A stretch of 64,000 nucleotides of DNA, taken from NCBI GenBank assembly GCA_020629515.1, contig JAHDDE010000005.1:62001-126000 (forward strand). Reading direction: 5' to 3'. Under the pieces are notes generated by a model. It did not search any database, was not told the DNA's origin, and saw nothing but the letters and a program-made list of their open reading frames with translations. Position 1 is the first letter of the stretch. Every line of letters starts with the position of its first letter. Source of the DNA: Saprospiraceae bacterium. Its GTDB lineage: Bacteria > Bacteroidota > Bacteroidia > Chitinophagales > Saprospiraceae. The translations under genes and the position numbers were made by a program. Shown here in pieces: positions 1 to 64,000 of the stretch.

Positions 1-3000
1 GCTTCGATCACATTGAATACCAATCGAGACGCTGGTATATTTACATGGTCTACTGGGTCTACAGCACCTTTGATTACTGTAGATGACGATGGAATCTATA
101 GTGTGGATGTACAGATAGGTTCATGCATAGCATCTGATTCTATCGAAATTTCAACGGTGCAAATCAAAGAATTTGATTTGGGGTCGGATACAACTTTTTG
201 TTTAGGAGAATCTTATGAAATATCGATTCCAGATGGTTATCAAGGCGATTTTGCCTGGTCGACTGGCGAATCCACAACAGAGATTACAATATCAGAAGAG
301 GATATATACATTTTAGAATTACGAGAAGACATCTGTCGTCTGGCGGATACTGTTTTGGTCACATTTGATACTCCAAGACAGTTTGATTTAGGGCCTGATA
401 CCACTTTATGTGATGGAGAAACGCTGCTATTGCAACTCGAAGGTTTGCCTGACGATATTGCCTATGTGGTTAATTGGAGTCCCACAATGAGCACAGAAGA
501 GTCTTTCTTAGTTTCTGAAACGGGAGTATATGAAGTCCAAGTTGGAATTGAGTCCTGTGTGACAGCTGACACTATAGAGGTAAACTTTAATTCTATAGAA
601 TCATTCAGCCTTGGTAATGATACCACACTTTGTGAGGGCAGTAGGGTCCTATTAAACGCTCCTGCTAATAGCACTCCGCTCTGGTCAGATCAAAGTTCTG
701 CAACAACTCTTGAGGTAAGCAGCCCCGACCTGTATTGGTTAGAACTTAGCAATGGACGATGTACAAAAAGAGATAGTATCGAGGTGGCTATAGATGAATT
801 GTATCTAATCGATTTAGGTACAGATACGACTCTTTGTGAAGGAAGTACCCTAAACTTAACATTAGATAACCTTCCTTCTAACCCAGATCTAATCGTCGAA
901 TGGAATGTCGATAATCCAGAAGTTGAAAGGATCACCATTTCTCAAGGGGGTACCTATATTGCCGAAGTTGTCAATGGTTCCTGTATAGATCAGGATACAA
1001 TCAATGTTCAATATGTCTTTATTGAAGACTTTTCGATCGGCTCAGATACATCAATTTGTGCAGAAGAAACTTTGATTTTAAATGTCCCAGAGGGATTATC
1101 CAATGGTTTTATTTGGTCCGATAACAGTACTTCGACCTCCCTTGAGGTTAGCGGAACTGATGGTTCTACAGAAAACTACAGCCTAACCATTATGGAAGGT
1201 ACATGTTCTAAGTCAGATACTATAACGGTAGCATTTGATGCTGCGCTCGACTTTAATTTTATCTCTTCTGATACCACTCTATGCAGTGGTGAATCAATAA
1301 ACCTGTCTTCAGGTATCGCTAACGCTGATATATATCTGTGGAACACTGGAGATGAATTAGCTGAGATCACAGTTGCAACTCCTGGTCAATATATACTCAA
1401 TGTAGAGAGAGGCACTTGTTCTGCTACCGACACAATTAATATCGCTATTATAGATGTAGATAATTTTTCAATAGGTAATGATAGTACATTATGCCAAGGA
1501 GATACTTTAACCCTTAGTTCTAATTTGACTGGAAACGTCAACTATATCTGGCAAGATGGATCTACAGAATCAACTTATACCTTGGATGCTCCAGATATCT
1601 ATTCTGTCACTGCAAGTATAGATCGATGCGAAGCCACAGCAAGTGTCATAATCGATTATCAACAAGCTCCAATATTAGAATTAGGTAATGATACTACTAT
1701 TTGTGAACCCAATTCGGTCCTCTTATCACCGGATATCGCAAATGCCAGTTATCTATGGTCCGATGAAAGCGCCTCTCCTACATTAGAAGTATTAAATAGC
1801 GGAGGGTATTCTGTTCTTGTTGATGATGGAGTATGTAGAGTCATGGATAGCATCAACATAACAGTACAGTCCTTACCGGACTTATCGATAGCTACAGAGG
1901 ATGATATCTCTATCTGCCAGGGCGACTCGGTGGTATTATCCTCCATGAGCGAGAATGTCTCTTATATATGGCAAGATCTGACAACAGAATCTCAATTTAT
2001 TGCAAGTTCGAGTGGGATCTATAGCGCAGAAATGACACAGGGTGTCTGTATAGTATTTGATACAATTAGTCTTACTGTAAATCCTAATCCTACTGTAACA
2101 CTTCAGGAGGATCAGACTATATGTCAAGGAGAACAAGTGACTCTATCTGTAAGCGAAATATCAGGCGCCACCTACAACTGGACGGGAACTACAAGTAGTG
2201 ATAATATCGCCGTTGTTACAGAACAAGGCAATTATGTTATAGAAGTTATAGATCTCAATGGTTGTAGCGCTACGGATGATTTTAATCTAACTTTACAGCC
2301 AATAGCCACTTTTAATTTAGGCGCAGATCGAACCATATGCGAGGGAGAATCAACCACAGTTGACATAGATCTGGACAATCCAGCACTTACGCCGTCAGTT
2401 ATATGGAGCTTACCTATTACAGGACTAAGTGCGACGATAGACCAAGGAGGAAGTATCTGGGCACAGACTAATCTCGATGGATGCAGCTTTAGAGATTCTT
2501 TAGAGGTGCGAGTTCAGTCCTTCCCTATCGTTGAATTAGGTAACGATACCACTATTTGTCAGGGCGATGAAATCGTCTTGGATGTCACCAACGAAAATGC
2601 CAGTTATTCTTGGAGCAATGGAGAGACCAGTTCTTCCATCACCCTTACAGGCTCAGGCACGAGTATGATTACTGTTAGTGTCGGAATAAATGGCTGCACT
2701 GTGGAAGATATGATCAACATCACAACTAAAGAAACACCAGACTTTAGCCTACAAGACGATGAAACTATATGTGAAGATCAGACCTTGCTCCTAATGATCG
2801 AAAATCCAGGAAGCTGGGATATTGAATGGAGCAATGGAGAAAGAACGGACGATATAGTGGTAAATGAAAGTGGTACATATACAGCTACAGCCACTCTTGA
2901 CGAATGTAGCTCAACAGATGATTTTGTTCTATCTGTTCAACCCCTTCCGAGTTTTGATCTTGGTGAGGATATTCAAAAATGTGAAGACTTAACAATTACA

Positions 3001-3459
3001 CTTAATGTAGATCGAAATGATGTCAATGTTGTTTGGCAAGACGGGAACACATCTAATAGTTATATCGTATCAAACCCAGGAATTTTTACAGCAACTGCCA
3101 CTACAGGATTAGGTTGTGTATTCACGGACGATATAGAAATATTCAACCGAGAATGTGTGAGTTTCAACATGTATGTTCCTAATGTTTTTAGTCCAAACAA
3201 GGATGGTCGTAATGATGAATTTATAGTCGGTGTTCCAGAAGGAATATTTTTATCAGAATATCAAATGAGCATTTTTGATAGGTGGGGCAATAAAGTATTT
3301 GAGTCGTTTGATATAAATGTAGGTTGGAATGGATCTGGGTTAGGCTTTCAATCTTTACAACCAGGAGTCTATGTTTATAAAATTGACGTAAAATATAGTG
3401 ATGACTATAACCAAGATATCACAGAATCTTTTTCGGGCAATTTGACTTGGATAGAATAA
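1..3459 (+). CDS. Giant repetitive T9SS type B cargo / gliding-associated surface protein (5' end outside window)
   Basis: The frame is open to base 1, so the TTG start at 13 in the track is an artefact and this is the 3' part of a larger gene. The visible part holds 14 imperfect repeats of about 75-90 residues. Each opens with a motif like 'LGNDTTLCEG' and later has a 'W..G' and 'Y.V' pattern, typical of PKD/Ig-like adhesin repeats in Bacteroidota. Each repeat carries conserved cysteines. The last ~90 residues ('NVFSPNKDGRND', 'FDRWGNKVFE', 'PGVYVYKI') match the gliding-motility-associated C-terminal domain, a type B T9SS sorting signal. The product is therefore expected to be exported across the outer membrane and held at or released from the surface. 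Ligand unknown. Its stop codon directly abuts the stop of the opposing GreA-like gene. Confidence 0.9.
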   Translation, partial: ASITLNTNRDAGIFTWSTGSTAPLITVDDDGIYSVDVQIGSCIASDSIEISTVQIKEFDLGSDTTFCLGESYEISIPDGYQGDFAWSTGESTTEITISEEDIYILELREDICRLADTVLVTFDTPRQFDLGPDTTLCDGETLLLQLEGLPDDIAYVVNWSPTMSTEESFLVSETGVYEVQVGIESCVTADTIEVNFNSIESFSLGNDTTLCEGSRVLLNAPANSTPLWSDQSSATTLEVSSPDLYWLELSNGRCTKRDSIEVAIDELYLIDLGTDTTLCEGSTLNLTLDNLPSNPDLIVEWNVDNPEVERITISQGGTYIAEVVNGSCIDQDTINVQYVFIEDFSIGSDTSICAEETLILNVPEGLSNGFIWSDNSTSTSLEVSGTDGSTENYSLTIMEGTCSKSDTITVAFDAALDFNFISSDTTLCSGESINLSSGIANADIYLWNTGDELAEITVATPGQYILNVERGTCSATDTINIAIIDVDNFSIGNDSTLCQGDTLTLSSNLTGNVNYIWQDGSTESTYTLDAPDIYSVTASIDRCEATASVIIDYQQAPILELGNDTTICEPNSVLLSPDIANASYLWSDESASPTLEVLNSGGYSVLVDDGVCRVMDSINITVQSLPDLSIATEDDISICQGDSVVLSSMSENVSYIWQDLTTESQFIASSSGIYSAEMTQGVCIVFDTISLTVNPNPTVTLQEDQTICQGEQVTLSVSEISGATYNWTGTTSSDNIAVVTEQGNYVIEVIDLNGCSATDDFNLTLQPIATFNLGADRTICEGESTTVDIDLDNPALTPSVIWSLPITGLSATIDQGGSIWAQTNLDGCSFRDSLEVRVQSFPIVELGNDTTICQGDEIVLDVTNENASYSWSNGETSSSITLTGSGTSMITVSVGINGCTVEDMINITTKETPDFSLQDDETICEDQTLLLMIENPGSWDIEWSNGERTDDIVVNESGTYTATATLDECSSTDDFVLSVQPLPSFDLGEDIQKCEDLTITLNVDRNDVNVVWQDGNTSNSYIVSNPGIFTATATTGLGCVFTDDIEIFNRECVSFNMYVPNVFSPNKDGRNDEFIVGVPEGIFLSEYQMSIFDRWGNKVFESFDINVGWNGSGLGFQSLQPGVYVYKIDVKYSDDYNQDITESFSGNLTWIE

Positions 3460-3909
3460 CTACAGCAAAGCAATTATTTTCATTTGAGCGGAATTGACTT
3501 GTATAATATCTGATTGAGATCTACCTTGTAAAGCCTTGCCTAACGGGCTTTCTAAGGATATAGCGTAATAGTTTATAGCGCCTATTTTGATAATTTTTCC
3601 TAATGCCACCGATATATAAAAACTCGCTTTTTCGGTTTGGACTAAAGATCCTAAAGCCACGAGATTTGAAGTTTTTCTGTATTCTATTTGCTTAAGTCTT
3701 AGCAACATTTCCTGCCATCTCAATTTTTGGGCATACACTTTATCATACTCTTGCTGCATCATAGCCCGTCCTGTCTCAAATTTATCTCCAGCGCTGCTTT
3801 TGGTTTCATTCTGGGCTGACTCATCTATCCTAACCAATAAATCAGTGCATTCAATTATTTTGTTATTTATCATTTCAAATACCAATTCATGCAATTCTTC
3901 TTTTGTCAT
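3460..3909 (-). CDS. GreA/GreB C-terminal-domain-like small protein
   Basis: 149 aa. The N-terminal half is a predicted helical coiled coil holding 'NETKSSAGDKFETGRAM', which I recall from a Bacteroidota family often labelled '3-oxoacyl-ACP synthase' in databases. The C-terminal half resembles the GreA/GreB C-terminal domain, with the hallmark 'ESPLGKALQG' followed by a short strand. It has no ketosynthase features, so that label would be wrong. A role at RNA polymerase, as for Gre factors, is an inference from fold similarity only. It is convergent with the surface protein upstream and has no same-strand partner. Confidence 0.75.
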   Translation of the reverse strand: MTKEELHELVFEMINNKIIECTDLLVRIDESAQNETKSSAGDKFETGRAMMQQEYDKVYAQKLRWQEMLLRLKQIEYRKTSNLVALGSLVQTEKASFYISVALGKIIKIGAINYYAISLESPLGKALQGRSQSDIIQVNSAQMKIIALL

Positions 3910-4025
3910 AATTTAAAATAGTCTGCTTCTGATTTATCCATAAATGGTATTCTCAATAATTATATCAACAAAAGTGCTACTTGTATTAATTTTAGCGGTC
4001 TAAATTATTGCAATTAATATTATTT

Positions 4026-5468
4026 ATGTCAGCAAGAAGTATGAGCAGATTAATTATTATACTATTAGTTTTTGGATATAGTTGCTCTCCAAAAGTTGTA
4101 GAACCAATTATTCAAGAAGAAAGTCAACCAGCTCCACCCCCTCCAATAGAAAGTAATACTGATTGTACCACACTTAATGATCTTAGTCCAACACTGAGAA
4201 GTACGACCGAAGATGCTTTTGTCTTATACCGAGATGAGGTAAGATTTAAAAATTTTGACGCCGCCAAACCATTATGGAAGCAAGCCTACTATAATGCTCC
4301 AGGTTCCAATGGTCGAGTGACGTATCATTTTGATGATGGTATTAAGATTTATGATCATTTTTTTAAAAATGAATCCATTCAATCTAACAGAAAAATGCTC
4401 GCTGACACAATTTTAAGCATATATGATAAACGTATGGAATGTTTTGATGACGACGGGACCATTTTAGCACGTAAAGCCTTCAATTCCTATTACAGCTATA
4501 GAAATTTTGTTGACGAGGATGAATTATTCTTATGGTTCAAAGAAGTAATGGATAAAAAGGGCGTTGAAGCAGATTATTTTATTATCAATCCATATTCAAG
4601 AATGCTTTATGACAGAGTTCTTGATGAAAAAATAATTCCTGAAATAGCACATGATATTGCTTATCAAATATTTGATGCCATAGAATATGGAATGGATAAT
4701 TGCGAAAATGAATATTGTGATGCATGGGATGTAATTAATGAATATAGTCCAAATTTGCTCTCAGGGTTAGAAGGCATAAGAGGTTTTTACAATTGTGATT
4801 ATTATATGAAAAGATATTTTAATCAATACTTAGCAGATAGCACTGATTGTGATAATGTATCTGAAGTATACCTCAAGATGGTTTGGGCGTCATGTGATCC
4901 AAATGACCCTCGAGTGATGCGGCTTAAAGCAGCAAAAGAAAAAGAATGTTATGTTGCTCCTCCTCCTCCAGGTCCCTTAAAGTTAGCTTACCAAGCACTT
5001 AACGAGGGCAGATTTAAAGAATCCATAGAATACTATGAAGAATACATAGCAGAATCTGATGATCCAATCAAAAAGGCAGAAAAACAGTTGATCATTGCTA
5101 AAATATACTATGCGCACATTAAAAACTTCCCGGCAGCACGTCAGTATGCACGAGAAGCCATTAAGAATAAACCAAATTGGGGTGAACCTTATATATTAAT
5201 AGGTAAATTATATGCTTCATCTGGACCTTTATGTGGCCCTGGAAGAGGCTGGGATAGTCAGATTGTTACCTGGCCAGCTATAGATAAATTTGAGCAAGCT
5301 AAAAGAGTCGACCCATCTGTTTCGACGGAGGCCAATAAGTGGATCACTCAATACAAAAAATATATGCCTTCGATAGAAGATATCTTTCAAAGACAACTCA
5401 AGGAAGGCAGTACTTTCAAAGTTGGATGTTGGATACAAGAAACCACTAAAATAAGAGCAGCAAAATAA
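4026..5468 (+). CDS. TPR-containing lipoprotein
   Basis: I place the start at the ATG at 4026 (or the one at 4041) rather than the track start, because it gives a clean signal peptide: a short basic n-region, a hydrophobic 'LIIILLVFG' core, and a cysteine in 'GYSCSPK' that would be lipidated. A proline-rich linker ('QPAPPPP') follows. The C-terminal third (roughly residues 320-400) has helical TPR-like repeats, including 'ARQYAREAIKNKPNWGEPYILIGKLY'-type spacing. Bacteroidota have many such envelope lipoproteins, and TPR arrays usually hold protein partners. The specific role is not recognised. It is monocistronic, between two minus-strand genes. Confidence 0.7.
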   Translation: MSARSMSRLIIILLVFGYSCSPKVVEPIIQEESQPAPPPPIESNTDCTTLNDLSPTLRSTTEDAFVLYRDEVRFKNFDAAKPLWKQAYYNAPGSNGRVTYHFDDGIKIYDHFFKNESIQSNRKMLADTILSIYDKRMECFDDDGTILARKAFNSYYSYRNFVDEDELFLWFKEVMDKKGVEADYFIINPYSRMLYDRVLDEKIIPEIAHDIAYQIFDAIEYGMDNCENEYCDAWDVINEYSPNLLSGLEGIRGFYNCDYYMKRYFNQYLADSTDCDNVSEVYLKMVWASCDPNDPRVMRLKAAKEKECYVAPPPPGPLKLAYQALNEGRFKESIEYYEEYIAESDDPIKKAEKQLIIAKIYYAHIKNFPAARQYAREAIKNKPNWGEPYILIGKLYASSGPLCGPGRGWDSQIVTWPAIDKFEQAKRVDPSVSTEANKWITQYKKYMPSIEDIFQRQLKEGSTFKVGCWIQETTKIRAAK

Positions 5469-5502
5469 AAGTTCTTTCGCTAAAACAAATTGTAGTAATT
5501 AA

Positions 5503-6384
5503 TTACTGATTCAACAATAATTCAATCTCTGCAGAAGATATTTCAGGTGTGCCACCAGGTTTCGAGGCCGTAAGGGCTCCTACTGCACAGGCTTTTCTGA
5601 GTGCGTCTGCTTCTTGTGTTCCTTTGATCAATTCCGAAAGATAGGTAGCCAAAAATGCGTCTCCAGCACCCACTGTATCGACCACTGAGACGTTAAATAC
5701 GTCTTGATGATAGAATATTTTGTCAGTGTAACTCATCGCACCCTCACCTCCCAGAGTTGCCACTACTCCTTGGTATCCAAAGTGATCTGATATTTTAATT
5801 ACACCTTCTTTAAACGATTCATATTTAATTCCTAACCATTGAGCTGCCATTTTAAGTTCGAATTCATTCATCCTTAATATATCCGCCTCTTCTAACATTT
5901 TGATTATGGTGGATTTATCATAATGACCCTCCCTTAAATTGATATCACAAACTTTGATTTTAGCATATTTCAAAAGTTCAAACAATACTTGGCGTGATCT
6001 TTTATCTCTTAATCCTAAACTGCTATAAACGAACATTTTTGCATGGCCCACTGCTTCTATTAAATATTCTGAAAGCCTGATATCATCCCAGGCAACTGGA
6101 TAATTAATCGTATAGGTAGGTTCTCCTCCATTAGACACGACCACATCTACAGTACTTGTAGCTAAAGCGGGATGAACCTGTATGTAGTCCGTACTATTAC
6201 CTTTTTCTGACACCGACGCAACGAGCTCTTTTCCTAACTCATCATCTCCTACACTCGTAAGTACAACTGATGATGTACCAAGTGATTGAGCTCTATTTGA
6301 AATATTAAAAGGTGCTCCTCCTACTACTTTACCATTAGGGAGCATATCCCATAGTAGCTCTCCATAACAAACAATATCATACAT
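5503..6384 (-). CDS. PfkB-family carbohydrate kinase (fructokinase-like)
   Basis: About 293 aa from the ATG giving 'MYDIVCYGELLWD', eight residues inside the track ORF; family members begin at this strand. It shows the N-terminal PfkB signature region ('GGAPFNISNRAQSLG') and the C-terminal signature 'DTVGAGDAFLATYL', whose Asp is the catalytic base and whose GAGD loop forms the anion hole. Length is normal for ribokinase/fructokinase enzymes. It would phosphorylate a sugar, probably fructose by resemblance, using ATP in the cytosol; the substrate cannot be fixed from sequence. No sugar transporter or hydrolase lies next to it. Confidence 0.85.
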   Translation of the reverse strand: MYDIVCYGELLWDMLPNGKVVGGAPFNISNRAQSLGTSSVVLTSVGDDELGKELVASVSEKGNSTDYIQVHPALATSTVDVVVSNGGEPTYTINYPVAWDDIRLSEYLIEAVGHAKMFVYSSLGLRDKRSRQVLFELLKYAKIKVCDINLREGHYDKSTIIKMLEEADILRMNEFELKMAAQWLGIKYESFKEGVIKISDHFGYQGVVATLGGEGAMSYTDKIFYHQDVFNVSVVDTVGAGDAFLATYLSELIKGTQEADALRKACAVGALTASKPGGTPEISSAEIELLLNQ

Positions 6385-6579
6385 GATTGTGATAACAGTT
6401 TTGATCACTTAAAAATGATAAATATTCTATTCATATCGTTACTCCAAATATTCAGCAATCGAAAATGTGAAGAACTTTCAGAATAATCATCATTTTGATA
6501 AGTATCGATAGTTTTAATTCAGATACGTCGCATAAAGTAGATGAAAAATACTATAGCTGATCGACTGACAGCATCTACC

Positions 6580-7086
6580 TTATAAAACTCTTAATTCCTG
6601 GAGTAGTTGATCAGGTTTCTTATATCCTGGAGAAGCTGTTATTTGTTCTAAATTGCTGTCTAAATAAACAATAGTGGGATAAGCCATCCTTCCATTCATC
6701 ATTTTCATGGCTAATTTGTTTACTCCCTTACGTCCGGCATTGATCCATTCATAAGTCTCACCTTGAAAACTTACTGGATCTCTACGTTCAGCATTAAATT
6801 TAACTAAGACGAAGTTTTCATTTAGATAATTGACAACTTCTGGATCTGTAAAAGTCTTTTTGTCCATGACTTTACACCAGCCACACCATGAAGTATACAT
6901 GTCTACTAACACTTTCTTGTCTCCAATATTCATTTTATCAAGATCTTCGATCTTATACCAAGACAGCCCTGCCTCTGTTACCTCATAAGCCTCAACTCCG
7001 GTATTACCACCTGTTGAGTTATTGCAAGCACTACAAAAAAGAAATCCGACTAAAAGAAAAAAGCAATTGATAGTTGTCCTAATCAT
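6580..7086 (-). CDS. Thioredoxin-fold lipoprotein
   Basis: 168 aa. The N-terminus is hydrophobic and ends in 'FCSAC', with Cys21 the likely lipidation site. The body is a thioredoxin fold with the redox motif C68-G-W-C71 in 'YTSWCGWCKVMD' and a cis-proline region 'MAYPTIVYLD'. It belongs to the DUF255/thioredoxin_7-like envelope thioredoxins and would reduce or isomerise disulfides at the envelope. A close paralogue lies at 44975-45493, with shared blocks such as 'YLNENF', 'VKFNAE' and 'GRxGV'. It lies downstream of dnaA on the same strand, but the 86-base gap makes a shared operon doubtful. Confidence 0.8.
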   Translation of the reverse strand: MIRTTINCFFLLVGFLFCSACNNSTGGNTGVEAYEVTEAGLSWYKIEDLDKMNIGDKKVLVDMYTSWCGWCKVMDKKTFTDPEVVNYLNENFVLVKFNAERRDPVSFQGETYEWINAGRKGVNKLAMKMMNGRMAYPTIVYLDSNLEQITASPGYKKPDQLLQELRVL

Positions 7087-7172
7087 GGCAGCATAATTAT
7101 ATACTCTAAAAGTATAACATATTAATGAACCTGTTGCTGACTATATCGGTATTAAGACAACTTTAAGCTATG

Positions 7173-8573
7173 TCATTGTGCGCTTGAGATTGTCATCTGC
7201 ACTTTCTTCTCGAGTTCAAAGACAGTGTCTTTAAACAATATATCAGTATCCATAAGATCTTGAACGGTACGACATGAATAAATGACTGTACTATGATCTC
7301 TACCACCAAATTGGTCTCCTATTGTTTTGAGAGAGTTGGTGGTATGATTTTTTGCTAAATACATCGATAGTTGTCGAGCTATGACCACTTCACGTTTTCG
7401 GGTTTTGCCTTGCAACTTATCCAACGGAATTTTAAAGTAGTCTGCAACCAACTCTTTAATGTTTTCTACAGTTATTTCATTATTAACCTCGCTAACAAAA
7501 CTCTCAACAACCTGCTTTGCTAAGATCAAGTCAATTTCTTTATTATTCAAAGTTGATTGTGCAACAATAGAAATCAATACTCCTTCTAATTCTCTAATAT
7601 TGTTTTTAACATTGTAGCTGATAAACTCTATCACTTCTGGAGGAATTGTAACACCTTCCAACTCCATTTTAGCTAATAATATAGCCATACGTGTTTCAAA
7701 ATCTGGAGATTGAAGATCTGCAGATAATCCCCATTTGAATCTCGAAATTAATCTATCTTGTATCCCTTCCAGGGATTTTGGCGGTCTATCCGAGGTGATA
7801 ATAATCTGTTTTCCTAATTGGTGTAATTCATTAAATATATTGAAGAAAATCTCCTGAGTTTTGGCTTTACCACTCAAGAATTGGATATCATCAACGATTA
7901 GGAGATCTATTGATTGATAAAAATTAACCAAGTCATTGATTGAATTTTTTCTGATAGATTCAATGATCTGGTTGGTAAACCTTTCCGTGCTGATGTAGAG
8001 TGTTGATTTTTTAGGAAATTTACTTACCACTTCATTACCAATGGCATGTGCTAAATGAGTTTTCCCTAATCCTACATCACCATAGATTACCAAAGGATTA
8101 AAAGCAGTTCCTCCGGGATTTTTAGATATTGCTAAACCTGCCGATCGTGCTAACTTGTTGCAATCCCCCTCTATGAAATTTTCAAACCTATATTTAGGAT
8201 TGAGTTGTGGATCTACCTTTATTTTTTTTATGCCAGGAATGACAAAAGGATTTCTGATATGCTCTGTAGAATAAAAATTATTTCCTCTTTCATTTGAGTG
8301 CAATGTGGCATCTGTATGATTATCAACCACTATCTGATATTCTAACCTACCATCCTCGCCCAATTCCTTTCTAATAGTTTTTTTGAGTAGTCCGACATAA
8401 TTTTCTTCGAGCCATTCATAAAAGAAATTATTAGGTACTTGTATGGTGAGAGAACTCTGATCTAACTTAACTGGCCTAATTGGATCGAACCACGTCTTAA
8501 AACTTTGAGGATTAATACTCTTTTTAATTGTCACAAGACAGTTATCCCATACGCTCAGGTGGTCCTTCATCAA
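7173..8573 (-). CDS. dnaA: Chromosomal replication initiator DnaA
   Basis: 466 aa, normal for DnaA. Domain I is at about 1-80, a short variable linker follows, then an AAA+ domain with Walker A 'GDVGLGKTH' at about 165-173 and Walker B 'LLIVDDIQF' at about 224-232. The C-terminal domain IV contains the DnaA-box-binding signature 'GGRDHSTVIYSCRTV'. It binds origin DNA and opens it in an ATP-dependent way. dnaN and other classic origin neighbours are absent; it sits between a thioredoxin lipoprotein and a 5'-nucleotidase. I could not find a cluster of 9-mer DnaA boxes upstream. The start is the first of two adjacent Met codons. Confidence 0.97.
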   Translation of the reverse strand: MMKDHLSVWDNCLVTIKKSINPQSFKTWFDPIRPVKLDQSSLTIQVPNNFFYEWLEENYVGLLKKTIRKELGEDGRLEYQIVVDNHTDATLHSNERGNNFYSTEHIRNPFVIPGIKKIKVDPQLNPKYRFENFIEGDCNKLARSAGLAISKNPGGTAFNPLVIYGDVGLGKTHLAHAIGNEVVSKFPKKSTLYISTERFTNQIIESIRKNSINDLVNFYQSIDLLIVDDIQFLSGKAKTQEIFFNIFNELHQLGKQIIITSDRPPKSLEGIQDRLISRFKWGLSADLQSPDFETRMAILLAKMELEGVTIPPEVIEFISYNVKNNIRELEGVLISIVAQSTLNNKEIDLILAKQVVESFVSEVNNEITVENIKELVADYFKIPLDKLQGKTRKREVVIARQLSMYLAKNHTTNSLKTIGDQFGGRDHSTVIYSCRTVQDLMDTDILFKDTVFELEKKVQMTISSAQ

Positions 8574-8845
8574 TCAACAGTTCTAAAAATATGTTAGTAA
8601 TAACAGTTATTGGGAGAATCTCGATAGGATTTGGGCGTCCCACTTATCTAACTCCACGCAACAAAGATGTACAAATCAATCCAAACTCACACAAAAAAGT
8701 TCTATGATATTTTGCAATTTAGACGTTCCAAAAATTATATCCCAATTATTTATCTCACAATAGTTTACATATTGATAAAATAAGCATACCTAAAATTAAT
8801 ATATGTTTAATTGGTGAAATGTAAAAATTTTATTAAAGGGTTTGA

Positions 8846-9766
8846 TTACTCTATTTTGAGGTTTCTACTCCAAATATTCTTTCGTTTTTTCCTGCCTTTT
8901 TCAAACATGAGATCGACTCTTCCTAATAAAATTCCAGCCCAGCCAGCCTGGTTTATATAAACAGGGTTACCATTTTGATTATTTTGCACATCTGGTTCTC
9001 TCATAAAGGTATGTGTATGGCCTCCTAAGATGAGATTAGTATACTTAGTGGATTTTGCTAAATCTATATCTGACACAGAATCCGAATTATACTTATAGCC
9101 AAGGTGGCTTAAACAAATAACATAATCACATTTTTCTTCATGAATCAAATGTGATTCATACTTTGTAGCTCTCTCAATTGGATCTTGATAAATTGTACTG
9201 CCATATAACGATTTAGGCACTAACCCATCTAAAGCAATACCTAAACCATAGACACCTATTTTGACTCCATCTATCTCCCAGGTTTTAATTTTGCTTAGCA
9301 CTGTTGATAGTTCATTTTCGGAGACATCATAATTAGACACTATAAATGGGAAATTAGCGTGTTTGACTTGTTTCATAAAACCCTCAATACCCGCATCAAA
9401 ATCATGATTTCCCATAGTCGCGGCATCGTATTTCATCTCCGACATAAGCTTCATTTCCAATTCTCCTCCAAAGACATTAAAGTAAGGTGTCCCTTGAAAT
9501 ATGTCACCAGAATCAAATAAAAGAACATTCTTCTCCTTTGATCTAATACTTTTAATCATAGCTGCACGCTTAGCCGCACCACCTTGTCCGGCATTTCGGC
9601 TTCCGTCCATTGGAAAAGGTTCTATACGACTATGCACATCATTGGTGTGTAAGATGGTAAGCTTAACAAAGTCATCTTTGTAGGCATACGCTGATAGAGG
9701 AATTGTATTAAAAGTGGCTACTGTCGATGCGAACAAGGTCGATTTGCAAAAAATCCGTCTATTCAT
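8846..9766 (-). CDS. 5'-nucleotidase-like metallophosphatase (N-terminal catalytic domain, stand-alone)
   Basis: 306 aa. It contains only the calcineurin-like metallophosphoesterase half of UshA-type 5'-nucleotidases, with the metal-binding blocks 'TNDVHSR', 'DSGDIFQG', 'MGNHDFDAG', 'SHLG' and 'GGHTHT'. The N-terminus 'NRRIFCKS' plus a hydrophobic stretch resembles a twin-arginine signal peptide, so Tat export is likely. The nucleotide-recognising C-terminal domain is encoded by the upstream gene, which overlaps it by 8 bases. Together they would dephosphorylate nucleotides in the periplasm. Confidence 0.87.
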   Translation of the reverse strand: MNRRIFCKSTLFASTVATFNTIPLSAYAYKDDFVKLTILHTNDVHSRIEPFPMDGSRNAGQGGAAKRAAMIKSIRSKEKNVLLFDSGDIFQGTPYFNVFGGELEMKLMSEMKYDAATMGNHDFDAGIEGFMKQVKHANFPFIVSNYDVSENELSTVLSKIKTWEIDGVKIGVYGLGIALDGLVPKSLYGSTIYQDPIERATKYESHLIHEEKCDYVICLSHLGYKYNSDSVSDIDLAKSTKYTNLILGGHTHTFMREPDVQNNQNGNPVYINQAGWAGILLGRVDLMFEKGRKKRKNIWSRNLKIE

Positions 9767-10508
9767 GGTCAGTTAATTTAATACGTTGATCCAAGTGTGA
9801 GTTTTGCGACTTGCCTTCATCCGTTTCTCGGCGAATATGGTTTAAAAAAACATCTCTTAAATAAAGACCTAAATTTTCTCTTTCCAATTCTTTTAAAAAA
9901 GAACACCCCGAACCTCCATTAGCTACATAATCTGACAAAGCAAAAGTATACTCCTTGTTTAGATCAAGTGGCTCATCATTAATCATTATAGATGTTGCCT
10001 TATCATTCTGGATTTGGAATTCAATGTTTCGACTTACAGGCCATCCCCCATCAGCCGCAATATGATCAAACAATACTTTCACTAATTCACCATCTGCACT
10101 CATAACTACAATGGAGTTATCAAATGGCATTATTTCATAAATTTTACCCACTGTAATAGCTCCAGCTGCTACAGAGTTCACCCTTACTCCACCATGATTC
10201 TGCAATGAAAAGTCTATATCCAAATTATGTGTAGTTTCTAGCTCATCTTGTAACATATCCGATAACCAATTGCCTAAAGTAGATTCTGGTCTTTGTTTGG
10301 ACAACTCCATCTCGAGAGTACCTATTACTTCATTCATCTCTTTATCTATAGCAATCTTATAAGGCTCAATGATATCTTTTATCTGTTCTTCTTCGGTTTG
10401 GTATATATCGAGTCTTTGGTTTTCGATATTGATATCAGTCCAATAAGTACTTGTCTTACACGAAATTGTAAAAATGAATAGTGTTATGAAATAAGTTATT
10501 CTGATCAT
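9759..10508 (-). CDS. 5'-nucleotidase C-terminal domain lipoprotein
   Basis: 249 aa. The N-terminus is a short hydrophobic segment ending in 'FTISCKTS', consistent with a lipoprotein signal. The rest matches the substrate-specificity C-terminal domain of 5'-nucleotidases, including 'LGNWLSDML', 'NHGGVRV', 'IMPFDNSIVV' and 'ANGGSGCSF'. It has no catalytic phosphoesterase part of its own. The phosphatase partner is the next gene, overlapping by 8 bases, so the two are probably translationally coupled. The specificity domain is transcribed first, the reverse of the fused UshA order. Confidence 0.85.
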   Translation of the reverse strand: MIRITYFITLFIFTISCKTSTYWTDINIENQRLDIYQTEEEQIKDIIEPYKIAIDKEMNEVIGTLEMELSKQRPESTLGNWLSDMLQDELETTHNLDIDFSLQNHGGVRVNSVAAGAITVGKIYEIMPFDNSIVVMSADGELVKVLFDHIAADGGWPVSRNIEFQIQNDKATSIMINDEPLDLNKEYTFALSDYVANGGSGCSFLKELERENLGLYLRDVFLNHIRRETDEGKSQNSHLDQRIKLTDHE

Positions 10509-10513
10509 AAAGA

Positions 10514-11032
10514 CTATTGAAAGTATAATTCCACCTCTTTTCTTATTGCACTTTTAACTTTAGCACCAATTTGGCTTTCTAAGATGTTGTTTTTTGCAAT
10601 TAAGTCAGAGGCGAATTCATCATTGGACTTTTTTTCATGCTCTATATATGATGAAGTTATTATAGACATAGTATTATCCTTGAGCAATTCGATCATATCC
10701 CAAAGTTGTTGGGATACATACAGTTGCTGAGTTATATTATGCTCATACTCTTTTTGTACTGCAACCAGCAGAGCATTTTTAAAAATTGGTGCAGTCATAT
10801 TAGGACTATTCAACCGCACTACTAAATCTGACAACTTGATTCTCTCACAAAAAAGCACCAATCTTTCATAGGCCTGGTACCGCAAGGCTAAAGTTTCTTT
10901 ATTCGTTTTGGCCCTCCGTTCGGCCATAGCAAGATTATATTGTTGAGCAGAAAACTGACGCATTAGAAAATATACGACCAAAGCGGGAACTGTATATTTA
11001 ACTACCTCAAGAACAACTGAGAGTATGTGCAT
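10514..11032 (-). CDS. Single-pass membrane protein with cytoplasmic helical domain, unknown function
   Basis: About 172 aa from the first ATG; the track start is a TTG nine codons earlier. A hydrophobic helix at about 5-28 is followed by a long charged helical region with no catalytic motif I recognise. It resembles an uncharacterised Bacteroidota family (I recall a DUF7935-like protein). Five bases separate it from the 5'-nucleotidase lipoprotein, so it probably leads that operon. A support role in the envelope is only a guess from that context. Confidence 0.55.
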   Translation of the reverse strand: MHILSVVLEVVKYTVPALVVYFLMRQFSAQQYNLAMAERRAKTNKETLALRYQAYERLVLFCERIKLSDLVVRLNSPNMTAPIFKNALLVAVQKEYEHNITQQLYVSQQLWDMIELLKDNTMSIITSSYIEHEKKSNDEFASDLIAKNNILESQIGAKVKSAIRKEVELYFQ

Positions 11033-11100
11033 TGTAATGAGAATTAAAATTGTTATCAAAATTAATAGAATTGGGTAGGATAAAACTATTTACATTGAAC

Positions 11101-11108
11101 TAACTTTG
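11101..11108 (+). promoter_or_regulatory. Bacteroidota-type -7 promoter element candidate for the Fe-S carrier gene
   Basis: 'TAACTTTG' matches the TAnnTTTG -7 consensus of Bacteroidota primary sigma factor promoters and lies 37 bases before the ATG at 11146. A good -33 TTTG at the usual distance is not evident, so this is a partial match. Confidence 0.35.
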
Positions 11109-11145
11109 TGCTCGATTCGTTACACATTACACAAATCCAATTAAT

Positions 11146-11493
11146 ATGTCTGAAACAATTGCCAAAAGTCCGATTCTACTTACTCCTGGAGCGATAAAAC
11201 AATTGAAGAGAATTAAGACAGAACAAAATATAGATGATAATCACGGATTACGCATAGGAGTTAAAGGCGGCGGATGCTCTGGATTTAGTTATGTTTTGGG
11301 GTTTGACCATCAGAAAGAAAAAGATGAGGTTTATCAAATAGAAGGAATGAAGGTGCTGATGGAAAAATCACATGGTATATATCTATTAGGTATGGAAATT
11401 GATTGGCAAGATGGTTTAGAGAATCGTGGTTTTACCTTTAATAATCCCAATGCGCAGGAAACTTGCGGATGCGGTACAAGCTTCTCAGCATAA
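11146..11493 (+). CDS. A-type iron-sulfur carrier protein (IscA/SufA/ErpA family)
   Basis: 115 aa, the usual length. It contains the three conserved cysteines of HesB/IscA carriers: Cys44 in 'GGGCSGF' and Cys107/Cys109 in 'ETCGCG'. These bind an Fe-S cluster or iron for delivery to apo-enzymes in the cytosol. The family is certain; the choice between SufA, IscA and ErpA is not possible here because no other suf/isc genes are adjacent. It ends one base before the opposing MmcQ/YjbR gene. Confidence 0.92.
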   Translation: MSETIAKSPILLTPGAIKQLKRIKTEQNIDDNHGLRIGVKGGGCSGFSYVLGFDHQKEKDEVYQIEGMKVLMEKSHGIYLLGMEIDWQDGLENRGFTFNNPNAQETCGCGTSFSA

Positions 11494-11494
11494 A

Positions 11495-11851
11495 TTAGAG
11501 AAGAGCTAATTCGGCTTTTATTTTTTTGGTTAATCCTTTGACCACCAAGTCATATGAATGGTCAATAAGTTCTTGTACGAATGGGTCATCCAACTCTCGC
11601 TCTAAGTATAGGGTATTCCAATGTTTTTTGTTCATATGAAAACCAGGTTGGATATCTGGATACTCATCACGCAGATCTAATGCTTTTTCTGGAAGACATT
11701 TAAGATTAACGCTTAATTCTTCTCGATTCAATCCGCAGGCAGCAAACATCTTACCCATAACTTTAAAGACTAAGGTGGATTCATCAAATGGAAATTCCTC
11801 TGTTACTCCTTTTTTTGACAAACAATAATCTCTTAATACTTCAACATTCAT
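11495..11851 (-). CDS. MmcQ/YjbR family protein
   Basis: About 118 aa from the internal ATG; the track's first codon is TTG two residues earlier. It opens 'MNVEVLRDYCLSKKGVTEEFPFDE', with 'FKVMGKMFA' and then 'FHMNKKHWNTLYL', the recognisable pattern of the MmcQ/YjbR fold. The fold is described as a double-wing DNA-binding motif, but function is poorly established. It is single and convergent with the Fe-S carrier gene. Confidence 0.85.
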   Translation of the reverse strand: MNVEVLRDYCLSKKGVTEEFPFDESTLVFKVMGKMFAACGLNREELSVNLKCLPEKALDLRDEYPDIQPGFHMNKKHWNTLYLERELDDPFVQELIDHSYDLVVKGLTKKIKAELALL

Positions 11852-11942
11852 CGACAAAATCTTTTTGATAAAGTTCTCTAATTATTTGAACTATTCAAAT
11901 AAGGCTATCTATTTTACGGCTGTCATCATTAAGGTATAATTT

Positions 11943-14564
11943 ATGGAAGGTTCTAATAAAGAAGAACAACGACTCGAACAGTCTAAACAAAATAAAGAGT
12001 GGCACTCATGGGGGCCATATTTAGCGGAAAGACAATGGGGAACGGTTAGAGAGGACTACAGTCAGTATGGGGAGTCCTGGGACTTTATTACGCATGATTT
12101 AGCCAGAAGTAATGCCTATCGATGGGGAGAAGAAGGAATTGGGGGATTCTGTGATACAAGACAGATATTGTGCATAGCTCCGGCATTTTGGAATGGTAAA
12201 GATCCTATACTTAAAGAGAGACTTTTTGGGCTCACCAATGGTCAAGGAAACCATGGTGAAGATGTAAAAGAACTATATTTTCATCAGTATTCTACTCCAA
12301 CTCATTCTTACTGTCGTTATCTATACAAATACCCTCAAAAAACTTTTCCCTACACCGATTTAGTCCAAAAAAATCAACGTAGTAGAGATGATTTAGAATT
12401 TGAATTGGCGGACACAGAAATTTTCAGAGATAACGCTTATTTCGACATTTACATAGAATACGCTAAAGCCGACGTCAATGATATTTTAATGAGGATTACT
12501 GTCTGTAATAGAAGCGAAAATCCTGCATATATCGATGTATTACCTCATGTTTGGTATCGCAATTTTTGGAAGCACAACCCAAAACATAATAGACCTAAAT
12601 TTAATCAGGTTAATCCGGGACATATTAAAGGTTATAGTAAAAGAAACGGAGACTATCATTTTTATCATTTAGGTGGTACAGCTCTGTTTTGCGAAAATGA
12701 AACCAACAACAAAAGAATCTACAATACTAAAAATGACACGCCCTATGTAAAAGATGGCATTAATAATTTTATAGTAGATAAAATGTCTACCGTAAATCCA
12801 GATAAAATGGGATCTAAGGCGGCCATATGGTATAATGATACAATCGGCGGCTATAGCGAAAAAACATATAAAATCAGACTTAGTAAAATCGAATTGGAAC
12901 AGCCCTGGATCGATTATGATTCAATATTTGAACAGCGTATTAAAGAGGGTGCAGAATACTATGAAAACCTCCTGCCTTCATATGTTAATTTAGAACAAAA
13001 GCGACTATTGGAGAATACGTTTGGCGGGATATTTTGGACCAAACAATTCTACTACTATGATGTGCACAAATGGCTTTTTGGAGGCCCCGGAGAGCCCAAG
13101 CCAGATCGAAAAATGAAAAGAAATTACGATTGGCAGCATCTTAACAATAGACATATTATCTCAATGCCTGATAAGTGGGAGTACCCATGGTATGCTGCTT
13201 GGGATCTGGCTTTTCATACAACAACTTTTGCATTAGCTGACCCAGAGTATGCTAAAAATCAACTGCTATTAATGCTAAAGGAGTATTTCATGCATCCAAA
13301 TGGCCAGATCCCCGCTTATGAATGGAATTTTAGTGATGTTAACCCACCAGTACATTCTTGGGCAGTATGGCATGTATATCAGAAAGAAAAAGAAAAAATT
13401 GGTCATGGAGATCGAAATTTTTTAGAACGATGCTTTCACAAACTTTCAATCAACTTCACTTGGTGGGTCAATCAAAAAGATAAAGATGGTAATGGCCTAT
13501 TTGAAGGCGGCTTTTTAGGACTCGATAATATAGGCGTATTCGATAGAAATCACATGCCAGATGGAATTAGTAGAATGCAACAAGCCGATGCTACAAGTTG
13601 GATGGCCATGTTTGCGCTTAATATGCTCCAGATGTCTCTAGAATTAGCCAAACAAAATAATGCATATGAAGAATCTGCTGCTAAATATTTTAAGCATTTT
13701 TTAAACATTGCTTGGGCGATGCATCATATAGGAGAAAGAGATATCTCTCTATGGGATGATGAGGACAATTTTTATTATGACGTAGTCCAGATGCATTCTG
13801 GCTATACCGCCCGAATGAAGGTTCGGTCATTAGTGGGTGTAATACCCTTATTTGCAGTTGATGTCATACATGAAGACTTGTTTAATTCTTTAGAAGAATT
13901 TCAAGATAGAGCAAGAAGAATTATTAAGACTCGACCAGACTTAGCTTCATTAATATCACGAATTGAAGAAAGAAATAGTGATGGGTTCTGCTTAGTATCA
14001 CTACTGCGAGGATTTCGCTTAGAACACATACTTAAAAGGCTCTTAGATGAGTCAGAATTTTTATCCAAATTCGGCATACGTTCACTGTCCAAATATCATG
14101 AGGAGCATCCATTTATATTCGAACATCATGGCCAACATTCTATAAGCTATGAGCCAGGAGAAAGTAAGACATCAATGTTTGGAGGAAATTCAAATTGGCG
14201 TGGTCCTATTTGGTTTCCTATCAATTATATGATCATACAATCTCTAAGAAAATTTTATAAATTTTATGGGCCAAGCTATATATATGAATTCCCCACGGGT
14301 TCTGGAATAAAGCTAAATCTTAATCAAATCGCTAAAGAACTCACTCTAAGATTGATGAAAATATTTGAGAGAGATGAGACAGGAAAGTACAATTATCATA
14401 ATGAAGAACCTCAAAGTTTATTTAGAGATAATGAAAATTTCAAAAATCTGCATCTCCACTATGAATTTTTTCATGGCGAAACAGGCAGAGGAATGGGTGC
14501 ATCCCATCAGACTGGATGGACTGCACTAATAGCTAATCTAATGCTTGAACTTGAAGAAGATTAG
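11943..14564 (+). CDS. Glucosidase-like GH63/MGH1 family protein
   Basis: 873 aa with no signal peptide, so probably cytosolic. The N-terminal region ('WGPYLAERQWGTVREDYS', 'GEEGIGGFCD') and the C-terminal (alpha/alpha)6-like part ('GGFLGLDNIGVFDR', 'DATSWMAMF', 'NSNWRGPIWFP') match the large bacterial proteins related to mannosyl-oligosaccharide glucosidase (GH63) and MGH1-type hydrolases. Known members act on alpha-glucosidic bonds such as glucosylglycerate or glucosyl oligosaccharides. The substrate here cannot be read from sequence. It lies alone between convergent genes, with 12 bases to the sensor kinase end. Confidence 0.82.
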   Translation: MEGSNKEEQRLEQSKQNKEWHSWGPYLAERQWGTVREDYSQYGESWDFITHDLARSNAYRWGEEGIGGFCDTRQILCIAPAFWNGKDPILKERLFGLTNGQGNHGEDVKELYFHQYSTPTHSYCRYLYKYPQKTFPYTDLVQKNQRSRDDLEFELADTEIFRDNAYFDIYIEYAKADVNDILMRITVCNRSENPAYIDVLPHVWYRNFWKHNPKHNRPKFNQVNPGHIKGYSKRNGDYHFYHLGGTALFCENETNNKRIYNTKNDTPYVKDGINNFIVDKMSTVNPDKMGSKAAIWYNDTIGGYSEKTYKIRLSKIELEQPWIDYDSIFEQRIKEGAEYYENLLPSYVNLEQKRLLENTFGGIFWTKQFYYYDVHKWLFGGPGEPKPDRKMKRNYDWQHLNNRHIISMPDKWEYPWYAAWDLAFHTTTFALADPEYAKNQLLLMLKEYFMHPNGQIPAYEWNFSDVNPPVHSWAVWHVYQKEKEKIGHGDRNFLERCFHKLSINFTWWVNQKDKDGNGLFEGGFLGLDNIGVFDRNHMPDGISRMQQADATSWMAMFALNMLQMSLELAKQNNAYEESAAKYFKHFLNIAWAMHHIGERDISLWDDEDNFYYDVVQMHSGYTARMKVRSLVGVIPLFAVDVIHEDLFNSLEEFQDRARRIIKTRPDLASLISRIEERNSDGFCLVSLLRGFRLEHILKRLLDESEFLSKFGIRSLSKYHEEHPFIFEHHGQHSISYEPGESKTSMFGGNSNWRGPIWFPINYMIIQSLRKFYKFYGPSYIYEFPTGSGIKLNLNQIAKELTLRLMKIFERDETGKYNYHNEEPQSLFRDNENFKNLHLHYEFFHGETGRGMGASHQTGWTALIANLMLELEED

Positions 14565-14576
14565 TTTTTCTTAATC

Positions 14577-17500
14577 TCATTCTAAAAAGTCTTGATTCGG
14601 TTTAGAAATTTTAGGCAATGACAATATAAAAGTACTTCCTTTTCCTTCTTTACTTTCTACATGGATGTCACCTCCTAATCTTTCCATTATTCTTTTGCAT
14701 ATAGACAAGCCTAATCCTGAACCTGCAAACTCACTTTTATTATGTAATCTTTGAAACATTTCAAAAATTTGAGACCGATATTCTTCGGGTATGCCGATAC
14801 CATTATCCGAGATCAAAATCTGAAAAAAATTCTCAGTTTCCTTGGATGTGACTGCAATAATTGGATTTTTTGATTTATTAAATTTAATCCCGTTCTCAAT
14901 GATATTCTTTATCACAATACTAAGGAAACTACTATTGGTATTGATGGATGGTAGCTGAGAATAACTTAAAATTGCGTTTCTATCTTCAAGATTTTTATCG
15001 ATCATGATTTTAATCCTATCCATGACATCCATCAAGTTTACATTGTCTATTTTATGTTCTTCTTTATTAATTCTACTGTACTCTAAGACATCACTGATCA
15101 ACTCGTACATAAAACTGGTACTATCAAACACTTTATTAAAGTAAACTTCGATATCATCTGAGATTTGGCCACTCATTTTCATTTTAATCAAACTGAGATA
15201 ACTATTTATATTTCTCACGGGTTCTTTTAAATCATGAGAAGCGATAAATGCGAATCGTTCTAACTCTTCATTTTTAGACTTCAGCTCTTTGTTAGCTTCT
15301 TTAAGCTTCTTATTTCTTTGAGCAATTGTATTTTCTAATCCCGAATTGCGGATTTCTAATTCATCAAGTAGGTCATTTATAGTAGTTTCTTGCATTTTTC
15401 TATCAGAAATGTCATCGATCGATATGATTGCGTTTTTAACCTTATTATTAGCATCTCTAATTACAGAAATAGCGCAATCAAACCAGAACTTGTTTCCTTT
15501 AAAAACCAATTCAATATCTTCTCTTACATAGTCCAAATCCTTGTTGAATGACTCCTTGATTTTATTTAACTGAGGTAAAAGATCATCGAGATTTTCTATA
15601 TGGCTATATATCTCGACGGAGTCTGTAAAAAGACCCAATAAATCTATGAACTCTTGGGAGCGTTTGTTAGCTCTTAAGACATTAGCTTTTTCATCAGTTA
15701 TAAGTATACCCAGTGGACTTTCCATGAATAGCTGAGTGTAAAATGCTTCATTATCATTTAAAACTTGCTCAATGAATTGTGTAGTGGAAGTATTCTCTTT
15801 TTTACTATTTAAAAAATCTAATTGATTTGTTCCTTTGAGGACAACCGATTTTAATTCTTCTTGACCTTCTCTAACTTTGTTGATTCTCCTTCTTGCGTAG
15901 CCATACAACATCCCTAAAGCAATGCAGCACAAGAAAACTAAAAACCAATCTGACTTATATAAAGGTGGGCTAACATTTATATCTATAGTGGAAGTCTTTG
16001 TCCAAAAGCCATCTAAATTCTTAGCTTTTATCTCCAAGGTATAAGCGCCAGAAGGAAAAGATGAGAACTCCAATCGTCCAGTTTTACTTTCTATCCACTT
16101 TTCGTTAAAGCCTTGGACTCGATAAGAGTAGATAATAGTTTCAATATTATGGTAATCTAATACTGTAAAATCTAATTTGATCATGTAATCATCATGCCTA
16201 AGATTAATCTGCTTCAGATTTTTCCCTTCTTGTGACTCTTTTTCACTGACGTAATCGGCTAAAAATTTATTTTCTCCAGCAATAGAAAGATTGGCTAACA
16301 GAATTTCTTCTGATATCTTAGAGAACAACACTTGATCAGGGTAGAATAAGTTATAGGCTCCTAACCCACCAAAAAATAATTGTCCATCTGGAGTTTCAGT
16401 ATAGCTTGAATAAACATACTTGTTGGATAACGAACCATCTTTTACTGCGACTGTACTCATCCTCCGTTCGGTTGGGCTATAACAAAATATTCCTTCTGGT
16501 GAAGTATACCAGACCCTCCCTAATGAGTCCGTCAACAATCCTGATATTCTTGAACTTGAAATTTCTGGAATTTTCTCAAACGAGCGATTCAAAGGGTCGA
16601 ATTGAATTAAACCATAATCACTACCAATCCATATGAGTTCTGAAGTCTTATCGGCTGCGACGCTCGTCAACAAGTTCTCCGATATGGCATTTTCATTAGT
16701 AGATATATTATTAAGTTGAGCTATGACCTTCATTTTTTCTCCTGTCAGATCAACAATATTCAACCCTCCACCTAAAGTGGCCACATACATTAAATCACCC
16801 TTAATAAGAGCATCTACCACCTGATCACTCGAAAGACTCGTGGAATCTGTAGGATCAGAACCTATAAAATCTACAACTTCACCTGGCAATCTAAGTTTAA
16901 CCAAACCCTCAATTGTACACAAGAATACCACATCCGAATTTTCGGTAGCAATAATTTTTCTTATAGCATTGCTAGTATTGGATCGTCGTGTCCCTATTTC
17001 GTGAAGGGTATACTTAGAACTTTTTATATCGAATGAATACAATCCATCCTTAGTAGCTAAATAAATTGTATCGGAATTATCGTATTTATACATTCCAACT
17101 ACTACATTGGCACTTGGGTTGTTTAATGCAAAGTTTTCAACTTTCCCATCTTCTTTAATAAGAAACAGGCCATTATTAGTAGCTAAATACTGCCCACTTC
17201 TATGATTTATGATATCGAAAACATAATTTTCTCTATTATTCCATACTGAAGGAATAGTCTTAATTTTGGGCGGAGAAATATCAATTTTACCTAATCCACC
17301 AAAAGTAGCTGCCCATATTATCTCACTATCATCGATTAGCAAGTCTCTGATCTCATTATTGGAGAAAGATTGCTCTTCCTCATAGGAGCTAATTGGGACA
17401 TAGTCTGGTTCTATATAATTTTTAGGATTATTTAGGTCAACTTTGCACAATCCATTAGAAGCTCCTAAATAGAGTTGATTATTATGAACTACCATTTTAA

Positions 17501-18377
17501 ACACTTCGGTAAGGATGATTGGAGAATTTCGGGTTACCGGGGTGAATTTTATTCCAGAATTAATATTAAAATCAGTTAACTCTTCTGAGACAAATAATCC
17601 ACCATGAAAAGATGATATCCATAACCTATTATTATCATCTTGGACAATCCCCCATATATTACCTCGATTGTTGTCATCATTATTTTCTAAAGCAATAGAT
17701 TGAAAAGAATAATCCACTGGATCTGGCGACGAATCTTCTAATAGAAATAATCCACCACCCCAAAGCCCAACCCATATTCGTTCATTCCTATCCTCATAGA
17801 TACTTATCACAGGGTTTCTTTCTAGAGGCGTACCATCAATCTCAAAAAAGAATCTGATAAAATCATCACTATTAGGTCTATATAAGTTCAAGCCATCCTC
17901 TGTTCCGACCCAAAGTCTCCCTTGACTATCTTCAATCAGGGTTAATATTTGGTCATTGGTTAAAGAATGATCATCCTGAGGATCATGTTGATATCGCTGA
18001 TATTGCTCCTCATTATACTTTAATCTAAATAGGCCTTGATCCTTAGAACCAGCCCAAATTTGTTGGTCATGATCTACATATATAGCCCTCATGACATCTG
18101 TGGTCAATCCATTTTCTTCAGTAGATCTATAAGCTTTGAAAGATTTACCATCGAATCTATTGATTCCCTGAACGGTGGCTATCCAGATAAAACCTTGCTC
18201 ATCCTTAAAAATATCGAATGCCATATTGGATGATATACCGTCATATAGATCATAGACCTCGACAGCTTTAATCTCAAATTGTTGGCTGTACAGAAAAGAG
18301 GTAGTGCAAACAACACAGCTTAACAAAAAAGCCTTCAAACAGTTATTATAATTTCTATAAATATAAATTATGCCCAA
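14577..18377 (-). CDS. Reg_prop/Y_Y_Y sensor histidine kinase with PAS domain, no receiver
   Basis: 1266 aa. A signal peptide precedes a large periplasmic two-component-propeller region (about 30-700) with repeated 'GLxxID...W.GT..GL'-type blades, then a Y_Y_Y domain (about 710-800) and one transmembrane helix ('WFLVFLCCIALGMLYGY'). The cytoplasmic part has a PAS domain ('LGILITDEKANVLRANK'), a coiled coil, a HisKA domain with phospho-acceptor His about 1048 in 'FIASHDLKEP', and a HATPase domain with 'DNGIGIP' and 'GSGLGL'. Unlike many SusR-type hybrids there is no receiver or AraC output, so a separate response regulator must exist. None is in this window. The ligand is unknown. Confidence 0.9.
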   Translation of the reverse strand: MGIIYIYRNYNNCLKAFLLSCVVCTTSFLYSQQFEIKAVEVYDLYDGISSNMAFDIFKDEQGFIWIATVQGINRFDGKSFKAYRSTEENGLTTDVMRAIYVDHDQQIWAGSKDQGLFRLKYNEEQYQRYQHDPQDDHSLTNDQILTLIEDSQGRLWVGTEDGLNLYRPNSDDFIRFFFEIDGTPLERNPVISIYEDRNERIWVGLWGGGLFLLEDSSPDPVDYSFQSIALENNDDNNRGNIWGIVQDDNNRLWISSFHGGLFVSEELTDFNINSGIKFTPVTRNSPIILTEVFKMVVHNNQLYLGASNGLCKVDLNNPKNYIEPDYVPISSYEEEQSFSNNEIRDLLIDDSEIIWAATFGGLGKIDISPPKIKTIPSVWNNRENYVFDIINHRSGQYLATNNGLFLIKEDGKVENFALNNPSANVVVGMYKYDNSDTIYLATKDGLYSFDIKSSKYTLHEIGTRRSNTSNAIRKIIATENSDVVFLCTIEGLVKLRLPGEVVDFIGSDPTDSTSLSSDQVVDALIKGDLMYVATLGGGLNIVDLTGEKMKVIAQLNNISTNENAISENLLTSVAADKTSELIWIGSDYGLIQFDPLNRSFEKIPEISSSRISGLLTDSLGRVWYTSPEGIFCYSPTERRMSTVAVKDGSLSNKYVYSSYTETPDGQLFFGGLGAYNLFYPDQVLFSKISEEILLANLSIAGENKFLADYVSEKESQEGKNLKQINLRHDDYMIKLDFTVLDYHNIETIIYSYRVQGFNEKWIESKTGRLEFSSFPSGAYTLEIKAKNLDGFWTKTSTIDINVSPPLYKSDWFLVFLCCIALGMLYGYARRRINKVREGQEELKSVVLKGTNQLDFLNSKKENTSTTQFIEQVLNDNEAFYTQLFMESPLGILITDEKANVLRANKRSQEFIDLLGLFTDSVEIYSHIENLDDLLPQLNKIKESFNKDLDYVREDIELVFKGNKFWFDCAISVIRDANNKVKNAIISIDDISDRKMQETTINDLLDELEIRNSGLENTIAQRNKKLKEANKELKSKNEELERFAFIASHDLKEPVRNINSYLSLIKMKMSGQISDDIEVYFNKVFDSTSFMYELISDVLEYSRINKEEHKIDNVNLMDVMDRIKIMIDKNLEDRNAILSYSQLPSINTNSSFLSIVIKNIIENGIKFNKSKNPIIAVTSKETENFFQILISDNGIGIPEEYRSQIFEMFQRLHNKSEFAGSGLGLSICKRIMERLGGDIHVESKEGKGSTFILSLPKISKPNQDFLE

Positions 18378-18482
18378 AAAGAGTCATTTAAATAAATGGT
18401 GGTAGGTTACTATGCAAGATATAGATATGACAAGATAATACCTGTACAACCCCTTAGTCAATCACCAATTGTAGATATTTTG

Positions 18483-20288
18483 TCAACTTACAGGTGTCTT
18501 TGCTCTTTTCCTTTCGTGCTCTTTAAGATGAATTTTACGCAATCGGATTTGTTTTGGTGTTACCTCAACGTATTCATCTTCTTGCACATATTCCATACAT
18601 TCCTCCAGTGAAAATTTTACTGCTGGAGCTATTCTGACTTTATCGTCAGCTCCTGAAGATCTCATATTCGACATCTTTTTAGCTTTTGTCAGATTTACAC
18701 ATAAGTCATTCTCTCTACTGTGTTCACCTACAATTTGGCCTTCATATATTTCTACTCCTGGCTCGACAAAGAATCTTCCTCGGTCCTGTAGCTTATCAAT
18801 AGCATAGGCAAAGGTATTACCCGTCTCCATAGATACCATTGCTCCTTTGATACGAGATGGGATGACCCCTTTCCATGGTTCGAAGCTCTTAAAACGGTGA
18901 GCTACAATAGCCTCTCCCGCCGTAAGATTCATGAGTACAGTTGACAAACCTATAAGTCCTCTCGAAGGGATAGTGAACTCTAAGTGAATAAGATCTCCCT
19001 TAGGTTCCATTATTTTTAACTCCCCTTTGCGTTGAGTTACTGCTTCTATAACTTTTCCAGATGTGTGCTCAGGAAGATCTATTGCTAAATCTTCAACAGG
19101 TTCATACTTACGTCCGTCTATCTCTTTGATAATAACTCTTGGTTTCCCTACTTGAAGTTCATAACCTTCCCTCCTCATCGTCTCGATTAATACTGATAAG
19201 TGCATGATGCCTCTACCATATACATTAAAAACATCAGGTGAAGATCCCGGTTCAACGCGTAAAGCGAGATTTCGTTCAGTTTCTTTTTCTAATCTCTCTT
19301 TAATATGTCTTGATGTGACAAAATCACCTTCTTTGCCAAAAAAGGGAGAGTTATTGATGGTAAAAACCATACTCATTGTAGGCTCATCTATTGGTATGCC
19401 AGGCAGGCCTTCAGGCTCTTCTACTGGACAAATTGTATCACCTATTTCAAATCCATCTATACCTGTTACCGCACAGAGATCGCCATTTTCAACGGTATCT
19501 GTTTTTATTTTACCCAATCCTTTAAATACAAATAACTCCTTAGCCCGTACCTTTTTAATAGTCCCATCTCTTTTGACCAAGGCTAATTGAGCATTATTTT
19601 CAAATAATCCTCGATGTACCCTTCCTATGGCAATGCGTCCAACATAGGAGGAGAAATCTATTGTGGTTATTTGCATTTGAAGCGGACCAGGATTATCTAC
19701 AGGAGGATCTATATGAGCTATGATCATATCCAAAAGGTGACTTATATCATCTGCTGGCTTCGACCATTCAGGCCCCATCCAGTTCATTTTAGCGGACCCA
19801 AACACAGTTTCAAAATCCAACTGTTCTTCATTGGCATCAAGATTAAACATGAGATCAAATACCGCCTCTTGTACTTCATCAGGTCGGCAGTTCTCTTTAT
19901 CTACTTTATTAACAACCACTATAGGTTTTAGTCCTAACTCAAGTGCTTTTTGAGTGACATACCTCGTTTGTGGCATTGGACCTTCGAAGGCATCCACAAG
20001 TAATAAAACTCCATCAGCCATATTGAGCACACGCTCAACCTCTCCGCCAAAGTCTGCGTGGCCGGGAGTATCAATTAGGTTAATCTTTGTATCCTTATAA
20101 TTGACACTTATATTCTTTGCAAATATTGTAATACCTCTTTCTCTTTCAAGATCATTATTGTCCAATATCAAGTCTCCATCTGGTATTTTTTCTTCGCTCC
20201 CTTCACAGAAATGAATTATCTTATCGACCAAGGTTGTTTTACCGTGATCAACATGAGCTATGATTGCGACGTTTCTAATATTCTTCAT
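18483..20288 (-). CDS. typA: Translational GTPase TypA/BipA
   Basis: 601 aa, normal for the family. G1 '[10 protein letters not shown]' is at about 11-20, followed by G3 '[11 protein letters not shown]', G4 'NKVDKE', an EF-Tu-like domain 2, and the BipA C-terminal region with '[20 protein letters not shown]' and 'SRGLIGL'. It binds the ribosome in a GTP-dependent way and helps assembly or translation under cold and stress. A Bacteroidota -7-like motif lies 21-28 bases upstream of the start codon. Confidence 0.96.
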
Positions 20289-20308
20289 AATAGTCTTAAA
20301 AATTGCCG

Positions 20309-20316
20309 CAAAGGTA
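20309..20316 (-). promoter_or_regulatory. Bacteroidota-type -7 promoter element candidate for typA
   Basis: On the minus strand this reads 'TACCTTTG', a match to TAnnTTTG, about 20 bases upstream of the typA start. No clear -33 element was found at the expected distance, so support is moderate to low. Confidence 0.35.
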
Positions 20317-20489
20317 GTCCAATTCTATCATGAATTTGTTTCGATTCATTTTCATACAAATCCTTGAATAGTAGAATTTTACAATTAACATAACTAACCA
20401 TATAATAAAAAGATAACCAACTTGTCTGCACGACAAAAAATGCTGTTTAGCACGAGATACCAAACAAAAAATATTCTATTATATAATAA

Positions 20490-20918
20490 TTAAACCGTTC
20501 TGAGATTATATGGCTTGGATTCTCCAGTCTCGATTAATGTCTTAAGGCAATGTAAGTACAACGCCCAGCTGTAGGAAGTTCTTCTAAAATGATCATTGAT
20601 ATCGGTCCAATTAGAGTGCTCAAATCTCAATAATACAGTGTGCGATCTTGGTATTATATCAAAGCTAATTTTAGTATGTATCCAATCTCTGTCTGCTTCC
20701 GTAAATTGCAACCCAAAAAACAATGGGCTATCGCATTTAAATACATTCGCCCTCCAATCATACTTAGGTGAAAAATAAAGAACATACTCTTGGTTTAATG
20801 CAGGAATTCCTACTGCGCGAACAGTCCACCACTTATCTAATTCTTCAGCTTGGGTGACAGAGTTAAAAACATGTTCTGCAGAAGAATTGATTACTATGTC
20901 ATGCCTAATTGTATACAT
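20490..20918 (-). CDS. SRPBCC (AHSA1/START-like) domain protein
   Basis: About 142 aa from the ATG that gives 'MYTIRHDIVINSSAEHVFNSVT'; the track start adds 12 residues unlike the family. The opening strand with 'A..VF..V' followed by 'LDKWWTVRA' and the C-terminal helix with 'WALYLHCLKTLIETGES' are typical of AHSA1-type SRPBCC proteins. These form a hydrophobic ligand cavity; the ligand is unknown. It is divergent from nhaC. Confidence 0.8.
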   Translation of the reverse strand: MYTIRHDIVINSSAEHVFNSVTQAEELDKWWTVRAVGIPALNQEYVLYFSPKYDWRANVFKCDSPLFFGLQFTEADRDWIHTKISFDIIPRSHTVLLRFEHSNWTDINDHFRRTSYSWALYLHCLKTLIETGESKPYNLRTV

Positions 20919-21001
20919 GTGGACAAAAATTGTTAATCCCAAGGTAATAAACAATTGAATTAAGATTTGGACAGCTAAGTAGCTATTCCTACTTTAACTT
21001 C

Positions 21002-22459
21002 ATGGAAAGTGATAAAATAATTGCTAATAAGGAGTTGAATATTTGGGAAGCCCTACTTCCCGTTTTAGTCCTGGTGGTATTATTAGCCTATAATGTTTAT
21101 ATCTATGGAGATGATGCACTAAGTGGCACCAACCAATTCATTCTCTTACTAGGTGGTGCCGTTGCTGCAATAGTAGGTTTTTTAAATAAAGTAGGATATA
21201 AAACAATGTTAGAAGAAATTTCTAACAATTTTAAATCAACAACAGGAGCGATACTTATTTTACTTTTTGTTGGTGCACTATCAGGTACATGGCTCATTAG
21301 TGGTATTATACCCGCCATGATTTACTATGGGGTACAGATCTTGAATCCAAGTATATTTTTACCAGCTACAGTTGTAATCTGTGCTATAATATCATTAGCA
21401 ACTGGCAGCTCATGGAGTACTTCTGCCACTGTAGGTATCGCACTCATAGGCATTGGTAAAGCCATCGGGCTACCATTAGGTATGGTGGCCGGAGCAGTTT
21501 TATCAGGAGCCTATTTTGGCGATAAAATGTCCCCACTATCCGATACCACTAATTTGGCTCCTGCTATGGCCGGAGCAGAGTTGTTTGAGCATATCAGATA
21601 CATGGCTTTGACTACCGTTCCAACTATTGTCATTACGATTATCATTTTTACCATTTTAGGTATTACTCAAGGTATAAGTGGCAGCACTGATACTTCTGCT
21701 ATATTATCAGCTATAGATGACAGTTTTCATATATCACCGCTATTATTCTTAGTGCCTATCGCAGTCATAGTTATGATAACTCAAAAAGCTCCTCCTCTAG
21801 TTGCTCTCATGGCTGGCACCTTATTAGGAGCACTATTTGCTTTAATTTTTCAGCCTAATATAGTGGCCAGTATTGGAGGAGCTGAGACTCTAACTATGGA
21901 GTCGGGATATCGTGGTGTAATGAATGCCATGACGGTAGACTCGGCAATCGTTACTAATGACGCATCACTCAATGATCTCTTTTCTTCTGGAGGAATGAAA
22001 GGAATGTTAGGCACCATTTGGTTGATCATGTGCGCTATGGTGTTTGGTGGCGTAATGGACGCTATTGGAGCATTAGAAAAAATTAGTGCTGTATTACTCA
22101 ATATGGCTAATTCTGTTTTCGGATTGTTCGCAAGCACGGTAGCCAGCTGTCTCGCATTGAACGTGACCGCTTCGGATCAATATCTGGCCATAGTTGTCCC
22201 AGGCAAAATGTTTTCTAAGGCATATCAAGACAAAGGATTGCATCCGGTAAATTTAAGTAGAACGTTGGAAGACTCTGGCACAGTCACCTCTGTGTTGATT
22301 CCTTGGAATACTTGTGGTGCTTATCAAGCGGGTGTTCTTGGTGTTTCAACATTAGAATATTTTGTGTATGCCATATTTAACTATTTGAGTCCATTTATGA
22401 CATTGTTATATGCAGCATTACATTTCAAAATAAAATCTATCATCAAAGAGGAAAATTAA
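21002..22459 (+). CDS. nhaC: Na+/H+ antiporter, NhaC family
   Basis: 485 aa with about 12 transmembrane helices. Hallmarks include 'ATGSSWSTSATVGIA', 'SGAYFGDKMSPLSDTTNLA' and 'PWNTCGAYQAGVLGV', which are diagnostic of NhaC. It would exchange internal Na+ for protons across the inner membrane, fitting a marine or saline habitat. It appears to be a single-gene unit. Confidence 0.93.
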   Translation: MESDKIIANKELNIWEALLPVLVLVVLLAYNVYIYGDDALSGTNQFILLLGGAVAAIVGFLNKVGYKTMLEEISNNFKSTTGAILILLFVGALSGTWLISGIIPAMIYYGVQILNPSIFLPATVVICAIISLATGSSWSTSATVGIALIGIGKAIGLPLGMVAGAVLSGAYFGDKMSPLSDTTNLAPAMAGAELFEHIRYMALTTVPTIVITIIIFTILGITQGISGSTDTSAILSAIDDSFHISPLLFLVPIAVIVMITQKAPPLVALMAGTLLGALFALIFQPNIVASIGGAETLTMESGYRGVMNAMTVDSAIVTNDASLNDLFSSGGMKGMLGTIWLIMCAMVFGGVMDAIGALEKISAVLLNMANSVFGLFASTVASCLALNVTASDQYLAIVVPGKMFSKAYQDKGLHPVNLSRTLEDSGTVTSVLIPWNTCGAYQAGVLGVSTLEYFVYAIFNYLSPFMTLLYAALHFKIKSIIKEEN

Positions 22460-22583
22460 AATATATACTCATCTGATAATTAGCTGAGAGCATATAGTGA
22501 TGAATATTATACTTAATTTACATTAAGCTGACAATGATATCCAGCGAGATGATATCTAATTTGTGAGAACAATTTAGATCGAA

Positions 22584-22934
22584 ATGAACCTTATTTTCAA
22601 TGTTATTGTGCTTGTAAGCTCTTTAAACCTTACAAGTTCTTTATGGCCTATCGAAAAAAATTCTTTCATCAGCATAAATGACTACAATATAATCAGTACC
22701 TACCTATCCGAAGAAGAACAAGTCACTATCCAATTGAATTTGACTGAAGCATCACTGGTAGGCATAGAACTATATGATAAAAATGGCAAACTGCGTAAGA
22801 TTTGGAATCCTCAATTAACTGACAAAGGAATATACAAAACCCACCTGTCAGTTGCTGATATTGCTAATGGCACTTATCTTTTGAATGTGATAATTAATGA
22901 AGAATCCTTTCAACAAGCTGTATTTAAATACTAA
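22584..22934 (+). CDS. Small secreted protein consisting mostly of a T9SS type A tail-like domain
   Basis: 116 aa. A hydrophobic N-terminus ending near 'TSSLWP' looks like a signal peptide. Almost all of the mature protein follows the Por_Secre_tail pattern: 'VTIQLNLTEASLVGIELYDKNGKLR', then 'GIYKTHLSVADIANGTYLLNVIIN' spacing, ending in 'AVFKY'. Normally this beta-sandwich is the last ~80 residues of a much larger cargo. Here there is essentially no passenger. It may be a free sorting domain, an adaptor, or a remnant of a larger gene. The 124 bases upstream contain no evident passenger sequence. Confidence 0.55.
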   Translation: MNLIFNVIVLVSSLNLTSSLWPIEKNSFISINDYNIISTYLSEEEQVTIQLNLTEASLVGIELYDKNGKLRKIWNPQLTDKGIYKTHLSVADIANGTYLLNVIINEESFQQAVFKY

Positions 22935-23093
22935 GGCTAATTACAATCACTATTGCCTCCTATAATAATTACAATTCAACGACTAAAATTGTCCCTATCC
23001 CAAAGGCCTGTTAGAATTTAAATTCAATTTCTATTTGAAAAGGATAAGACAATAACCTTATAAATAATCCAGTAGAGCAGGCCGTGAGATCAA

Positions 23094-23132
23094 ATAAAAA
23101 AGGCCATTTCCTCATACTGAGAAAATGACCTC
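23094..23132 (-). terminator. Rho-independent terminator after the HhH/coiled-coil gene
   Basis: On the minus strand 'GGTCATTT' pairs with 'AAATGGCC' around an imperfect loop, followed by a run of seven T. It lies about 27 bases past the stop of the gene at 23159-24145. Confidence 0.65.
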
Positions 23133-23158
23133 TATACTAAATCAATTAATTATTCTGA

Positions 23159-24145
23159 TTATTTTCCTCCTTGGAGAAAGTCCTGGTATTCTGACAGGTC
23201 ATCCCATCTACCATCCGCACACATTTCGGCTTGTTTAGGCCAAGTCCCTGGATCAGCCAACTTATACCGTTTTCCAGCAGCATTCAGTATGTCCTGAATT
23301 TTATCAACTGAAGTCTGAGAAAGTTTTCGCCAAGTATTGATACCCGCATCTTTTAATAATCCTTCGATCTTAGGACCTATTCCTTCAACAGCTTTCAGAT
23401 CATCCTGTTTCCACTTTTTGATGGCTCCCAATTTGATCAACATTTTTTCCACTTTAGAGTCGGTCTCTCCATCTCCAACATGAGTTCTACCAGTATCCAA
23501 CTGCTTCTGCATAGCGATAAGATCCTCCCATTTTCCACCATTAGCTAATTTGGATTGGGCTGGCCAACTTGATGGATCTATAATTCTATATCTCTTAGGA
23601 TTTTCTTTGTCCAAGATTGCCCTGAGTGACTCAGGTGTCGAATTGGCTAACTCTTGCCAAGTGTTAACTCCATGCTTTTTGAGCACTTCATCCATCTTTG
23701 GACCTATACCTTCAACGACCTGTAGATTATCAGAGGTTAATACTGAATAAACATTTTTCTTGCCCGAAGATTTAGGAGTCTGTGGTGCAGGAGGAGTGAC
23801 TTTAGTCGTTCCACTATCGGATACCAATTTGTTGGCAGTCGTAGATGTCGAAGTTTTTGGTGTGTCCACTTTGACACTTTGGCCTCTTGACACAGTTTTG
23901 CTTTCTCGCATTTGACCTTTTAGCAGGGTCAATTCACTATTAAGAGAAGCACCTTTTGATCTACATTCACTTAATTCTGCTTCTAATCCAGATATTTTGG
24001 CTTTGAGTCTTGATATCTCTGCCTCAAGATCAGCTACCATACCTTTGAACTTACCCCATAATAACCACCCCGCTAATAAACCTAATAAGGCGCTTAATAA
24101 CCAAGGTAACAACCAAGGAAGAGTACATATATCGAATAATAACAT
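23159..24145 (-). CDS. Membrane-anchored coiled-coil protein with two helix-hairpin-helix modules
   Basis: 328 aa. An N-terminal hydrophobic segment ('WLLPWLLSALLGLLAGWLLWG') is followed by a heptad-rich coiled coil (about 35-80), a Ser/Thr/Pro-rich linker, then two similar ~80-residue modules. Each starts with an HhH motif ('VVEGIGPKMDEVLK', 'AVEGIGPKIEGLLK') and ends with 'DPxxWPxQ...A.G.W.DL..'. HhH motifs usually bind DNA non-specifically, but in this membrane-anchored, OmpA-linked context protein binding is equally possible. It is 21 bases downstream of an OmpA-family gene and probably co-transcribed. Confidence 0.7.
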   Translation of the reverse strand: MLLFDICTLPWLLPWLLSALLGLLAGWLLWGKFKGMVADLEAEISRLKAKISGLEAELSECRSKGASLNSELTLLKGQMRESKTVSRGQSVKVDTPKTSTSTTANKLVSDSGTTKVTPPAPQTPKSSGKKNVYSVLTSDNLQVVEGIGPKMDEVLKKHGVNTWQELANSTPESLRAILDKENPKRYRIIDPSSWPAQSKLANGGKWEDLIAMQKQLDTGRTHVGDGETDSKVEKMLIKLGAIKKWKQDDLKAVEGIGPKIEGLLKDAGINTWRKLSQTSVDKIQDILNAAGKRYKLADPGTWPKQAEMCADGRWDDLSEYQDFLQGGK

Positions 24146-24166
24146 ATTTATTGAGTTTACTTTTTT

Positions 24167-24991
24167 TTAATTAATGATTTCTAATTCCGTTCTTCTATTT
24201 TTCGCTCTTCCGCTTTCTGTTGCGTTAGTTGCTACAGGTCGAGATTCTCCTTGAGAACTTACCAATACTTTAGCCGTGCTAACTCCTTTGGTAACGAGAT
24301 AATCCCGAATTATCTCAGCTCTTCTGAGACCCAAGGTTTGATTTGCACTTTCTCCTCCGACATTATCAGTATGTCCTGTTAACCTTACTCTTTCTCCTGA
24401 TGACTTCACTCTCTCTGCCACACTATCCAAGTAGGCTTCGACATCTCCATCGTCTAATTTGTTAGTTGAGTTAAAAGGGAAATAAATCAATGTACTGTTT
24501 GAAATTGCTGGTGCATTGCCATCAACAATTTGGAATCGAATTCTATCTGAGGAGACTCCTTCATTTAAGGCTCCCTGTCCTACAGTGATTTGTCGGGCAG
24601 TATTAATTCTACTTCCGTCCATCACTTTAGCAAACTCGGTCTTGACAGATTCTGCTCGACACAAGCCAAGATTATCATAATCACCATCATAATTCTCAGA
24701 TGGTCCATTAGTACCGATGATTCTCAATATCTGTCCATCCGACAATGAGGCGATAATAGAATCTCTAAGGGCAGCGAATCCGGTGCCAAAATGAGGTTCG
24801 CAATCACTTCTACCAAAGCAGATGGGGTCATCTGGGCAGTTAACTGTTTTAGCTACTGGGACAGGTGCGGCTTCTTCTACCACTACCTTCTCTGCGGGTT
24901 TTTCGCAGCAAGCGGCACAATAACATGTGCACATCCAATAACCGAGCAGTAACCACAAGATGAAAACAATAAATAGTCCTATGTTACGCAT
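24167..24991 (-). CDS. OmpA-family peptidoglycan-binding protein with N-terminal anchor
   Basis: 274 aa. A hydrophobic helix near the N-terminus is followed by a Cys-rich stretch ('CTCYCAACCEKP'). The C-terminal ~120 residues are an OmpA-like domain with 'YFPFNSTN', 'RLTGHTDNVGGESANQTLGLRRAE' spacing and 'RAKNRRTEL', the peptidoglycan (meso-DAP) binding site region. The preceding half ('ILRIIGTNG...YDNLGLCRAESVKTEF') looks like a second, decayed OmpA-like unit. It would tie the envelope to peptidoglycan. It is first in a two-gene unit with the HhH protein. Confidence 0.85.
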   Translation of the reverse strand: MRNIGLFIVFILWLLLGYWMCTCYCAACCEKPAEKVVVEEAAPVPVAKTVNCPDDPICFGRSDCEPHFGTGFAALRDSIIASLSDGQILRIIGTNGPSENYDGDYDNLGLCRAESVKTEFAKVMDGSRINTARQITVGQGALNEGVSSDRIRFQIVDGNAPAISNSTLIYFPFNSTNKLDDGDVEAYLDSVAERVKSSGERVRLTGHTDNVGGESANQTLGLRRAEIIRDYLVTKGVSTAKVLVSSQGESRPVATNATESGRAKNRRTELEIIN

Positions 24992-25174
24992 TAGGAAAAG
25001 TTGGTTTTAGTTAATAAATGTTGATTAAATATATTAAAATATGTAGAAATTACTTCCATGGCAGATTAATTATGGTCAATTGGAGTATTTTAAAGGATAT
25101 ATACTGCTATTGAGACTCAATTCAAACGATTGAGTAACACAATAAGCGTACTTTATACAGATATTTTTAAGGGT

Positions 25175-26962
25175 ATGATTGTGTCATCGAGATTAATGAC
25201 CTGCTTTCGGTTGACGATTTTTTTTGTTTTAGGCATATATATGGGTGATGTCTTACAAATCACCTTTAACATGCTTATATCAACCGTAGTCGCGATTTCA
25301 TTTTTATGCATCATGATGGCCTATATACCCTCAATTATGAGGTCCTATGCTATTTCGTTTTCTCTATATTTTATTATTGCAATACTTGGTATCTCATGGT
25401 TTCATGTGTACAAAACCTTCCACCTTGGACCTATAGAGGGGCTTTCAGATAACTATAAAAATGTAAAAGCGATATTAGTCGTTAATAGTTATAGTAAGAC
25501 CTCTAATAAAATTAGCTTCAAGGCAAAACTTATTGCTTTAGAAAATGAAAGTATAAGAAGCCCAATAAATGTAGAGTGTTATATAGACTCTTCTGATTAC
25601 TTGATTTTACACCCTAAAGACACTATTCAAGCATTAATCAACCTCAATAAAAGCAGATCTCCAAAAAATAAGTATGCATTTGACTATGCACGATATTTAT
25701 CTTTTGAGCATGTGCATTACCAAGCATGGATATCAAAAATTGATAGAAAAATTATAAATCAAAATTACTCTTGGATAGAAAAAATATCGATTCAATTTCG
25801 CCAAAAAGCATTAGACATATTGAGCCAAAAGTTAAATGAAGACAGAAATGCAATTGCGGCGGCCATATTATTGGGAGACAGATCAAGATTAAACAAAGAT
25901 ATCCAAAAACAATTTGCCAATAGTGGGGCTATACATGTATTAGCAGTATCGGGGCTTCACGTAGGTATAGTCATTATGGTGCTATCCTGGTTACTAAAAT
26001 GGATGCCAAATGATCACCAGTTCTTGAGCAATGTTCGAAATTTGATCATACTGTTTTGTATAGCTCTTTATGCCCTTTTAACGGGTATGGCTCCACCTGT
26101 TATTAGGTCAACACTAATTTTTGCATTGTTAATTTCTGGTAAAATAATTAATCGTCAGAGCAATTCACTCAATCTACTTGCTGGAGCAGCACTTATAATG
26201 TTGCTATTCAACCCCTTTAATCTCTTCAAATTAAGTTTTCAATTATCATTTATTGCGGTGTCGAGTATACTTATCTTTTATCCTAAAATATCAAAATTAT
26301 ACCATCCTCATTTTTTAATTGATAAGTATATATGGAGCCTAATTGCCATGAGCATATCCGCACAGATACTTATTATCCCGATAAGTCTATTCTACTTTCA
26401 TCAGTTTCCTATATACTTCATTATCAGCAGCGTAGCGGTGATTATTCTGGCAACATTTCTGATACTATTGGGGGCAGGTGTGATTTTTTTATCCCTCTGG
26501 GGCATTAATATTCAATTGTTGGATAGTGCATTCAGCTGGGTAAGTCAATCTATGTTAGACATAACTTCAGAAGTTAACGCCTTACCCAATTCAGTGATCA
26601 AGGTGATGTGGTACTCGTCACCTCATTTTGTCCTTTTATTTATGGCGATTATTAGTATCAGCGTATTCCTCTATAAGAAGTCTGTACATCAAATTTATTT
26701 CTCATTATCCTGCATAATTTCTTTTTTAACACTTTCTGTTTTTACGCTATTTAACCAAAAGTCTCAGGTGACTTTTTCGGATTATGAAAAAGATGAAAAA
26801 ATATCAGATGTGATTATTGGACAACGTGCTTATCAAATTCATGATAAAGTGCTCACAGATCAAAAAACACTATTTATTACTAAAGATTTCAGGCATGCCC
26901 ATGGTGTAAAAGAGGTCATAACTGATCGTGATGCCTTGTTAAAAATAATTGCTAAAAAATGA
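25175..26962 (+). CDS. comEC: ComEC/Rec2-family DNA-uptake channel protein lacking the metallo-beta-lactamase domain
   Basis: About 595 aa from the ATG at 25175; the track begins at a TTG 15 codons earlier, and the start is uncertain. It is highly hydrophobic with a DUF4131-like N-terminal part and the Competence domain, including 'IHVLAVSGLHVGIV' and 'LTGMAPPVIRSTLIF'. After the last transmembrane helices only about 70 residues remain, so the C-terminal metallo-beta-lactamase nuclease domain of classic ComEC is missing, as I recall for many Bacteroidota homologues. It would form the inner-membrane channel for single-stranded DNA. It overlaps the next gene by 4 bases. Confidence 0.88.
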   Translation: MIVSSRLMTCFRLTIFFVLGIYMGDVLQITFNMLISTVVAISFLCIMMAYIPSIMRSYAISFSLYFIIAILGISWFHVYKTFHLGPIEGLSDNYKNVKAILVVNSYSKTSNKISFKAKLIALENESIRSPINVECYIDSSDYLILHPKDTIQALINLNKSRSPKNKYAFDYARYLSFEHVHYQAWISKIDRKIINQNYSWIEKISIQFRQKALDILSQKLNEDRNAIAAAILLGDRSRLNKDIQKQFANSGAIHVLAVSGLHVGIVIMVLSWLLKWMPNDHQFLSNVRNLIILFCIALYALLTGMAPPVIRSTLIFALLISGKIINRQSNSLNLLAGAALIMLLFNPFNLFKLSFQLSFIAVSSILIFYPKISKLYHPHFLIDKYIWSLIAMSISAQILIIPISLFYFHQFPIYFIISSVAVIILATFLILLGAGVIFLSLWGINIQLLDSAFSWVSQSMLDITSEVNALPNSVIKVMWYSSPHFVLLFMAIISISVFLYKKSVHQIYFSLSCIISFLTLSVFTLFNQKSQVTFSDYEKDEKISDVIIGQRAYQIHDKVLTDQKTLFITKDFRHAHGVKEVITDRDALLKIIAKK

Positions 26963-28092
26963 TAGAACCCACAGATATAGTTGAGGACTTCAGACTGACT
27001 CCAAAAGAAAGAAGATCCACCATAATATTGATTAGCATTATTATCATGCTAATTTCTGCCTATACAATAATGGATTACTTCTATCACCCAAAAATTGAAT
27101 TATCTCCAAATCATATAAATTACATAGAAGAAATAGTCGAAAATAAAGTCAATGAAGAAAATATAGCAACAGAAAAAAACTATAAGCTTGAGAAATTTGA
27201 TCCAAACACTATAAGTCTCGAAAATCTACTTTACATGGGTATAGATCCCTATCCAGCGAAATCTATGATTAATTATAGATCGAAAGGGGGGATTTTTAAA
27301 AATAAAAGCGATTTGAAAAAAATCTACGGAGTAGACGCTACACTATTCAATAAACTATCCCCTTACATTACGATATCTCCTAAAAGAATTGAAAGACCTA
27401 CGAGTAACAAACTGAACAATCAAGAAAAAAAATCATTTGTCCTCAGGGTGTTCGATCCGAATAAAGTAACTTATGAGGAGCTTCAGACGATGGGATTACC
27501 AAAGTATTTTGCCCAGAACTTAACGAACTATGTCGCTAAGGGAGGAATAATAAGACGTACGGAAGAGTTAAAAAAAATTTATGGTCTTAGCGACACCTTG
27601 TACAGTCAGTTGATACCATACATCCAGATCGATCAAGATACCTTCACTAATGAATTGATAAACAATGTTAAAATCGAGGATTCTTTGTATACCTTGAATA
27701 TTAACTCTGCTAATATTGAGGAGCTCATCAAATTAAAAGGAATAGGACCTAAAAGAGCTGAACTAATCACAAAGTATAGGAACAACTTGGGGGGATTCTA
27801 TGACATAAATCAATTGAAAGAAGTCTGGTCTATAGACCAAGAGGTATTTGATCAGTTTAGTGGAATGATATATGTCGATAGCACGTACAGGATAATGAAA
27901 ATAAAAGAAATGTCATTCAAGGAAATATTAAGTCATAAATATTTTGATTATCAAACAACCAAGTTGATTAAAAATTATTTTGACAAGCACGACCAAAAAT
28001 CTCAGCTTGACGACTTTATTCGATTAACACCAATTGATTCTACTCAGCTTAACCGAATAATACCCTATTTAAAGATGAAAGCATCAATGTAA
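26959..28092 (+). CDS. Membrane-anchored helix-hairpin-helix repeat protein (ComEA-like)
   Basis: 377 aa. One transmembrane helix near residues 22-40 is followed by three clear HhH-type repeats ('FDPNTISLENLLYMGI', 'FDPNKVTYEELQTMGL', 'LNINSANIEELIKLKGIGPKRAELI') and a decayed fourth at the C-terminus. The third is a canonical ComEA-type helix-hairpin-helix. The start overlaps the comEC stop by 4 bases (ATGA), so translation is coupled. The layout fits a periplasmic DNA receptor feeding ComEC, as ComEA does. This is inferred from family and operon. Confidence 0.82.
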   Translation: MIEPTDIVEDFRLTPKERRSTIILISIIIMLISAYTIMDYFYHPKIELSPNHINYIEEIVENKVNEENIATEKNYKLEKFDPNTISLENLLYMGIDPYPAKSMINYRSKGGIFKNKSDLKKIYGVDATLFNKLSPYITISPKRIERPTSNKLNNQEKKSFVLRVFDPNKVTYEELQTMGLPKYFAQNLTNYVAKGGIIRRTEELKKIYGLSDTLYSQLIPYIQIDQDTFTNELINNVKIEDSLYTLNINSANIEELIKLKGIGPKRAELITKYRNNLGGFYDINQLKEVWSIDQEVFDQFSGMIYVDSTYRIMKIKEMSFKEILSHKYFDYQTTKLIKNYFDKHDQKSQLDDFIRLTPIDSTQLNRIIPYLKMKASM

Positions 28093-28152
28093 TACAACAT
28101 AATCACTCGTTATAGTCTTTATAATTCATAATTTGCGTTTGTATTATAGATA

Positions 28153-29955
28153 GTGAAAGAATTAAGATATCTCAATAAGTTTTTAATCAAATATAAATGG
28201 AGACTTCTCCTTGGTGTCCTCTTTGTGGTCGCTCAGAACTTCTTCCGACTGCTTGTGCCACCTCAGTTCAGAAAAGCCCTCGATTTAGCTGCCACATGTT
28301 TAGCAGAATACAGAACTGCAGACACCTCTGAAGAACAAGCCACAATCATATCATATATCAAAATCAACCTTTTCGAATATGCCATTTGGGTTATAGGGTT
28401 TGCCATAATAATGGGCATTTTCATGTATATGATGAGAAAGACAATTATAGTCGTCTCAAGACTCATAGAATATGATCTTCGAAAAATAATATTCCATCAT
28501 TATGAGCAATTAGATTCAGATTTTTACAAAAGAAATTCAACTGGTGACATGATGTCACGTATTACTGAAGACGTTTCGAAAGTAAGAATGTATTTAGGTC
28601 CGGGATTGCTGTACTGCGTGAATCTGGTCACCCTATTTGTTCTGGCGATATACTATATGTACAATGTCAGTAGCACATTGACTTTTTATGCACTTATTCC
28701 ACTACCTATCCTGTCATTATCTATCTACTTAGTGAGTAATGTTATTAACAAGAGAAGTGAAATAATTCAACGACAATTGGCAAAATTAACTACCATAGCC
28801 CAAGAAGTTTATTCGGGGATTCGTGTAGTAAAGTCATATTCCAAAGAGAAGCAATTCATTGATTTTTTTGCTTCGGAAGGAGAAGAGTATAAATCCAATT
28901 CGATGGCATTAGCTAAAGTTAATGCCTTATTCTATCCATTGATGCTTCTTTTGGTATCCACCAGTATACTATTAGTGCTCAACATCGGGGGGCAAGAAGT
29001 AGCTAAAGGCAATATCACATACGGAAACATTGCAGAATTTATCATTTATGTCAACATGCTGACCTGGCCTTTCACTGCGGTAGGATGGATTGTATCCATC
29101 GTACAACAAGCTGAAGCTTCACAAGGCAGAATCAATGAATTTTTAAGTACCCAACCAAAAATCATATCAACTTCAACAGCACCTCTAAATATTCAGGGTA
29201 AGATTGAATTTAATAACGTTAACTATACCTACTCTGACTCGGGTACGCATGCCCTTAAAAATGTAAGTTTCAAAGTTGAAGAAGGAGAAAAATTAGGTAT
29301 CATAGGAAAAACCGCATCAGGTAAATCAACGATAGCCAATTTACTCTTGAGAATGAGCGATATCCAAGAAGGGCAGATATTAATAGATGGAAAATCTATA
29401 GATGAGATTGACGTATTCCAATTAAGACAAAAAATAGGGTATGTTCCCCAAGATCCATTTCTATTTAGTGATTCCATATTTAAGAATGTGGCTTTTGGTA
29501 AAGCCGATGCGACTGATAGCGAAATAAAAGAAATTGCTAAAAATGCCGCTGTTTACGAAGATATCATGACGCTTCCAGAACAATTTGAGACAGTTATAGG
29601 TGAACGAGGAGTAACTTTATCAGGGGGGCAAAAGCAGCGAATTTCATTAGCCAGAGCACTTATCAAAAAACCAGAGATTATAATATTAGACGATTGTCTA
29701 AGTGCAGTAGACACAACAACAGAACAAATCATACTCTCCTACTTAGATAATGTCTTAAAAAATAAAACTGCACTAATAATAACTCATAGAATTTATAGGC
29801 ATCTGAATTTTGATCGAGTTATCGTTTTAGATGATGGTAAGATCATAGAACAAGGCACTCCTAAAGAACTAACACAATTGAAGGGTTATTATTGGGAAAT
29901 ATTAAACAAACAGCTCTATGAAGAAAAAAGCTCGGATGTAAGTAAAGTACTTTAA
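28153..29955 (+). CDS. ABC exporter, membrane domain fused to ATPase (MsbA/LmrA type)
   Basis: 600 aa, GTG start. An N-terminal six-helix exporter domain (about 1-310) is followed by an ATPase domain with Walker A 'GKTASGKST', signature 'LSGGQKQR', Walker B 'EIIILDDCLSAVD' and H-loop 'ITHR'. The catalytic Glu after Walker B is Asp here, a feature of the degenerate half of heterodimeric exporters. No second exporter half is adjacent. Substrate is unknown: lipid, drug or peptide are all possible. A 60-base gap separates it from the HhH gene. Confidence 0.9.
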   Translation: MKELRYLNKFLIKYKWRLLLGVLFVVAQNFFRLLVPPQFRKALDLAATCLAEYRTADTSEEQATIISYIKINLFEYAIWVIGFAIIMGIFMYMMRKTIIVVSRLIEYDLRKIIFHHYEQLDSDFYKRNSTGDMMSRITEDVSKVRMYLGPGLLYCVNLVTLFVLAIYYMYNVSSTLTFYALIPLPILSLSIYLVSNVINKRSEIIQRQLAKLTTIAQEVYSGIRVVKSYSKEKQFIDFFASEGEEYKSNSMALAKVNALFYPLMLLLVSTSILLVLNIGGQEVAKGNITYGNIAEFIIYVNMLTWPFTAVGWIVSIVQQAEASQGRINEFLSTQPKIISTSTAPLNIQGKIEFNNVNYTYSDSGTHALKNVSFKVEEGEKLGIIGKTASGKSTIANLLLRMSDIQEGQILIDGKSIDEIDVFQLRQKIGYVPQDPFLFSDSIFKNVAFGKADATDSEIKEIAKNAAVYEDIMTLPEQFETVIGERGVTLSGGQKQRISLARALIKKPEIIILDDCLSAVDTTTEQIILSYLDNVLKNKTALIITHRIYRHLNFDRVIVLDDGKIIEQGTPKELTQLKGYYWEILNKQLYEEKSSDVSKVL

Positions 29956-30005
29956 GTTTTTTATATTTACTAAGTATAATCTTGATATAATTAAAATCAG
30001 AGATA

Positions 30006-30407
30006 GTGGAAAATGAATTCAGTCAAGGCGCAGAAAGTGTATACTCGAATAAAGTAAGAGCTGGAAAAAGAAGAACTTACTTTTTTGATGTAAGACAGAC
30101 AAAAGGAGAAGATTACTACATCACATTGACAGAAAGTACTCGAAAATTTAATGGTAACGGATATACCCGCCATAAGATTTTTCTTTACAAAGAAGACTTC
30201 AACAGATTTCTTGAAGGATTGCAAGGGGCGGTAGATCATGTCAAAACTGAGCTGATGCCAGAATATGACTACGAACAGTTTGATCGACGACAAGAAGAGT
30301 GGGAACAACAAAAAGCATTGGAAGCTCAGCAAGAGAATACTGACAGTGCTGTAGAGAATGAAAACACTGATAAAAGTATTGAGTCAGAAGAAGATATTTC
30401 TTGGTAG
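30006..30407 (+). CDS. PUR-alpha-like DUF3276 DNA/RNA-binding protein
   Basis: 133 aa, GTG start. The core 'VRAGKRRTYFFDVRQTKGEDYYITLTES' and 'RHKIFLYKEDFNRFLEGL' is the Bacteroidota/Spirochaete PUR family (DUF3276), which binds single-stranded nucleic acids in structural studies of family members. The C-terminal tail is acidic and low complexity. It is separated by about 50 bases from the ABC exporter and may be read with it. A hairpin overlaps its stop codon. Confidence 0.9.
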   Translation: MENEFSQGAESVYSNKVRAGKRRTYFFDVRQTKGEDYYITLTESTRKFNGNGYTRHKIFLYKEDFNRFLEGLQGAVDHVKTELMPEYDYEQFDRRQEEWEQQKALEAQQENTDSAVENENTDKSIESEEDISW

Positions 30408-30432
30408 AATATCTTCTTGCTCTAAATTATTT
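30388..30432 (+). terminator. Possible terminator overlapping the stop codon of the DUF3276 gene
   Basis: 'AAGAAGATATT' (30388-30398) pairs perfectly with 'AATATCTTCTT' (30408-30418) around a 9-base loop, followed after a short spacer by 'TTATTTTT'. The stem includes the end of the coding region. It could serve both convergent genes. Confidence 0.4.
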
Positions 30433-30433
30433 T

Positions 30434-31312
30434 TCAGTTATCATCAGGGCAGTCTACCGAGACCGTACTCAAGGAACCATTATTATTGACCGTTATGGCC
30501 CAGCAACTGCCGTTTTGTGCTTTCATAATAATCCCTGAATATTCTTTATCGACATATAAGTGATCAGCAAATGACGCTATACCAACGACTTCATTATTTA
30601 GATCACATGCATTACCTATTCCATCGTTATCTATATCTTCTTGGCCAGAATTAGCCACTTCAGGGCAATTGTCTATATCATCATCCACTCCATCTCCATC
30701 TGAATCATTATCAACTACTAAGCTTAGGATAAATTGAGAGTCGTTATCACATAAATCGGTGACATTGAATATCACAGCAACAGAATCATCGCAACCTATG
30801 GAAAAATTGGAATCATATAATACTGAAATACTCGAAGGGTCGGAACCACAATTATCCTGAAAAGCCATATTTTCTATCTGAGATAACCAAGTTGATTTAT
30901 TACTCATATCGCTACAACTTGCATAAGTAACAACAGGAAAGTCCGGACTAAGTGTTGGTGGAGAATTGTCCTCAATTGTTAAAAATGCAGACGTAGTTTC
31001 AAATTGAAAGCATTCTGAAAATGGATCAAAATCATCTGGAATCTCCGAAAGTTCAAAACTTATTTCAAATTGTCCACAACCAACTCCAACTTGTGATTCC
31101 CAATCAACTAACCAAGATACATTACAAGTGGAATTATAGTTATTTGAATTATTGGTGTAGTTATCAACCCAAGCTTGAATGGAAGTTGACACATTTCCAT
31201 CACTGCAATTAATTGTTGTATCGTTTGGTGCAATAATTATTAAATCTCCTTAACTATATACACTAAAATTGAACAATAAAGTAACAATCAAACTGATGTA
31301 TAAAACCCTCAT
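30434..31312 (-). pseudogene. HYR / thrombospondin type 3 repeat secreted protein interrupted by one in-frame TAA
   Basis: The track ORF begins at a GTG (31192) in mid-domain. Reading further upstream in the same frame gives 'GDLIIIAPNDTTINCSDGNV' back to a TAA at 31250-31252. Beyond it, still in frame, is a complete signal peptide from an ATG at 31310-31312 ('MRVLYISLIVTLLF...SVYS'). A CAA-to-TAA change would explain it, because Bacteroidota signal peptides commonly end in '..SQ'. The mature part has two HYR-like Cys-rich segments, a thrombospondin type 3 calcium-binding repeat ('DSDGDGVDDDIDNCP') and a small C-terminal domain. No T9SS tail was seen. It is a recent nonsense pseudogene, a sequencing error, or a stop-readthrough gene. 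Confidence 0.75.
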
Positions 31313-31354
31313 AATTCACTATTATAACGCAGCTATATCTAATATAACAAATAA

Positions 31355-32161
31355 TTATCCCATCTCTGATACTTCCATCATCGCATCTTCTACTTGATGC
31401 ACCATCTGGGTATATTCAGTCGTACGCTTTGTCATCTTATTCCTTTCAAAGGGCAAGTTGACTTTTATATGTTTTACAAATTTAGATGGTTGAGACTTTA
31501 GAATATAAATATCATCTCCCAAATAGACAGCTTCTGAAATATCATGTGTTACAAACAAGATGGTAGACTGAAACTGATGCCACAAACTAATTAACAGATC
31601 TTGCATTTGGAGGCGGGTCTTTATATCCAGCGCACCAAAAGGTTCATCCATCACTAATATCTTGGGATTGGCTAATAGACTTCGAGCTATAGCAATTCGC
31701 TGTAGCTGTCCTCCTGAAAGAGTCGGATACTGAGCAAATTTATTCTCATGCCCCTCTAATCCTACCAACTTTAACATCTCCATAGCCCTTTCATCTCTTT
31801 CTGCTTTGGTCACTCCTTGATACCTGAGAGCCAATCCTACATTATCCAATACTGTCATCCAAGGCAAAGAAGAATACTGTTGAAAAACCATACTTACCCT
31901 ATCACTTTCTGTGCGTTCCCTACCATGAATAAGAACTCTCCCTTGAGTGGGTTCTTGTAGTCCTGCTATGTATCTCAGCAAGGTCGACTTGCCCGATCCT
32001 GACATACCTAAAATCACGACAAACTGGCCCTGATCAGGCTTATCTTCTACTATAAAGTCAAGATCTTTAATAATCCAACTTTGACCGCCATCATAAGATT
32101 GCCCTATGCTTTCTAGCCTTATTATATCATTTAAGCCAGTATCCTTTATTACTTCACTCAT
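31355..32161 (-). CDS. ABC importer ATP-binding protein (nitrate/sulfonate/taurine type)
   Basis: 268 aa. Walker A 'GMSGSGKST' is at about 52-60, the signature is 'LSGGQLQR', Walker B 'ILVMDEPFGALD', and the H-loop 'VTHD'. The sequence is closest in style to SsuB/TauB/NrtD ATPases. It would power import of the ligand captured by the binding protein encoded two genes upstream. Its start overlaps the permease stop by 4 bases. It is the last gene of the seven-gene minus-strand block; the broken HYR gene follows 42 bases later. Confidence 0.92.
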   Translation of the reverse strand: MSEVIKDTGLNDIIRLESIGQSYDGGQSWIIKDLDFIVEDKPDQGQFVVILGMSGSGKSTLLRYIAGLQEPTQGRVLIHGRERTESDRVSMVFQQYSSLPWMTVLDNVGLALRYQGVTKAERDERAMEMLKLVGLEGHENKFAQYPTLSGGQLQRIAIARSLLANPKILVMDEPFGALDIKTRLQMQDLLISLWHQFQSTILFVTHDISEAVYLGDDIYILKSQPSKFVKHIKVNLPFERNKMTKRTTEYTQMVHQVEDAMMEVSEMG

Positions 32162-33273
32162 GATACTGCTTTTGATTTCTTGATTAGATACTCGCCATAT
32201 AATGTGAAAAGAATAGCGGACAACAGAATTACTACTACAAAAATCACTATAGGAGCTGATTTTAACCCAATTATACTATTGAGCAGCACTGCTATTAGTA
32301 ATCCCAGCAATATGGTGTAAACTCCAAATTTCGCTTCTTTTATACCAGGAATTACAGATTTGAAATGCTTATAGGGGAATAATCTCTTACCAAGAAAAAC
32401 AAATATTCTATCTTGAATAACTCCAATAAATATGATAACTATGAGTATGGCAAATACTTTTTCTATGTAGCCTTGTCGTGCTTTGATATATATCAAAGAC
32501 CCGATGCCCCCTTCCCTTTTCAATAGTTCTGCAATAATGATATATGTCCATGATATCGCAGTAAGTACCCTAATATCATCAAATATAGCTGTCATTACAG
32601 AGGGAATATACACTGTCTTTATCGTATGCCAATCAGACGCTCCAAGAGTATGAACTGTCTTGAGGTATACATCCTTTACCTCCCAGATACGTTGGACCAC
32701 TACTGGTAATAAATAAACTATTATACCAAATGCTAAAAATGCAACCTTCATACCATCATCCAATCCAAACCAAAGTATAAATAATCCCGTCAAAGCGGTT
32801 AAAGGCAGAAATCGCATAGCATCAATCTGCTTAGAAAAAAGACCCCGAAAAATAGGGAATAGACCTATCAGGAAACCTATAGGTAGTGAAACTAAAACGG
32901 CCCAAACATATCCCTGAAGATTTATCCATATTGATCTGAGCGCATTAGGGATTAATTGATCTGCTGAGATCAACGAAGGGAAAGACTTGAAAACTGCTAG
33001 TGGTGTAGGGAGAATCTTATAGACCTTTTCAAATTCCGTTGCATTAGCAAATAATATACTATCGGCTCGAGCAATAGAATCTAAAGCCTCTAAATCCGCC
33101 TCTTCTCCGATCGAAGTAGGCAAGGATTGATTATATCCTTCTAAAATTGGTGTTTTCTCAGAGAAAATCTCGGCCAAGATCCACCAAAAAAGAAGAAGTA
33201 CTATGAAACCTAAAAAGGAATATAGTAAGTCTTGTTTTCTCGTTAACTCCCCTCTAAGTTTAAATAATGACAT
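32158..33273 (-). CDS. ABC importer permease (SsuC/TauC-like) with an extra N-terminal periplasmic segment
   Basis: 371 aa, longer than the ~260 aa of typical SsuC/TauC permeases. The C-terminal portion has the BPD_transp_1 fold with 'LGASDWHTIKTVYIPSVMTAIFDDIR', the coupling-helix region, and 'GGIGSLIYIKARQ'. The first helix ('FIVLLLFWWILAEIF') is followed by about 60 mostly polar residues before the next helix. At the C-terminus two further hydrophobic segments extend beyond the standard core. These extensions could contact the OmpA-fused binding protein. It overlaps the ATPase gene by 4 bases and lies 8 bases after the binding-protein gene. Confidence 0.88.
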   Translation of the reverse strand: MSLFKLRGELTRKQDLLYSFLGFIVLLLFWWILAEIFSEKTPILEGYNQSLPTSIGEEADLEALDSIARADSILFANATEFEKVYKILPTPLAVFKSFPSLISADQLIPNALRSIWINLQGYVWAVLVSLPIGFLIGLFPIFRGLFSKQIDAMRFLPLTALTGLFILWFGLDDGMKVAFLAFGIIVYLLPVVVQRIWEVKDVYLKTVHTLGASDWHTIKTVYIPSVMTAIFDDIRVLTAISWTYIIIAELLKREGGIGSLIYIKARQGYIEKVFAILIVIIFIGVIQDRIFVFLGKRLFPYKHFKSVIPGIKEAKFGVYTILLGLLIAVLLNSIIGLKSAPIVIFVVVILLSAILFTLYGEYLIKKSKAVS

Positions 33274-33281
33274 TTAACTAT

Positions 33282-34871
33282 TTAATCTGCAACTAACTCA
33301 AAGTCTGTTCTTCTATTTTGAGCTCTACCCCGCTCTGTTCCGTTATCTGCAATGGGCTTATTTGGGCCATTTCCCACCACAATAAATCTGTTTTGAGGCA
33401 TTTGATAGGTGGTAACCAAATAATTAACAACTGATTGAGCTCGTTTTTTAGATAATTGCACATTCATATTGTAATCCCCTGTACTATCTGTATTCCCCTC
33501 TATACGTATTCTATTATTTGCAAAGGCTTTAGCAATATCAACAAACTCTTTATCAATGATATACTTAGCATTTTCGTCTAAGTTAAACTCTCCAGTCCTA
33601 AAACTTATACTTACTTTTTTACTTGCTATTGCTTCTTTTTTAGTGTCCGCCACTGTTGCTTGGGTAAACGTCTTGGATGCTTCGGCGCTGTGTTGGCTTC
33701 CAGATAAATTACTTCCAACAACAAATGAAGGGTATGATATCAATCTCCAGTTTGGCACATTTCCCTCTATGAAGCCTAAATCTTGGTATTTTATAGCCAT
33801 GTTGGAGTATAGATTATTACCTGTGACTCCTTTGTAATCAGAATTGAGCCCAAAAAAGTTTTGATTATCTCCATGTGTGGTTAGTCTAACATTGCCTATC
33901 ATCTCATCTGCCTCAGCAGAACTTAGCGCTGTACCTCTTTCTGTAAATTCTCTGGCCAATATATCTGCTGCATGCTTTCTGGCAACAGGGTCAGAATTAA
34001 TTTCTGCTGCTCCACGCATCCAACCTTCATAAAGCTTAGCTAATTTATCCGCATTATTACTGACATAACTTCTTTTTGCCATAAATACATCAGCTATTAT
34101 ATATGCCGCAGATCGTGTACTTTCTAAAACTCTCGATCCAGGTACAGCTTTAAGACTTAGTATATCATCTGGACTCCATACCACTGCGGCATCTACTCTT
34201 TGAGCCTTAAACACTTCAGCCGCGTCTATAGCACTGGCTTGTGGTACAATCTCGACATCCTCCACAGTTAGCCCACCAGCATCAAGCATCCAGAGCAAAA
34301 AGGAATGTGATGGAGTTAATTCAGCTACAGCAATTTTCTTGCCTTTGAGATCAGAAACTTTGGTGATACCTCTACGAGCTACAATAGCATCTCCACCTCT
34401 TGACCAATCGGCTTGCCAAACAATCACTGGATCAAAATCTTTTAACCCATTAACTTCTGTAGGAAAAGCATCAATCGTCTGCCAAAGAAGATTCACTTCA
34501 TCTGCCCTGAAGGCATTCCTTGAAGCTTCAAAATCATCTAATACTTGAAATTCTACTTTCAATCCATAGTCCTTGTAGAATCTCGATGCTTCACTTGCCT
34601 CAAAGCCTTCATTAAAATATTGGCCTCCGGCGTATCCGCCCCATGTGACGACTCCAATCTTAATGACATCATCATCTTTTTTACCAAAAGAAAAAGGGCT
34701 TTTCTTTTCCGAAGTTTGTCCCGAAGATGCGACCTCTTCAGTACTTTGTTCTTTGAGATCCTGTCCTATACTTGTATTATTTAAAAAATAATATCCTGCA
34801 TACACCAATGCTCCTACAATAGCAATAGTGATAAGCAATTTAGAAAACATCGTTAGTCTTCGCTTAGCCAT
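33282..34871 (-). CDS. ABC substrate-binding protein (NMT1/SsuA-like) fused to an OmpA peptidoglycan-binding domain
   Basis: 529 aa. An N-terminal signal anchor ('LLITIAIVGALVYAGYYFL') is followed by a linker, then a periplasmic binding domain (about 68-385) with 'IKIGVVTWGGYAGGQYFNEGF' and 'SDLKGKKIAVAELTPSHSFLLWML', like NMT1/SsuA proteins. The C-terminal ~115 residues form an OmpA-like domain with 'IRIEGNTDSTGDYNMNVQLSKKRA' spacing and 'RGRAQNRRTDFEL'. The binding protein is thus tethered at both ends, inner membrane and peptidoglycan. A similar fusion is annotated in databases as 'phosphate ABC transporter substrate-binding/OmpA family'. The ligand is not deducible. Confidence 0.9.
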   Translation of the reverse strand: MAKRRLTMFSKLLITIAIVGALVYAGYYFLNNTSIGQDLKEQSTEEVASSGQTSEKKSPFSFGKKDDDVIKIGVVTWGGYAGGQYFNEGFEASEASRFYKDYGLKVEFQVLDDFEASRNAFRADEVNLLWQTIDAFPTEVNGLKDFDPVIVWQADWSRGGDAIVARRGITKVSDLKGKKIAVAELTPSHSFLLWMLDAGGLTVEDVEIVPQASAIDAAEVFKAQRVDAAVVWSPDDILSLKAVPGSRVLESTRSAAYIIADVFMAKRSYVSNNADKLAKLYEGWMRGAAEINSDPVARKHAADILAREFTERGTALSSAEADEMIGNVRLTTHGDNQNFFGLNSDYKGVTGNNLYSNMAIKYQDLGFIEGNVPNWRLISYPSFVVGSNLSGSQHSAEASKTFTQATVADTKKEAIASKKVSISFRTGEFNLDENAKYIIDKEFVDIAKAFANNRIRIEGNTDSTGDYNMNVQLSKKRAQSVVNYLVTTYQMPQNRFIVVGNGPNKPIADNGTERGRAQNRRTDFELVAD

Positions 34872-35057
34872 TTTTTTTCGCTTTTATAATTTCTTTGTTC
34901 AGAATTTCAACAGTTTCTTGCTTAGAGAACGTTCCGTTGTAAATAGAATTTTCACACTAATTCTCTACACAGAAACCTGTCTTGAATTGAGAAACACAAA
35001 AATAATAGTTTTTGAATAGGTGTGAGAGAATTCCTAAGTATTGAGGGGCTTCAAAGC

Positions 35058-36071
35058 TTAATCAAATAATGAATCGTACTGATTCGCCCTTTCGACCCGC
35101 TCTTTACTTACCATAGACTCATTTAAGTCGAGCGTCTCAGCTTTGTCACCTTCCAGCAACAAACTTTCCTTTTCACCTAATAAAAGAAGCGAATTCTCCT
35201 TCTCCCATTGTTCAAGCATTTTCATCCCTTCTTCTTCAAATATGCCATTCTGTAAGTCTATACTTCCCATAAAGCTTTCTGACATCTCCATGAATCGCTC
35301 CATCTCTCCAACTTTATTACTGACATCATCTGCGACCGCCTCAAGCGCCATTTCAAACATCGCACGTTTATCAGTATTGCCTCTTATGACATTCATAGCA
35401 GACGACATAGCGCTATGTCCAGCTTTCATGGCTTTAAGCTCTTGTTCTTTTATTTCGACTTGATCGGCCACATCCTCTTTCAATATTTCTGAGTTCTCAT
35501 ACATTTTCTTGAGTACTCTATAAAGCACTTCCATTTTAGAATATAGATCTTCATACTTCAGATTGGATTCTTTCAGTCTACCTGCCTTACGACTCCTCAA
35601 GATCATTTGAGATTTTTGATCACTCTGTTTGGCCTCCTTCGCCAATGTAAGGTTACTAGCTATCTCTTTCTTATTGTTGAGTATGAGCTCTTTTAGCTTG
35701 TGCATCTGCCCTCTAAGTTGAAGTACCTGCTTATTCATCTTTTTAAGATTAGCAGTCATATCCTCAACATAGTTCTTGAGTATTGCAATTGGATCGATCT
35801 GAACGAACAAACTGGTGATCCATCTCATCGCACTTTTATACATGTACCATATCAGACTCCGTGCTTTGCTATCAAGCGCCATGTATATGATCAGCCCTAA
35901 AACCATAATAATTCCTGCCAATCCAAGCATAGAAGATGTGGCAGCAATAATCGCAGGGAGTGCACTAAATAGTAAAAATCCGCCTCCTATTACTATCGCC
36001 CCTAAAGTCAAGGCTCCCGTTACACCCTCGGGTTTTCTCCAAAATGATTTAGGCTTATAATTTGAGTCCAT
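35058..36071 (-). CDS. PspA-like coiled-coil membrane protein
   Basis: About 337 aa from the internal ATG (the track start is TTG two codons before). Two hydrophobic segments lie at about 18-65, then a long helical region (about 85-285) with PspA/ESCRT-III-like character: 'DPIAILKNYVEDMTANLKKMNKQVLQLRGQMHKL', then alternating charged heptads. Unlike classical PspA, which is peripheral, it is membrane-anchored. PspA proteins bind and remodel stressed membranes. It sits 186 bases upstream of the binding-protein/OmpA gene on the same strand, suggesting a joint envelope-stress role. Confidence 0.65.
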   Translation of the reverse strand: MDSNYKPKSFWRKPEGVTGALTLGAIVIGGGFLLFSALPAIIAATSSMLGLAGIIMVLGLIIYMALDSKARSLIWYMYKSAMRWITSLFVQIDPIAILKNYVEDMTANLKKMNKQVLQLRGQMHKLKELILNNKKEIASNLTLAKEAKQSDQKSQMILRSRKAGRLKESNLKYEDLYSKMEVLYRVLKKMYENSEILKEDVADQVEIKEQELKAMKAGHSAMSSAMNVIRGNTDKRAMFEMALEAVADDVSNKVGEMERFMEMSESFMGSIDLQNGIFEEEGMKMLEQWEKENSLLLLGEKESLLLEGDKAETLDLNESMVSKERVERANQYDSLFD

Positions 36072-36177
36072 ATACAATTCTTAAAACAATAAAATTATGA
36101 AGATATTTCAATAATGCACTCGAGGTTTAGACTAATACCGATAAGAATAAGAAATATGAGAGGCCTTCTAAGATATC

Positions 36178-37176
36178 TTATGCTAATTTGGCCCTTAAAA
36201 CACTATAGATACTTTCAAAAGACCTATGATTCAGAGGAAACTCCATGATAACATGTAACATACTCAAAAGAGTAATAAATATGATACCCACTCTAACATC
36301 AATAAGATGAAGAAGAATAGAAAAAAGCCAAATACCTACGGAAAGTATTAATTGTGGCTTAGGTATTTTATGCCATTTAATAACTTCAGTTTTCGAGAAC
36401 CAATTCAAATAATGGTAAGTGTAAGCGAATGCAATAAAGCCCTGAATCCTCAATCCATTTGGAGAATCTAAAATAAAAGTCTCATTAATAGAGTAAATGA
36501 CGGCATTAAGAGCTTGTCCAATTCTGAAGAAATCTCCTTCTATAAAAATGTTTTGCACCACTCGATTGTCCAATACCCTTCCATCAATATCAGGAATTAT
36601 AAAGAATAAAATATTACAGGCCATGAATACTATAAAAGACAGCAGACCAATTTTGGAACTACTCTTTAATGCTCCATCTAAGATAAATGCACCTGTAAAT
36701 ATGGTAGTATGTACTAAAGTAGGTATGAATGCACCAACTATAAGTGAAAAGTAAAAATTATGCGACAGACTCAACCCAATCACAAATGCTACCACTCCTG
36801 ATAAAAACAAGAAAAGTTTACTAACTTTTTTGGTCAGAAAGAAAGATAAAACGAAAGATGATAAAATAAGCGAGATCAAAATGTATGACAACTTTATGGT
36901 AACATCTTGAGGAAAGCTTATCCAATTTAATGAACTGTCTAAATCTATTAGAATTATTACTGTGACTATGATTAATCCTAAGACAAATAGTATCCTCCAA
37001 AAACTAGAATTATAAGAAAAGAAATTCCTCTCCTTCAACCAAGATAGTTCAGTCATGTAGTGCAATGGTCCTAAAACTATATAACTAAAAAGAAAGAGTT
37101 CAAAAGGAAATTTAAGCGCCCCTATAAATGAAAATAGCATCAATAAAATATTGACGCTATTTATATTTTTGATCAT
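36178..37176 (-). CDS. Multi-pass membrane protein of unknown function
   Basis: 332 aa with about nine or ten hydrophobic segments. Conserved-looking features include 'GPLHYMTELSWLKERNFF' near residue 37 and 'YTYHYLNWFSKTEVIKWHKIPKP' near residue 255, both with histidines next to membrane segments. The layout is vaguely reminiscent of Brp/Blh-type or other His-containing membrane enzymes, but I do not recognise the family. I do not see the Cys/Arg/His pattern expected of an exosortase. It begins 12 bases after the stop of the IPTL-CTERM gene and is very likely co-transcribed with it. Confidence 0.6.
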   Translation of the reverse strand: MIKNINSVNILLMLFSFIGALKFPFELFLFSYIVLGPLHYMTELSWLKERNFFSYNSSFWRILFVLGLIIVTVIILIDLDSSLNWISFPQDVTIKLSYILISLILSSFVLSFFLTKKVSKLFLFLSGVVAFVIGLSLSHNFYFSLIVGAFIPTLVHTTIFTGAFILDGALKSSSKIGLLSFIVFMACNILFFIIPDIDGRVLDNRVVQNIFIEGDFFRIGQALNAVIYSINETFILDSPNGLRIQGFIAFAYTYHYLNWFSKTEVIKWHKIPKPQLILSVGIWLFSILLHLIDVRVGIIFITLLSMLHVIMEFPLNHRSFESIYSVLRAKLA

Positions 37177-37188
37177 TTTAGTCAGTTT

Positions 37189-37656
37189 CTATGACCAGAT
37201 AGATTTGATACTTTTTTGTCTTAATGCGACTATCCCAATGCTCACTAAAATAATGCTTAAGATAATCAGTCCCCATTCTCCAAGAGTCGGAATAGTAGAT
37301 GCAGCTAAAGCCGGCCCTATCAATAAAGAAGAAATAGATAAGCCTGCGCCATTAAGCATTTGAAGCGAAAGAGACGAACCTCCTCCGCAACTTAACATTA
37401 GATCAGAAAAAGTCCCTTCTTCTGTGAATGTATAAGTAAAAACTCCTTCATCTCCCATCACTACGATTTCAGGATCCGAAGAAATCGTCAGTTCTTGTTG
37501 CATGTCAGAACAATGAAAAGAAGTGCCCGAATCTAAAGTAAAAGTGACTTGTTGACCAGCCAATGGTGAATCTGGGCTAACAGTTACTGAAGATGCTTCT
37601 CCAGCAATCAACACAGACGTCAAACACATTACAAGGAATAGCAGTGTATATTTCAT
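37189..37656 (-). CDS. Secreted IPTL-CTERM protein
   Basis: 155 aa. A clear signal peptide ('LLFLVMCLTSVLIAG') is followed by a ~90-residue Ig-like segment with paired cysteines. The end is 'IPTLGEWGLIILSIILVSIGIVAL' followed by a basic tail. This is the IPTL-CTERM sorting signal, a tripartite motif-helix-basic tail recognised in other bacteria by exosortase-type enzymes (XrtH). It would be anchored in the membrane or processed. No exosortase is in the window. The next gene, a multi-pass membrane protein, lies 12 bases downstream. Confidence 0.85.
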   Translation of the reverse strand: MKYTLLFLVMCLTSVLIAGEASSVTVSPDSPLAGQQVTFTLDSGTSFHCSDMQQELTISSDPEIVVMGDEGVFTYTFTEEGTFSDLMLSCGGGSSLSLQMLNGAGLSISSLLIGPALAASTIPTLGEWGLIILSIILVSIGIVALRQKSIKSIWS

Positions 37657-37693
37657 GGTTTTTTTTGTGAAAATAATACTTAATTCCGTGATT

Positions 37694-38386
37694 TTAACTC
37701 ACATATTGATTGATTTTCTCTAAATCATCTTGTATTTGTCCTAACACCATATTGTACGATGCATAGAATCCATCTTTGGTAGCTTCTGCTTTAGCCATTG
37801 TCTCATTAATCTTACCTTCTATTTTAGATAGTTCATCTTTTGATTTAGCTATTTCTTGCTCAAGTTTTTTTATCTGTTCTTCTTTAGTTTTAATTGCATT
37901 GTGAAGATTTTTTATTTTAGCTTCTCTTTGATCAACCTGAGTAGATTTTTGTTTTTGAAAAGCCTCTGCAAATTTGGCCTCCTCTTTTTCTAACACTGAA
38001 ATGTATCTTTTAGCGCTTTCATTGAGCTTTTTCTTACTTAGTCCCATAGTTTGCGCCATGGCAAAGGCATTTTGATAACGCTTAGCCTCATCAGATTCTA
38101 TTTTGGATAATGACTGAAGTGATTGCTTATATTCTAAATAATCAAAACCCTCAATATTATTTTCTTCAATAGACTTTAGTAGAAGATCGACAAATTTATT
38201 ATTCGGTTTGGCTGATGCACCAGTCTTATCCAGTTGATTAATTGACCCCGTGTTACTCCCAGTTTTTTTACTTTTTGTTGAAGATATAGGAGGATTTTTT
38301 GGAGCTTTTGTTGATGGGGATGCTGGACTATTCTCCACCCCCTCTTCTATCACAAATATTGATTTCAATTTTTTAAACATACTCAT
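37694..38386 (-). CDS. Cytoplasmic coiled-coil protein, unknown function
   Basis: 230 aa with no signal peptide or transmembrane helix. The N-terminus is basic and low complexity (Ser/Thr/Pro/Lys). The middle is a helical bundle ('FDYLEYKQSLQSLSKIESDEAKRYQNAFAMAQTMG' region) and the last ~110 residues a strong coiled coil ('AKIKNLHNAIKTKEEQIKKLEQEIAKSKDEL' region). It is the first gene of the minus-strand block holding the PspA-like protein and ABC importer. A scaffold role is plausible but unproven. Confidence 0.6.
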   Translation of the reverse strand: MSMFKKLKSIFVIEEGVENSPASPSTKAPKNPPISSTKSKKTGSNTGSINQLDKTGASAKPNNKFVDLLLKSIEENNIEGFDYLEYKQSLQSLSKIESDEAKRYQNAFAMAQTMGLSKKKLNESAKRYISVLEKEEAKFAEAFQKQKSTQVDQREAKIKNLHNAIKTKEEQIKKLEQEIAKSKDELSKIEGKINETMAKAEATKDGFYASYNMVLGQIQDDLEKINQYVS

Positions 38387-38558
38387 ATTACGATCTAATT
38401 AATACTTAATAAATCTTTTAGGCTCCATAATTCTACTAAACCGTGAAAATACTATATCTACGACCTTTAAATGAAATCCTCTTTCTCATATTCTTATTTT
38501 ATTGATCTAATCTATAATATCTCTACTTTCGTTGCTGACTAATTTAAAATCATACGCT

Positions 38559-39818
38559 ATGATCTACGTAGATAATGAAATTACTCAGCTGAATAAAGTC
38601 ATCACTCATTTTCCAGATGAAGGAATATCTCGTATATCTCCTAAAAGGGCTGAAGTCTTACTATTTGACGACATCGTATTTTATCCTTTGATGCACGAGG
38701 AGTACAGAACTTTTCAAAGGATTCTTCATTTATTCGTGGGTAGTAAAAATGTCTTAGAGACTCAAGATCTTATAGAACAAGCCGTCGAATGTTGCCCTGA
38801 TGTTGAAAAAGATCTGATTGAACAAGTCATAGCATTTGAAGAGTTACCCAAGTCGTACAATAAATACTTATCCAATTTAAATGCTTCGGATCTTAGTAGA
38901 GTGCTTATTACGGGTTACCTGAAGGAAGATGACCGCATCTTATTTGACCCTATTCCTAATTACATGTTTACACGAGATATCGCAGTAACTATAAAAGATC
39001 ACATATTAATCACTAAAGCGGCTAAAGAAGCAAGGTTCAGGGAAAATTTATTAAGTAGGTTTATTTTTAACCATCATCCCGAATTCAAGCATCTTGCAGA
39101 TAATTCTAAAATTATTGATCTAAACGATATAGAACTTTTCCCTCCATCACGTCGTGCCGAAAGCGTATGTGCCGAAGGAGGAGATATAATGATGTTTTCG
39201 CCAAATCATTTGTTGATAGGATGCAGCGAAAGAACATCAGCATATGCTTTTCAGAGCATAAAAGACAAAATATTTGAATTGGATTTGGTAGAAAATGTGG
39301 TCCAGATTAACATTCCAAATGAAAGAAGCTTCATGCACATTGACACCCTATTTACTCGAGTGAATCATGATGCCATAGTCTGTTATAAACCTATTGTTTT
39401 TGATGGCGAAGGATCCAATGTAATCGTCCATAACAAAAAAGGCAAAGAGAGAATTTACTCATCTATAAAAAACTTCGTTAATGAAGAAGTGAATTCTGAC
39501 ATGAATTATATTTTCTCTGGTGATGGGCTTTCCCCTTATCAGGAGAGAGAACAATGGACTGATAGCTGCAACCTTGTATGTGTAAAACCGGGTGTAGCGA
39601 TAGGTTATGACCGCAATCTGAAAACTTTAAAGTCATTCGAAAAAGCAGGTTACAAGATTATAGACGCAGAAGACATTTTCAGACAATCTCATAGTGATAG
39701 CAATTTTATTAAAAATCTGGATCGCACCATTATCACTATACCATCAGCAGAGCTATCAAGAGCTCGAGGAGGATCACACTGTATGACATGTCCTATTAAT
39801 AGATCAAATTCCGTATAA
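38559..39818 (+). CDS. arcA: Arginine deiminase
   Basis: About 419 aa from the ATG giving 'MIYVDNEITQL'; the track start is TTG nine codons earlier. It shows the catalytic signatures of the guanidino-group hydrolases: 'FTRD', 'AEGGDIMMF', 'MHIDTLFT' and the nucleophilic Cys about 408 in 'GGSHCMTCP'. It would hydrolyse arginine to citrulline and ammonia in the cytosol. arcB and arcC are not adjacent, so the complete ATP-yielding pathway is not shown here. Its TAA is followed immediately by the next start codon. Confidence 0.87.
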   Translation: MIYVDNEITQLNKVITHFPDEGISRISPKRAEVLLFDDIVFYPLMHEEYRTFQRILHLFVGSKNVLETQDLIEQAVECCPDVEKDLIEQVIAFEELPKSYNKYLSNLNASDLSRVLITGYLKEDDRILFDPIPNYMFTRDIAVTIKDHILITKAAKEARFRENLLSRFIFNHHPEFKHLADNSKIIDLNDIELFPPSRRAESVCAEGGDIMMFSPNHLLIGCSERTSAYAFQSIKDKIFELDLVENVVQINIPNERSFMHIDTLFTRVNHDAIVCYKPIVFDGEGSNVIVHNKKGKERIYSSIKNFVNEEVNSDMNYIFSGDGLSPYQEREQWTDSCNLVCVKPGVAIGYDRNLKTLKSFEKAGYKIIDAEDIFRQSHSDSNFIKNLDRTIITIPSAELSRARGGSHCMTCPINRSNSV

Positions 39819-40226
39819 ATGGTTAAAGCAATCTTTAAAAAACGAGTGCTATATGCTGAAACAGATAAGATGGGTTTTCTTTATTATGGCCATTATGCCA
39901 TGTTATATGAAATAGGTCGAAGTGAGTTAATACGTGACTTGGGAATTTCTTACCATGATCTTGAAGAACGAATCGAGGTTATGATGCCAGTTCTAAGTCT
40001 ACAGTGTCGATACAAGTTACCAGCTAAATATGATGATCTATTAAGTATTAAGACAGAGATACGGAGCCGCCCAACAAAAATGATCACCTTCAACCATGAA
40101 GTATATAACCAAGAGAATCAATTATTAAACACGGGAGAAGTAAAACTATTTTTTGTCGATATGATAACTAATAAGAGAATATCATGTCCTGACTATCTTA
40201 ATCAAAAATTAGATTCATTCTTTTGA
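39819..40226 (+). CDS. 4HBT/YbgC-like acyl-CoA thioesterase
   Basis: 135 aa, typical hot-dog fold length. It opens 'RVLYAETDKMGFLYYGHYAMLYEIGRSE', with the Asp in 'ETDKMG' at the catalytic position, and continues with 'YKLPAKYDDLLSIKTEI'. It would hydrolyse acyl-CoA or acyl-ACP thioesters. The ATG directly abuts the arginine deiminase stop, and the end overlaps the YihY gene by 4 bases, so the three are probably one transcript. Confidence 0.88.
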   Translation: MVKAIFKKRVLYAETDKMGFLYYGHYAMLYEIGRSELIRDLGISYHDLEERIEVMMPVLSLQCRYKLPAKYDDLLSIKTEIRSRPTKMITFNHEVYNQENQLLNTGEVKLFFVDMITNKRISCPDYLNQKLDSFF

Positions 40227-41182
40227 AGTTATCAGCAAAAGAAATACAAAAACGCTTTTATAGGTGGATCGGACTAAAGAAGATCATTATTTGGTCTAAG
40301 AAATTTACGCTACCAGGATTTAGCAATGTACCTCTTTATGATATATTACTTTTTATATATCGCGAATTACAACAGGATAATTTGCCCACCAGGGCCAACT
40401 CTGTTGCCTTTAGTTTTTTTTTATCCATATTTCCATTTATCATATTCGTTCTTCCGCTTTTGAGCATTTCTCCATGGGCCGATAGCACAATTCAAGAGTT
40501 CGAATCTTCGATCGATGGTGTTTTCCCTCAGGTTGCAAAGGATTATCTAATGAACATAATTGATGGCATTAAAACTGAAGGAAACTATGGTTGGCAAAGT
40601 ACCGGTTTTATTTTATCATTGTTATTTGCCTCCTCTGGTATGCTTACTTTGATGTATGGATTTGATAAGAGTTATGATAAGAGCTTTAAGAACAGAAATT
40701 ATTTTCAAAAAAGGTTAGTTGCCCTAAATTTGACCATATTGTTTGCCTTTATCATCTTTCTTTCTGTGATATTAATCATTCTTGGCAATCAAGTTTTAGA
40801 TCTACTCATAGAAACTTTTGGATTAAATTCATTTAATTCTGCCTTGTTTATTGGGCTCAAATGGATAGTGGTTATTATGCTGTTTTATTCCGTCATAACA
40901 GTGATATATCGCTATGGCCCGTCAACATATCGACCATTGAGATGGATCAATCCAGGAGCTACATTAGCCACGTTTAGCTCCCTACTGTGCTCCATTGGCT
41001 TTTCATATTTTATCAATAACTTCTCAAACTACAATGAAATATATGGCACTATAGGAGCTCTGATAGTACTTTTATTATGGCTTCAGATCAATGCATTTAT
41101 AGTTTTAGCAGGGTTCGAACTTAATGCCAGTATCATAGTAAATAGGGACAAAGGGACCTTAATTGGGCAAAATATCACATAG
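40223..41182 (+). CDS. YihY/BrkB-family inner-membrane protein
   Basis: 319 aa, TTG start overlapping the thioesterase stop (TTGA). About six transmembrane helices with the family hallmark 'ANSVAFSFFLSIFPFIIFVLPLL' and 'YRYGPSTYRPLRWINPGATLATF'. The family is widely conserved but its molecular function is not established; the old 'ribonuclease BN' label was an error. It is the third gene of a tight cluster with arginine deiminase and the thioesterase. Confidence 0.88.
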   Translation: MKLSAKEIQKRFYRWIGLKKIIIWSKKFTLPGFSNVPLYDILLFIYRELQQDNLPTRANSVAFSFFLSIFPFIIFVLPLLSISPWADSTIQEFESSIDGVFPQVAKDYLMNIIDGIKTEGNYGWQSTGFILSLLFASSGMLTLMYGFDKSYDKSFKNRNYFQKRLVALNLTILFAFIIFLSVILIILGNQVLDLLIETFGLNSFNSALFIGLKWIVVIMLFYSVITVIYRYGPSTYRPLRWINPGATLATFSSLLCSIGFSYFINNFSNYNEIYGTIGALIVLLLWLQINAFIVLAGFELNASIIVNRDKGTLIGQNIT

Positions 41183-41312
41183 GGGTTCAATGTAAAGTAG
41201 TTGTCATAATTATACGAATACTTACATACCGTAGCCTATCTTACACAATAGGCCTTACTATTTGGCCCATAAATGGACAAATTTTTGTAATTTACTATAA
41301 AACTATATTAAC

Positions 41313-41564
41313 ATGGATTTATTATTATGGCTTTGCGTAGGAATCGTTGGAGGTGTTGCCGCAAGACGATTGATCCCTAAAATGGAAATGAACAATTCCA
41401 TATTCGCTATTTTTATTGCTATCGTAGGCTCTATTTTCGGAGGTTTTGCTGCTGCTTTAATCGGCTTCGAATCTTCTGTCGTAATTAGCAGCATCATAGC
41501 GTTGGCTGGATCATTAACGGTATTATTTTTTTACAAGCAATATCTTACTGATACGGCTCAATAA
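41313..41564 (+). CDS. GlsB/YeaQ/YmgE family small membrane protein (copy 1)
   Basis: 83 aa, three hydrophobic helices, Gly-rich. 'LLWLCVGIVGGVAARRLIP' and 'AIVGSIFGGFAAALIGF' match the YeaQ/GlsB/transglycosylase-associated family, often induced by envelope, osmotic or acid stress. Precise role unknown. A second member lies 123 bases downstream on the same strand; the two are diverged paralogues. Confidence 0.8.
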   Translation: MDLLLWLCVGIVGGVAARRLIPKMEMNNSIFAIFIAIVGSIFGGFAAALIGFESSVVISSIIALAGSLTVLFFYKQYLTDTAQ

Positions 41565-41687
41565 TCATAAAAACTTAGCTATCGAATAAACTTTTACATT
41601 TCAAACCTAACAGTATTTTATTTTTGTAGATCTTCGTATCTTGAATTGTCAATAGACAACATTATATAATAGTGCACATCAAGAAAT

Positions 41688-41942
41688 ATGGGCTTAATAA
41701 AATTTCTGTTAGTTGGATTGGTAGCAGGCTCGATAGCAAAAATGATAACACCCCAAGAAGAGAAAGGAGGATGGCTTTCCTCCTTGATCATTGGGATAAT
41801 CGGCGCATTCGTTGGTGGTTTTATCGCCAGTTTTTTTGCCTCAAGTTTTACATTATTAGGAGATCTTATTATTGCGTTCTTAGGAGCTGTCCTTGTTCTT
41901 TACGTGTATCACAAATATTTCAGTCATAAAAATCTCCTTTGA
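41688..41942 (+). CDS. GlsB/YeaQ/YmgE family small membrane protein (copy 2)
   Basis: 84 aa. '[41 protein letters not shown]'-type pattern: a Gly-rich first helix, a charged loop, and the '[10 protein letters not shown]' second helix, closer to the family consensus than copy 1. It lies just upstream of the VOC gene, with 2 bases between its stop and the ATG there, so it is probably co-transcribed with that gene. The overlapping 85-aa frame at 41672 is a shadow. Confidence 0.85.
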
Positions 41943-41944
41943 TC

Positions 41945-42373
41945 ATGTCTCAATTATTAACCCCTTTTCACGTGGCCATTCCTGTAGATGACGTCCAAAA
42001 GGCTCGTGATTTTTATAGAGATATATTGCTGTGTGAAGAAGGACGTTCATCAGAGCATTGGGTAGATTTTAATTTTTTTGGACATCAATTTGTTATTCAC
42101 TACAAGCCTAAAGGCCCTGAGAATAATCAACATCATAACCCCGTAGACGGTCATGAAGTCCCGGTCCCTCACTACGGCGTAGTTCTTCCTTGGGAGGAAT
42201 GGGAAAAATTGTCTAAACGACTTAGAGATCTTGAGATGGATTTTATAATTGAACCATATATTAGATTCAAAGGGGAAGTTGGAGAACAAGCAACTATGTT
42301 CTTTCTTGATCCTTGTGGGAATGCCTTAGAATTCAAAGCATTCAAAGATATATCTCAACTTTTCGCCAAATAA
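41945..42373 (+). CDS. VOC-family glyoxalase-like protein
   Basis: About 142 aa from the ATG at 41945 (the track adds two codons from a TTG). It shows '[21 protein letters not shown]' at the start and '[15 protein letters not shown]' near the end, with the metal-ligand His and Glu positions of vicinal-oxygen-chelate proteins. Substrate is unknown; members include dioxygenases and glyoxalases. The last 19 bases overlap the 3' end of folC on the other strand. Confidence 0.85.
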
Positions 42374-43644
42374 TCCAACAGGTCGCCCACAACGAAACTA
42401 CTACCACCTATATAGATTAGGTCATTAGGATCCGCATTTTCTTTTACTATTTCATACGCTTCTCCTACACTTCCATACGTTTGACCATTACGTCCGTGAG
42501 TTAAAGCTATTGATTTCAAATTATTGACGTCTAATCCTCTGAATATATTAGGACTAACAAAATGATATTCAGCATTTATTGGCAAGCAATCAAATATTCC
42601 TTGTACATCTTTGCCCTTGACAAAACCAAGTATAAGATGCAATTTCCTGTACTTAATACTCATTAGGTGATGCATCACTGTGGCAAGAGCGTTTTTATTA
42701 TGTGCACTATCGGTAATTATTAGGGGTCTCTGATCAATGATTTGCCATCTACCCATATAGTTACTGATCTGACGATAAGAATTAATAGATTCTACTACCT
42801 GATCTATGTCCACGGCAGTTCCATGAATCTCTTCATATTTTTGTATTACTGCGAGCGCAGTAATCACATTCTTCATATAAAAAGGAGATTCATTTTTACT
42901 CAACACTTCAAGTGATATTGACCCACTGTATAATTTAATATTGTCAGAATTACTCGGCTCATAGCTCCATTTTAAAGAAGCGAATTCGATTGGACTATTG
43001 CACTCAGCTGCTTTATCAAAAAAGACTGCGTCACATTCCGATTGATATTCTCCAATTATAACTGGCGTATTTTTTTTGATTATACCAGCCTTTTCATGAG
43101 CTATTTTGTATATCGTATCCCCTAACATATCTGTATGGTCCAGACTAATATTAGTGATCACTGATATCAATGGTGCAACAATATTAGTAGAGTCTAATCT
43201 TCCTCCTAATCCAGTTTCTATCACGGCAATATCTACTCTACTCATTCGAAAGTATTCGAAAGCCATAGCTACAGTTATCTCAAAAAAAGACGGTATTATT
43301 TGGTCAATGTCATTTTTACATGATGCTACAAAGTCAACTACCTCTTGTTGTTCAATCCACTGACCGTTAACCTTAATTCTTTCTCTAAAGTCGCGGTAAT
43401 GTGGAGAAGTATATAATCCTACTTTGAGCCCAATAGTCTGCAAGTAACTACTAATCAAATGCGACACTGTCCCTTTACCATTAGTTCCAGCCACGTGAAT
43501 CACTGGATAGTCGGCATGAGGGTTATCGAGCCCCTTGCAAAGAAGCCTTATATTAGTTAAATCTTTTTTAATCGCAGATGCACCATACTTCTGATAAACG
43601 GGAAGTTGAGCGTATAAATATGAAATAGTATCGTTATAATCCAT
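42355..43644 (-). CDS. folC: Bifunctional folylpolyglutamate / dihydrofolate synthase
   Basis: 429 aa, normal length. P-loop 'GTNGKGTV' is at about 53-60, followed by '[13 protein letters not shown]', '[12 protein letters not shown]' and '[10 protein letters not shown]', then the C-terminal ligase motif 'DSAHNKNAL'. It adds glutamate to dihydropteroate and folates in the cytosol. Single gene, convergent with VOC (19-base overlap) and divergent from the lycopene cyclase. Confidence 0.95.
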
Positions 43645-43710
43645 ACTTATCTAACATTGACTTTTATATTGAATTCAAATGGATAGATGTCACAATATTA
43701 ATGATATAAT

Positions 43711-44868
43711 ATGAGCCCAAATTTGAGATATGACATAATTATTTGTGGAATGGGCTGTGCAGGACTCAGTCTCGCTGATAGATTATGTTCTGATGAGTTC
43801 TCAAACAAAAAAATATTATTAATTGACAAAGAAACGAAAACTAAGAATGATAGAACTTGGAGTTTTTGGACAGATTCAAAAACCAGATATGATCAGATCG
43901 TCTACAAAAGATGGAACCATATCAATTTTTATGGCAACAGTGATTTAGAGAGGCAAAGTATCCATCCCTATCAATATCAAATGATAAGAGGTATTGATTT
44001 TTATTCACACATCTTACAAAAAATCAGTGCACAAGATAATATTGATGTTGCATACGGTGATATCCAAATAATCGAACAGAAAGAGAATTTATGTTATATC
44101 AAAACTGAGGCGCACGAATATGTTAGTTCAATAGTTTTTTCAAGCATCGTGAGGGAATATCCAGAGCAAGATCATCTTTTTGTCTGGCAACACTTCAAAG
44201 GTTGGCGGATAAAAATAGACAAGGATATATTTGACCGAGATACAGCCACTTTTATGGATTTCAGAATAGAGCAAAAGGAAGAAACTCGGTTTATATATGT
44301 TTTGCCATTTAGTAAAGATGAAGCTCTAATAGAAGCCACTATTTTTTCAAAAAAAATAAGTACTCAACATGTCTATGATGAAATGCTTAAGGATTATTGC
44401 CAAAATTATCTTTGTTTAGATAAATATGACATTGTCGAAGAAGAAGTAGGGGCTATTCCCATGACCACAACACCGATTAATAGAGCAACTTCTTCTAATC
44501 TAATTATTCCCGTAGGTACATTAAATGATACTGTTAAACCATCTTCCGGTTATGCATTCATCCGTATTCAAGAAGAAGCGGATCTAATAATAGATCAACT
44601 TCGAAATGATCAAGTGAAAAAAATATCTAAAAAATCCAAATATATTTGGTACGATAGAACCCTTTTAGATGTCATCATTAGTCAGCGAGAGGAGGCTAAA
44701 AACATTTTTTCGATCATGTTCGAAAGAAATAAAGCACCGGATATTTTCAACTTCCTAAATGAGAAATCATCATTGCGTCAAGAAATAGGCATATTTTGGA
44801 CTTTGCCATTTTTATCCTTTCTAAAAGCGTTTCTTAAAGTAAATGTCTTTGGTTTAACAAAAAAGTAA
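43711..44868 (+). CDS. crtY: Lycopene cyclase (CrtY-type flavoprotein)
   Basis: 385 aa. N-terminal Rossmann motif 'IIICGMGCAGLSLADRL', then 'LIDKETKTKNDRTWSFW', the signature of CrtY/CrtL cyclases, and further 'GAIPMTTTP' and 'SSGYAFIRIQ'. It converts the linear ends of lycopene into beta rings at the membrane. It implies a carotenoid pathway, but no crtB, crtI or crtZ is in the window. Alternative: another lycopene-cyclase-like oxidoreductase, less likely. Confidence 0.87.
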   Translation: MSPNLRYDIIICGMGCAGLSLADRLCSDEFSNKKILLIDKETKTKNDRTWSFWTDSKTRYDQIVYKRWNHINFYGNSDLERQSIHPYQYQMIRGIDFYSHILQKISAQDNIDVAYGDIQIIEQKENLCYIKTEAHEYVSSIVFSSIVREYPEQDHLFVWQHFKGWRIKIDKDIFDRDTATFMDFRIEQKEETRFIYVLPFSKDEALIEATIFSKKISTQHVYDEMLKDYCQNYLCLDKYDIVEEEVGAIPMTTTPINRATSSNLIIPVGTLNDTVKPSSGYAFIRIQEEADLIIDQLRNDQVKKISKKSKYIWYDRTLLDVIISQREEAKNIFSIMFERNKAPDIFNFLNEKSSLRQEIGIFWTLPFLSFLKAFLKVNVFGLTKK

Positions 44869-44974
44869 GTTGATTCTAACAATTATTATGAACTAAGAAT
44901 GGCACCATATTCGTTAATAACAATAGGATAGTCCGAGTACTGGACTCGCATAATTTAAAAAGAATAAAATAATC

Positions 44975-45493
44975 ATGTCACTATTAACAGCAATAATATT
45001 TAGTTTTTTGACTATTACGTCTCCTTCCGACAGTGATACCATCGCAGAGGAGATCAAATGGTATACTTGGGAGGAAGCTTATGAAATGAATAAGACTGAG
45101 CCTAAAAAAGTTTTTATTGATTTATATACTAATTGGTGCGGATGGTGTAAAAAAATGGATGCTACAACTTTCAAAAATCCAGAAGTGGTGAAATACCTAA
45201 ATGAAAACTTTTATCCTGTTAAGTTTAACGCTGAACAAAAAGAAAAGATCGTTTTCAATGAGAAGGAATTCGAATACGTCCAGTCTGGTCGCAGAGGAGT
45301 TCATCAATTAGCCTATGCCTTATTGGATGGACGCTTGGGCTATCCTGCATTTGTCATGCTGGATGAAACATTTGCAAGAATAATGATTTCACCAGGCTTC
45401 AAACAAGAAGCTCAGTTGCTCAAAGAATTATCCTTTGCTAACGAAGAGAAGTATAAGGTGATGTCTTGGGAAGATTTTAACAAGGCTGAATAA
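44975..45493 (+). CDS. Periplasmic thioredoxin-fold protein (paralogue of 6580-7086)
   Basis: 172 aa. A hydrophobic N-terminus without a lipobox cysteine suggests a cleaved signal peptide. The redox motif is C55-G-W-C58 in 'YTNWCGWCKKMD'. The blocks 'NPEVVKYLNENF', 'VKFNAEQ' and 'SGRRGVHQLA' match the lipoprotein paralogue nearly word for word. It would reduce or exchange disulfides in the periplasm. It lies before a strong terminator and opposite msrB, which also handles oxidative damage. Confidence 0.82.
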   Translation: MSLLTAIIFSFLTITSPSDSDTIAEEIKWYTWEEAYEMNKTEPKKVFIDLYTNWCGWCKKMDATTFKNPEVVKYLNENFYPVKFNAEQKEKIVFNEKEFEYVQSGRRGVHQLAYALLDGRLGYPAFVMLDETFARIMISPGFKQEAQLLKELSFANEEKYKVMSWEDFNKAE

Positions 45494-45515
45494 TAAAAAA
45501 TCAGAACAAAAAGTT

Positions 45516-45548
45516 AAGGCTCAATCTTTAAAAGATTGAGCCTTTTTT
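45516..45548 (+). terminator. Rho-independent terminator between thioredoxin and msrB
   Basis: A perfect 13-base stem 'AAGGCTCAATCTT' / 'AAGATTGAGCCTT' with a 3-base loop, followed by T-rich sequence. On the other strand it is also followed by T-rich sequence, so it may stop both convergent transcripts. Confidence 0.85.
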
Positions 45549-45557
45549 AATGCCTTT

Positions 45558-45932
45558 TCATGATGGCTTAAACTTCAGTGACACACTATTAACGCAGTGC
45601 CTTATATTCTTATCTGTAAATCGCTCTCCTTCAAATACATGACCCAAATGCCCCTCACAATTGGCACACACAATTTCTATTCGCCTTCCATCAGCATCTG
45701 GCAACCTCTTTACGGCCCCTTTTATCTCATCATCGAAACTAGGCCAGCCACAACCTGAAGAAAATTTATCCTGGGACTTATATAATGGTTCGTCGCATCT
45801 CCTGCACAAATACACTCCTTGAGCCTTATGATTGTTGTATTCTCCTGAGAAAGGCATCTCTGTACCTTTATAAACTATAATCCTTTCCTCCTCAGTAGTT
45901 AGTTTATTGAATGTGTTTTTCCGGCTTTCCAT
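45558..45932 (-). CDS. msrB: Peptide-methionine (R)-S-oxide reductase MsrB
   Basis: 124 aa. Zinc-binding pairs C43/C46 ('CRRC') and C89/C92 ('CANC'), 'SGCGWPSFD', 'GHLGHVF' and the catalytic Cys about 113 in '[11 protein letters not shown]'. It reduces the R form of methionine sulfoxide. No signal peptide, so cytosolic. Single gene. Confidence 0.95.
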
Positions 45933-45997
45933 TTATCTCAAAACCTTTTGAGGCATTGTTTAATAAATGTAAGAATAACCTTAAACAAAAACAAGTA

Positions 45998-47071
45998 TTA
46001 TTTTATCCCCAAACCCTTAGATCTTTTCTCCCATATTTCTCTTGCTCGCACTTGCAAATCTGCTATATCATCAGTTTCATCAACTATTTCTAAGCCTAAT
46101 ATGGTTTCAAATAAATCCTCCATAGTTACAAGTCCTAATACAGATCCAAATTCGTCAACAACAATAGATAAATGCGCTTTTTCTTTCATCAATAAATTCT
46201 GAAGTTGCGTCAGCGGAGCATCCTGTTTTATAAACGTAGGTTTTCTCAACAGGCTATCGATGGCGTTGTTATCATTTCCATTGAGCAATTGCTCTAATAC
46301 GTCATCTTTGAGGAGTATTCCTTTTATATGTTCTTTATCCGCATCAAACACGGGTATTCTGGAATGACGCATAGGAAGATTATTATCATAAAACGTACGC
46401 AAGGTTATCCCTTCTTCTGAAGACATCATGACATTTCTCGGTGTCATGATACTTTTAACCGTGATACTGTCTAAGCGCAACAGATTTTTGATAGTTACAC
46501 TTTCTGTCTCTTTAAGGACACCACTCTCTTCTCCTACTTGCGTCATAGCACGAAAATCTGCTCGACTAAAAACGCTTTTATCTTTATCTGTCTTAAGATT
46601 CTTGGTAATCAACTGACTTATCCAAACAAAGGGAGCAAGAATAAACAGCAGCCCTTTTAAACTTTGAACTGTAAATGGCGTGAGTTGCTTCCAAAAATTA
46701 GCACCTAATGTCTTAGGTATGATCTCTGAAAGTATCAATATAGCTAAAGTCATCAAAGTTGCAATAATCGACTCCATTGAGATCTCAAATCCTCCAAATA
46801 GAGGTATCTTTCTGTCTCCAAAAATCTCGCCTGCTTGAACTCCAACACCTATCGCCCCAACGGTGTGGGCTATTGTGTTAAGTGTTAAAATTGCTGAAAG
46901 TGGTTTGTCAATATCATCTTTAAAACCCTTAAGTGCTTTTCCTACAGATGTACCTTGCTGTACTTGTCCATTAATATAGGAAGGCGTGATACTTAGCAAG
47001 ACTGCCTCCCAAATAGAACATAAAAAAGAAAATCCTATAGATAAAAGAAAAAATAGTATAAGTAGTGTCAT
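45998..47071 (-). CDS. CNNM/CorC-type membrane protein (DUF21 plus CBS domains)
   Basis: 357 aa. The N-terminal DUF21 domain has about four helices ('LNTIAHTVGAIGVG', 'SEIIPKTLGANFW'). Two CBS domains at about 205-320 follow ('IMTPRNVM', 'ILLKDDVLEQL', 'VVDEFGSVLGLVTMEDL'). The transporter-associated C-terminal domain of longer CorC proteins is absent. Family members move or regulate Mg2+ or other ions. Old 'hemolysin' labels are not supported. Confidence 0.9.
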   Translation of the reverse strand: MTLLILFFLLSIGFSFLCSIWEAVLLSITPSYINGQVQQGTSVGKALKGFKDDIDKPLSAILTLNTIAHTVGAIGVGVQAGEIFGDRKIPLFGGFEISMESIIATLMTLAILILSEIIPKTLGANFWKQLTPFTVQSLKGLLFILAPFVWISQLITKNLKTDKDKSVFSRADFRAMTQVGEESGVLKETESVTIKNLLRLDSITVKSIMTPRNVMMSSEEGITLRTFYDNNLPMRHSRIPVFDADKEHIKGILLKDDVLEQLLNGNDNNAIDSLLRKPTFIKQDAPLTQLQNLLMKEKAHLSIVVDEFGSVLGLVTMEDLFETILGLEIVDETDDIADLQVRAREIWEKRSKGLGIK

Positions 47072-47182
47072 ATGTTTTTCTGCCTTAGCAGTTATATTGT
47101 TTACAAAATTAAATTATTTACGGTTGTTGTAGATAACTATATATGGTTATAGTTACGACTGTAAGAACATAATAAAGTCTCG

Positions 47183-48175
47183 ATGCAACAATCATTTCCT
47201 CTAAATTATAAAGATTGTCCTTCTTTCTTTTCTAAAATCCGACATCCCTTAAGATTTCAGGGATGGAAAAAGCAAAAATCCTATTTTGAAGGTTGGTACT
47301 ATAAAGTAGTAGCTGTCGACCAAAATTTAGCATTTGCTGTCATACCTGGGATCTCAATAAAAAATGAAAATGACCAGCACGCATTTATTCAAGTTATTGA
47401 TGGTATAAGATGTAGGAGTGATTATTATAAGTACCCGATATCTGACTTTAAAGCGGCTATTGATAACCACTATATTGAAATTGGTCCAAATGTTTTCTCC
47501 GAAAAGGTAATGTCTCTTAACCTGCCAATGATAAAGGGAAATCTTACTTCTTCCTCGTGGCAAAAACTTCCATTTACATTAAAGCGGCCAGGAATCATGG
47601 GATGGTATTCATATATCCCAACGATGCAATGTAACCATGGTTTAGGGAGCTTTTTACACTATTGGTCAGGTGAAATAACAGTAGGTCCAAATAATTATAC
47701 ACTAAAACGAGCTCAAGGATATGTCGAAAAAGATTGGGGCAAATCATTCCCTAGGTCTTGGATCTGGACACAGTGCAATACGTTCGATTGTCAAGATGAG
47801 GTTTCAGTATTCGCCTCTGTGGCTCACATACCTTGGAAGAGCACTCACTTCATTGGATTCTTAGGGGCAATCTGGCATGCAGGAGAAATAGATATTTTTA
47901 GCACCTATACTGGTACTACAAGACATACCACATTAAATGATGATAATGTGGTGATCAGATTATCTAAAAAAGACAAAATTTTGGATCTCACCATCACTAA
48001 AGCACCAGGAGCGGACTTAATATCTCCACTATCTGGTGAAATGAGGGGAAAAGTAAACGAAAGTATTCAAGCAAAAATGTATATGAAATACCAAAGTGAT
48101 TCGAAATGTATAGAAGCTAATGGATCATATGCTGGCCTTGAAGTTGCTGGACCGGTTGAAGAACTTTTGACATAA
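47183..48175 (+). CDS. Tocopherol-cyclase-like protein
   Basis: 330 aa with no signal peptide. It shows 'SYFEGWYYKVV' near residue 34 and 'GYVEKDWGKSFPRSWIWTQCN' in the middle, hallmarks of the tocopherol cyclase/TocC-like family, plus 'GEMRGKVNESIQAKM' near the end. In plants and cyanobacteria this fold closes the chromanol ring of vitamin E. In heterotrophic bacteria the role is unproven. It overlaps nothing and lies 6 bases upstream of a cupin gene, so an operon is likely. Confidence 0.82.
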   Translation: MQQSFPLNYKDCPSFFSKIRHPLRFQGWKKQKSYFEGWYYKVVAVDQNLAFAVIPGISIKNENDQHAFIQVIDGIRCRSDYYKYPISDFKAAIDNHYIEIGPNVFSEKVMSLNLPMIKGNLTSSSWQKLPFTLKRPGIMGWYSYIPTMQCNHGLGSFLHYWSGEITVGPNNYTLKRAQGYVEKDWGKSFPRSWIWTQCNTFDCQDEVSVFASVAHIPWKSTHFIGFLGAIWHAGEIDIFSTYTGTTRHTTLNDDNVVIRLSKKDKILDLTITKAPGADLISPLSGEMRGKVNESIQAKMYMKYQSDSKCIEANGSYAGLEVAGPVEELLT

Positions 48176-48181
48176 TATAAT

Positions 48182-48550
48182 ATGAACATAAAATTCGAAA
48201 CTAAGCAAGAAAATGAATATTACATTGATGAGGGTTGCCACATCATTGAAATAATGAATACGGTTGAAAACCCAGACATATCTATCAGTCAGGCAAGAGT
48301 AGAACCTTTTCAATCTACAGAGCTTCATTCACTTAAACATACATTTGAATATTATTACATCTTAAAGGGAGAAGCGACCGTGCAAGTAGGCAATAATGAA
48401 TATGAAGTAAAAAAAGGAGATCTCGTCAAAATTGATATACTTCAACCTCAAAGGATCTCTAATCATCTATCTACTGACTTACTATTTTTATGCATATGTA
48501 CCCCAAGATTTAAACACGACAACTATATCTCTGAGAAACCAAGAGAATAA
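48182..48550 (+). CDS. Single-domain cupin protein
   Basis: 122 aa. Beta-barrel cupin pattern with metal-ligand residues in 'LHSLKHTFEYYYILKGEATV' and 'VKKGDLVKIDILQPQRISN'. Likely a small metal-binding enzyme or ligand-binding protein; substrate unknown. Only 6 bases follow the tocopherol-cyclase-like gene. Confidence 0.8.
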   Translation: MNIKFETKQENEYYIDEGCHIIEIMNTVENPDISISQARVEPFQSTELHSLKHTFEYYYILKGEATVQVGNNEYEVKKGDLVKIDILQPQRISNHLSTDLLFLCICTPRFKHDNYISEKPRE

Positions 48551-48575
48551 TATAAATTTGAACTATAATTCTGAT

Positions 48576-48920
48576 ATGAAAAAAATAGCCCTCGCCTTAA
48601 TTATTGCATTCATTTTTACTTTGTCGAGCTGTGATACTAAGCCTAAAGCAAGCCCAGGATGTGATGAATATCTTAAGATAGCCGGAGAATATAAAAGTGC
48701 AACAAGAGATGGTATTATGACAGTGGCTGGAATTGAATCGGGCACAGTCGACTTTAGTGGTGTGGGGTACAATGATATGACTTGTAGCTATCAAATTGAA
48801 GATTGTCGAAATGGTCAGGCAACCATGAATTGTAATGGTGCTGTGGTCAAAACAAATCTTACGGTCCTCTCGGATGACATCATCACGATAGATGGCGAAA
48901 AATATCGTAGAATCCAATAA
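48576..48920 (+). CDS. Small lipoprotein of unknown function
   Basis: 114 aa from the ATG at 48576; the longer frame in the track overlaps the cupin and is not the true start. A signal peptide ends in 'FTLSSCDTK', with Cys the lipidation site. The mature part has four more cysteines and a small beta-rich pattern ('GTVDFSGVGYNDMTCSYQIEDC' region). No family recognised. It lies 25 bases after the cupin gene and 5 bases before the stop of the opposing flavin reductase. Confidence 0.75.
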   Translation: MKKIALALIIAFIFTLSSCDTKPKASPGCDEYLKIAGEYKSATRDGIMTVAGIESGTVDFSGVGYNDMTCSYQIEDCRNGQATMNCNGAVVKTNLTVLSDDIITIDGEKYRRIQ

Positions 48921-48925
48921 TAGAT

Positions 48926-49573
48926 TTATTCCTTCAATAAATTTTGCGAAGGTTGCCCCACCCTTGCATATGGATATTGGGCTATTCTTTGAGGACTATA
49001 ATAAGTATTTAGCCCAGATATCGCTGCAGTATTAGATTTTTCAAGGTTAATTATCCCGCTTTCCTCTATAGCTTCTGCAGAGACCATAAGATGTTGTATC
49101 GATCCAACCATCATGATGGTCCCATTAATCTCAATTGGGATCTCCTGCTCAAATTTCATCATCATTTTTACTGGACTTCCTTTTACGAATGGAGCTGAAA
49201 ATCCATCTATAAATTCCTCTTTAAAACGACACAATTCAAATTCAGAATGACTCGAAGGAAATTTGGCAGAAGTATAATGTGCCATAGCCGTATGTTGAGT
49301 ATCCACATGATTGATCGTATAGTATCCAGAAGACATTATATTGTCATAAGTATGTCGTTCGACAGTTCTCGGTCTCATTATAAAACCTAAGATTGCTGGA
49401 TCAGATCCCAAATGTACTACAGAGCTAAAAATGGCTAAATTAGAGGTACCCTCTTCACTAATTGAACCAATTAAATTAGCCGACTTATACCCCGAAACTG
49501 AATTGATTAAGTTCAATCGATAAATCTTTTCTAAATCAGATATTGATTTCCTGCTAAACGATTGGTAGTCCAT
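48926..49573 (-). CDS. Flavin reductase-like (FMN-binding split barrel) protein
   Basis: 215 aa. 'SANLIGSISEEGTSNLAIFSSVVHLGSDPAILGFIMRPR' region and 'GYYTINHV' match the flavin reductase/DIM6 family. It binds FMN; in this neighbourhood it may supply reduced flavin or act on a small molecule. It is the last gene of the photolyase cluster, 11 bases after the Lacal_2735 gene. Confidence 0.87.
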   Translation of the reverse strand: MDYQSFSRKSISDLEKIYRLNLINSVSGYKSANLIGSISEEGTSNLAIFSSVVHLGSDPAILGFIMRPRTVERHTYDNIMSSGYYTINHVDTQHTAMAHYTSAKFPSSHSEFELCRFKEEFIDGFSAPFVKGSPVKMMMKFEQEIPIEINGTIMMVGSIQHLMVSAEAIEESGIINLEKSNTAAISGLNTYYSPQRIAQYPYARVGQPSQNLLKE

Positions 49574-49584
49574 CTTTTAAAATT

Positions 49585-49749
49585 TTATTTCAAATTTTCG
49601 ATCTTCTTTGCTATTTCCTCGGCCTCAGCGTATTTCGCATCAGCAGCTTTTCTATCAGTTTTGGACAATACGAATGCGTCATTCATTAATTGTTCGTATT
49701 GCGTTCTTAATTTTTCTATCGGATCTTTTTTCTTAAATAGTCCAAACAT
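49585..49749 (-). CDS. Lacal_2735 family small protein
   Basis: 54 aa, below the ORF-track limit. The minus strand reads 'MFGLFKKKDPIEKLRTQYEQ', followed by 'DRKAADAKYAEAEEIAKKIE'. This matches the short, charged, helical Lacal_2735 family of Bacteroidota, found near photolyase-type genes. Function unknown. It lies 14 bases after the SDR stop and 11 bases before the flavin reductase start, so it is inside the operon. The plus-strand frame at 49562 is its shadow. Confidence 0.85.
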   Translation of the reverse strand: MFGLFKKKDPIEKLRTQYEQLMNDAFVLSKTDRKAADAKYAEAEEIAKKIENLK

Positions 49750-49763
49750 TCCTATCGTTTTAT

Positions 49764-50447
49764 TTAATTTCTTACAATTGACATACCAGCATCAACGCCT
49801 ATAATTTGACCAGTTATTGATCTCGCTTTATCACTGATCAAATAAGCAGCCATGTTAGCTACCTCATCTCCATCAAGTATTCGTTTTAGAGGATGGCGAT
49901 CTTTCATTTTTTCTCGCATAGTATCATTTCTCAATAGATTAGCTGCAAGAGGTGTATCTGTGATCGTTGGTGCAATGGCATTTACCCTAATAGTTGGAGC
50001 AAATTCGGCCGCCATAGATCTTACCATACCTTCTACAGCACCCTTTGCTGCGGCGACAGAAGTATGAAACGGCATACCTTGACTTACTGCTACCGTACTA
50101 AAAAGCACCACAGAAGGATTCACCCCTTTCTTAAGTATTCTATGATACTTTTTTATCGTCTTAAATGCTCCTACTACATTAATTTCAAAATCTTGACGAA
50201 GCACCTCTTCTTTTAAGCTACCGATTGGCTTTAGCACAATAGATCCCGGACAGTATACGATACTATCGACCTGATCAATATCCGGTAGTTCATCTTGAGT
50301 GATATCTAACTCAAATTGAGATAAATTAGGATGACTTACATCTGACGGCGTTCTACTAATATTGATACAATGATTTTCATTAATCAGTTCTTTAAGTAGT
50401 GCTTTACCAATTCCATGACTACCTCCTATTATTAAAACCTTTCTCAT
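49764..50447 (-). CDS. Short-chain dehydrogenase/reductase with altered active site
   Basis: 227 aa. Nucleotide-binding motif 'GGSHGIGKAL', NNAG-like region 'VYCPGSIV', and C-terminal 'VNAIAPTITDTPLAANLL' and 'GQIIGVDAGMS'. The catalytic YxxxK is 'VAAAK', with Val where Tyr should be. The substrate is unknown. The start overlaps the stop of the TIGR03643 gene by one base. I recall this gene type next to photolyases in other Bacteroidota and Proteobacteria. Confidence 0.88.
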   Translation of the reverse strand: MRKVLIIGGSHGIGKALLKELINENHCINISRTPSDVSHPNLSQFELDITQDELPDIDQVDSIVYCPGSIVLKPIGSLKEEVLRQDFEINVVGAFKTIKKYHRILKKGVNPSVVLFSTVAVSQGMPFHTSVAAAKGAVEGMVRSMAAEFAPTIRVNAIAPTITDTPLAANLLRNDTMREKMKDRHPLKRILDGDEVANMAAYLISDKARSITGQIIGVDAGMSIVRN

Positions 50448-50713
50448 TATCTTTTTGATATTTTGTTATTAGAAATAGATTTCTGACGAGAACATTTGAA
50501 CCTACCTTGTTCAAACTCACGTCGAGATGCATGTTTAGTATTTCTTCCTTGCACGCGTGCTCTCCATAATTTGAATGACGATCGCTTCAAATTGTTTCGC
50601 ATTAGCTCGATAACTTCTTTTTCAGATATCCCAAATTGGTATTTGATACTATCAAAAGTGGTCCTATCCTCCCACGCCATTTCAATAATTCTATCGATAT
50701 CTCTTTGCTCCAT
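50447..50713 (-). CDS. DUF2805 / TIGR03643 family protein
   Basis: 88 aa. 'DRIIEMAWEDRTTFDSIKYQFGISEKEVIELMR' region with 'KLWRARVQGRNTKH' is the TIGR03643 (DUF2805) signature. It looks like a small helix-turn-helix-type protein ('TFDSIKYQFGISEKEVIELMR' fits helix-turn-helix). The family occurs with photolyase/cryptochrome genes, and a role in that light-response module is likely but unproven. It lies 5 bases after the photolyase stop. Confidence 0.88.
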   Translation of the reverse strand: MEQRDIDRIIEMAWEDRTTFDSIKYQFGISEKEVIELMRNNLKRSSFKLWRARVQGRNTKHASRREFEQGRFKCSRQKSISNNKISKR

Positions 50714-50718
50714 AACTA

Positions 50719-52212
50719 TTAAGTCTCTACCCTTTTTTCTACTGAACCTTCTATAGTGTGTTTTTCTATAATGCGTTTTGCCTCGATCATGGCATATTCA
50801 CTTTTCTTGATTTCGCTCAATTTTTGTCGTGCGGCCCTACTTGCCAAAGCTTCGTCGACTATCGGTTTAGGATAACTTGTCCCTATATGAAAATTATACA
50901 TCGCAGATTCCATTGGAGTAATATTCCATGGTTCATGAATTAGATGATTAGGTAAAGAAGCCAATTCTGGCACCCAAAATCTTATAAATTCACCATCTGG
51001 ATCATGGTCTTTTGATTGTTTGATAGGGTTGTAAACTCGCATTGTATTAATACCCGTTTCGCCTGCCTGCATTTGTATCTGAGGATAATGAATGCCTGGT
51101 TCAAAATCTAAAAACATCTTGGCTAAGTGCTTAGACGCTAACTGCCATGGTTGCCATAAATGATGGCAAAAGAAAGAGATTAGCATAGCTCTCATCCGAA
51201 AATTTAAGTACCCAGTTGTTCTAACACATCGCATGCATGCGTCTACCAGCGGATATCCTGTTTTACCCTCTTCCCACGCAGCAATCTTTTCTTGATCGAC
51301 TTCTTTTTTTAATTGATGGTATGCCTTGTTGATAGAGTCAAATTCCATATTGCTCTCCATTTCGAACTTTTGTATAAAATGACAATGCCATCTCAGTCTG
51401 GATAAAAACGCTTTAATTGATCTTTTATCTCCGTTAATATTTGACAACTCATTTGAAGCCGCTTGATATACCTGTCTTATGGATAAGTTTCCCCATGCTA
51501 AATGAGGAGAAAGACGACTACAATTTATTCTGCTTTTCGTCGGTGATGAGATGTGATAAATATATCGGTTCAGCTTAGTCTTTATAAATTCGTCTAAGGT
51601 TCTATGACCTTGGGATTCACCACCTTTTTGGTATTGCTTATTATTTCCAATTCTCCAATAGTGATCAAAGCAAATTGTAATTTGCTCCAAGTTTTTCTGT
51701 GGAAGCCAATTGATTTGATTCAAATCATACTGATGCATTGGGCTATTGACATATTCATACCATTTATTAACCCAACCACTCCTATTCTTTAATCCACGAA
51801 TTACACCATTAGATTGAAATTCTTTCCAATCAATCCCCATTAATTTACACCAGTATGTAGTCTCCTTGTCTCTTCCATAGGTTATACTTAATCCAGTCTC
51901 TTGATAAGATAGAAGTGTATCTATTTGTATCTGACTTTGTAGACAACTGAGCGCATCTATAATATCTCCTTGAGTGATTAGTAGCTTCGTGCCATAAGCA
52001 TCTAATTGGTAGTTGAGATCTTGTAAACTTTCGTAAATAAACTGAAAATGTCGATCAGAATAATGATCATCATTAAACGTGATTGGTTCAAAGTTGTACC
52101 ACAATATTGTAGGCAATAATGAATTACTACAATATTCTAAAGCGGCATGATCCAATAGCCTTAGATCTCTCTTTAACCAGACCACATTATACTTTTCTTT
52201 ATTGTCTATCAC
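50719..52212 (-). CDS. Cryptochrome/photolyase-family FAD protein
   Basis: 497 aa, GTG start. N-terminal Rossmann photolyase domain ('[19 protein letters not shown]'), C-terminal FAD-binding helical domain with '[16 protein letters not shown]', '[28 protein letters not shown]' region and '[21 protein letters not shown]' region. It either repairs UV photoproducts or is a light receptor; the class cannot be fixed by eye. It is first in a five-gene same-strand cluster. Confidence 0.9.
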
Positions 52213-52253
52213 GACAAAAGAAACATAGAGAGTCTAATGCGGTTCAATAAATG

Positions 52254-52300
52254 AGGAATAAAAATTAAGAGTGGGCCAATAAATCTTTATTAACCCACTC
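52254..52300 (-). terminator. Rho-independent terminator after the T9SS type A protein gene
   Basis: On the minus strand 'GAGTGGGTTAATAAA' pairs with 'TTTATTGGCCCACTC' (two G-T pairs) around a minimal loop, followed by 'TTAATTTTTATT'. It separates this gene from the photolyase cluster. Confidence 0.75.
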
Positions 52301-52351
52301 AGAATTCGGTCATCTAACCGAATACCAATTGATCACTTATATCTTAGTTTA

Positions 52352-53170
52352 TTATTCTGCTACGATGATTTGTTCTGCGTAATTATAATCGGCAGAAAAA
52401 ACATAAAAGACATATGTACCTGGATTAAAATTCGAAACGTCAACTATACTTTTTCCCGCTTCTAAATTCATTTCACTTACTATGGCACCGTTAATATTGA
52501 TAATCTGAAGGATAGCATCATCATATGGTTGAGTCACTCCTACATACTCTTTTGATGGATTAGGTCCAAATTGAATATCAATCTCATTTTTAAATATTTC
52601 ATTTTTCTCAACGACTTTTTCAAAATTGACCAAGTCAAAGACGTTTTTAGCCGCAATTTTATTTGGACTCAACCACTCTGCTACCTCCACAAATGCCGTG
52701 GCATAGACATCCGTAACTTGAGGTACAGCCCATGCCAAATGTGCATATGATTTATTATTTTTTACTTTAAATTTTACCTGATGTATAGTGCGCCATTCAG
52801 TAGATATCAGATCACCTCCATTCGTTGAATCATTCAAATTGATGGTCATGTTGATAAAAGCCATATTTTCCTCAAAAGGTAGTTTTGCTGTATCTGGCTT
52901 TCCTGAGCCGATCGACTCTTCGGTATGGTGTAAAGAATATCTATCTGGAGATAGGTTCGAACTTACCGCTATAAGTTCCATTTGACTATAATCATAAAAG
53001 GCTCTCAAATTATGACCAGCCAAGCTGAAGTCATATGTGCTAGCCCTCATTTGTATATCTATAAATAGGAAATCTCCATCCTGATGACTGTCTACAAATC
53101 TCAACTCTACGTCGTGAGCTTTTAAACTTGCAGTGAAGATCATAAATAAAAGAAACAGTAGATTCTTCAT
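52352..53170 (-). CDS. Secreted protein with T9SS type A sorting domain
   Basis: 272 aa from the ATG giving 'MKNLLFLLFMIFTASLKA'; the track start is 32 codons too far upstream. The signal peptide is followed by a ~170-residue cohesin/Ig-like region of unknown role and a C-terminal tail with 'FGPNPSKEYVGV', 'LQIININGAIV' and 'FNPGTYVFYV', a type A Por secretion tail. It should be exported by T9SS and anchored to the surface or released. Single gene with its own terminator. Confidence 0.88.
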   Translation of the reverse strand: MKNLLFLLFMIFTASLKAHDVELRFVDSHQDGDFLFIDIQMRASTYDFSLAGHNLRAFYDYSQMELIAVSSNLSPDRYSLHHTEESIGSGKPDTAKLPFEENMAFINMTINLNDSTNGGDLISTEWRTIHQVKFKVKNNKSYAHLAWAVPQVTDVYATAFVEVAEWLSPNKIAAKNVFDLVNFEKVVEKNEIFKNEIDIQFGPNPSKEYVGVTQPYDDAILQIININGAIVSEMNLEAGKSIVDVSNFNPGTYVFYVFSADYNYAEQIIVAE

Positions 53171-53438
53171 AATTCGTTTTCTAAGGGTTATTTGGGTGGT
53201 TATTGTAGTTCGAATGTAGAATGAATTAGAAAGCAAAGCTTGAAATTGACATATAATTAATGACAATTATCTTACAAAAATCTCGATTTTATCCATTAAG
53301 AGACCCAATTACATCCCATTTAGACCTTTGTTGTGTCATCTATTTTACATTTAAGAAATTCACGGTAACAATGCAAATTCAATATTTGTAGTCGTTTTGT
53401 AGTATACATTATGCGCAGATCGACTCCTTCATTTAGCG

Positions 53439-53446
53439 TAACTTTG
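53439..53446 (+). promoter_or_regulatory. Bacteroidota-type -7 promoter element candidate for trmN6
   Basis: 'TAACTTTG' matches TAnnTTTG, 16 bases before the GTG start, implying a very short 5' leader. No convincing -33 element was found. Confidence 0.35.
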
Positions 53447-53461
53447 CGCAAAATTTGATAA

Positions 53462-54178
53462 GTGGCGGAATTATTCTCATTCAAACAATTCAAAATAAGC
53501 CAGGACAACTGCACGATGAAGATCGGTACAGATGGTGTGCTACTGGGGGCATGGGCCAAAATTGATAGTGCCAAACATATATTGGACATAGGAGCAGGTA
53601 CCGGTGTCATTGCGCTAATGGCTGCACAGAAAAATGACCAAGCCAACATAGTTGGAATTGAAATAGATGAGGCTTCAGCAAAAGAAGCGACCAATAATGC
53701 AACAAACTCTCCTTGGAACAGTCGAGTCAAAATATTGAACACCTCATTACAAGATTTTGTCAAGCACCATAATGATAAATTTGACCACATATTGAGTAAC
53801 CCCCCCTTTTTCACTGGAGGAACCCTTTCCTCCAGTCAAGACAAAACCAGTGTGAGGCACACTGTTAAGTTAAGTCATAGTGATTTACTTAGAGCCACGC
53901 AATCGCTTTTGTCTAATGAGGGTCGCTTTTCAGTTATCTTACCCCATATTGAAGGGTTAAGATTTATTGAGATGGCCAAGTCATATAATCTATATCCCAT
54001 CAGACAATGCGATGTCTACCCAGATCAGACCAAAAAATTAGAGCGGTTGTTAATTACATTTTGTAAAAAAGAGAGTAGCGATGTTATCCCTGAGGTACTT
54101 TATATCAGAGATAGCCCATCTTCAGAATTTAGCGAAGATTATAAATTTTTAACTAAGGACTTTTATCTAAATTTTTAA
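53462..54178 (+). CDS. trmN6: tRNA1(Val) (adenine(37)-N6)-methyltransferase-like protein
   Basis: 238 aa, GTG start. SAM-binding motif 'LDIGAGTGVIALMAA' at about 41-55 and N6-adenine methyltransferase motif 'NPPFF' at about 113-117, with 'GTDGVLLGAW' near the N-terminus as in YfiC/TrmN6. It would methylate A37 of tRNA-Val. The large opposing frame at 53320-53814 is a shadow. Confidence 0.88.
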   Translation: MAELFSFKQFKISQDNCTMKIGTDGVLLGAWAKIDSAKHILDIGAGTGVIALMAAQKNDQANIVGIEIDEASAKEATNNATNSPWNSRVKILNTSLQDFVKHHNDKFDHILSNPPFFTGGTLSSSQDKTSVRHTVKLSHSDLLRATQSLLSNEGRFSVILPHIEGLRFIEMAKSYNLYPIRQCDVYPDQTKKLERLLITFCKKESSDVIPEVLYIRDSPSSEFSEDYKFLTKDFYLNF

Positions 54179-54204
54179 GATCAGAATACTACTTTTGACA
54201 TTAG

Positions 54205-54834
54205 ATGTTAGAATTAGTCTTAGCAACAGCTGCTGCAATATTCAGTATTGTCAATCCACTTGGTGCTATACCACTGTATCTTTCATTGACTTCTGATTAT
54301 GACTACTCCCATCGTCGATCCACCTCCATACAGATCAGTGTTTATACCATATCTATTCTTTTAGTCTTTTTTTGGTTAGGTATTTACTTGCTCAATTTTT
54401 TTGGTATCGATATCAATGCTCTACGTATCGCAGGGGGCTTAATATTACTTAACTCTGGATATGGGCTGATGTCTGGCAGCATGGAAACAAGTCGGGCTGT
54501 AGGAAAGAAAATCAAGGAAGAAGCAGAACACAAAGAAGATATCTCCTTCACCCCAATGGCAATGCCCATGTTGGCTGGCCCTGGTTCAATTTCTTTTTTG
54601 ATTACTCAATTTGCAGAAAACGAAAACTGGGAAAATCGAGTTGCCATTAGTGCCGCCATATTACTGATTGGATTGATCATTTTTCTTGTTCTTCATTATT
54701 CTACTCTTTTTTATAAGATGTTAGGTCGTGGCGGTCTGCGAGCTCTATCCAGAATCATGGGTTTCTTAGTGATGGCTATAGGTATGCAGTATATCATTAC
54801 AGGAGTTGTCAAGTTAGTAGAGATCATCAATTAA
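54205..54834 (+). CDS. MarC-family integral membrane protein
   Basis: 209 aa with six hydrophobic helices, 'IFSIVNPLGAIPLYLSLT' near the start and 'MAMPMLAGPGSISFLI' in the middle, both MarC hallmarks. Function of the family is not established (old claims of multidrug resistance were not upheld). It follows trmN6 by 26 bases and precedes the quinone oxidoreductase by 5 bases. Confidence 0.9.
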   Translation: MLELVLATAAAIFSIVNPLGAIPLYLSLTSDYDYSHRRSTSIQISVYTISILLVFFWLGIYLLNFFGIDINALRIAGGLILLNSGYGLMSGSMETSRAVGKKIKEEAEHKEDISFTPMAMPMLAGPGSISFLITQFAENENWENRVAISAAILLIGLIIFLVLHYSTLFYKMLGRGGLRALSRIMGFLVMAIGMQYIITGVVKLVEIIN

Positions 54835-54839
54835 TCTGT

Positions 54840-55811
54840 ATGCAAGCTGTTCAGTTAAAATCTTTTGGCACCACAGATCAACTATATATAGGAGAATATC
54901 CTGATCCCAGCATTTCGGACCGAGAAGTCCTTATTAAGGTAAAGGCTTTCGCTTTGAATAGAGCTGACCTCCTACAAAGACAAGGGAAATATCCTCCCCC
55001 CCCTGGCGAGAGCGAAATCTTAGGACTTGAAGTTGCAGGCGAAATCATAGCCATTGGAGAGAAAGTCACCAATTATCATATTGGTGACAGAGTGTTTACA
55101 TTAGTGGGTGGAGGTGGATACGCCCAATTAGTGAAATCTCAAGAGAATATGTTAATGCATATTCCTCAACAAATGGCTTACCACGAAGCAGCAGGAATAG
55201 CCGAGACTTTTCTTACAGCTTGGCAAACATTGGTGTGGCATTCACGTATAAAAAAAGATGATAAAGTCCTTATTCATGCCGGCGCTAGTGGTGTAGGAAT
55301 CGCAGCTATACAAATAGCCAAATTTTTCGGAGCAAGAATTGCTATTTCGGCATCTGCTGGCAAACATGCTGTCTGTAGATCTTATGGTGCAGAGATATGT
55401 ATTGATTACAGAAAAGAATCTTTTGAAGAAGTCATAAAAAGAGAATGGGGAGGAGTAGATATTGTTGTTGATTTTATTGGTGAACCATACTTCAACAAAA
55501 ATTTAAATGTTCTGTCAGTAGATGGAAAGATGATTATTTTAGGACTCATGGGCGGGATCATGTCCGAAATCAATTTAATTCGATTATTAAGTAAAAGAAT
55601 AACAATCATCGGTTCTACATTACGCTCACGCACAGAAGAGTATAAAGCTCAACTGACAGCCGATTTTAAAACTAACTTCTTACCATCTTTTACTACAGGA
55701 AAATCCAAAGTTCACATAGATTCGCTACTACCTTGGTCAGCTATCAAAACTGCACATGACAGGATGGAAGCAAACTTGAATACAGGAAAGATTATTATGA
55801 CAATAGATTAA
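54840..55811 (+). CDS. NAD(P)H-quinone oxidoreductase, zinc-independent MDR type
   Basis: 323 aa. 'RADLLQRQGKYPPPPGES', 'GLEVAGEII', 'FLTAWQTL' and the NADPH motif 'HAGASGVGIAAIQIAKFFGA'. It matches the PIG3/QOR-like branch of medium-chain reductases, without zinc-ligand Cys residues. It would reduce quinones with NADPH. It may be co-transcribed with marC. Its last 4 bases overlap the stop region of the ABC1 kinase gene on the opposite strand. Confidence 0.9.
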   Translation: MQAVQLKSFGTTDQLYIGEYPDPSISDREVLIKVKAFALNRADLLQRQGKYPPPPGESEILGLEVAGEIIAIGEKVTNYHIGDRVFTLVGGGGYAQLVKSQENMLMHIPQQMAYHEAAGIAETFLTAWQTLVWHSRIKKDDKVLIHAGASGVGIAAIQIAKFFGARIAISASAGKHAVCRSYGAEICIDYRKESFEEVIKREWGGVDIVVDFIGEPYFNKNLNVLSVDGKMIILGLMGGIMSEINLIRLLSKRITIIGSTLRSRTEEYKAQLTADFKTNFLPSFTTGKSKVHIDSLLPWSAIKTAHDRMEANLNTGKIIMTID

Positions 55812-57109
55812 TCTAATGCGTAAGGCACTTGAATCTCAGCACCTATCATATGCATAAGCTGATAAAGTCCAAAAAATGTTCTGTTTATATAAATAAAGTG
55901 CTCGCTGCCTCGATTCACTTTATATTTGGACATCAGCGTTTCCTTAGCCATTCTTTCTCCTACAGAAGTGATTTCATCAAAGTAAGATACATTTGAAAAG
56001 TCCCAAGTATCTGATTGATATGGCCTTAACAACAGGGATAACACCTCATGAAAAAGGTCGTAATAATAGTTGGCCTCTTCTTCTGAATCATCTGCATACA
56101 ATATCTCAAGCTGATGTAGAACCGCTCTGAATTCTTCTGGACGATCAATGATGCCCGGCTGGGTAAGTTTAAAGTAAGGGTCATAAAATTCATTAGGTAC
56201 TTCCTTAACACATCCAAAATCAAGAATACAGATATCTCCATCCTCTTTGATTAAAATGTTACCTGGGTGTGGGTCAGCATGTACTTTTCTCAATTTATGG
56301 ATTTGGAACATGAATAAATTCCAAATATTCTGTCCCAAGTCATCACGATTTTCTTTTGTAAGATTCATTTTAAGATATTGAGGCAAGTGCATTCCCTCCA
56401 CCCAATCCATCGTAATAATCTTATCAGTTGATAATTCTGGATAATAATTAGGAAACGAAAAACCTGCAATACCAGAACATGCCTCAGTTAAGTCTTGACT
56501 ATTCTTCAATTCCAATAGGTAATTCGTCTCTTCGATAAGTTTTGACTGGACTTCCCCAAAGTATTTTTCTGCATCATCCAAGTTTAGGCCCAACAATCGA
56601 CTCGCCATTGGTTTGAGCATAGCCAAGTCTGATTTGATAGATTCACCCACACCGGGGTACTGTATTTTGATAGCCAATTTTTTACCGTCCAGCACTGCAC
56701 AATGAACTTGCCCTATACTCGCAGCAAATGAAGCTTCATAATCAAAAGAATCAAAAATATCCTCTGGACTCTTACCAAGATATTTTCTAAAAGTCTTTCT
56801 GACCAAAGGAGCTGACAATGGAGGAACAGAAAACTGTGCTAATGAAAATTGATCTGTATAAGCTTTGGGCAATAGACTCTTTTCCATACTGAGCATTTGG
56901 GCCACCTTGAGACCTCCACCTTTTAACTCTTGAAGACTATTCATTATATCTTCAGCGTTCTTCTGGTCCAGGTCTTCTCGATCTACGTTACTTTGGAGAA
57001 GCTTACTACCATAATAACCTGCATAATTACGCCCCACTTTTAGACCGGTCTTTAACATTTTACCAGCTCTACCAATCTTACTCGTAGGAATCCGATCTAT
57101 TGTTTTCAT
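55808..57109 (-). CDS. ABC1/AarF/UbiB-family atypical kinase
   Basis: 433 aa. N-terminal KxGQ-like segment is 'ELKGGGLKVAQMLSME', the ATP-site region 'FAASIGQVHCAVL' and 'LAIKIQYPGV', and catalytic loop 'HADPHPGNILI' with 'LDFGCVKEV'. ABC1 kinases have been linked to quinone and isoprenoid-lipid metabolism; the substrate here is unknown. A TetR-like gene ends 3 bases before its start. Confidence 0.92.
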   Translation of the reverse strand: MKTIDRIPTSKIGRAGKMLKTGLKVGRNYAGYYGSKLLQSNVDREDLDQKNAEDIMNSLQELKGGGLKVAQMLSMEKSLLPKAYTDQFSLAQFSVPPLSAPLVRKTFRKYLGKSPEDIFDSFDYEASFAASIGQVHCAVLDGKKLAIKIQYPGVGESIKSDLAMLKPMASRLLGLNLDDAEKYFGEVQSKLIEETNYLLELKNSQDLTEACSGIAGFSFPNYYPELSTDKIITMDWVEGMHLPQYLKMNLTKENRDDLGQNIWNLFMFQIHKLRKVHADPHPGNILIKEDGDICILDFGCVKEVPNEFYDPYFKLTQPGIIDRPEEFRAVLHQLEILYADDSEEEANYYYDLFHEVLSLLLRPYQSDTWDFSNVSYFDEITSVGERMAKETLMSKYKVNRGSEHFIYINRTFFGLYQLMHMIGAEIQVPYALD

Positions 57110-57112
57110 ATA

Positions 57113-57784
57113 TTATTCGTTTCCTGATTTGTTCATTCGTTCTTGCCAAATGAATTTTCCAAAATCTAAAACACTTTTGAGAGGAGTTGTATCAATCAGA
57201 TCCATAGTAGCCTTGACCGCCTTTTCGATAGCGACATCAGTCTTTTCATAGGATTCAGAACTATCTTTTGACCAAAAATCCAGTAGAAATAATAATTGGC
57301 CATAAAATCCCTCAGCGACCAATGAGCTTGAGATCCTCCCAACAGCATTGTCAAATCTCCCAAGATTTAATACCTCTACAGGTTGAATTTCTTTTATAAA
57401 ATCATGGTATTCAGTTTTCAGCTCTTTGAGTACTGATAGTATTCTAATCTTATGACCATTATTCAAGCTCAAGAGCAGATATTGGTCATTGAGGGCACAA
57501 TTTTCAAAAAATGTATAGTAAAAAGATAGCAGTTTATCTCTATTATCATAGTTAGAAAATAATGGATCCGACTGAACCGTAAGAATAGACGCAGCGATTA
57601 ATCCTTGCCATACCGCTTTCTCGAGTTGATCTATCGTTTCAAAATATTCGGCAAAATTTACTTCATCTATTTTTTCATCGTGACAAAGTTGCTGAATGCT
57701 AATCTCCAGTCCATTCTGCACTGCATAATCCATATAGAGATCCAATATTTCTTCTCTACTTTTCTGCTTATACTTAGGTGCCAT
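57113..57784 (-). CDS. TetR-family-like regulator paired with ABC1 kinase
   Basis: 223 aa. The N-terminal helices ('REEILDLYMDYAVQNGLEISIQQLCHDEKIDEVNFAEYFETIDQLEKAVW' region) fit a TetR DNA-binding helix-turn-helix that is quite diverged; the rest is an all-helical ligand domain. The gene ends 3 bases before the ABC1 kinase start, so the pair forms an operon. An autoregulator responding to a lipid or isoprenoid is a plausible inference. Confidence 0.7.
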   Translation of the reverse strand: MAPKYKQKSREEILDLYMDYAVQNGLEISIQQLCHDEKIDEVNFAEYFETIDQLEKAVWQGLIAASILTVQSDPLFSNYDNRDKLLSFYYTFFENCALNDQYLLLSLNNGHKIRILSVLKELKTEYHDFIKEIQPVEVLNLGRFDNAVGRISSSLVAEGFYGQLLFLLDFWSKDSSESYEKTDVAIEKAVKATMDLIDTTPLKSVLDFGKFIWQERMNKSGNE

Positions 57785-57870
57785 TTATATCTTTTACTTA
57801 AAACTTAAAACGAATAATAACACCTGAAGTTCTCTTAGTACGTCATAGTTGTATTAACTAAGACTCATTC

Positions 57871-58032
57871 TTAATTGCAGTCATTTTTATTGAGGATGAT
57901 CAATGCCGCTATCACTCCTGGCACCCAACCACACAAGGTGAGCAAACAGACTATAAGAAATGATCCACATCCCTTATCCACTATTGACAGTGGTGGAAGA
58001 ATTATAGCTAACAATACTCGTAATAGGCTCAT
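57871..58032 (-). CDS. YqaE/Pmp3-family small membrane protein
   Basis: 53 aa, below the track limit. The minus strand reads 'MSLLRVLLAIILPPLSIVDK', then 'CLLTLCGWVPGVIAALIIL', a two-helix protein with the 'LPP' and 'GWVPGxIHA'-like pattern of Pmp3/YqaE/stress-induced hydrophobic peptides. Such proteins affect membrane potential under salt or cold stress. The 89-aa plus-strand frame at 57875 is its shadow. Confidence 0.88.
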   Translation of the reverse strand: MSLLRVLLAIILPPLSIVDKGCGSFLIVCLLTLCGWVPGVIAALIILNKNDCN

Positions 58033-58223
58033 TTTGTTCGATTTTTATACTAAAAACAAACACTTCAATTACATGAGTTCTACTCTATCGACTTACCAAG
58101 AAAACTTATCGACGAATACTTGTAAATCAAATCCACAGGTGTGACCATCATTTATTGGGATGAAAGTCTTGATCGACTATAATTATTTACAGTGACTACT
58201 TATGGTTTTCTGATTTAGCTTTC

Positions 58224-58254
58224 AAAAAAAAAGCCCTCCCATTATGGGAGAGCT
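58224..58254 (-). terminator. Rho-independent terminator after the BON-LysM gene
   Basis: On the minus strand 'GCTCTCCCAT' pairs with 'ATGGGAGGGC' (one mismatch), followed by nine T. It lies 30 bases past the stop of the LysM gene. Confidence 0.8.
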
Positions 58255-58283
58255 CTAAGTATAATTTTTTCAATCATAGAATA

Positions 58284-58739
58284 TTAGCTCAAAGGAGGTA
58301 TTCTTAAGATTTGTCCTGGGTATATTTTGTCAGGATGAGATAACATAGGCTTGTTCGCTTCGAAGATTGCGTTGTATTTCATCGGATCTCCATAAACTTC
58401 TTTAGCAATTTTTGATAAAGAATCTCCTGATTTTACTTCATGAAATATAGATTCAGGTTCTGGATTAAGTACATTGATATTGTCAGCTACCGCACCTACT
58501 CCATCAACGTTACCCAAAGCCAAAATAAGCTTTTCTCGGTCAGCATTTGTACCTGTAGCCCCAGATACGATAACTTGTTCTGCCAATTCAATTTTCAATT
58601 CGCTGACAGGAATTCCTAATTCTGACACAGCATTCTCGAGCGCTTTAATTTTTTCTTGTTCTGCAGTCAATACAGGTTCAGAAGCTTTTTTTGAGAATAC
58701 TTTTTTACCAGCATTCTTAATAAATGAAAATAATCCCAT
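58284..58739 (-). CDS. lysM: BON-LysM protein (YgaU/Kbp-like)
   Basis: 151 aa with no signal peptide. A BON domain at about 40-90 ('VSGATGTNADREKLILALGNVDGVGAVADNI') precedes a LysM domain at about 97-150 ('HEVKSGDSLSKIAKEVYGDPMKYNAIFEANKPML'). The layout and size equal those of E. coli Kbp/YgaU, which senses K+ in the cytoplasm. By homology a K+-binding or stress role is likely. It has its own terminator. Confidence 0.9.
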   Translation of the reverse strand: MGLFSFIKNAGKKVFSKKASEPVLTAEQEKIKALENAVSELGIPVSELKIELAEQVIVSGATGTNADREKLILALGNVDGVGAVADNINVLNPEPESIFHEVKSGDSLSKIAKEVYGDPMKYNAIFEANKPMLSHPDKIYPGQILRIPPLS

Positions 58740-58847
58740 TTTAAATTTTATGAGTTAGTTAAAGAATTAATTGAGCCTCCACAAAAGAGGCAGATAACAA
58801 AATTAAAAGTTCTTTATAGTAAGTAAAAGTTCCTAAGGAAGTAATAT

Positions 58848-59378
58848 TTATTCTGATGTTACCTCTAATTGTGGGATCATCGAAACGCTCCAAGTCAGAC
58901 TTCCCCATGCATATATTAGTTCTTGATCTTTTATTTTAAGAATCATCGATTCTTCATAGTGATCGCTATGCTCGGATTGAACAGTTACTCTTAAGGCATC
59001 TTCTGAAGAATTATAATTATAATGACCCCATTGGTCTGCCACTTTATTAAATATTATAATCCAACTTTTATCATTGGGAATCGTAAATATACTATACTCT
59101 CCTTGAGGTAATAATTCTCCGTTTATCCTAAAATCGTGGCTCAATTTGATTTTGGACGCCTCATTGGCACCCGTTCTCCAGATTTTTCCATAAGGAACCA
59201 ATCCCCCATATAGTTGGCGTCCTCTTACTTTTGGACTACTGTAATCCAATCTTGCCTCACTTCCATTGATATAATAGGTGTTGGCTACTGGCGGACTTTT
59301 TCGTTGAGACTTATCTATCTGTGCTGAGATAGAAATTGTCAATAGCAATAGTGGGGCAAGTACAAAATATTTAATCAT
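58848..59378 (-). CDS. DUF2911 secreted protein
   Basis: 176 aa from the ATG giving 'MIKYFVLAPLLLLTISISAQ'; the track adds 11 residues. Signal peptide then the DUF2911 core 'ARLDYSSPKVRGRQLYGGLVPYGKIWRTGANEAS' region and 'LPQGEYSIFTIP'. The family is common in Bacteroidota and is exported; its function is unknown. Single gene. Confidence 0.9.
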   Translation of the reverse strand: MIKYFVLAPLLLLTISISAQIDKSQRKSPPVANTYYINGSEARLDYSSPKVRGRQLYGGLVPYGKIWRTGANEASKIKLSHDFRINGELLPQGEYSIFTIPNDKSWIIIFNKVADQWGHYNYNSSEDALRVTVQSEHSDHYEESMILKIKDQELIYAWGSLTWSVSMIPQLEVTSE

Positions 59379-59492
59379 ACAATTTCGATTGGTAATGATG
59401 CTCAAGAGCAAATACGGAAACTATCAAAATGGGTGAAAAAAATGACTAAATCCATTAAGGAATGGTTAAAAAAATAAGTTCAGGCTCAATTC

Positions 59493-59783
59493 TTACTTTC
59501 TATAGGATAAAAAGCGCTTCTTAAAAGCTTTTTTAGCCTCATGCTTCATAAGAAATAAACCACCAGCATCTGCGCTGGCACCGAGGTTAGGCTGGATATT
59601 ATGAGCCAAGTCAATGATCTGCTTGGCATAATATCCGCCTGCCGAAAAGAATTTCAAAAAACTCGACTTATCTGGAGTAAAATGATCTTGCAAATGATTG
59701 ATCTCGCCAGTTAAGAAAGGTTTCATCATATCTGGCGTACTACAGAATGGTCGCGCTATACCAACCAGATCCAAATTTTTCAT
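59493..59783 (-). pseudogene. C-terminal remnant of an OYE-type NADH:flavin oxidoreductase
   Basis: 96 aa. 'DLVGIARPFCSTPDMMKPFL' matches the C-terminal FMN-binding signature of Old Yellow Enzyme/2,4-dienoyl-CoA reductase-like proteins, where it is normally preceded by ~270 residues of TIM barrel. Here the frame is closed directly upstream by a TAA next to the Met, and the upstream 245 bases show no barrel sequence in any frame. This looks like the residue of a deletion; alternatively it is a short expressed protein of unknown role. Confidence 0.5.
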
Positions 59784-60055
59784 TTATACATTGAGATAGT
59801 CACTCTTGGAAAGTCTTTCTGCATGGCAGCTTTGAACAAGCGGTTTACAATAACCTATCCACAATACAATTCTAACGGAGCTAATATTGGATCATTCATA
59901 CAATATTGTAAAATAATTGGTCACTAATTAACCTATTTTTTGATAACATGCGTTATTGATTAGCGTACATCTTGCGAAGAATCTAAATTGTAGGGTAAAT
60001 CTTATTAATTTGGTGGTTCATAAGTTTATTGCGACAGACAATTATCATTAAGCAC

Positions 60056-62620
60056 ATGTTAAGAATGAATCAAATTTTAAGTGTTTCGGCAATTATCTTT
60101 TCTCTACTATTCTGTACTAATCTTTTCGGTCAAGACAGATTCGAACGGCTCTATACGACTAATGAAACAGATGTATTATCGAGCTCACTGCATGAAATAG
60201 GAGGTGGTTATCTCATATTAAGTTTAGAAATCAACGAGGATTCAGAAAGGGAGTTTATAAACCTGAGTCGATTAGACCAAAAAGGAAATGTCGATTGGAC
60301 CAAAGAATATGATTATGATATAGAAGAGGATGTGTTTATATCCGAATTAGGAGAAGTAGAATTTCTGTCAGATGGAACTATCGCTTTTTCAGCACTACTA
60401 CAAAAAGACAGTCTAAATCGGTTGATTACAAGAGTGGACGCCAATGGAAATGTGTTATGGACTTTTTTAGCAGGCAATGAAGACGATCAATTAACTACTG
60501 GGTTCAGATCAAATCTCATAGATATGCAGGATGCAGGTATGCTCCATATCACTGCAAATGTGACCGATCAAAGTGATCAAGTTTTCTTTTCTCAGGTTTC
60601 ATTGACCGGAGAACTAATATGGGGTGCATCTTGGGAGCTTAGAGATACCTCAGACAATATAATATCCGCAAATGTTAAAGACGCTATCTATCTTGTGGAT
60701 TCGACCATCTTAATTTTAGGAAATACAAATAGTGAAGACCACCAACTATTCCTAACTAAAATGGATACTATAGGAAATATCCTTTGGAGTAAAAGCTACA
60801 CAGCAAATTTAGGCTCAGGGTTAAATCAATCAGCTTTAAGCTTAGATGAAATGGTGGACAGCACGATCATTGTGTTAGGTACTCAAGTGGGGAGTTCATC
60901 CAGTGCATTGTTACTTAATGTAGACCAAGCGGGTAACTATATTCAGTCAAGGTCTATAGTATCCGTTACTAATAATACTGATCTCATACCTGTTGAAGTA
61001 ACTACATTTAGCGATACAACAATAGCCGTAGCTCTTAAACGATTAGATTTATTAACTAATGAAATAAGACCTATAATAGCTAAAATTGACTTAGATAGCA
61101 ATATCTACTACCAGACGTTATTAAAATCAAGTACGGATCTTAATCCTACGAGAGGTGGACTAATTAGTCCCGATAGTATTAGTCCTGTATTTATTACATC
61201 TTCAACTAGAGTAGATTCTGTAAGATTGAATCCGTACATCATCAAATTAGATCAAGATGGCAACACCAATTGCAATAGTTTTGTCAATCTTAGATACGAT
61301 TCTATATTTTTTGAAGTAGATACATTAGTATGGTCGTCAAGTCCAGAGATTACTTTTGATAGTATTTCAGTCTCTACACGAAATTTTACTGAATTTAATC
61401 CTCCATTACTGACTCTTTCGGATACTACTTTTTGCCCGCAAGATCCAGTGATATATACTTTTGATGCGACTACGAGAGGAGCTACCAGCTACCTGTGGGA
61501 AGATGGTAGTACCGAACCGATAAGAACCGTTACCGAGACTGGCATGTATACGGTCACCGTGATAGTAGGAATCGAAGAGTGCTTTACCCTTTGTGATACA
61601 GGCTCAGTATCTCAATCGGAATTTCCGACTGCCATGATAGAATTAAATGATGCTAATTTCTGCAGCAGCGGAGAATTAGTTTTAACGGTATCATCGAATA
61701 ATGCTATTGTATCTACTCTGTGGTCTACAGGTGATACCGACAGGGATATTATTGTCACTGACTTAACACAATACTCGGTTAATATTGTTGATGATTGTGG
61801 CAATCCAGCCCAAGCTCAGATAGATCTGAGAGGATTCGCCATTAATAACAATCCTTCCTTATCCATATCCACTGATAATCTCTGTGAGGACAATTCTCTA
61901 TTGATAGTGGCTACCGGCCCTGTGGACCCTGCGTTGTTGTCCTGGTCAACTGGAGAAACCATGGTATCAAGTATTAGGGTAACTGAACCAGGAACTTATA
62001 CCGTTGAAAATTTAGAAACATTTTGTCCTGGACAAGGTAGTATAGAGATAGTAGAAGATCAATTCTTATCGGATGTATCTATCGATATATCACAAAGTTG
62101 TGATGCAGGATCAAATACCATTCAACTTGTTGCTGGTGGGATGGGGCCCATCGAAACTTTCACATGGTCCACTGGGGCTAATACAAGTATAATTAATATC
62201 ACCGAACCAGGTACTTATAGTGTAACAGTTACTAATATATGTGGCGATGAATTTTCAAATTCTATAACAATCACTCAAGAGCAAATTGATGATTGTATCA
62301 CTACGCCCCCACCTCCTGTTGGCACAGATTGTATTCAATGGCCTAACGCAATATATCCAAGATCCAATAATGATTTGAATCGATCCTTCGGCCCAGAAGA
62401 TATGAATTGTGGTAATGTCACCATAGAAGGTTATGATCTAAGAATATACAATAGATGGGGCAACATGGTATTTGAATCTAACAATATTGGAGAACGCTGG
62501 AATGGTACTAAGAATAATAATGGTGGGGAGCTTCCCGCAACGACTTATTTTTGGTATGCTTCGTATACCATAGAAGGAGATTCATTTGAATCAGAAGGTG
62601 ATGTTACAGTGATTAGATAG
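60056..62620 (+). CDS. Large secreted protein with T9SS type B sorting domain
   Basis: 854 aa from the ATG at 60056 (a second ATG lies at 60065). The signal peptide ends near 'NLFGQ'. Residues about 30-420 form a beta-propeller-like region with repeated 'GNVLWTF', 'GNILWSK' motifs. About 450-750 has Ig/PKD-like modules related to the repeats of the protein at the window start ('YLWEDGSTE', 'LWSTGDTD', 'TWSTGAN'). The last ~80 residues ('LRIYNRWGNMVFESNN', 'TTYFWYASY') are a type B gliding-associated tail. It should be T9SS cargo at the cell surface. Confidence 0.9.
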   Translation: MLRMNQILSVSAIIFSLLFCTNLFGQDRFERLYTTNETDVLSSSLHEIGGGYLILSLEINEDSEREFINLSRLDQKGNVDWTKEYDYDIEEDVFISELGEVEFLSDGTIAFSALLQKDSLNRLITRVDANGNVLWTFLAGNEDDQLTTGFRSNLIDMQDAGMLHITANVTDQSDQVFFSQVSLTGELIWGASWELRDTSDNIISANVKDAIYLVDSTILILGNTNSEDHQLFLTKMDTIGNILWSKSYTANLGSGLNQSALSLDEMVDSTIIVLGTQVGSSSSALLLNVDQAGNYIQSRSIVSVTNNTDLIPVEVTTFSDTTIAVALKRLDLLTNEIRPIIAKIDLDSNIYYQTLLKSSTDLNPTRGGLISPDSISPVFITSSTRVDSVRLNPYIIKLDQDGNTNCNSFVNLRYDSIFFEVDTLVWSSSPEITFDSISVSTRNFTEFNPPLLTLSDTTFCPQDPVIYTFDATTRGATSYLWEDGSTEPIRTVTETGMYTVTVIVGIEECFTLCDTGSVSQSEFPTAMIELNDANFCSSGELVLTVSSNNAIVSTLWSTGDTDRDIIVTDLTQYSVNIVDDCGNPAQAQIDLRGFAINNNPSLSISTDNLCEDNSLLIVATGPVDPALLSWSTGETMVSSIRVTEPGTYTVENLETFCPGQGSIEIVEDQFLSDVSIDISQSCDAGSNTIQLVAGGMGPIETFTWSTGANTSIINITEPGTYSVTVTNICGDEFSNSITITQEQIDDCITTPPPPVGTDCIQWPNAIYPRSNNDLNRSFGPEDMNCGNVTIEGYDLRIYNRWGNMVFESNNIGERWNGTKNNNGGELPATTYFWYASYTIEGDSFESEGDVTVIR

Positions 62621-62661
62621 TCCGATCAGCAGTTATAAAAATAACTTTTGGAAAAGATATC

Positions 62662-63639
62662 ATGTATGATTTAATAATCATTGGTGCAGGGCCTACAGGT
62701 ATCAACATTGCTGTAGAAGCTCAAAAGGCTGGAGTAAAATATATAGTTATAGAAAAAGGAGTATTGGCCAATTCAATCTATAATTTTCCTGCCAATATGA
62801 CTTTCTTTTCTACTTCTAAGAATTTAGAAATCGCTGATATTCCTTTCATATCTCATAGCGACAAACCAACTCGACGTGAAGCTCTTGAATATTATCGACG
62901 TATTGTTGAGAGCTATGAATTAAACATTCATTATTACGAAGAAGTCAAAGGGATTACCCAAGATGGGGCGACCTATGAAGTAAAAAGTTCAAAAGGCAAC
63001 TATAAGGCTAAAAATATAGCGGTTACCACTGGATTTTATGATACACCACGTTTACTTGGTGTACCTGGAGAGCAACTTCCTAAGGTTAAACATTACTATG
63101 ATGAAGTGCATCCATATGTCGGTCAAAAAGTGCTGATCATAGGTGCTGCAAATAGTGCGTGTGATGTAGCACTGGAATGCTGGCAAAAAGGTGCAGCTGA
63201 AGTAACCATGGTCATAAGATCACATGAGATCTACCCAAAAGTTAAGTATTGGATAAAACCCAATATTGAGAATAGAATAAAAGAAGGCGCTATCAAAGCC
63301 CATTTTGAGACAGAAGTGATCAGTATTACTGAAAACCAGGTGACTTTAAAAAATGCTCGAAAAGAGTGGACCATTGAAAATGATTTTGTCTTAGCGATGA
63401 CAGGTTATATGCCTGATTATCAGCTACTGAGACGACTAATGGTTCCTATTAATGATTCAGACGATTCTAAACCTTACTTTAATCCTGAGACACTTGAAAC
63501 TACTCAAAGAGGTATCTATGTAGCTGGAGTAATTAATGCTGGAATGCATACCAGCAAGCTATTTATAGAAAATACGAGGGATCATGGAAAAAGGATAATC
63601 GATCATATCAGATCCAAAAAAGAAAAGGCCGCCAAATAA
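62662..63639 (+). CDS. ypdA: YpdA-family putative bacillithiol disulfide reductase
   Basis: 325 aa. FAD motif 'IIIGAGPTGINIAVEAQKAG' at about 5-24, NADPH motif 'VLIIGAANSACDVALECWQKGA', and 'FVLAMTGYMPDYQLL'. The N-terminal 'NFPANMTFFSTSKNLEIADIPF' block is typical of YpdA. In Firmicutes it recycles oxidised bacillithiol; presence here suggests bacillithiol or a related thiol is used. The gene ends in a strong terminator. Confidence 0.92.
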   Translation: MYDLIIIGAGPTGINIAVEAQKAGVKYIVIEKGVLANSIYNFPANMTFFSTSKNLEIADIPFISHSDKPTRREALEYYRRIVESYELNIHYYEEVKGITQDGATYEVKSSKGNYKAKNIAVTTGFYDTPRLLGVPGEQLPKVKHYYDEVHPYVGQKVLIIGAANSACDVALECWQKGAAEVTMVIRSHEIYPKVKYWIKPNIENRIKEGAIKAHFETEVISITENQVTLKNARKEWTIENDFVLAMTGYMPDYQLLRRLMVPINDSDDSKPYFNPETLETTQRGIYVAGVINAGMHTSKLFIENTRDHGKRIIDHIRSKKEKAAK

Positions 63640-63660
63640 TAGCGGCCTCTAAATTTTTTA
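63626..63660 (+). terminator. Rho-independent terminator of ypdA
   Basis: Stem 'AGGCCGC' / 'GCGGCCT' with a 9-base loop, then 'CTAAATTTTTT'. The stem overlaps the last codons of ypdA. The next gene is convergent. Confidence 0.8.
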
Positions 63661-63669
63661 TGTTAATAC

Positions 63670-64000
63670 CTATTGATTCTTAGCAGTCGGTCTGTTGATA
63701 GCATGATCAATCACAGTTCTCATTCGCTCTCTTTGATCAAAGGTGATTACCTCCCGGATTCTCTCAGCAGTTAAATTACCAGTCTCTGGATCAGCTATAT
63801 CAACATCTCTAATTTGATCATCCATTATATTTTTAATGTAAAAGACCGTCGGATTATTAACGCTGGCTACTGAACAATCATCAGCGATATTGTAACGACC
63901 ACCATCATTGACTCCTCCTGTGCCCCCAAAGGGCCTATAAGTACTACTATAGCTAAAAGTATCATCACAATAATCCTCAGTACACATACCTGGTTGATAT
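63670..64000 (-). CDS. C-terminal part of an M43-like (pappalysin) metalloprotease-type protein, 5' end outside window
   Basis: The minus-strand frame is open to the window edge ('YQPGMCTEDYCDDTF' reads through), so the ATG at 63987 is not the true start. The visible ~109 residues have Cys pairs ('CTEDYCDD'), an 'NIMDD' segment where M43 proteases have 'NYMDY', and 'ITFDQRERMRTVIDHAINRP', like the 'FT.gQ..RMR' end of M43 peptidase domains. The zinc-binding HExxH would lie outside the window. No T9SS tail follows. Confidence 0.45.
   Translation of the reverse strand, partial: YQPGMCTEDYCDDTFSYSSTYRPFGGTGGVNDGGRYNIADDCSVASVNNPTVFYIKNIMDDQIRDVDIADPETGNLTAERIREVITFDQRERMRTVIDHAINRPTAKNQ

Follow-up and report, generated by a model that had tools for sequence, protein, structure and literature searches.

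Five neighbouring genes from a Saprospiraceae bacterium, which encode a coiled-coil protein (CC), a PspA-like protein, a substrate-binding protein fused to an OmpA domain (SBP-OmpA), an ABC permease and an ABC ATPase, form a conserved unit that is carried across the Saprospiraceae. In this family the unit is a compact cassette, and the gene for its membrane-anchored PspA-like protein is consistently found next to that of a receptor with the potential to bridge the membrane and the cell wall. The combination of a PspA-like protein with a wall-anchored importer receptor has been noted once before in the literature (PMC11237479). The present analysis adds, in quantitative terms, that the predicted wall-anchored receptor is tied more closely to the PspA-like protein than to its own permease.

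Gene content of the locus

The window, that is, the whole stretch of DNA that was analyzed, comprises 64,000 nucleotides of a 3.9 Mb host assembly in 98 contigs. The seven minus-strand genes that a first-pass annotation placed at 31355-38386 were all present as open reading frames of the types claimed (Table 1). SBP-OmpA, the permease and the ATPase are referred to together as the trio. For the PspA-like protein, the ATG at 36071 was adopted as the start; the mechanically called reading frame begins at a TTG at 36077.

Table 1. Genes of the locus, listed in the direction of transcription, with window coordinates.
Gene	Coordinates	Strand	Length	Basis of assignment
CC	37694..38386	(-)	230 aa	Open reading frame, family alignment, fold (mean pLDDT 84)
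IPTL-CTERM protein	37189..37656	(-)	155 aa	PF18203 (1.4e-6)
Multi-pass membrane protein	36178..37176	(-)	332 aa	No known family
PspA-like	35058..36071	(-)	337 aa	Alignment, PF04012 matches of relatives, fold, Foldseek, hydropathy
SBP-OmpA	33282..34871	(-)	529 aa	Pfam, alignment, PDB relatives, OmpA motif
ABC permease	32158..33273	(-)	371 aa	BPD_transp_1
ABC ATPase	31355..32161	(-)	268 aa	Walker A, signature, Walker B and H-loop intact

Junctions of 4 to 12 bases had also been reported. This description holds for three of the six junctions, namely those between the IPTL-CTERM and multi-pass genes (12 bp), between SBP-OmpA and the permease (8 bp) and between the permease and the ATPase (a 4-bp overlap). 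The other three are longer: 37 bp from CC to the IPTL-CTERM gene, 100 bp from the multi-pass gene to the PspA-like gene (106 bp with the ATG at 36071 as the start) and 186 bp from the PspA-like gene to SBP-OmpA. The gaps of 100 and 186 bp leave space for separate promoters, which is a point against coupling. A pattern scan for Bacteroidota promoters gave two matches in the window, which is no more than expected by chance, and none in the cassette; the pattern scans thus speak neither for nor against separate promoters. Just downstream of the ATPase, a minus-strand reading frame (window 30434-31192) contains a thrombospondin type 3 repeat. On the other side, an arginine deiminase-like gene and the next two genes (window 38532-41182) are on the opposite strand and are found beside CC in about one third of the relatives.

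Conserved and inserted genes

The IPTL-CTERM and multi-pass genes lie outside the conserved unit, as an insertion found in this genus only. In a near relative of the same genus (G002), a gap of 75 bp, with neither of these genes in it, separates CC from the PspA-like gene. The proposed grouping of all seven genes was not confirmed. Of 41 relatives, 7 have a member of the multi-pass family, sporadically and without linkage; it adjoins the CC and PspA-like genes in its own genus only. That all seven genes constitute one system is extremely improbable and is already contradicted by these comparative data. The shared strand, the location of the two genes between CC and PspA-like with 12 bp from one to the other, and the presence of the multi-pass gene at the equivalent place in G001 are in keeping with a single system, but the G001 copy carries stops, most relatives, like G002, have no such genes at this place, and elsewhere the multi-pass protein turns up sporadically and without linkage. 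The two genes would be passengers.

The IPTL-CTERM label of the first-pass annotation was borne out by a Pfam match (PF18203, 1.4e-6), and searches of Pfam and NCBIfam gave no convincing family for either the multi-pass protein or CC. An XrtH exosortase that scores above its family cut-off is encoded elsewhere in the host genome (G000:C95:14330-14767) and fits the sorting of the IPTL-CTERM protein. Several in-frame stops were detected in the SBP-OmpA, permease and multi-pass copies of one G001 locus (L055, on G001:C25); the G001 assembly is 58% complete, so that decay and poor sequence are indistinguishable as sources of these stops.

The PspA-like and coiled-coil proteins

The PspA-like protein has two N-terminal transmembrane helices followed by helices of the PspA/ESCRT-III type, as judged by hydropathy and predicted fold. 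The window protein itself did not match the Pfam PspA family, and no PspA above the Pfam cut-off was detected in the host genome. Eight of 20 aligned relatives, however, matched PF04012 (PspA_IM30) at E <= 0.01, although weakly (best 5.9e-6), and a homolog from another family of the class (L067) matched at 9.8e-7, which is below the curated cut-off. A search of PDB sequences with a profile of the PspA-like protein gave no match, and a comparison of folds was used instead. The AlphaFold model (mean pLDDT 64, with the C-terminal part below 50) contains two N-terminal hydrophobic helices, one more helix and a long hairpin. The model, which is of modest confidence, thereby shows the amphipathic helix and, after it, the long helical hairpin of the PspA/Vipp1/ESCRT-III superfamily. 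The six best Foldseek matches in the PDB were all Vipp1 (probability 1.00, E 0.005-0.03), and PspA and Snf7-type proteins were found lower in the match list. The label given in the first-pass annotation thus lacks a Pfam match in the window protein itself and is supported by the matches of its relatives and by a fold whose first match is Vipp1. These weak profile matches and the modest-confidence fold indicate that the protein is probably a relative of PspA/Vipp1; since no Foldseek E-value was below 0.001, the case for kinship is good but not conclusive. The PspA-like protein was detected in 9 of 297 genomes sampled across the phylum, six of them in the Saprospiraceae, and had no match in plasmid records.

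CC is the first gene of the conserved unit. Its product has an N-terminal amphipathic helix, a disordered linker, a small helical domain and a long helical rod. The CC fold (mean pLDDT 84) had no structural relative in the PDB (best E 4.5). CC was considered as a relative of the PspA-like protein and rejected, with a probability of 5.5% in the profile comparison and a best E of 4.5 in the fold search.

The binding protein and its transporter

The fusion of a binding protein to an OmpA domain was confirmed by Pfam matches to NMT1 (6.7e-10) and OmpA (1.3e-19). SBP-OmpA begins with a hydrophobic helix that lacks a lipobox cysteine, continues with an NMT1/SsuA-type domain and ends with the OmpA domain. 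The peptidoglycan-binding motif TD..G...N..LS..RA..V was found in 79 of 80 SBPs, and the remaining one was cut off at a contig end. The Asp and Arg of this motif bind diaminopimelate. From its sequence, SBP-OmpA is predicted to attach to the inner membrane and to the cell wall as well. The binding domain is nearest to those of the sulfonate, taurine, nitrate and urea types and contains the conserved binding-protein motifs DWSRGGDA and VDAAVVWS. At E <= 1e-40, SBP-OmpA was detected in the host only among the 297 genomes of the phylum sample.

The permease has an extended extracytoplasmic loop after its first transmembrane helix. With the binding protein, the permease and an ATPase whose catalytic motifs are all intact, the parts of an ABC importer of the NMT1/SsuA type are complete. 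In one relative (G031) the permease (L036:6393-8087) is 564 aa long, and its first transmembrane helix is followed by a cadherin-like domain at residues 101-154 (PF00028, 7e-11); a permease of similar length is present at L104. In G006, a gene of the Haem_oxygenas_2/TENA type (L035:11333-12019) lies between the permease and the ATPase; it was considered as a clue to the substrate and set aside as a one-off among the loci compared.

Linkage across relatives

Gene order was compared at 80 related loci, some of which come from the same genomes as a set of 61 relatives used for co-occurrence; the loci share descent, and the counts are not independent. Nearly all named relatives are labelled Saprospiraceae, and the rest are labelled Saprospirales, Chitinophagales or plain Bacteroidetes. 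The PspA-like gene was directly upstream of SBP-OmpA on the same strand at 65 of the 68 loci with enough flanking sequence (median gap, 83 bp), and the three exceptions kept a PspA-like gene elsewhere. CC was upstream of the PspA-like gene at 54 of 61 loci. The permease was downstream of SBP-OmpA at 38 of 55 loci, in three of these at a distance of 2.7 to 6.5 kb. Sixteen of the 17 genomes without a downstream permease retain one ortholog elsewhere (51-61% identity); in the ten relatives examined, this distant permease was beside an ATPase and without a recognised SBP-OmpA. In Lewinella cohaerens DSM 23179, locus L144 contains CC, PspA-like and SBP-OmpA, and the permease is on a different contig. 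SBP-OmpA is therefore bound more tightly to the PspA-like gene (65/68) than to its own permease (38/55).

Of the 61 relatives, 36 encode the PspA-like protein, most of them twice, and 35 encode CC; a strong SBP-OmpA and a strong permease were present in 26 each, with 25 genomes common to the latter two. The permease of G011, which has SBP-OmpA, was cut by a contig end, and G029 has only the permease of this pair. Twenty-five of the 26 genomes with SBP-OmpA also encode the PspA-like protein; in the exception (G013) the SBP lies at a contig end. The PspA-like and SBP-OmpA genes were close together on the same contig in 23 of the 25 genomes with both, whereas SBP-OmpA was on a 3.3-kb contig in G028 and the two genes were on different contigs in G037. 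Four second copies of the PspA-like protein sampled in a tree grouped together with modest support (83/59) and had no SBP-OmpA beside them.

Other neighbours served as a background. Across 45 loci, an arginine deiminase was found 13 times, a thioesterase 17 times and YihY 17 times, vs. 42 for the PspA-like gene and 38 for CC; the genes with counts of 13-17 lie beyond CC. What follows the ATPase was variable, with the largest cluster comprising 6 of 36. The first-pass annotation would have been refuted if the trio never occurred near the PspA-like and CC genes in other genomes; instead, the trio recurs near them in a strong, family-wide association and does so again in another family of the class. 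Gene order supports the link between importer and envelope suggested in the first-pass annotation, with the IPTL-CTERM and multi-pass genes excluded from it. That annotation also suggested that the importer may watch over or transport a part of the envelope instead of a nutrient; the motifs of its ATPase are intact.

The trio could instead import small solutes in the ordinary way, with a binding protein that is anchored to the wall, and be kept beside CC and PspA-like through ancestry and perhaps shared regulation while neither physically nor functionally coupled to them. Intact ABC motifs and the nearness of the SBP to sulfonate, taurine, urea and nitrate types agree with this explanation. 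So does the presence of CC and PspA-like without the trio in several family members, which indicates that the PspA-like protein does not need the trio. Against coupling, the trio lies away from the PspA-like gene at L074, L125 and L128, and a divergent SBP-OmpA trio in G020 adjoins a proline racemase rather than a PspA-like gene. However, SBP-OmpA stays by the PspA-like gene even when the permease and ATPase are elsewhere, for which plain synteny gives no reason, and the remaining neighbours are less conserved. We consider an uncoupled importer rather unlikely.

Proposed function

We tentatively favor, at somewhat less than an even chance, a five-gene envelope module in which a working importer has a wall-anchored receptor coupled to a cytoplasmic membrane polymer of the PspA type. 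The coupling of SBP-OmpA to the PspA-like protein is inferred from gene order. The N-terminal helix of SBP-OmpA would fix it to the inner membrane and the OmpA domain would fix it to the wall; its ligand would be a small solute (sulfonate/taurine/nitrate/urea class), which it would deliver to the permease and ATPase. On the cytoplasmic side of this membrane site, the PspA-like protein with its two transmembrane helices would assemble an ESCRT-III-type polymer, and CC, with its amphipathic helix and long rod, may help this assembly. The receptor-importer would report the state of wall and membrane, or the supply of ligand, to the polymer, which would stabilize or remodel the membrane at that site while solute import continues.

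The trio may alternatively have been co-opted to serve as a sensor or mechanical tether that links the wall to the membrane, with nutrient import lost and ATP hydrolysis driving the PspA-like polymer in place of an AAA+ ATPase. No AAA+ gene was found in the window cassette and none recurs beside the cassette in the annotated relatives, while the published operons have one (Ravi et al., 2024). The tie of SBP-OmpA to the PspA-like protein and the cadherin-like domain in the permease of one relative also point in this direction. The strong conservation of DWSRGGDA and VDAAVVWS, however, and the retention of the permease and ATPase in the same genomes argue that solute transport was kept, and this reading as a whole is improbable. 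The more specific proposal that the wall-anchored importer serves as the energy source or the sensor for a membrane-anchored ESCRT-III-type polymer, and so replaces the AAA+ ATPase of PspA/Snf7 systems, is a long shot; if it were true, the distance between wall and membrane or the state of the ligand would control membrane remodelling.

Comparison with known systems

The trio shares its binding-protein, permease and ATPase families and its catalytic motifs with importers of the NMT1/SsuA/TauA type. It differs from them in two respects: the binding protein, as an OmpA fusion, has a predicted attachment to both membrane and wall, and at about one third of the loci its gene is separated from that of the permease. 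The PspA-like protein has in common with classical PspA/Vipp1 proteins (PF04012) a predicted amphipathic helix and a long helical hairpin, and its best structural matches are Vipp1, but it has two N-terminal transmembrane helices and scores below the Pfam cut-off. In the classical psp operon pspB and pspC are beside pspA, whereas the cassette proteins contain no PspB or PspC domain.

Outside the Saprospiraceae, the gene order is the same at two loci in another family of the class (L067 and L068): CC, PspA-like, an SBP-OmpA of 592 aa, permease and ATPase. In L067 the ATPase is followed by an NtrC-type regulator. Their trio is as distant from the window trio as is that of G020. Two Vibrio plasmid clusters (L177 and L178, on pAM7 and pSEA2; NZ_AP019800.1 and NZ_AP019851.1) encode SBP-OmpA-type proteins, a vWA protein, TelA, a permease and an ATPase. 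The annotation "phosphate ABC transporter substrate-binding/OmpA family protein" is used in these clusters, and identity in the SBP is about 25%. Both clusters also encode a protein that has hydrophobic stretches at its N terminus and ends in a helical tail; it was considered as a relative of the PspA-like protein and rejected, as homology was not detectable. In both settings SBP-OmpA proteins, permease and ATPase are grouped with predicted membrane-stress proteins, with TelA and vWA in the plasmids where the Saprospiraceae have PspA-like and CC, and the plasmid grouping is analogous to the cassette. A literature search on TelA/vWA/SBP-OmpA clusters found nothing on point.

The first-pass annotation knew of no described system of this composition, but one has been published. 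Ravi et al. (2024; mSystems, PMC11237479) described operons with a PspA/TM-Snf7 protein, an AAA+ ATPase, an ABC ATPase, a permease and a PBPB-OmpA protein (example, OGG56892.1). For one PspA/Snf7 neighbourhood in the Bacteroidetes (CBH24266.1), they also noted a third coiled-coil gene. In these operons a PspA-superfamily protein with a transmembrane segment, and in the Saprospiraceae cassette its probable relative, is found beside an ABC ATPase, a permease and a PBPB-OmpA protein. Compared by description, the cassette differs in that it has no adjacent AAA+ gene, is led by the CC gene and has its SBP-OmpA linked more tightly to the PspA-like protein than to the permease. The control of assembly in PspA homologs that lack an AAA+ ATPase was stated to be unknown (PMC11237479), and the cassette makes this question testable. 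The Saprospiraceae cassette is a family-wide variant of the described kind.
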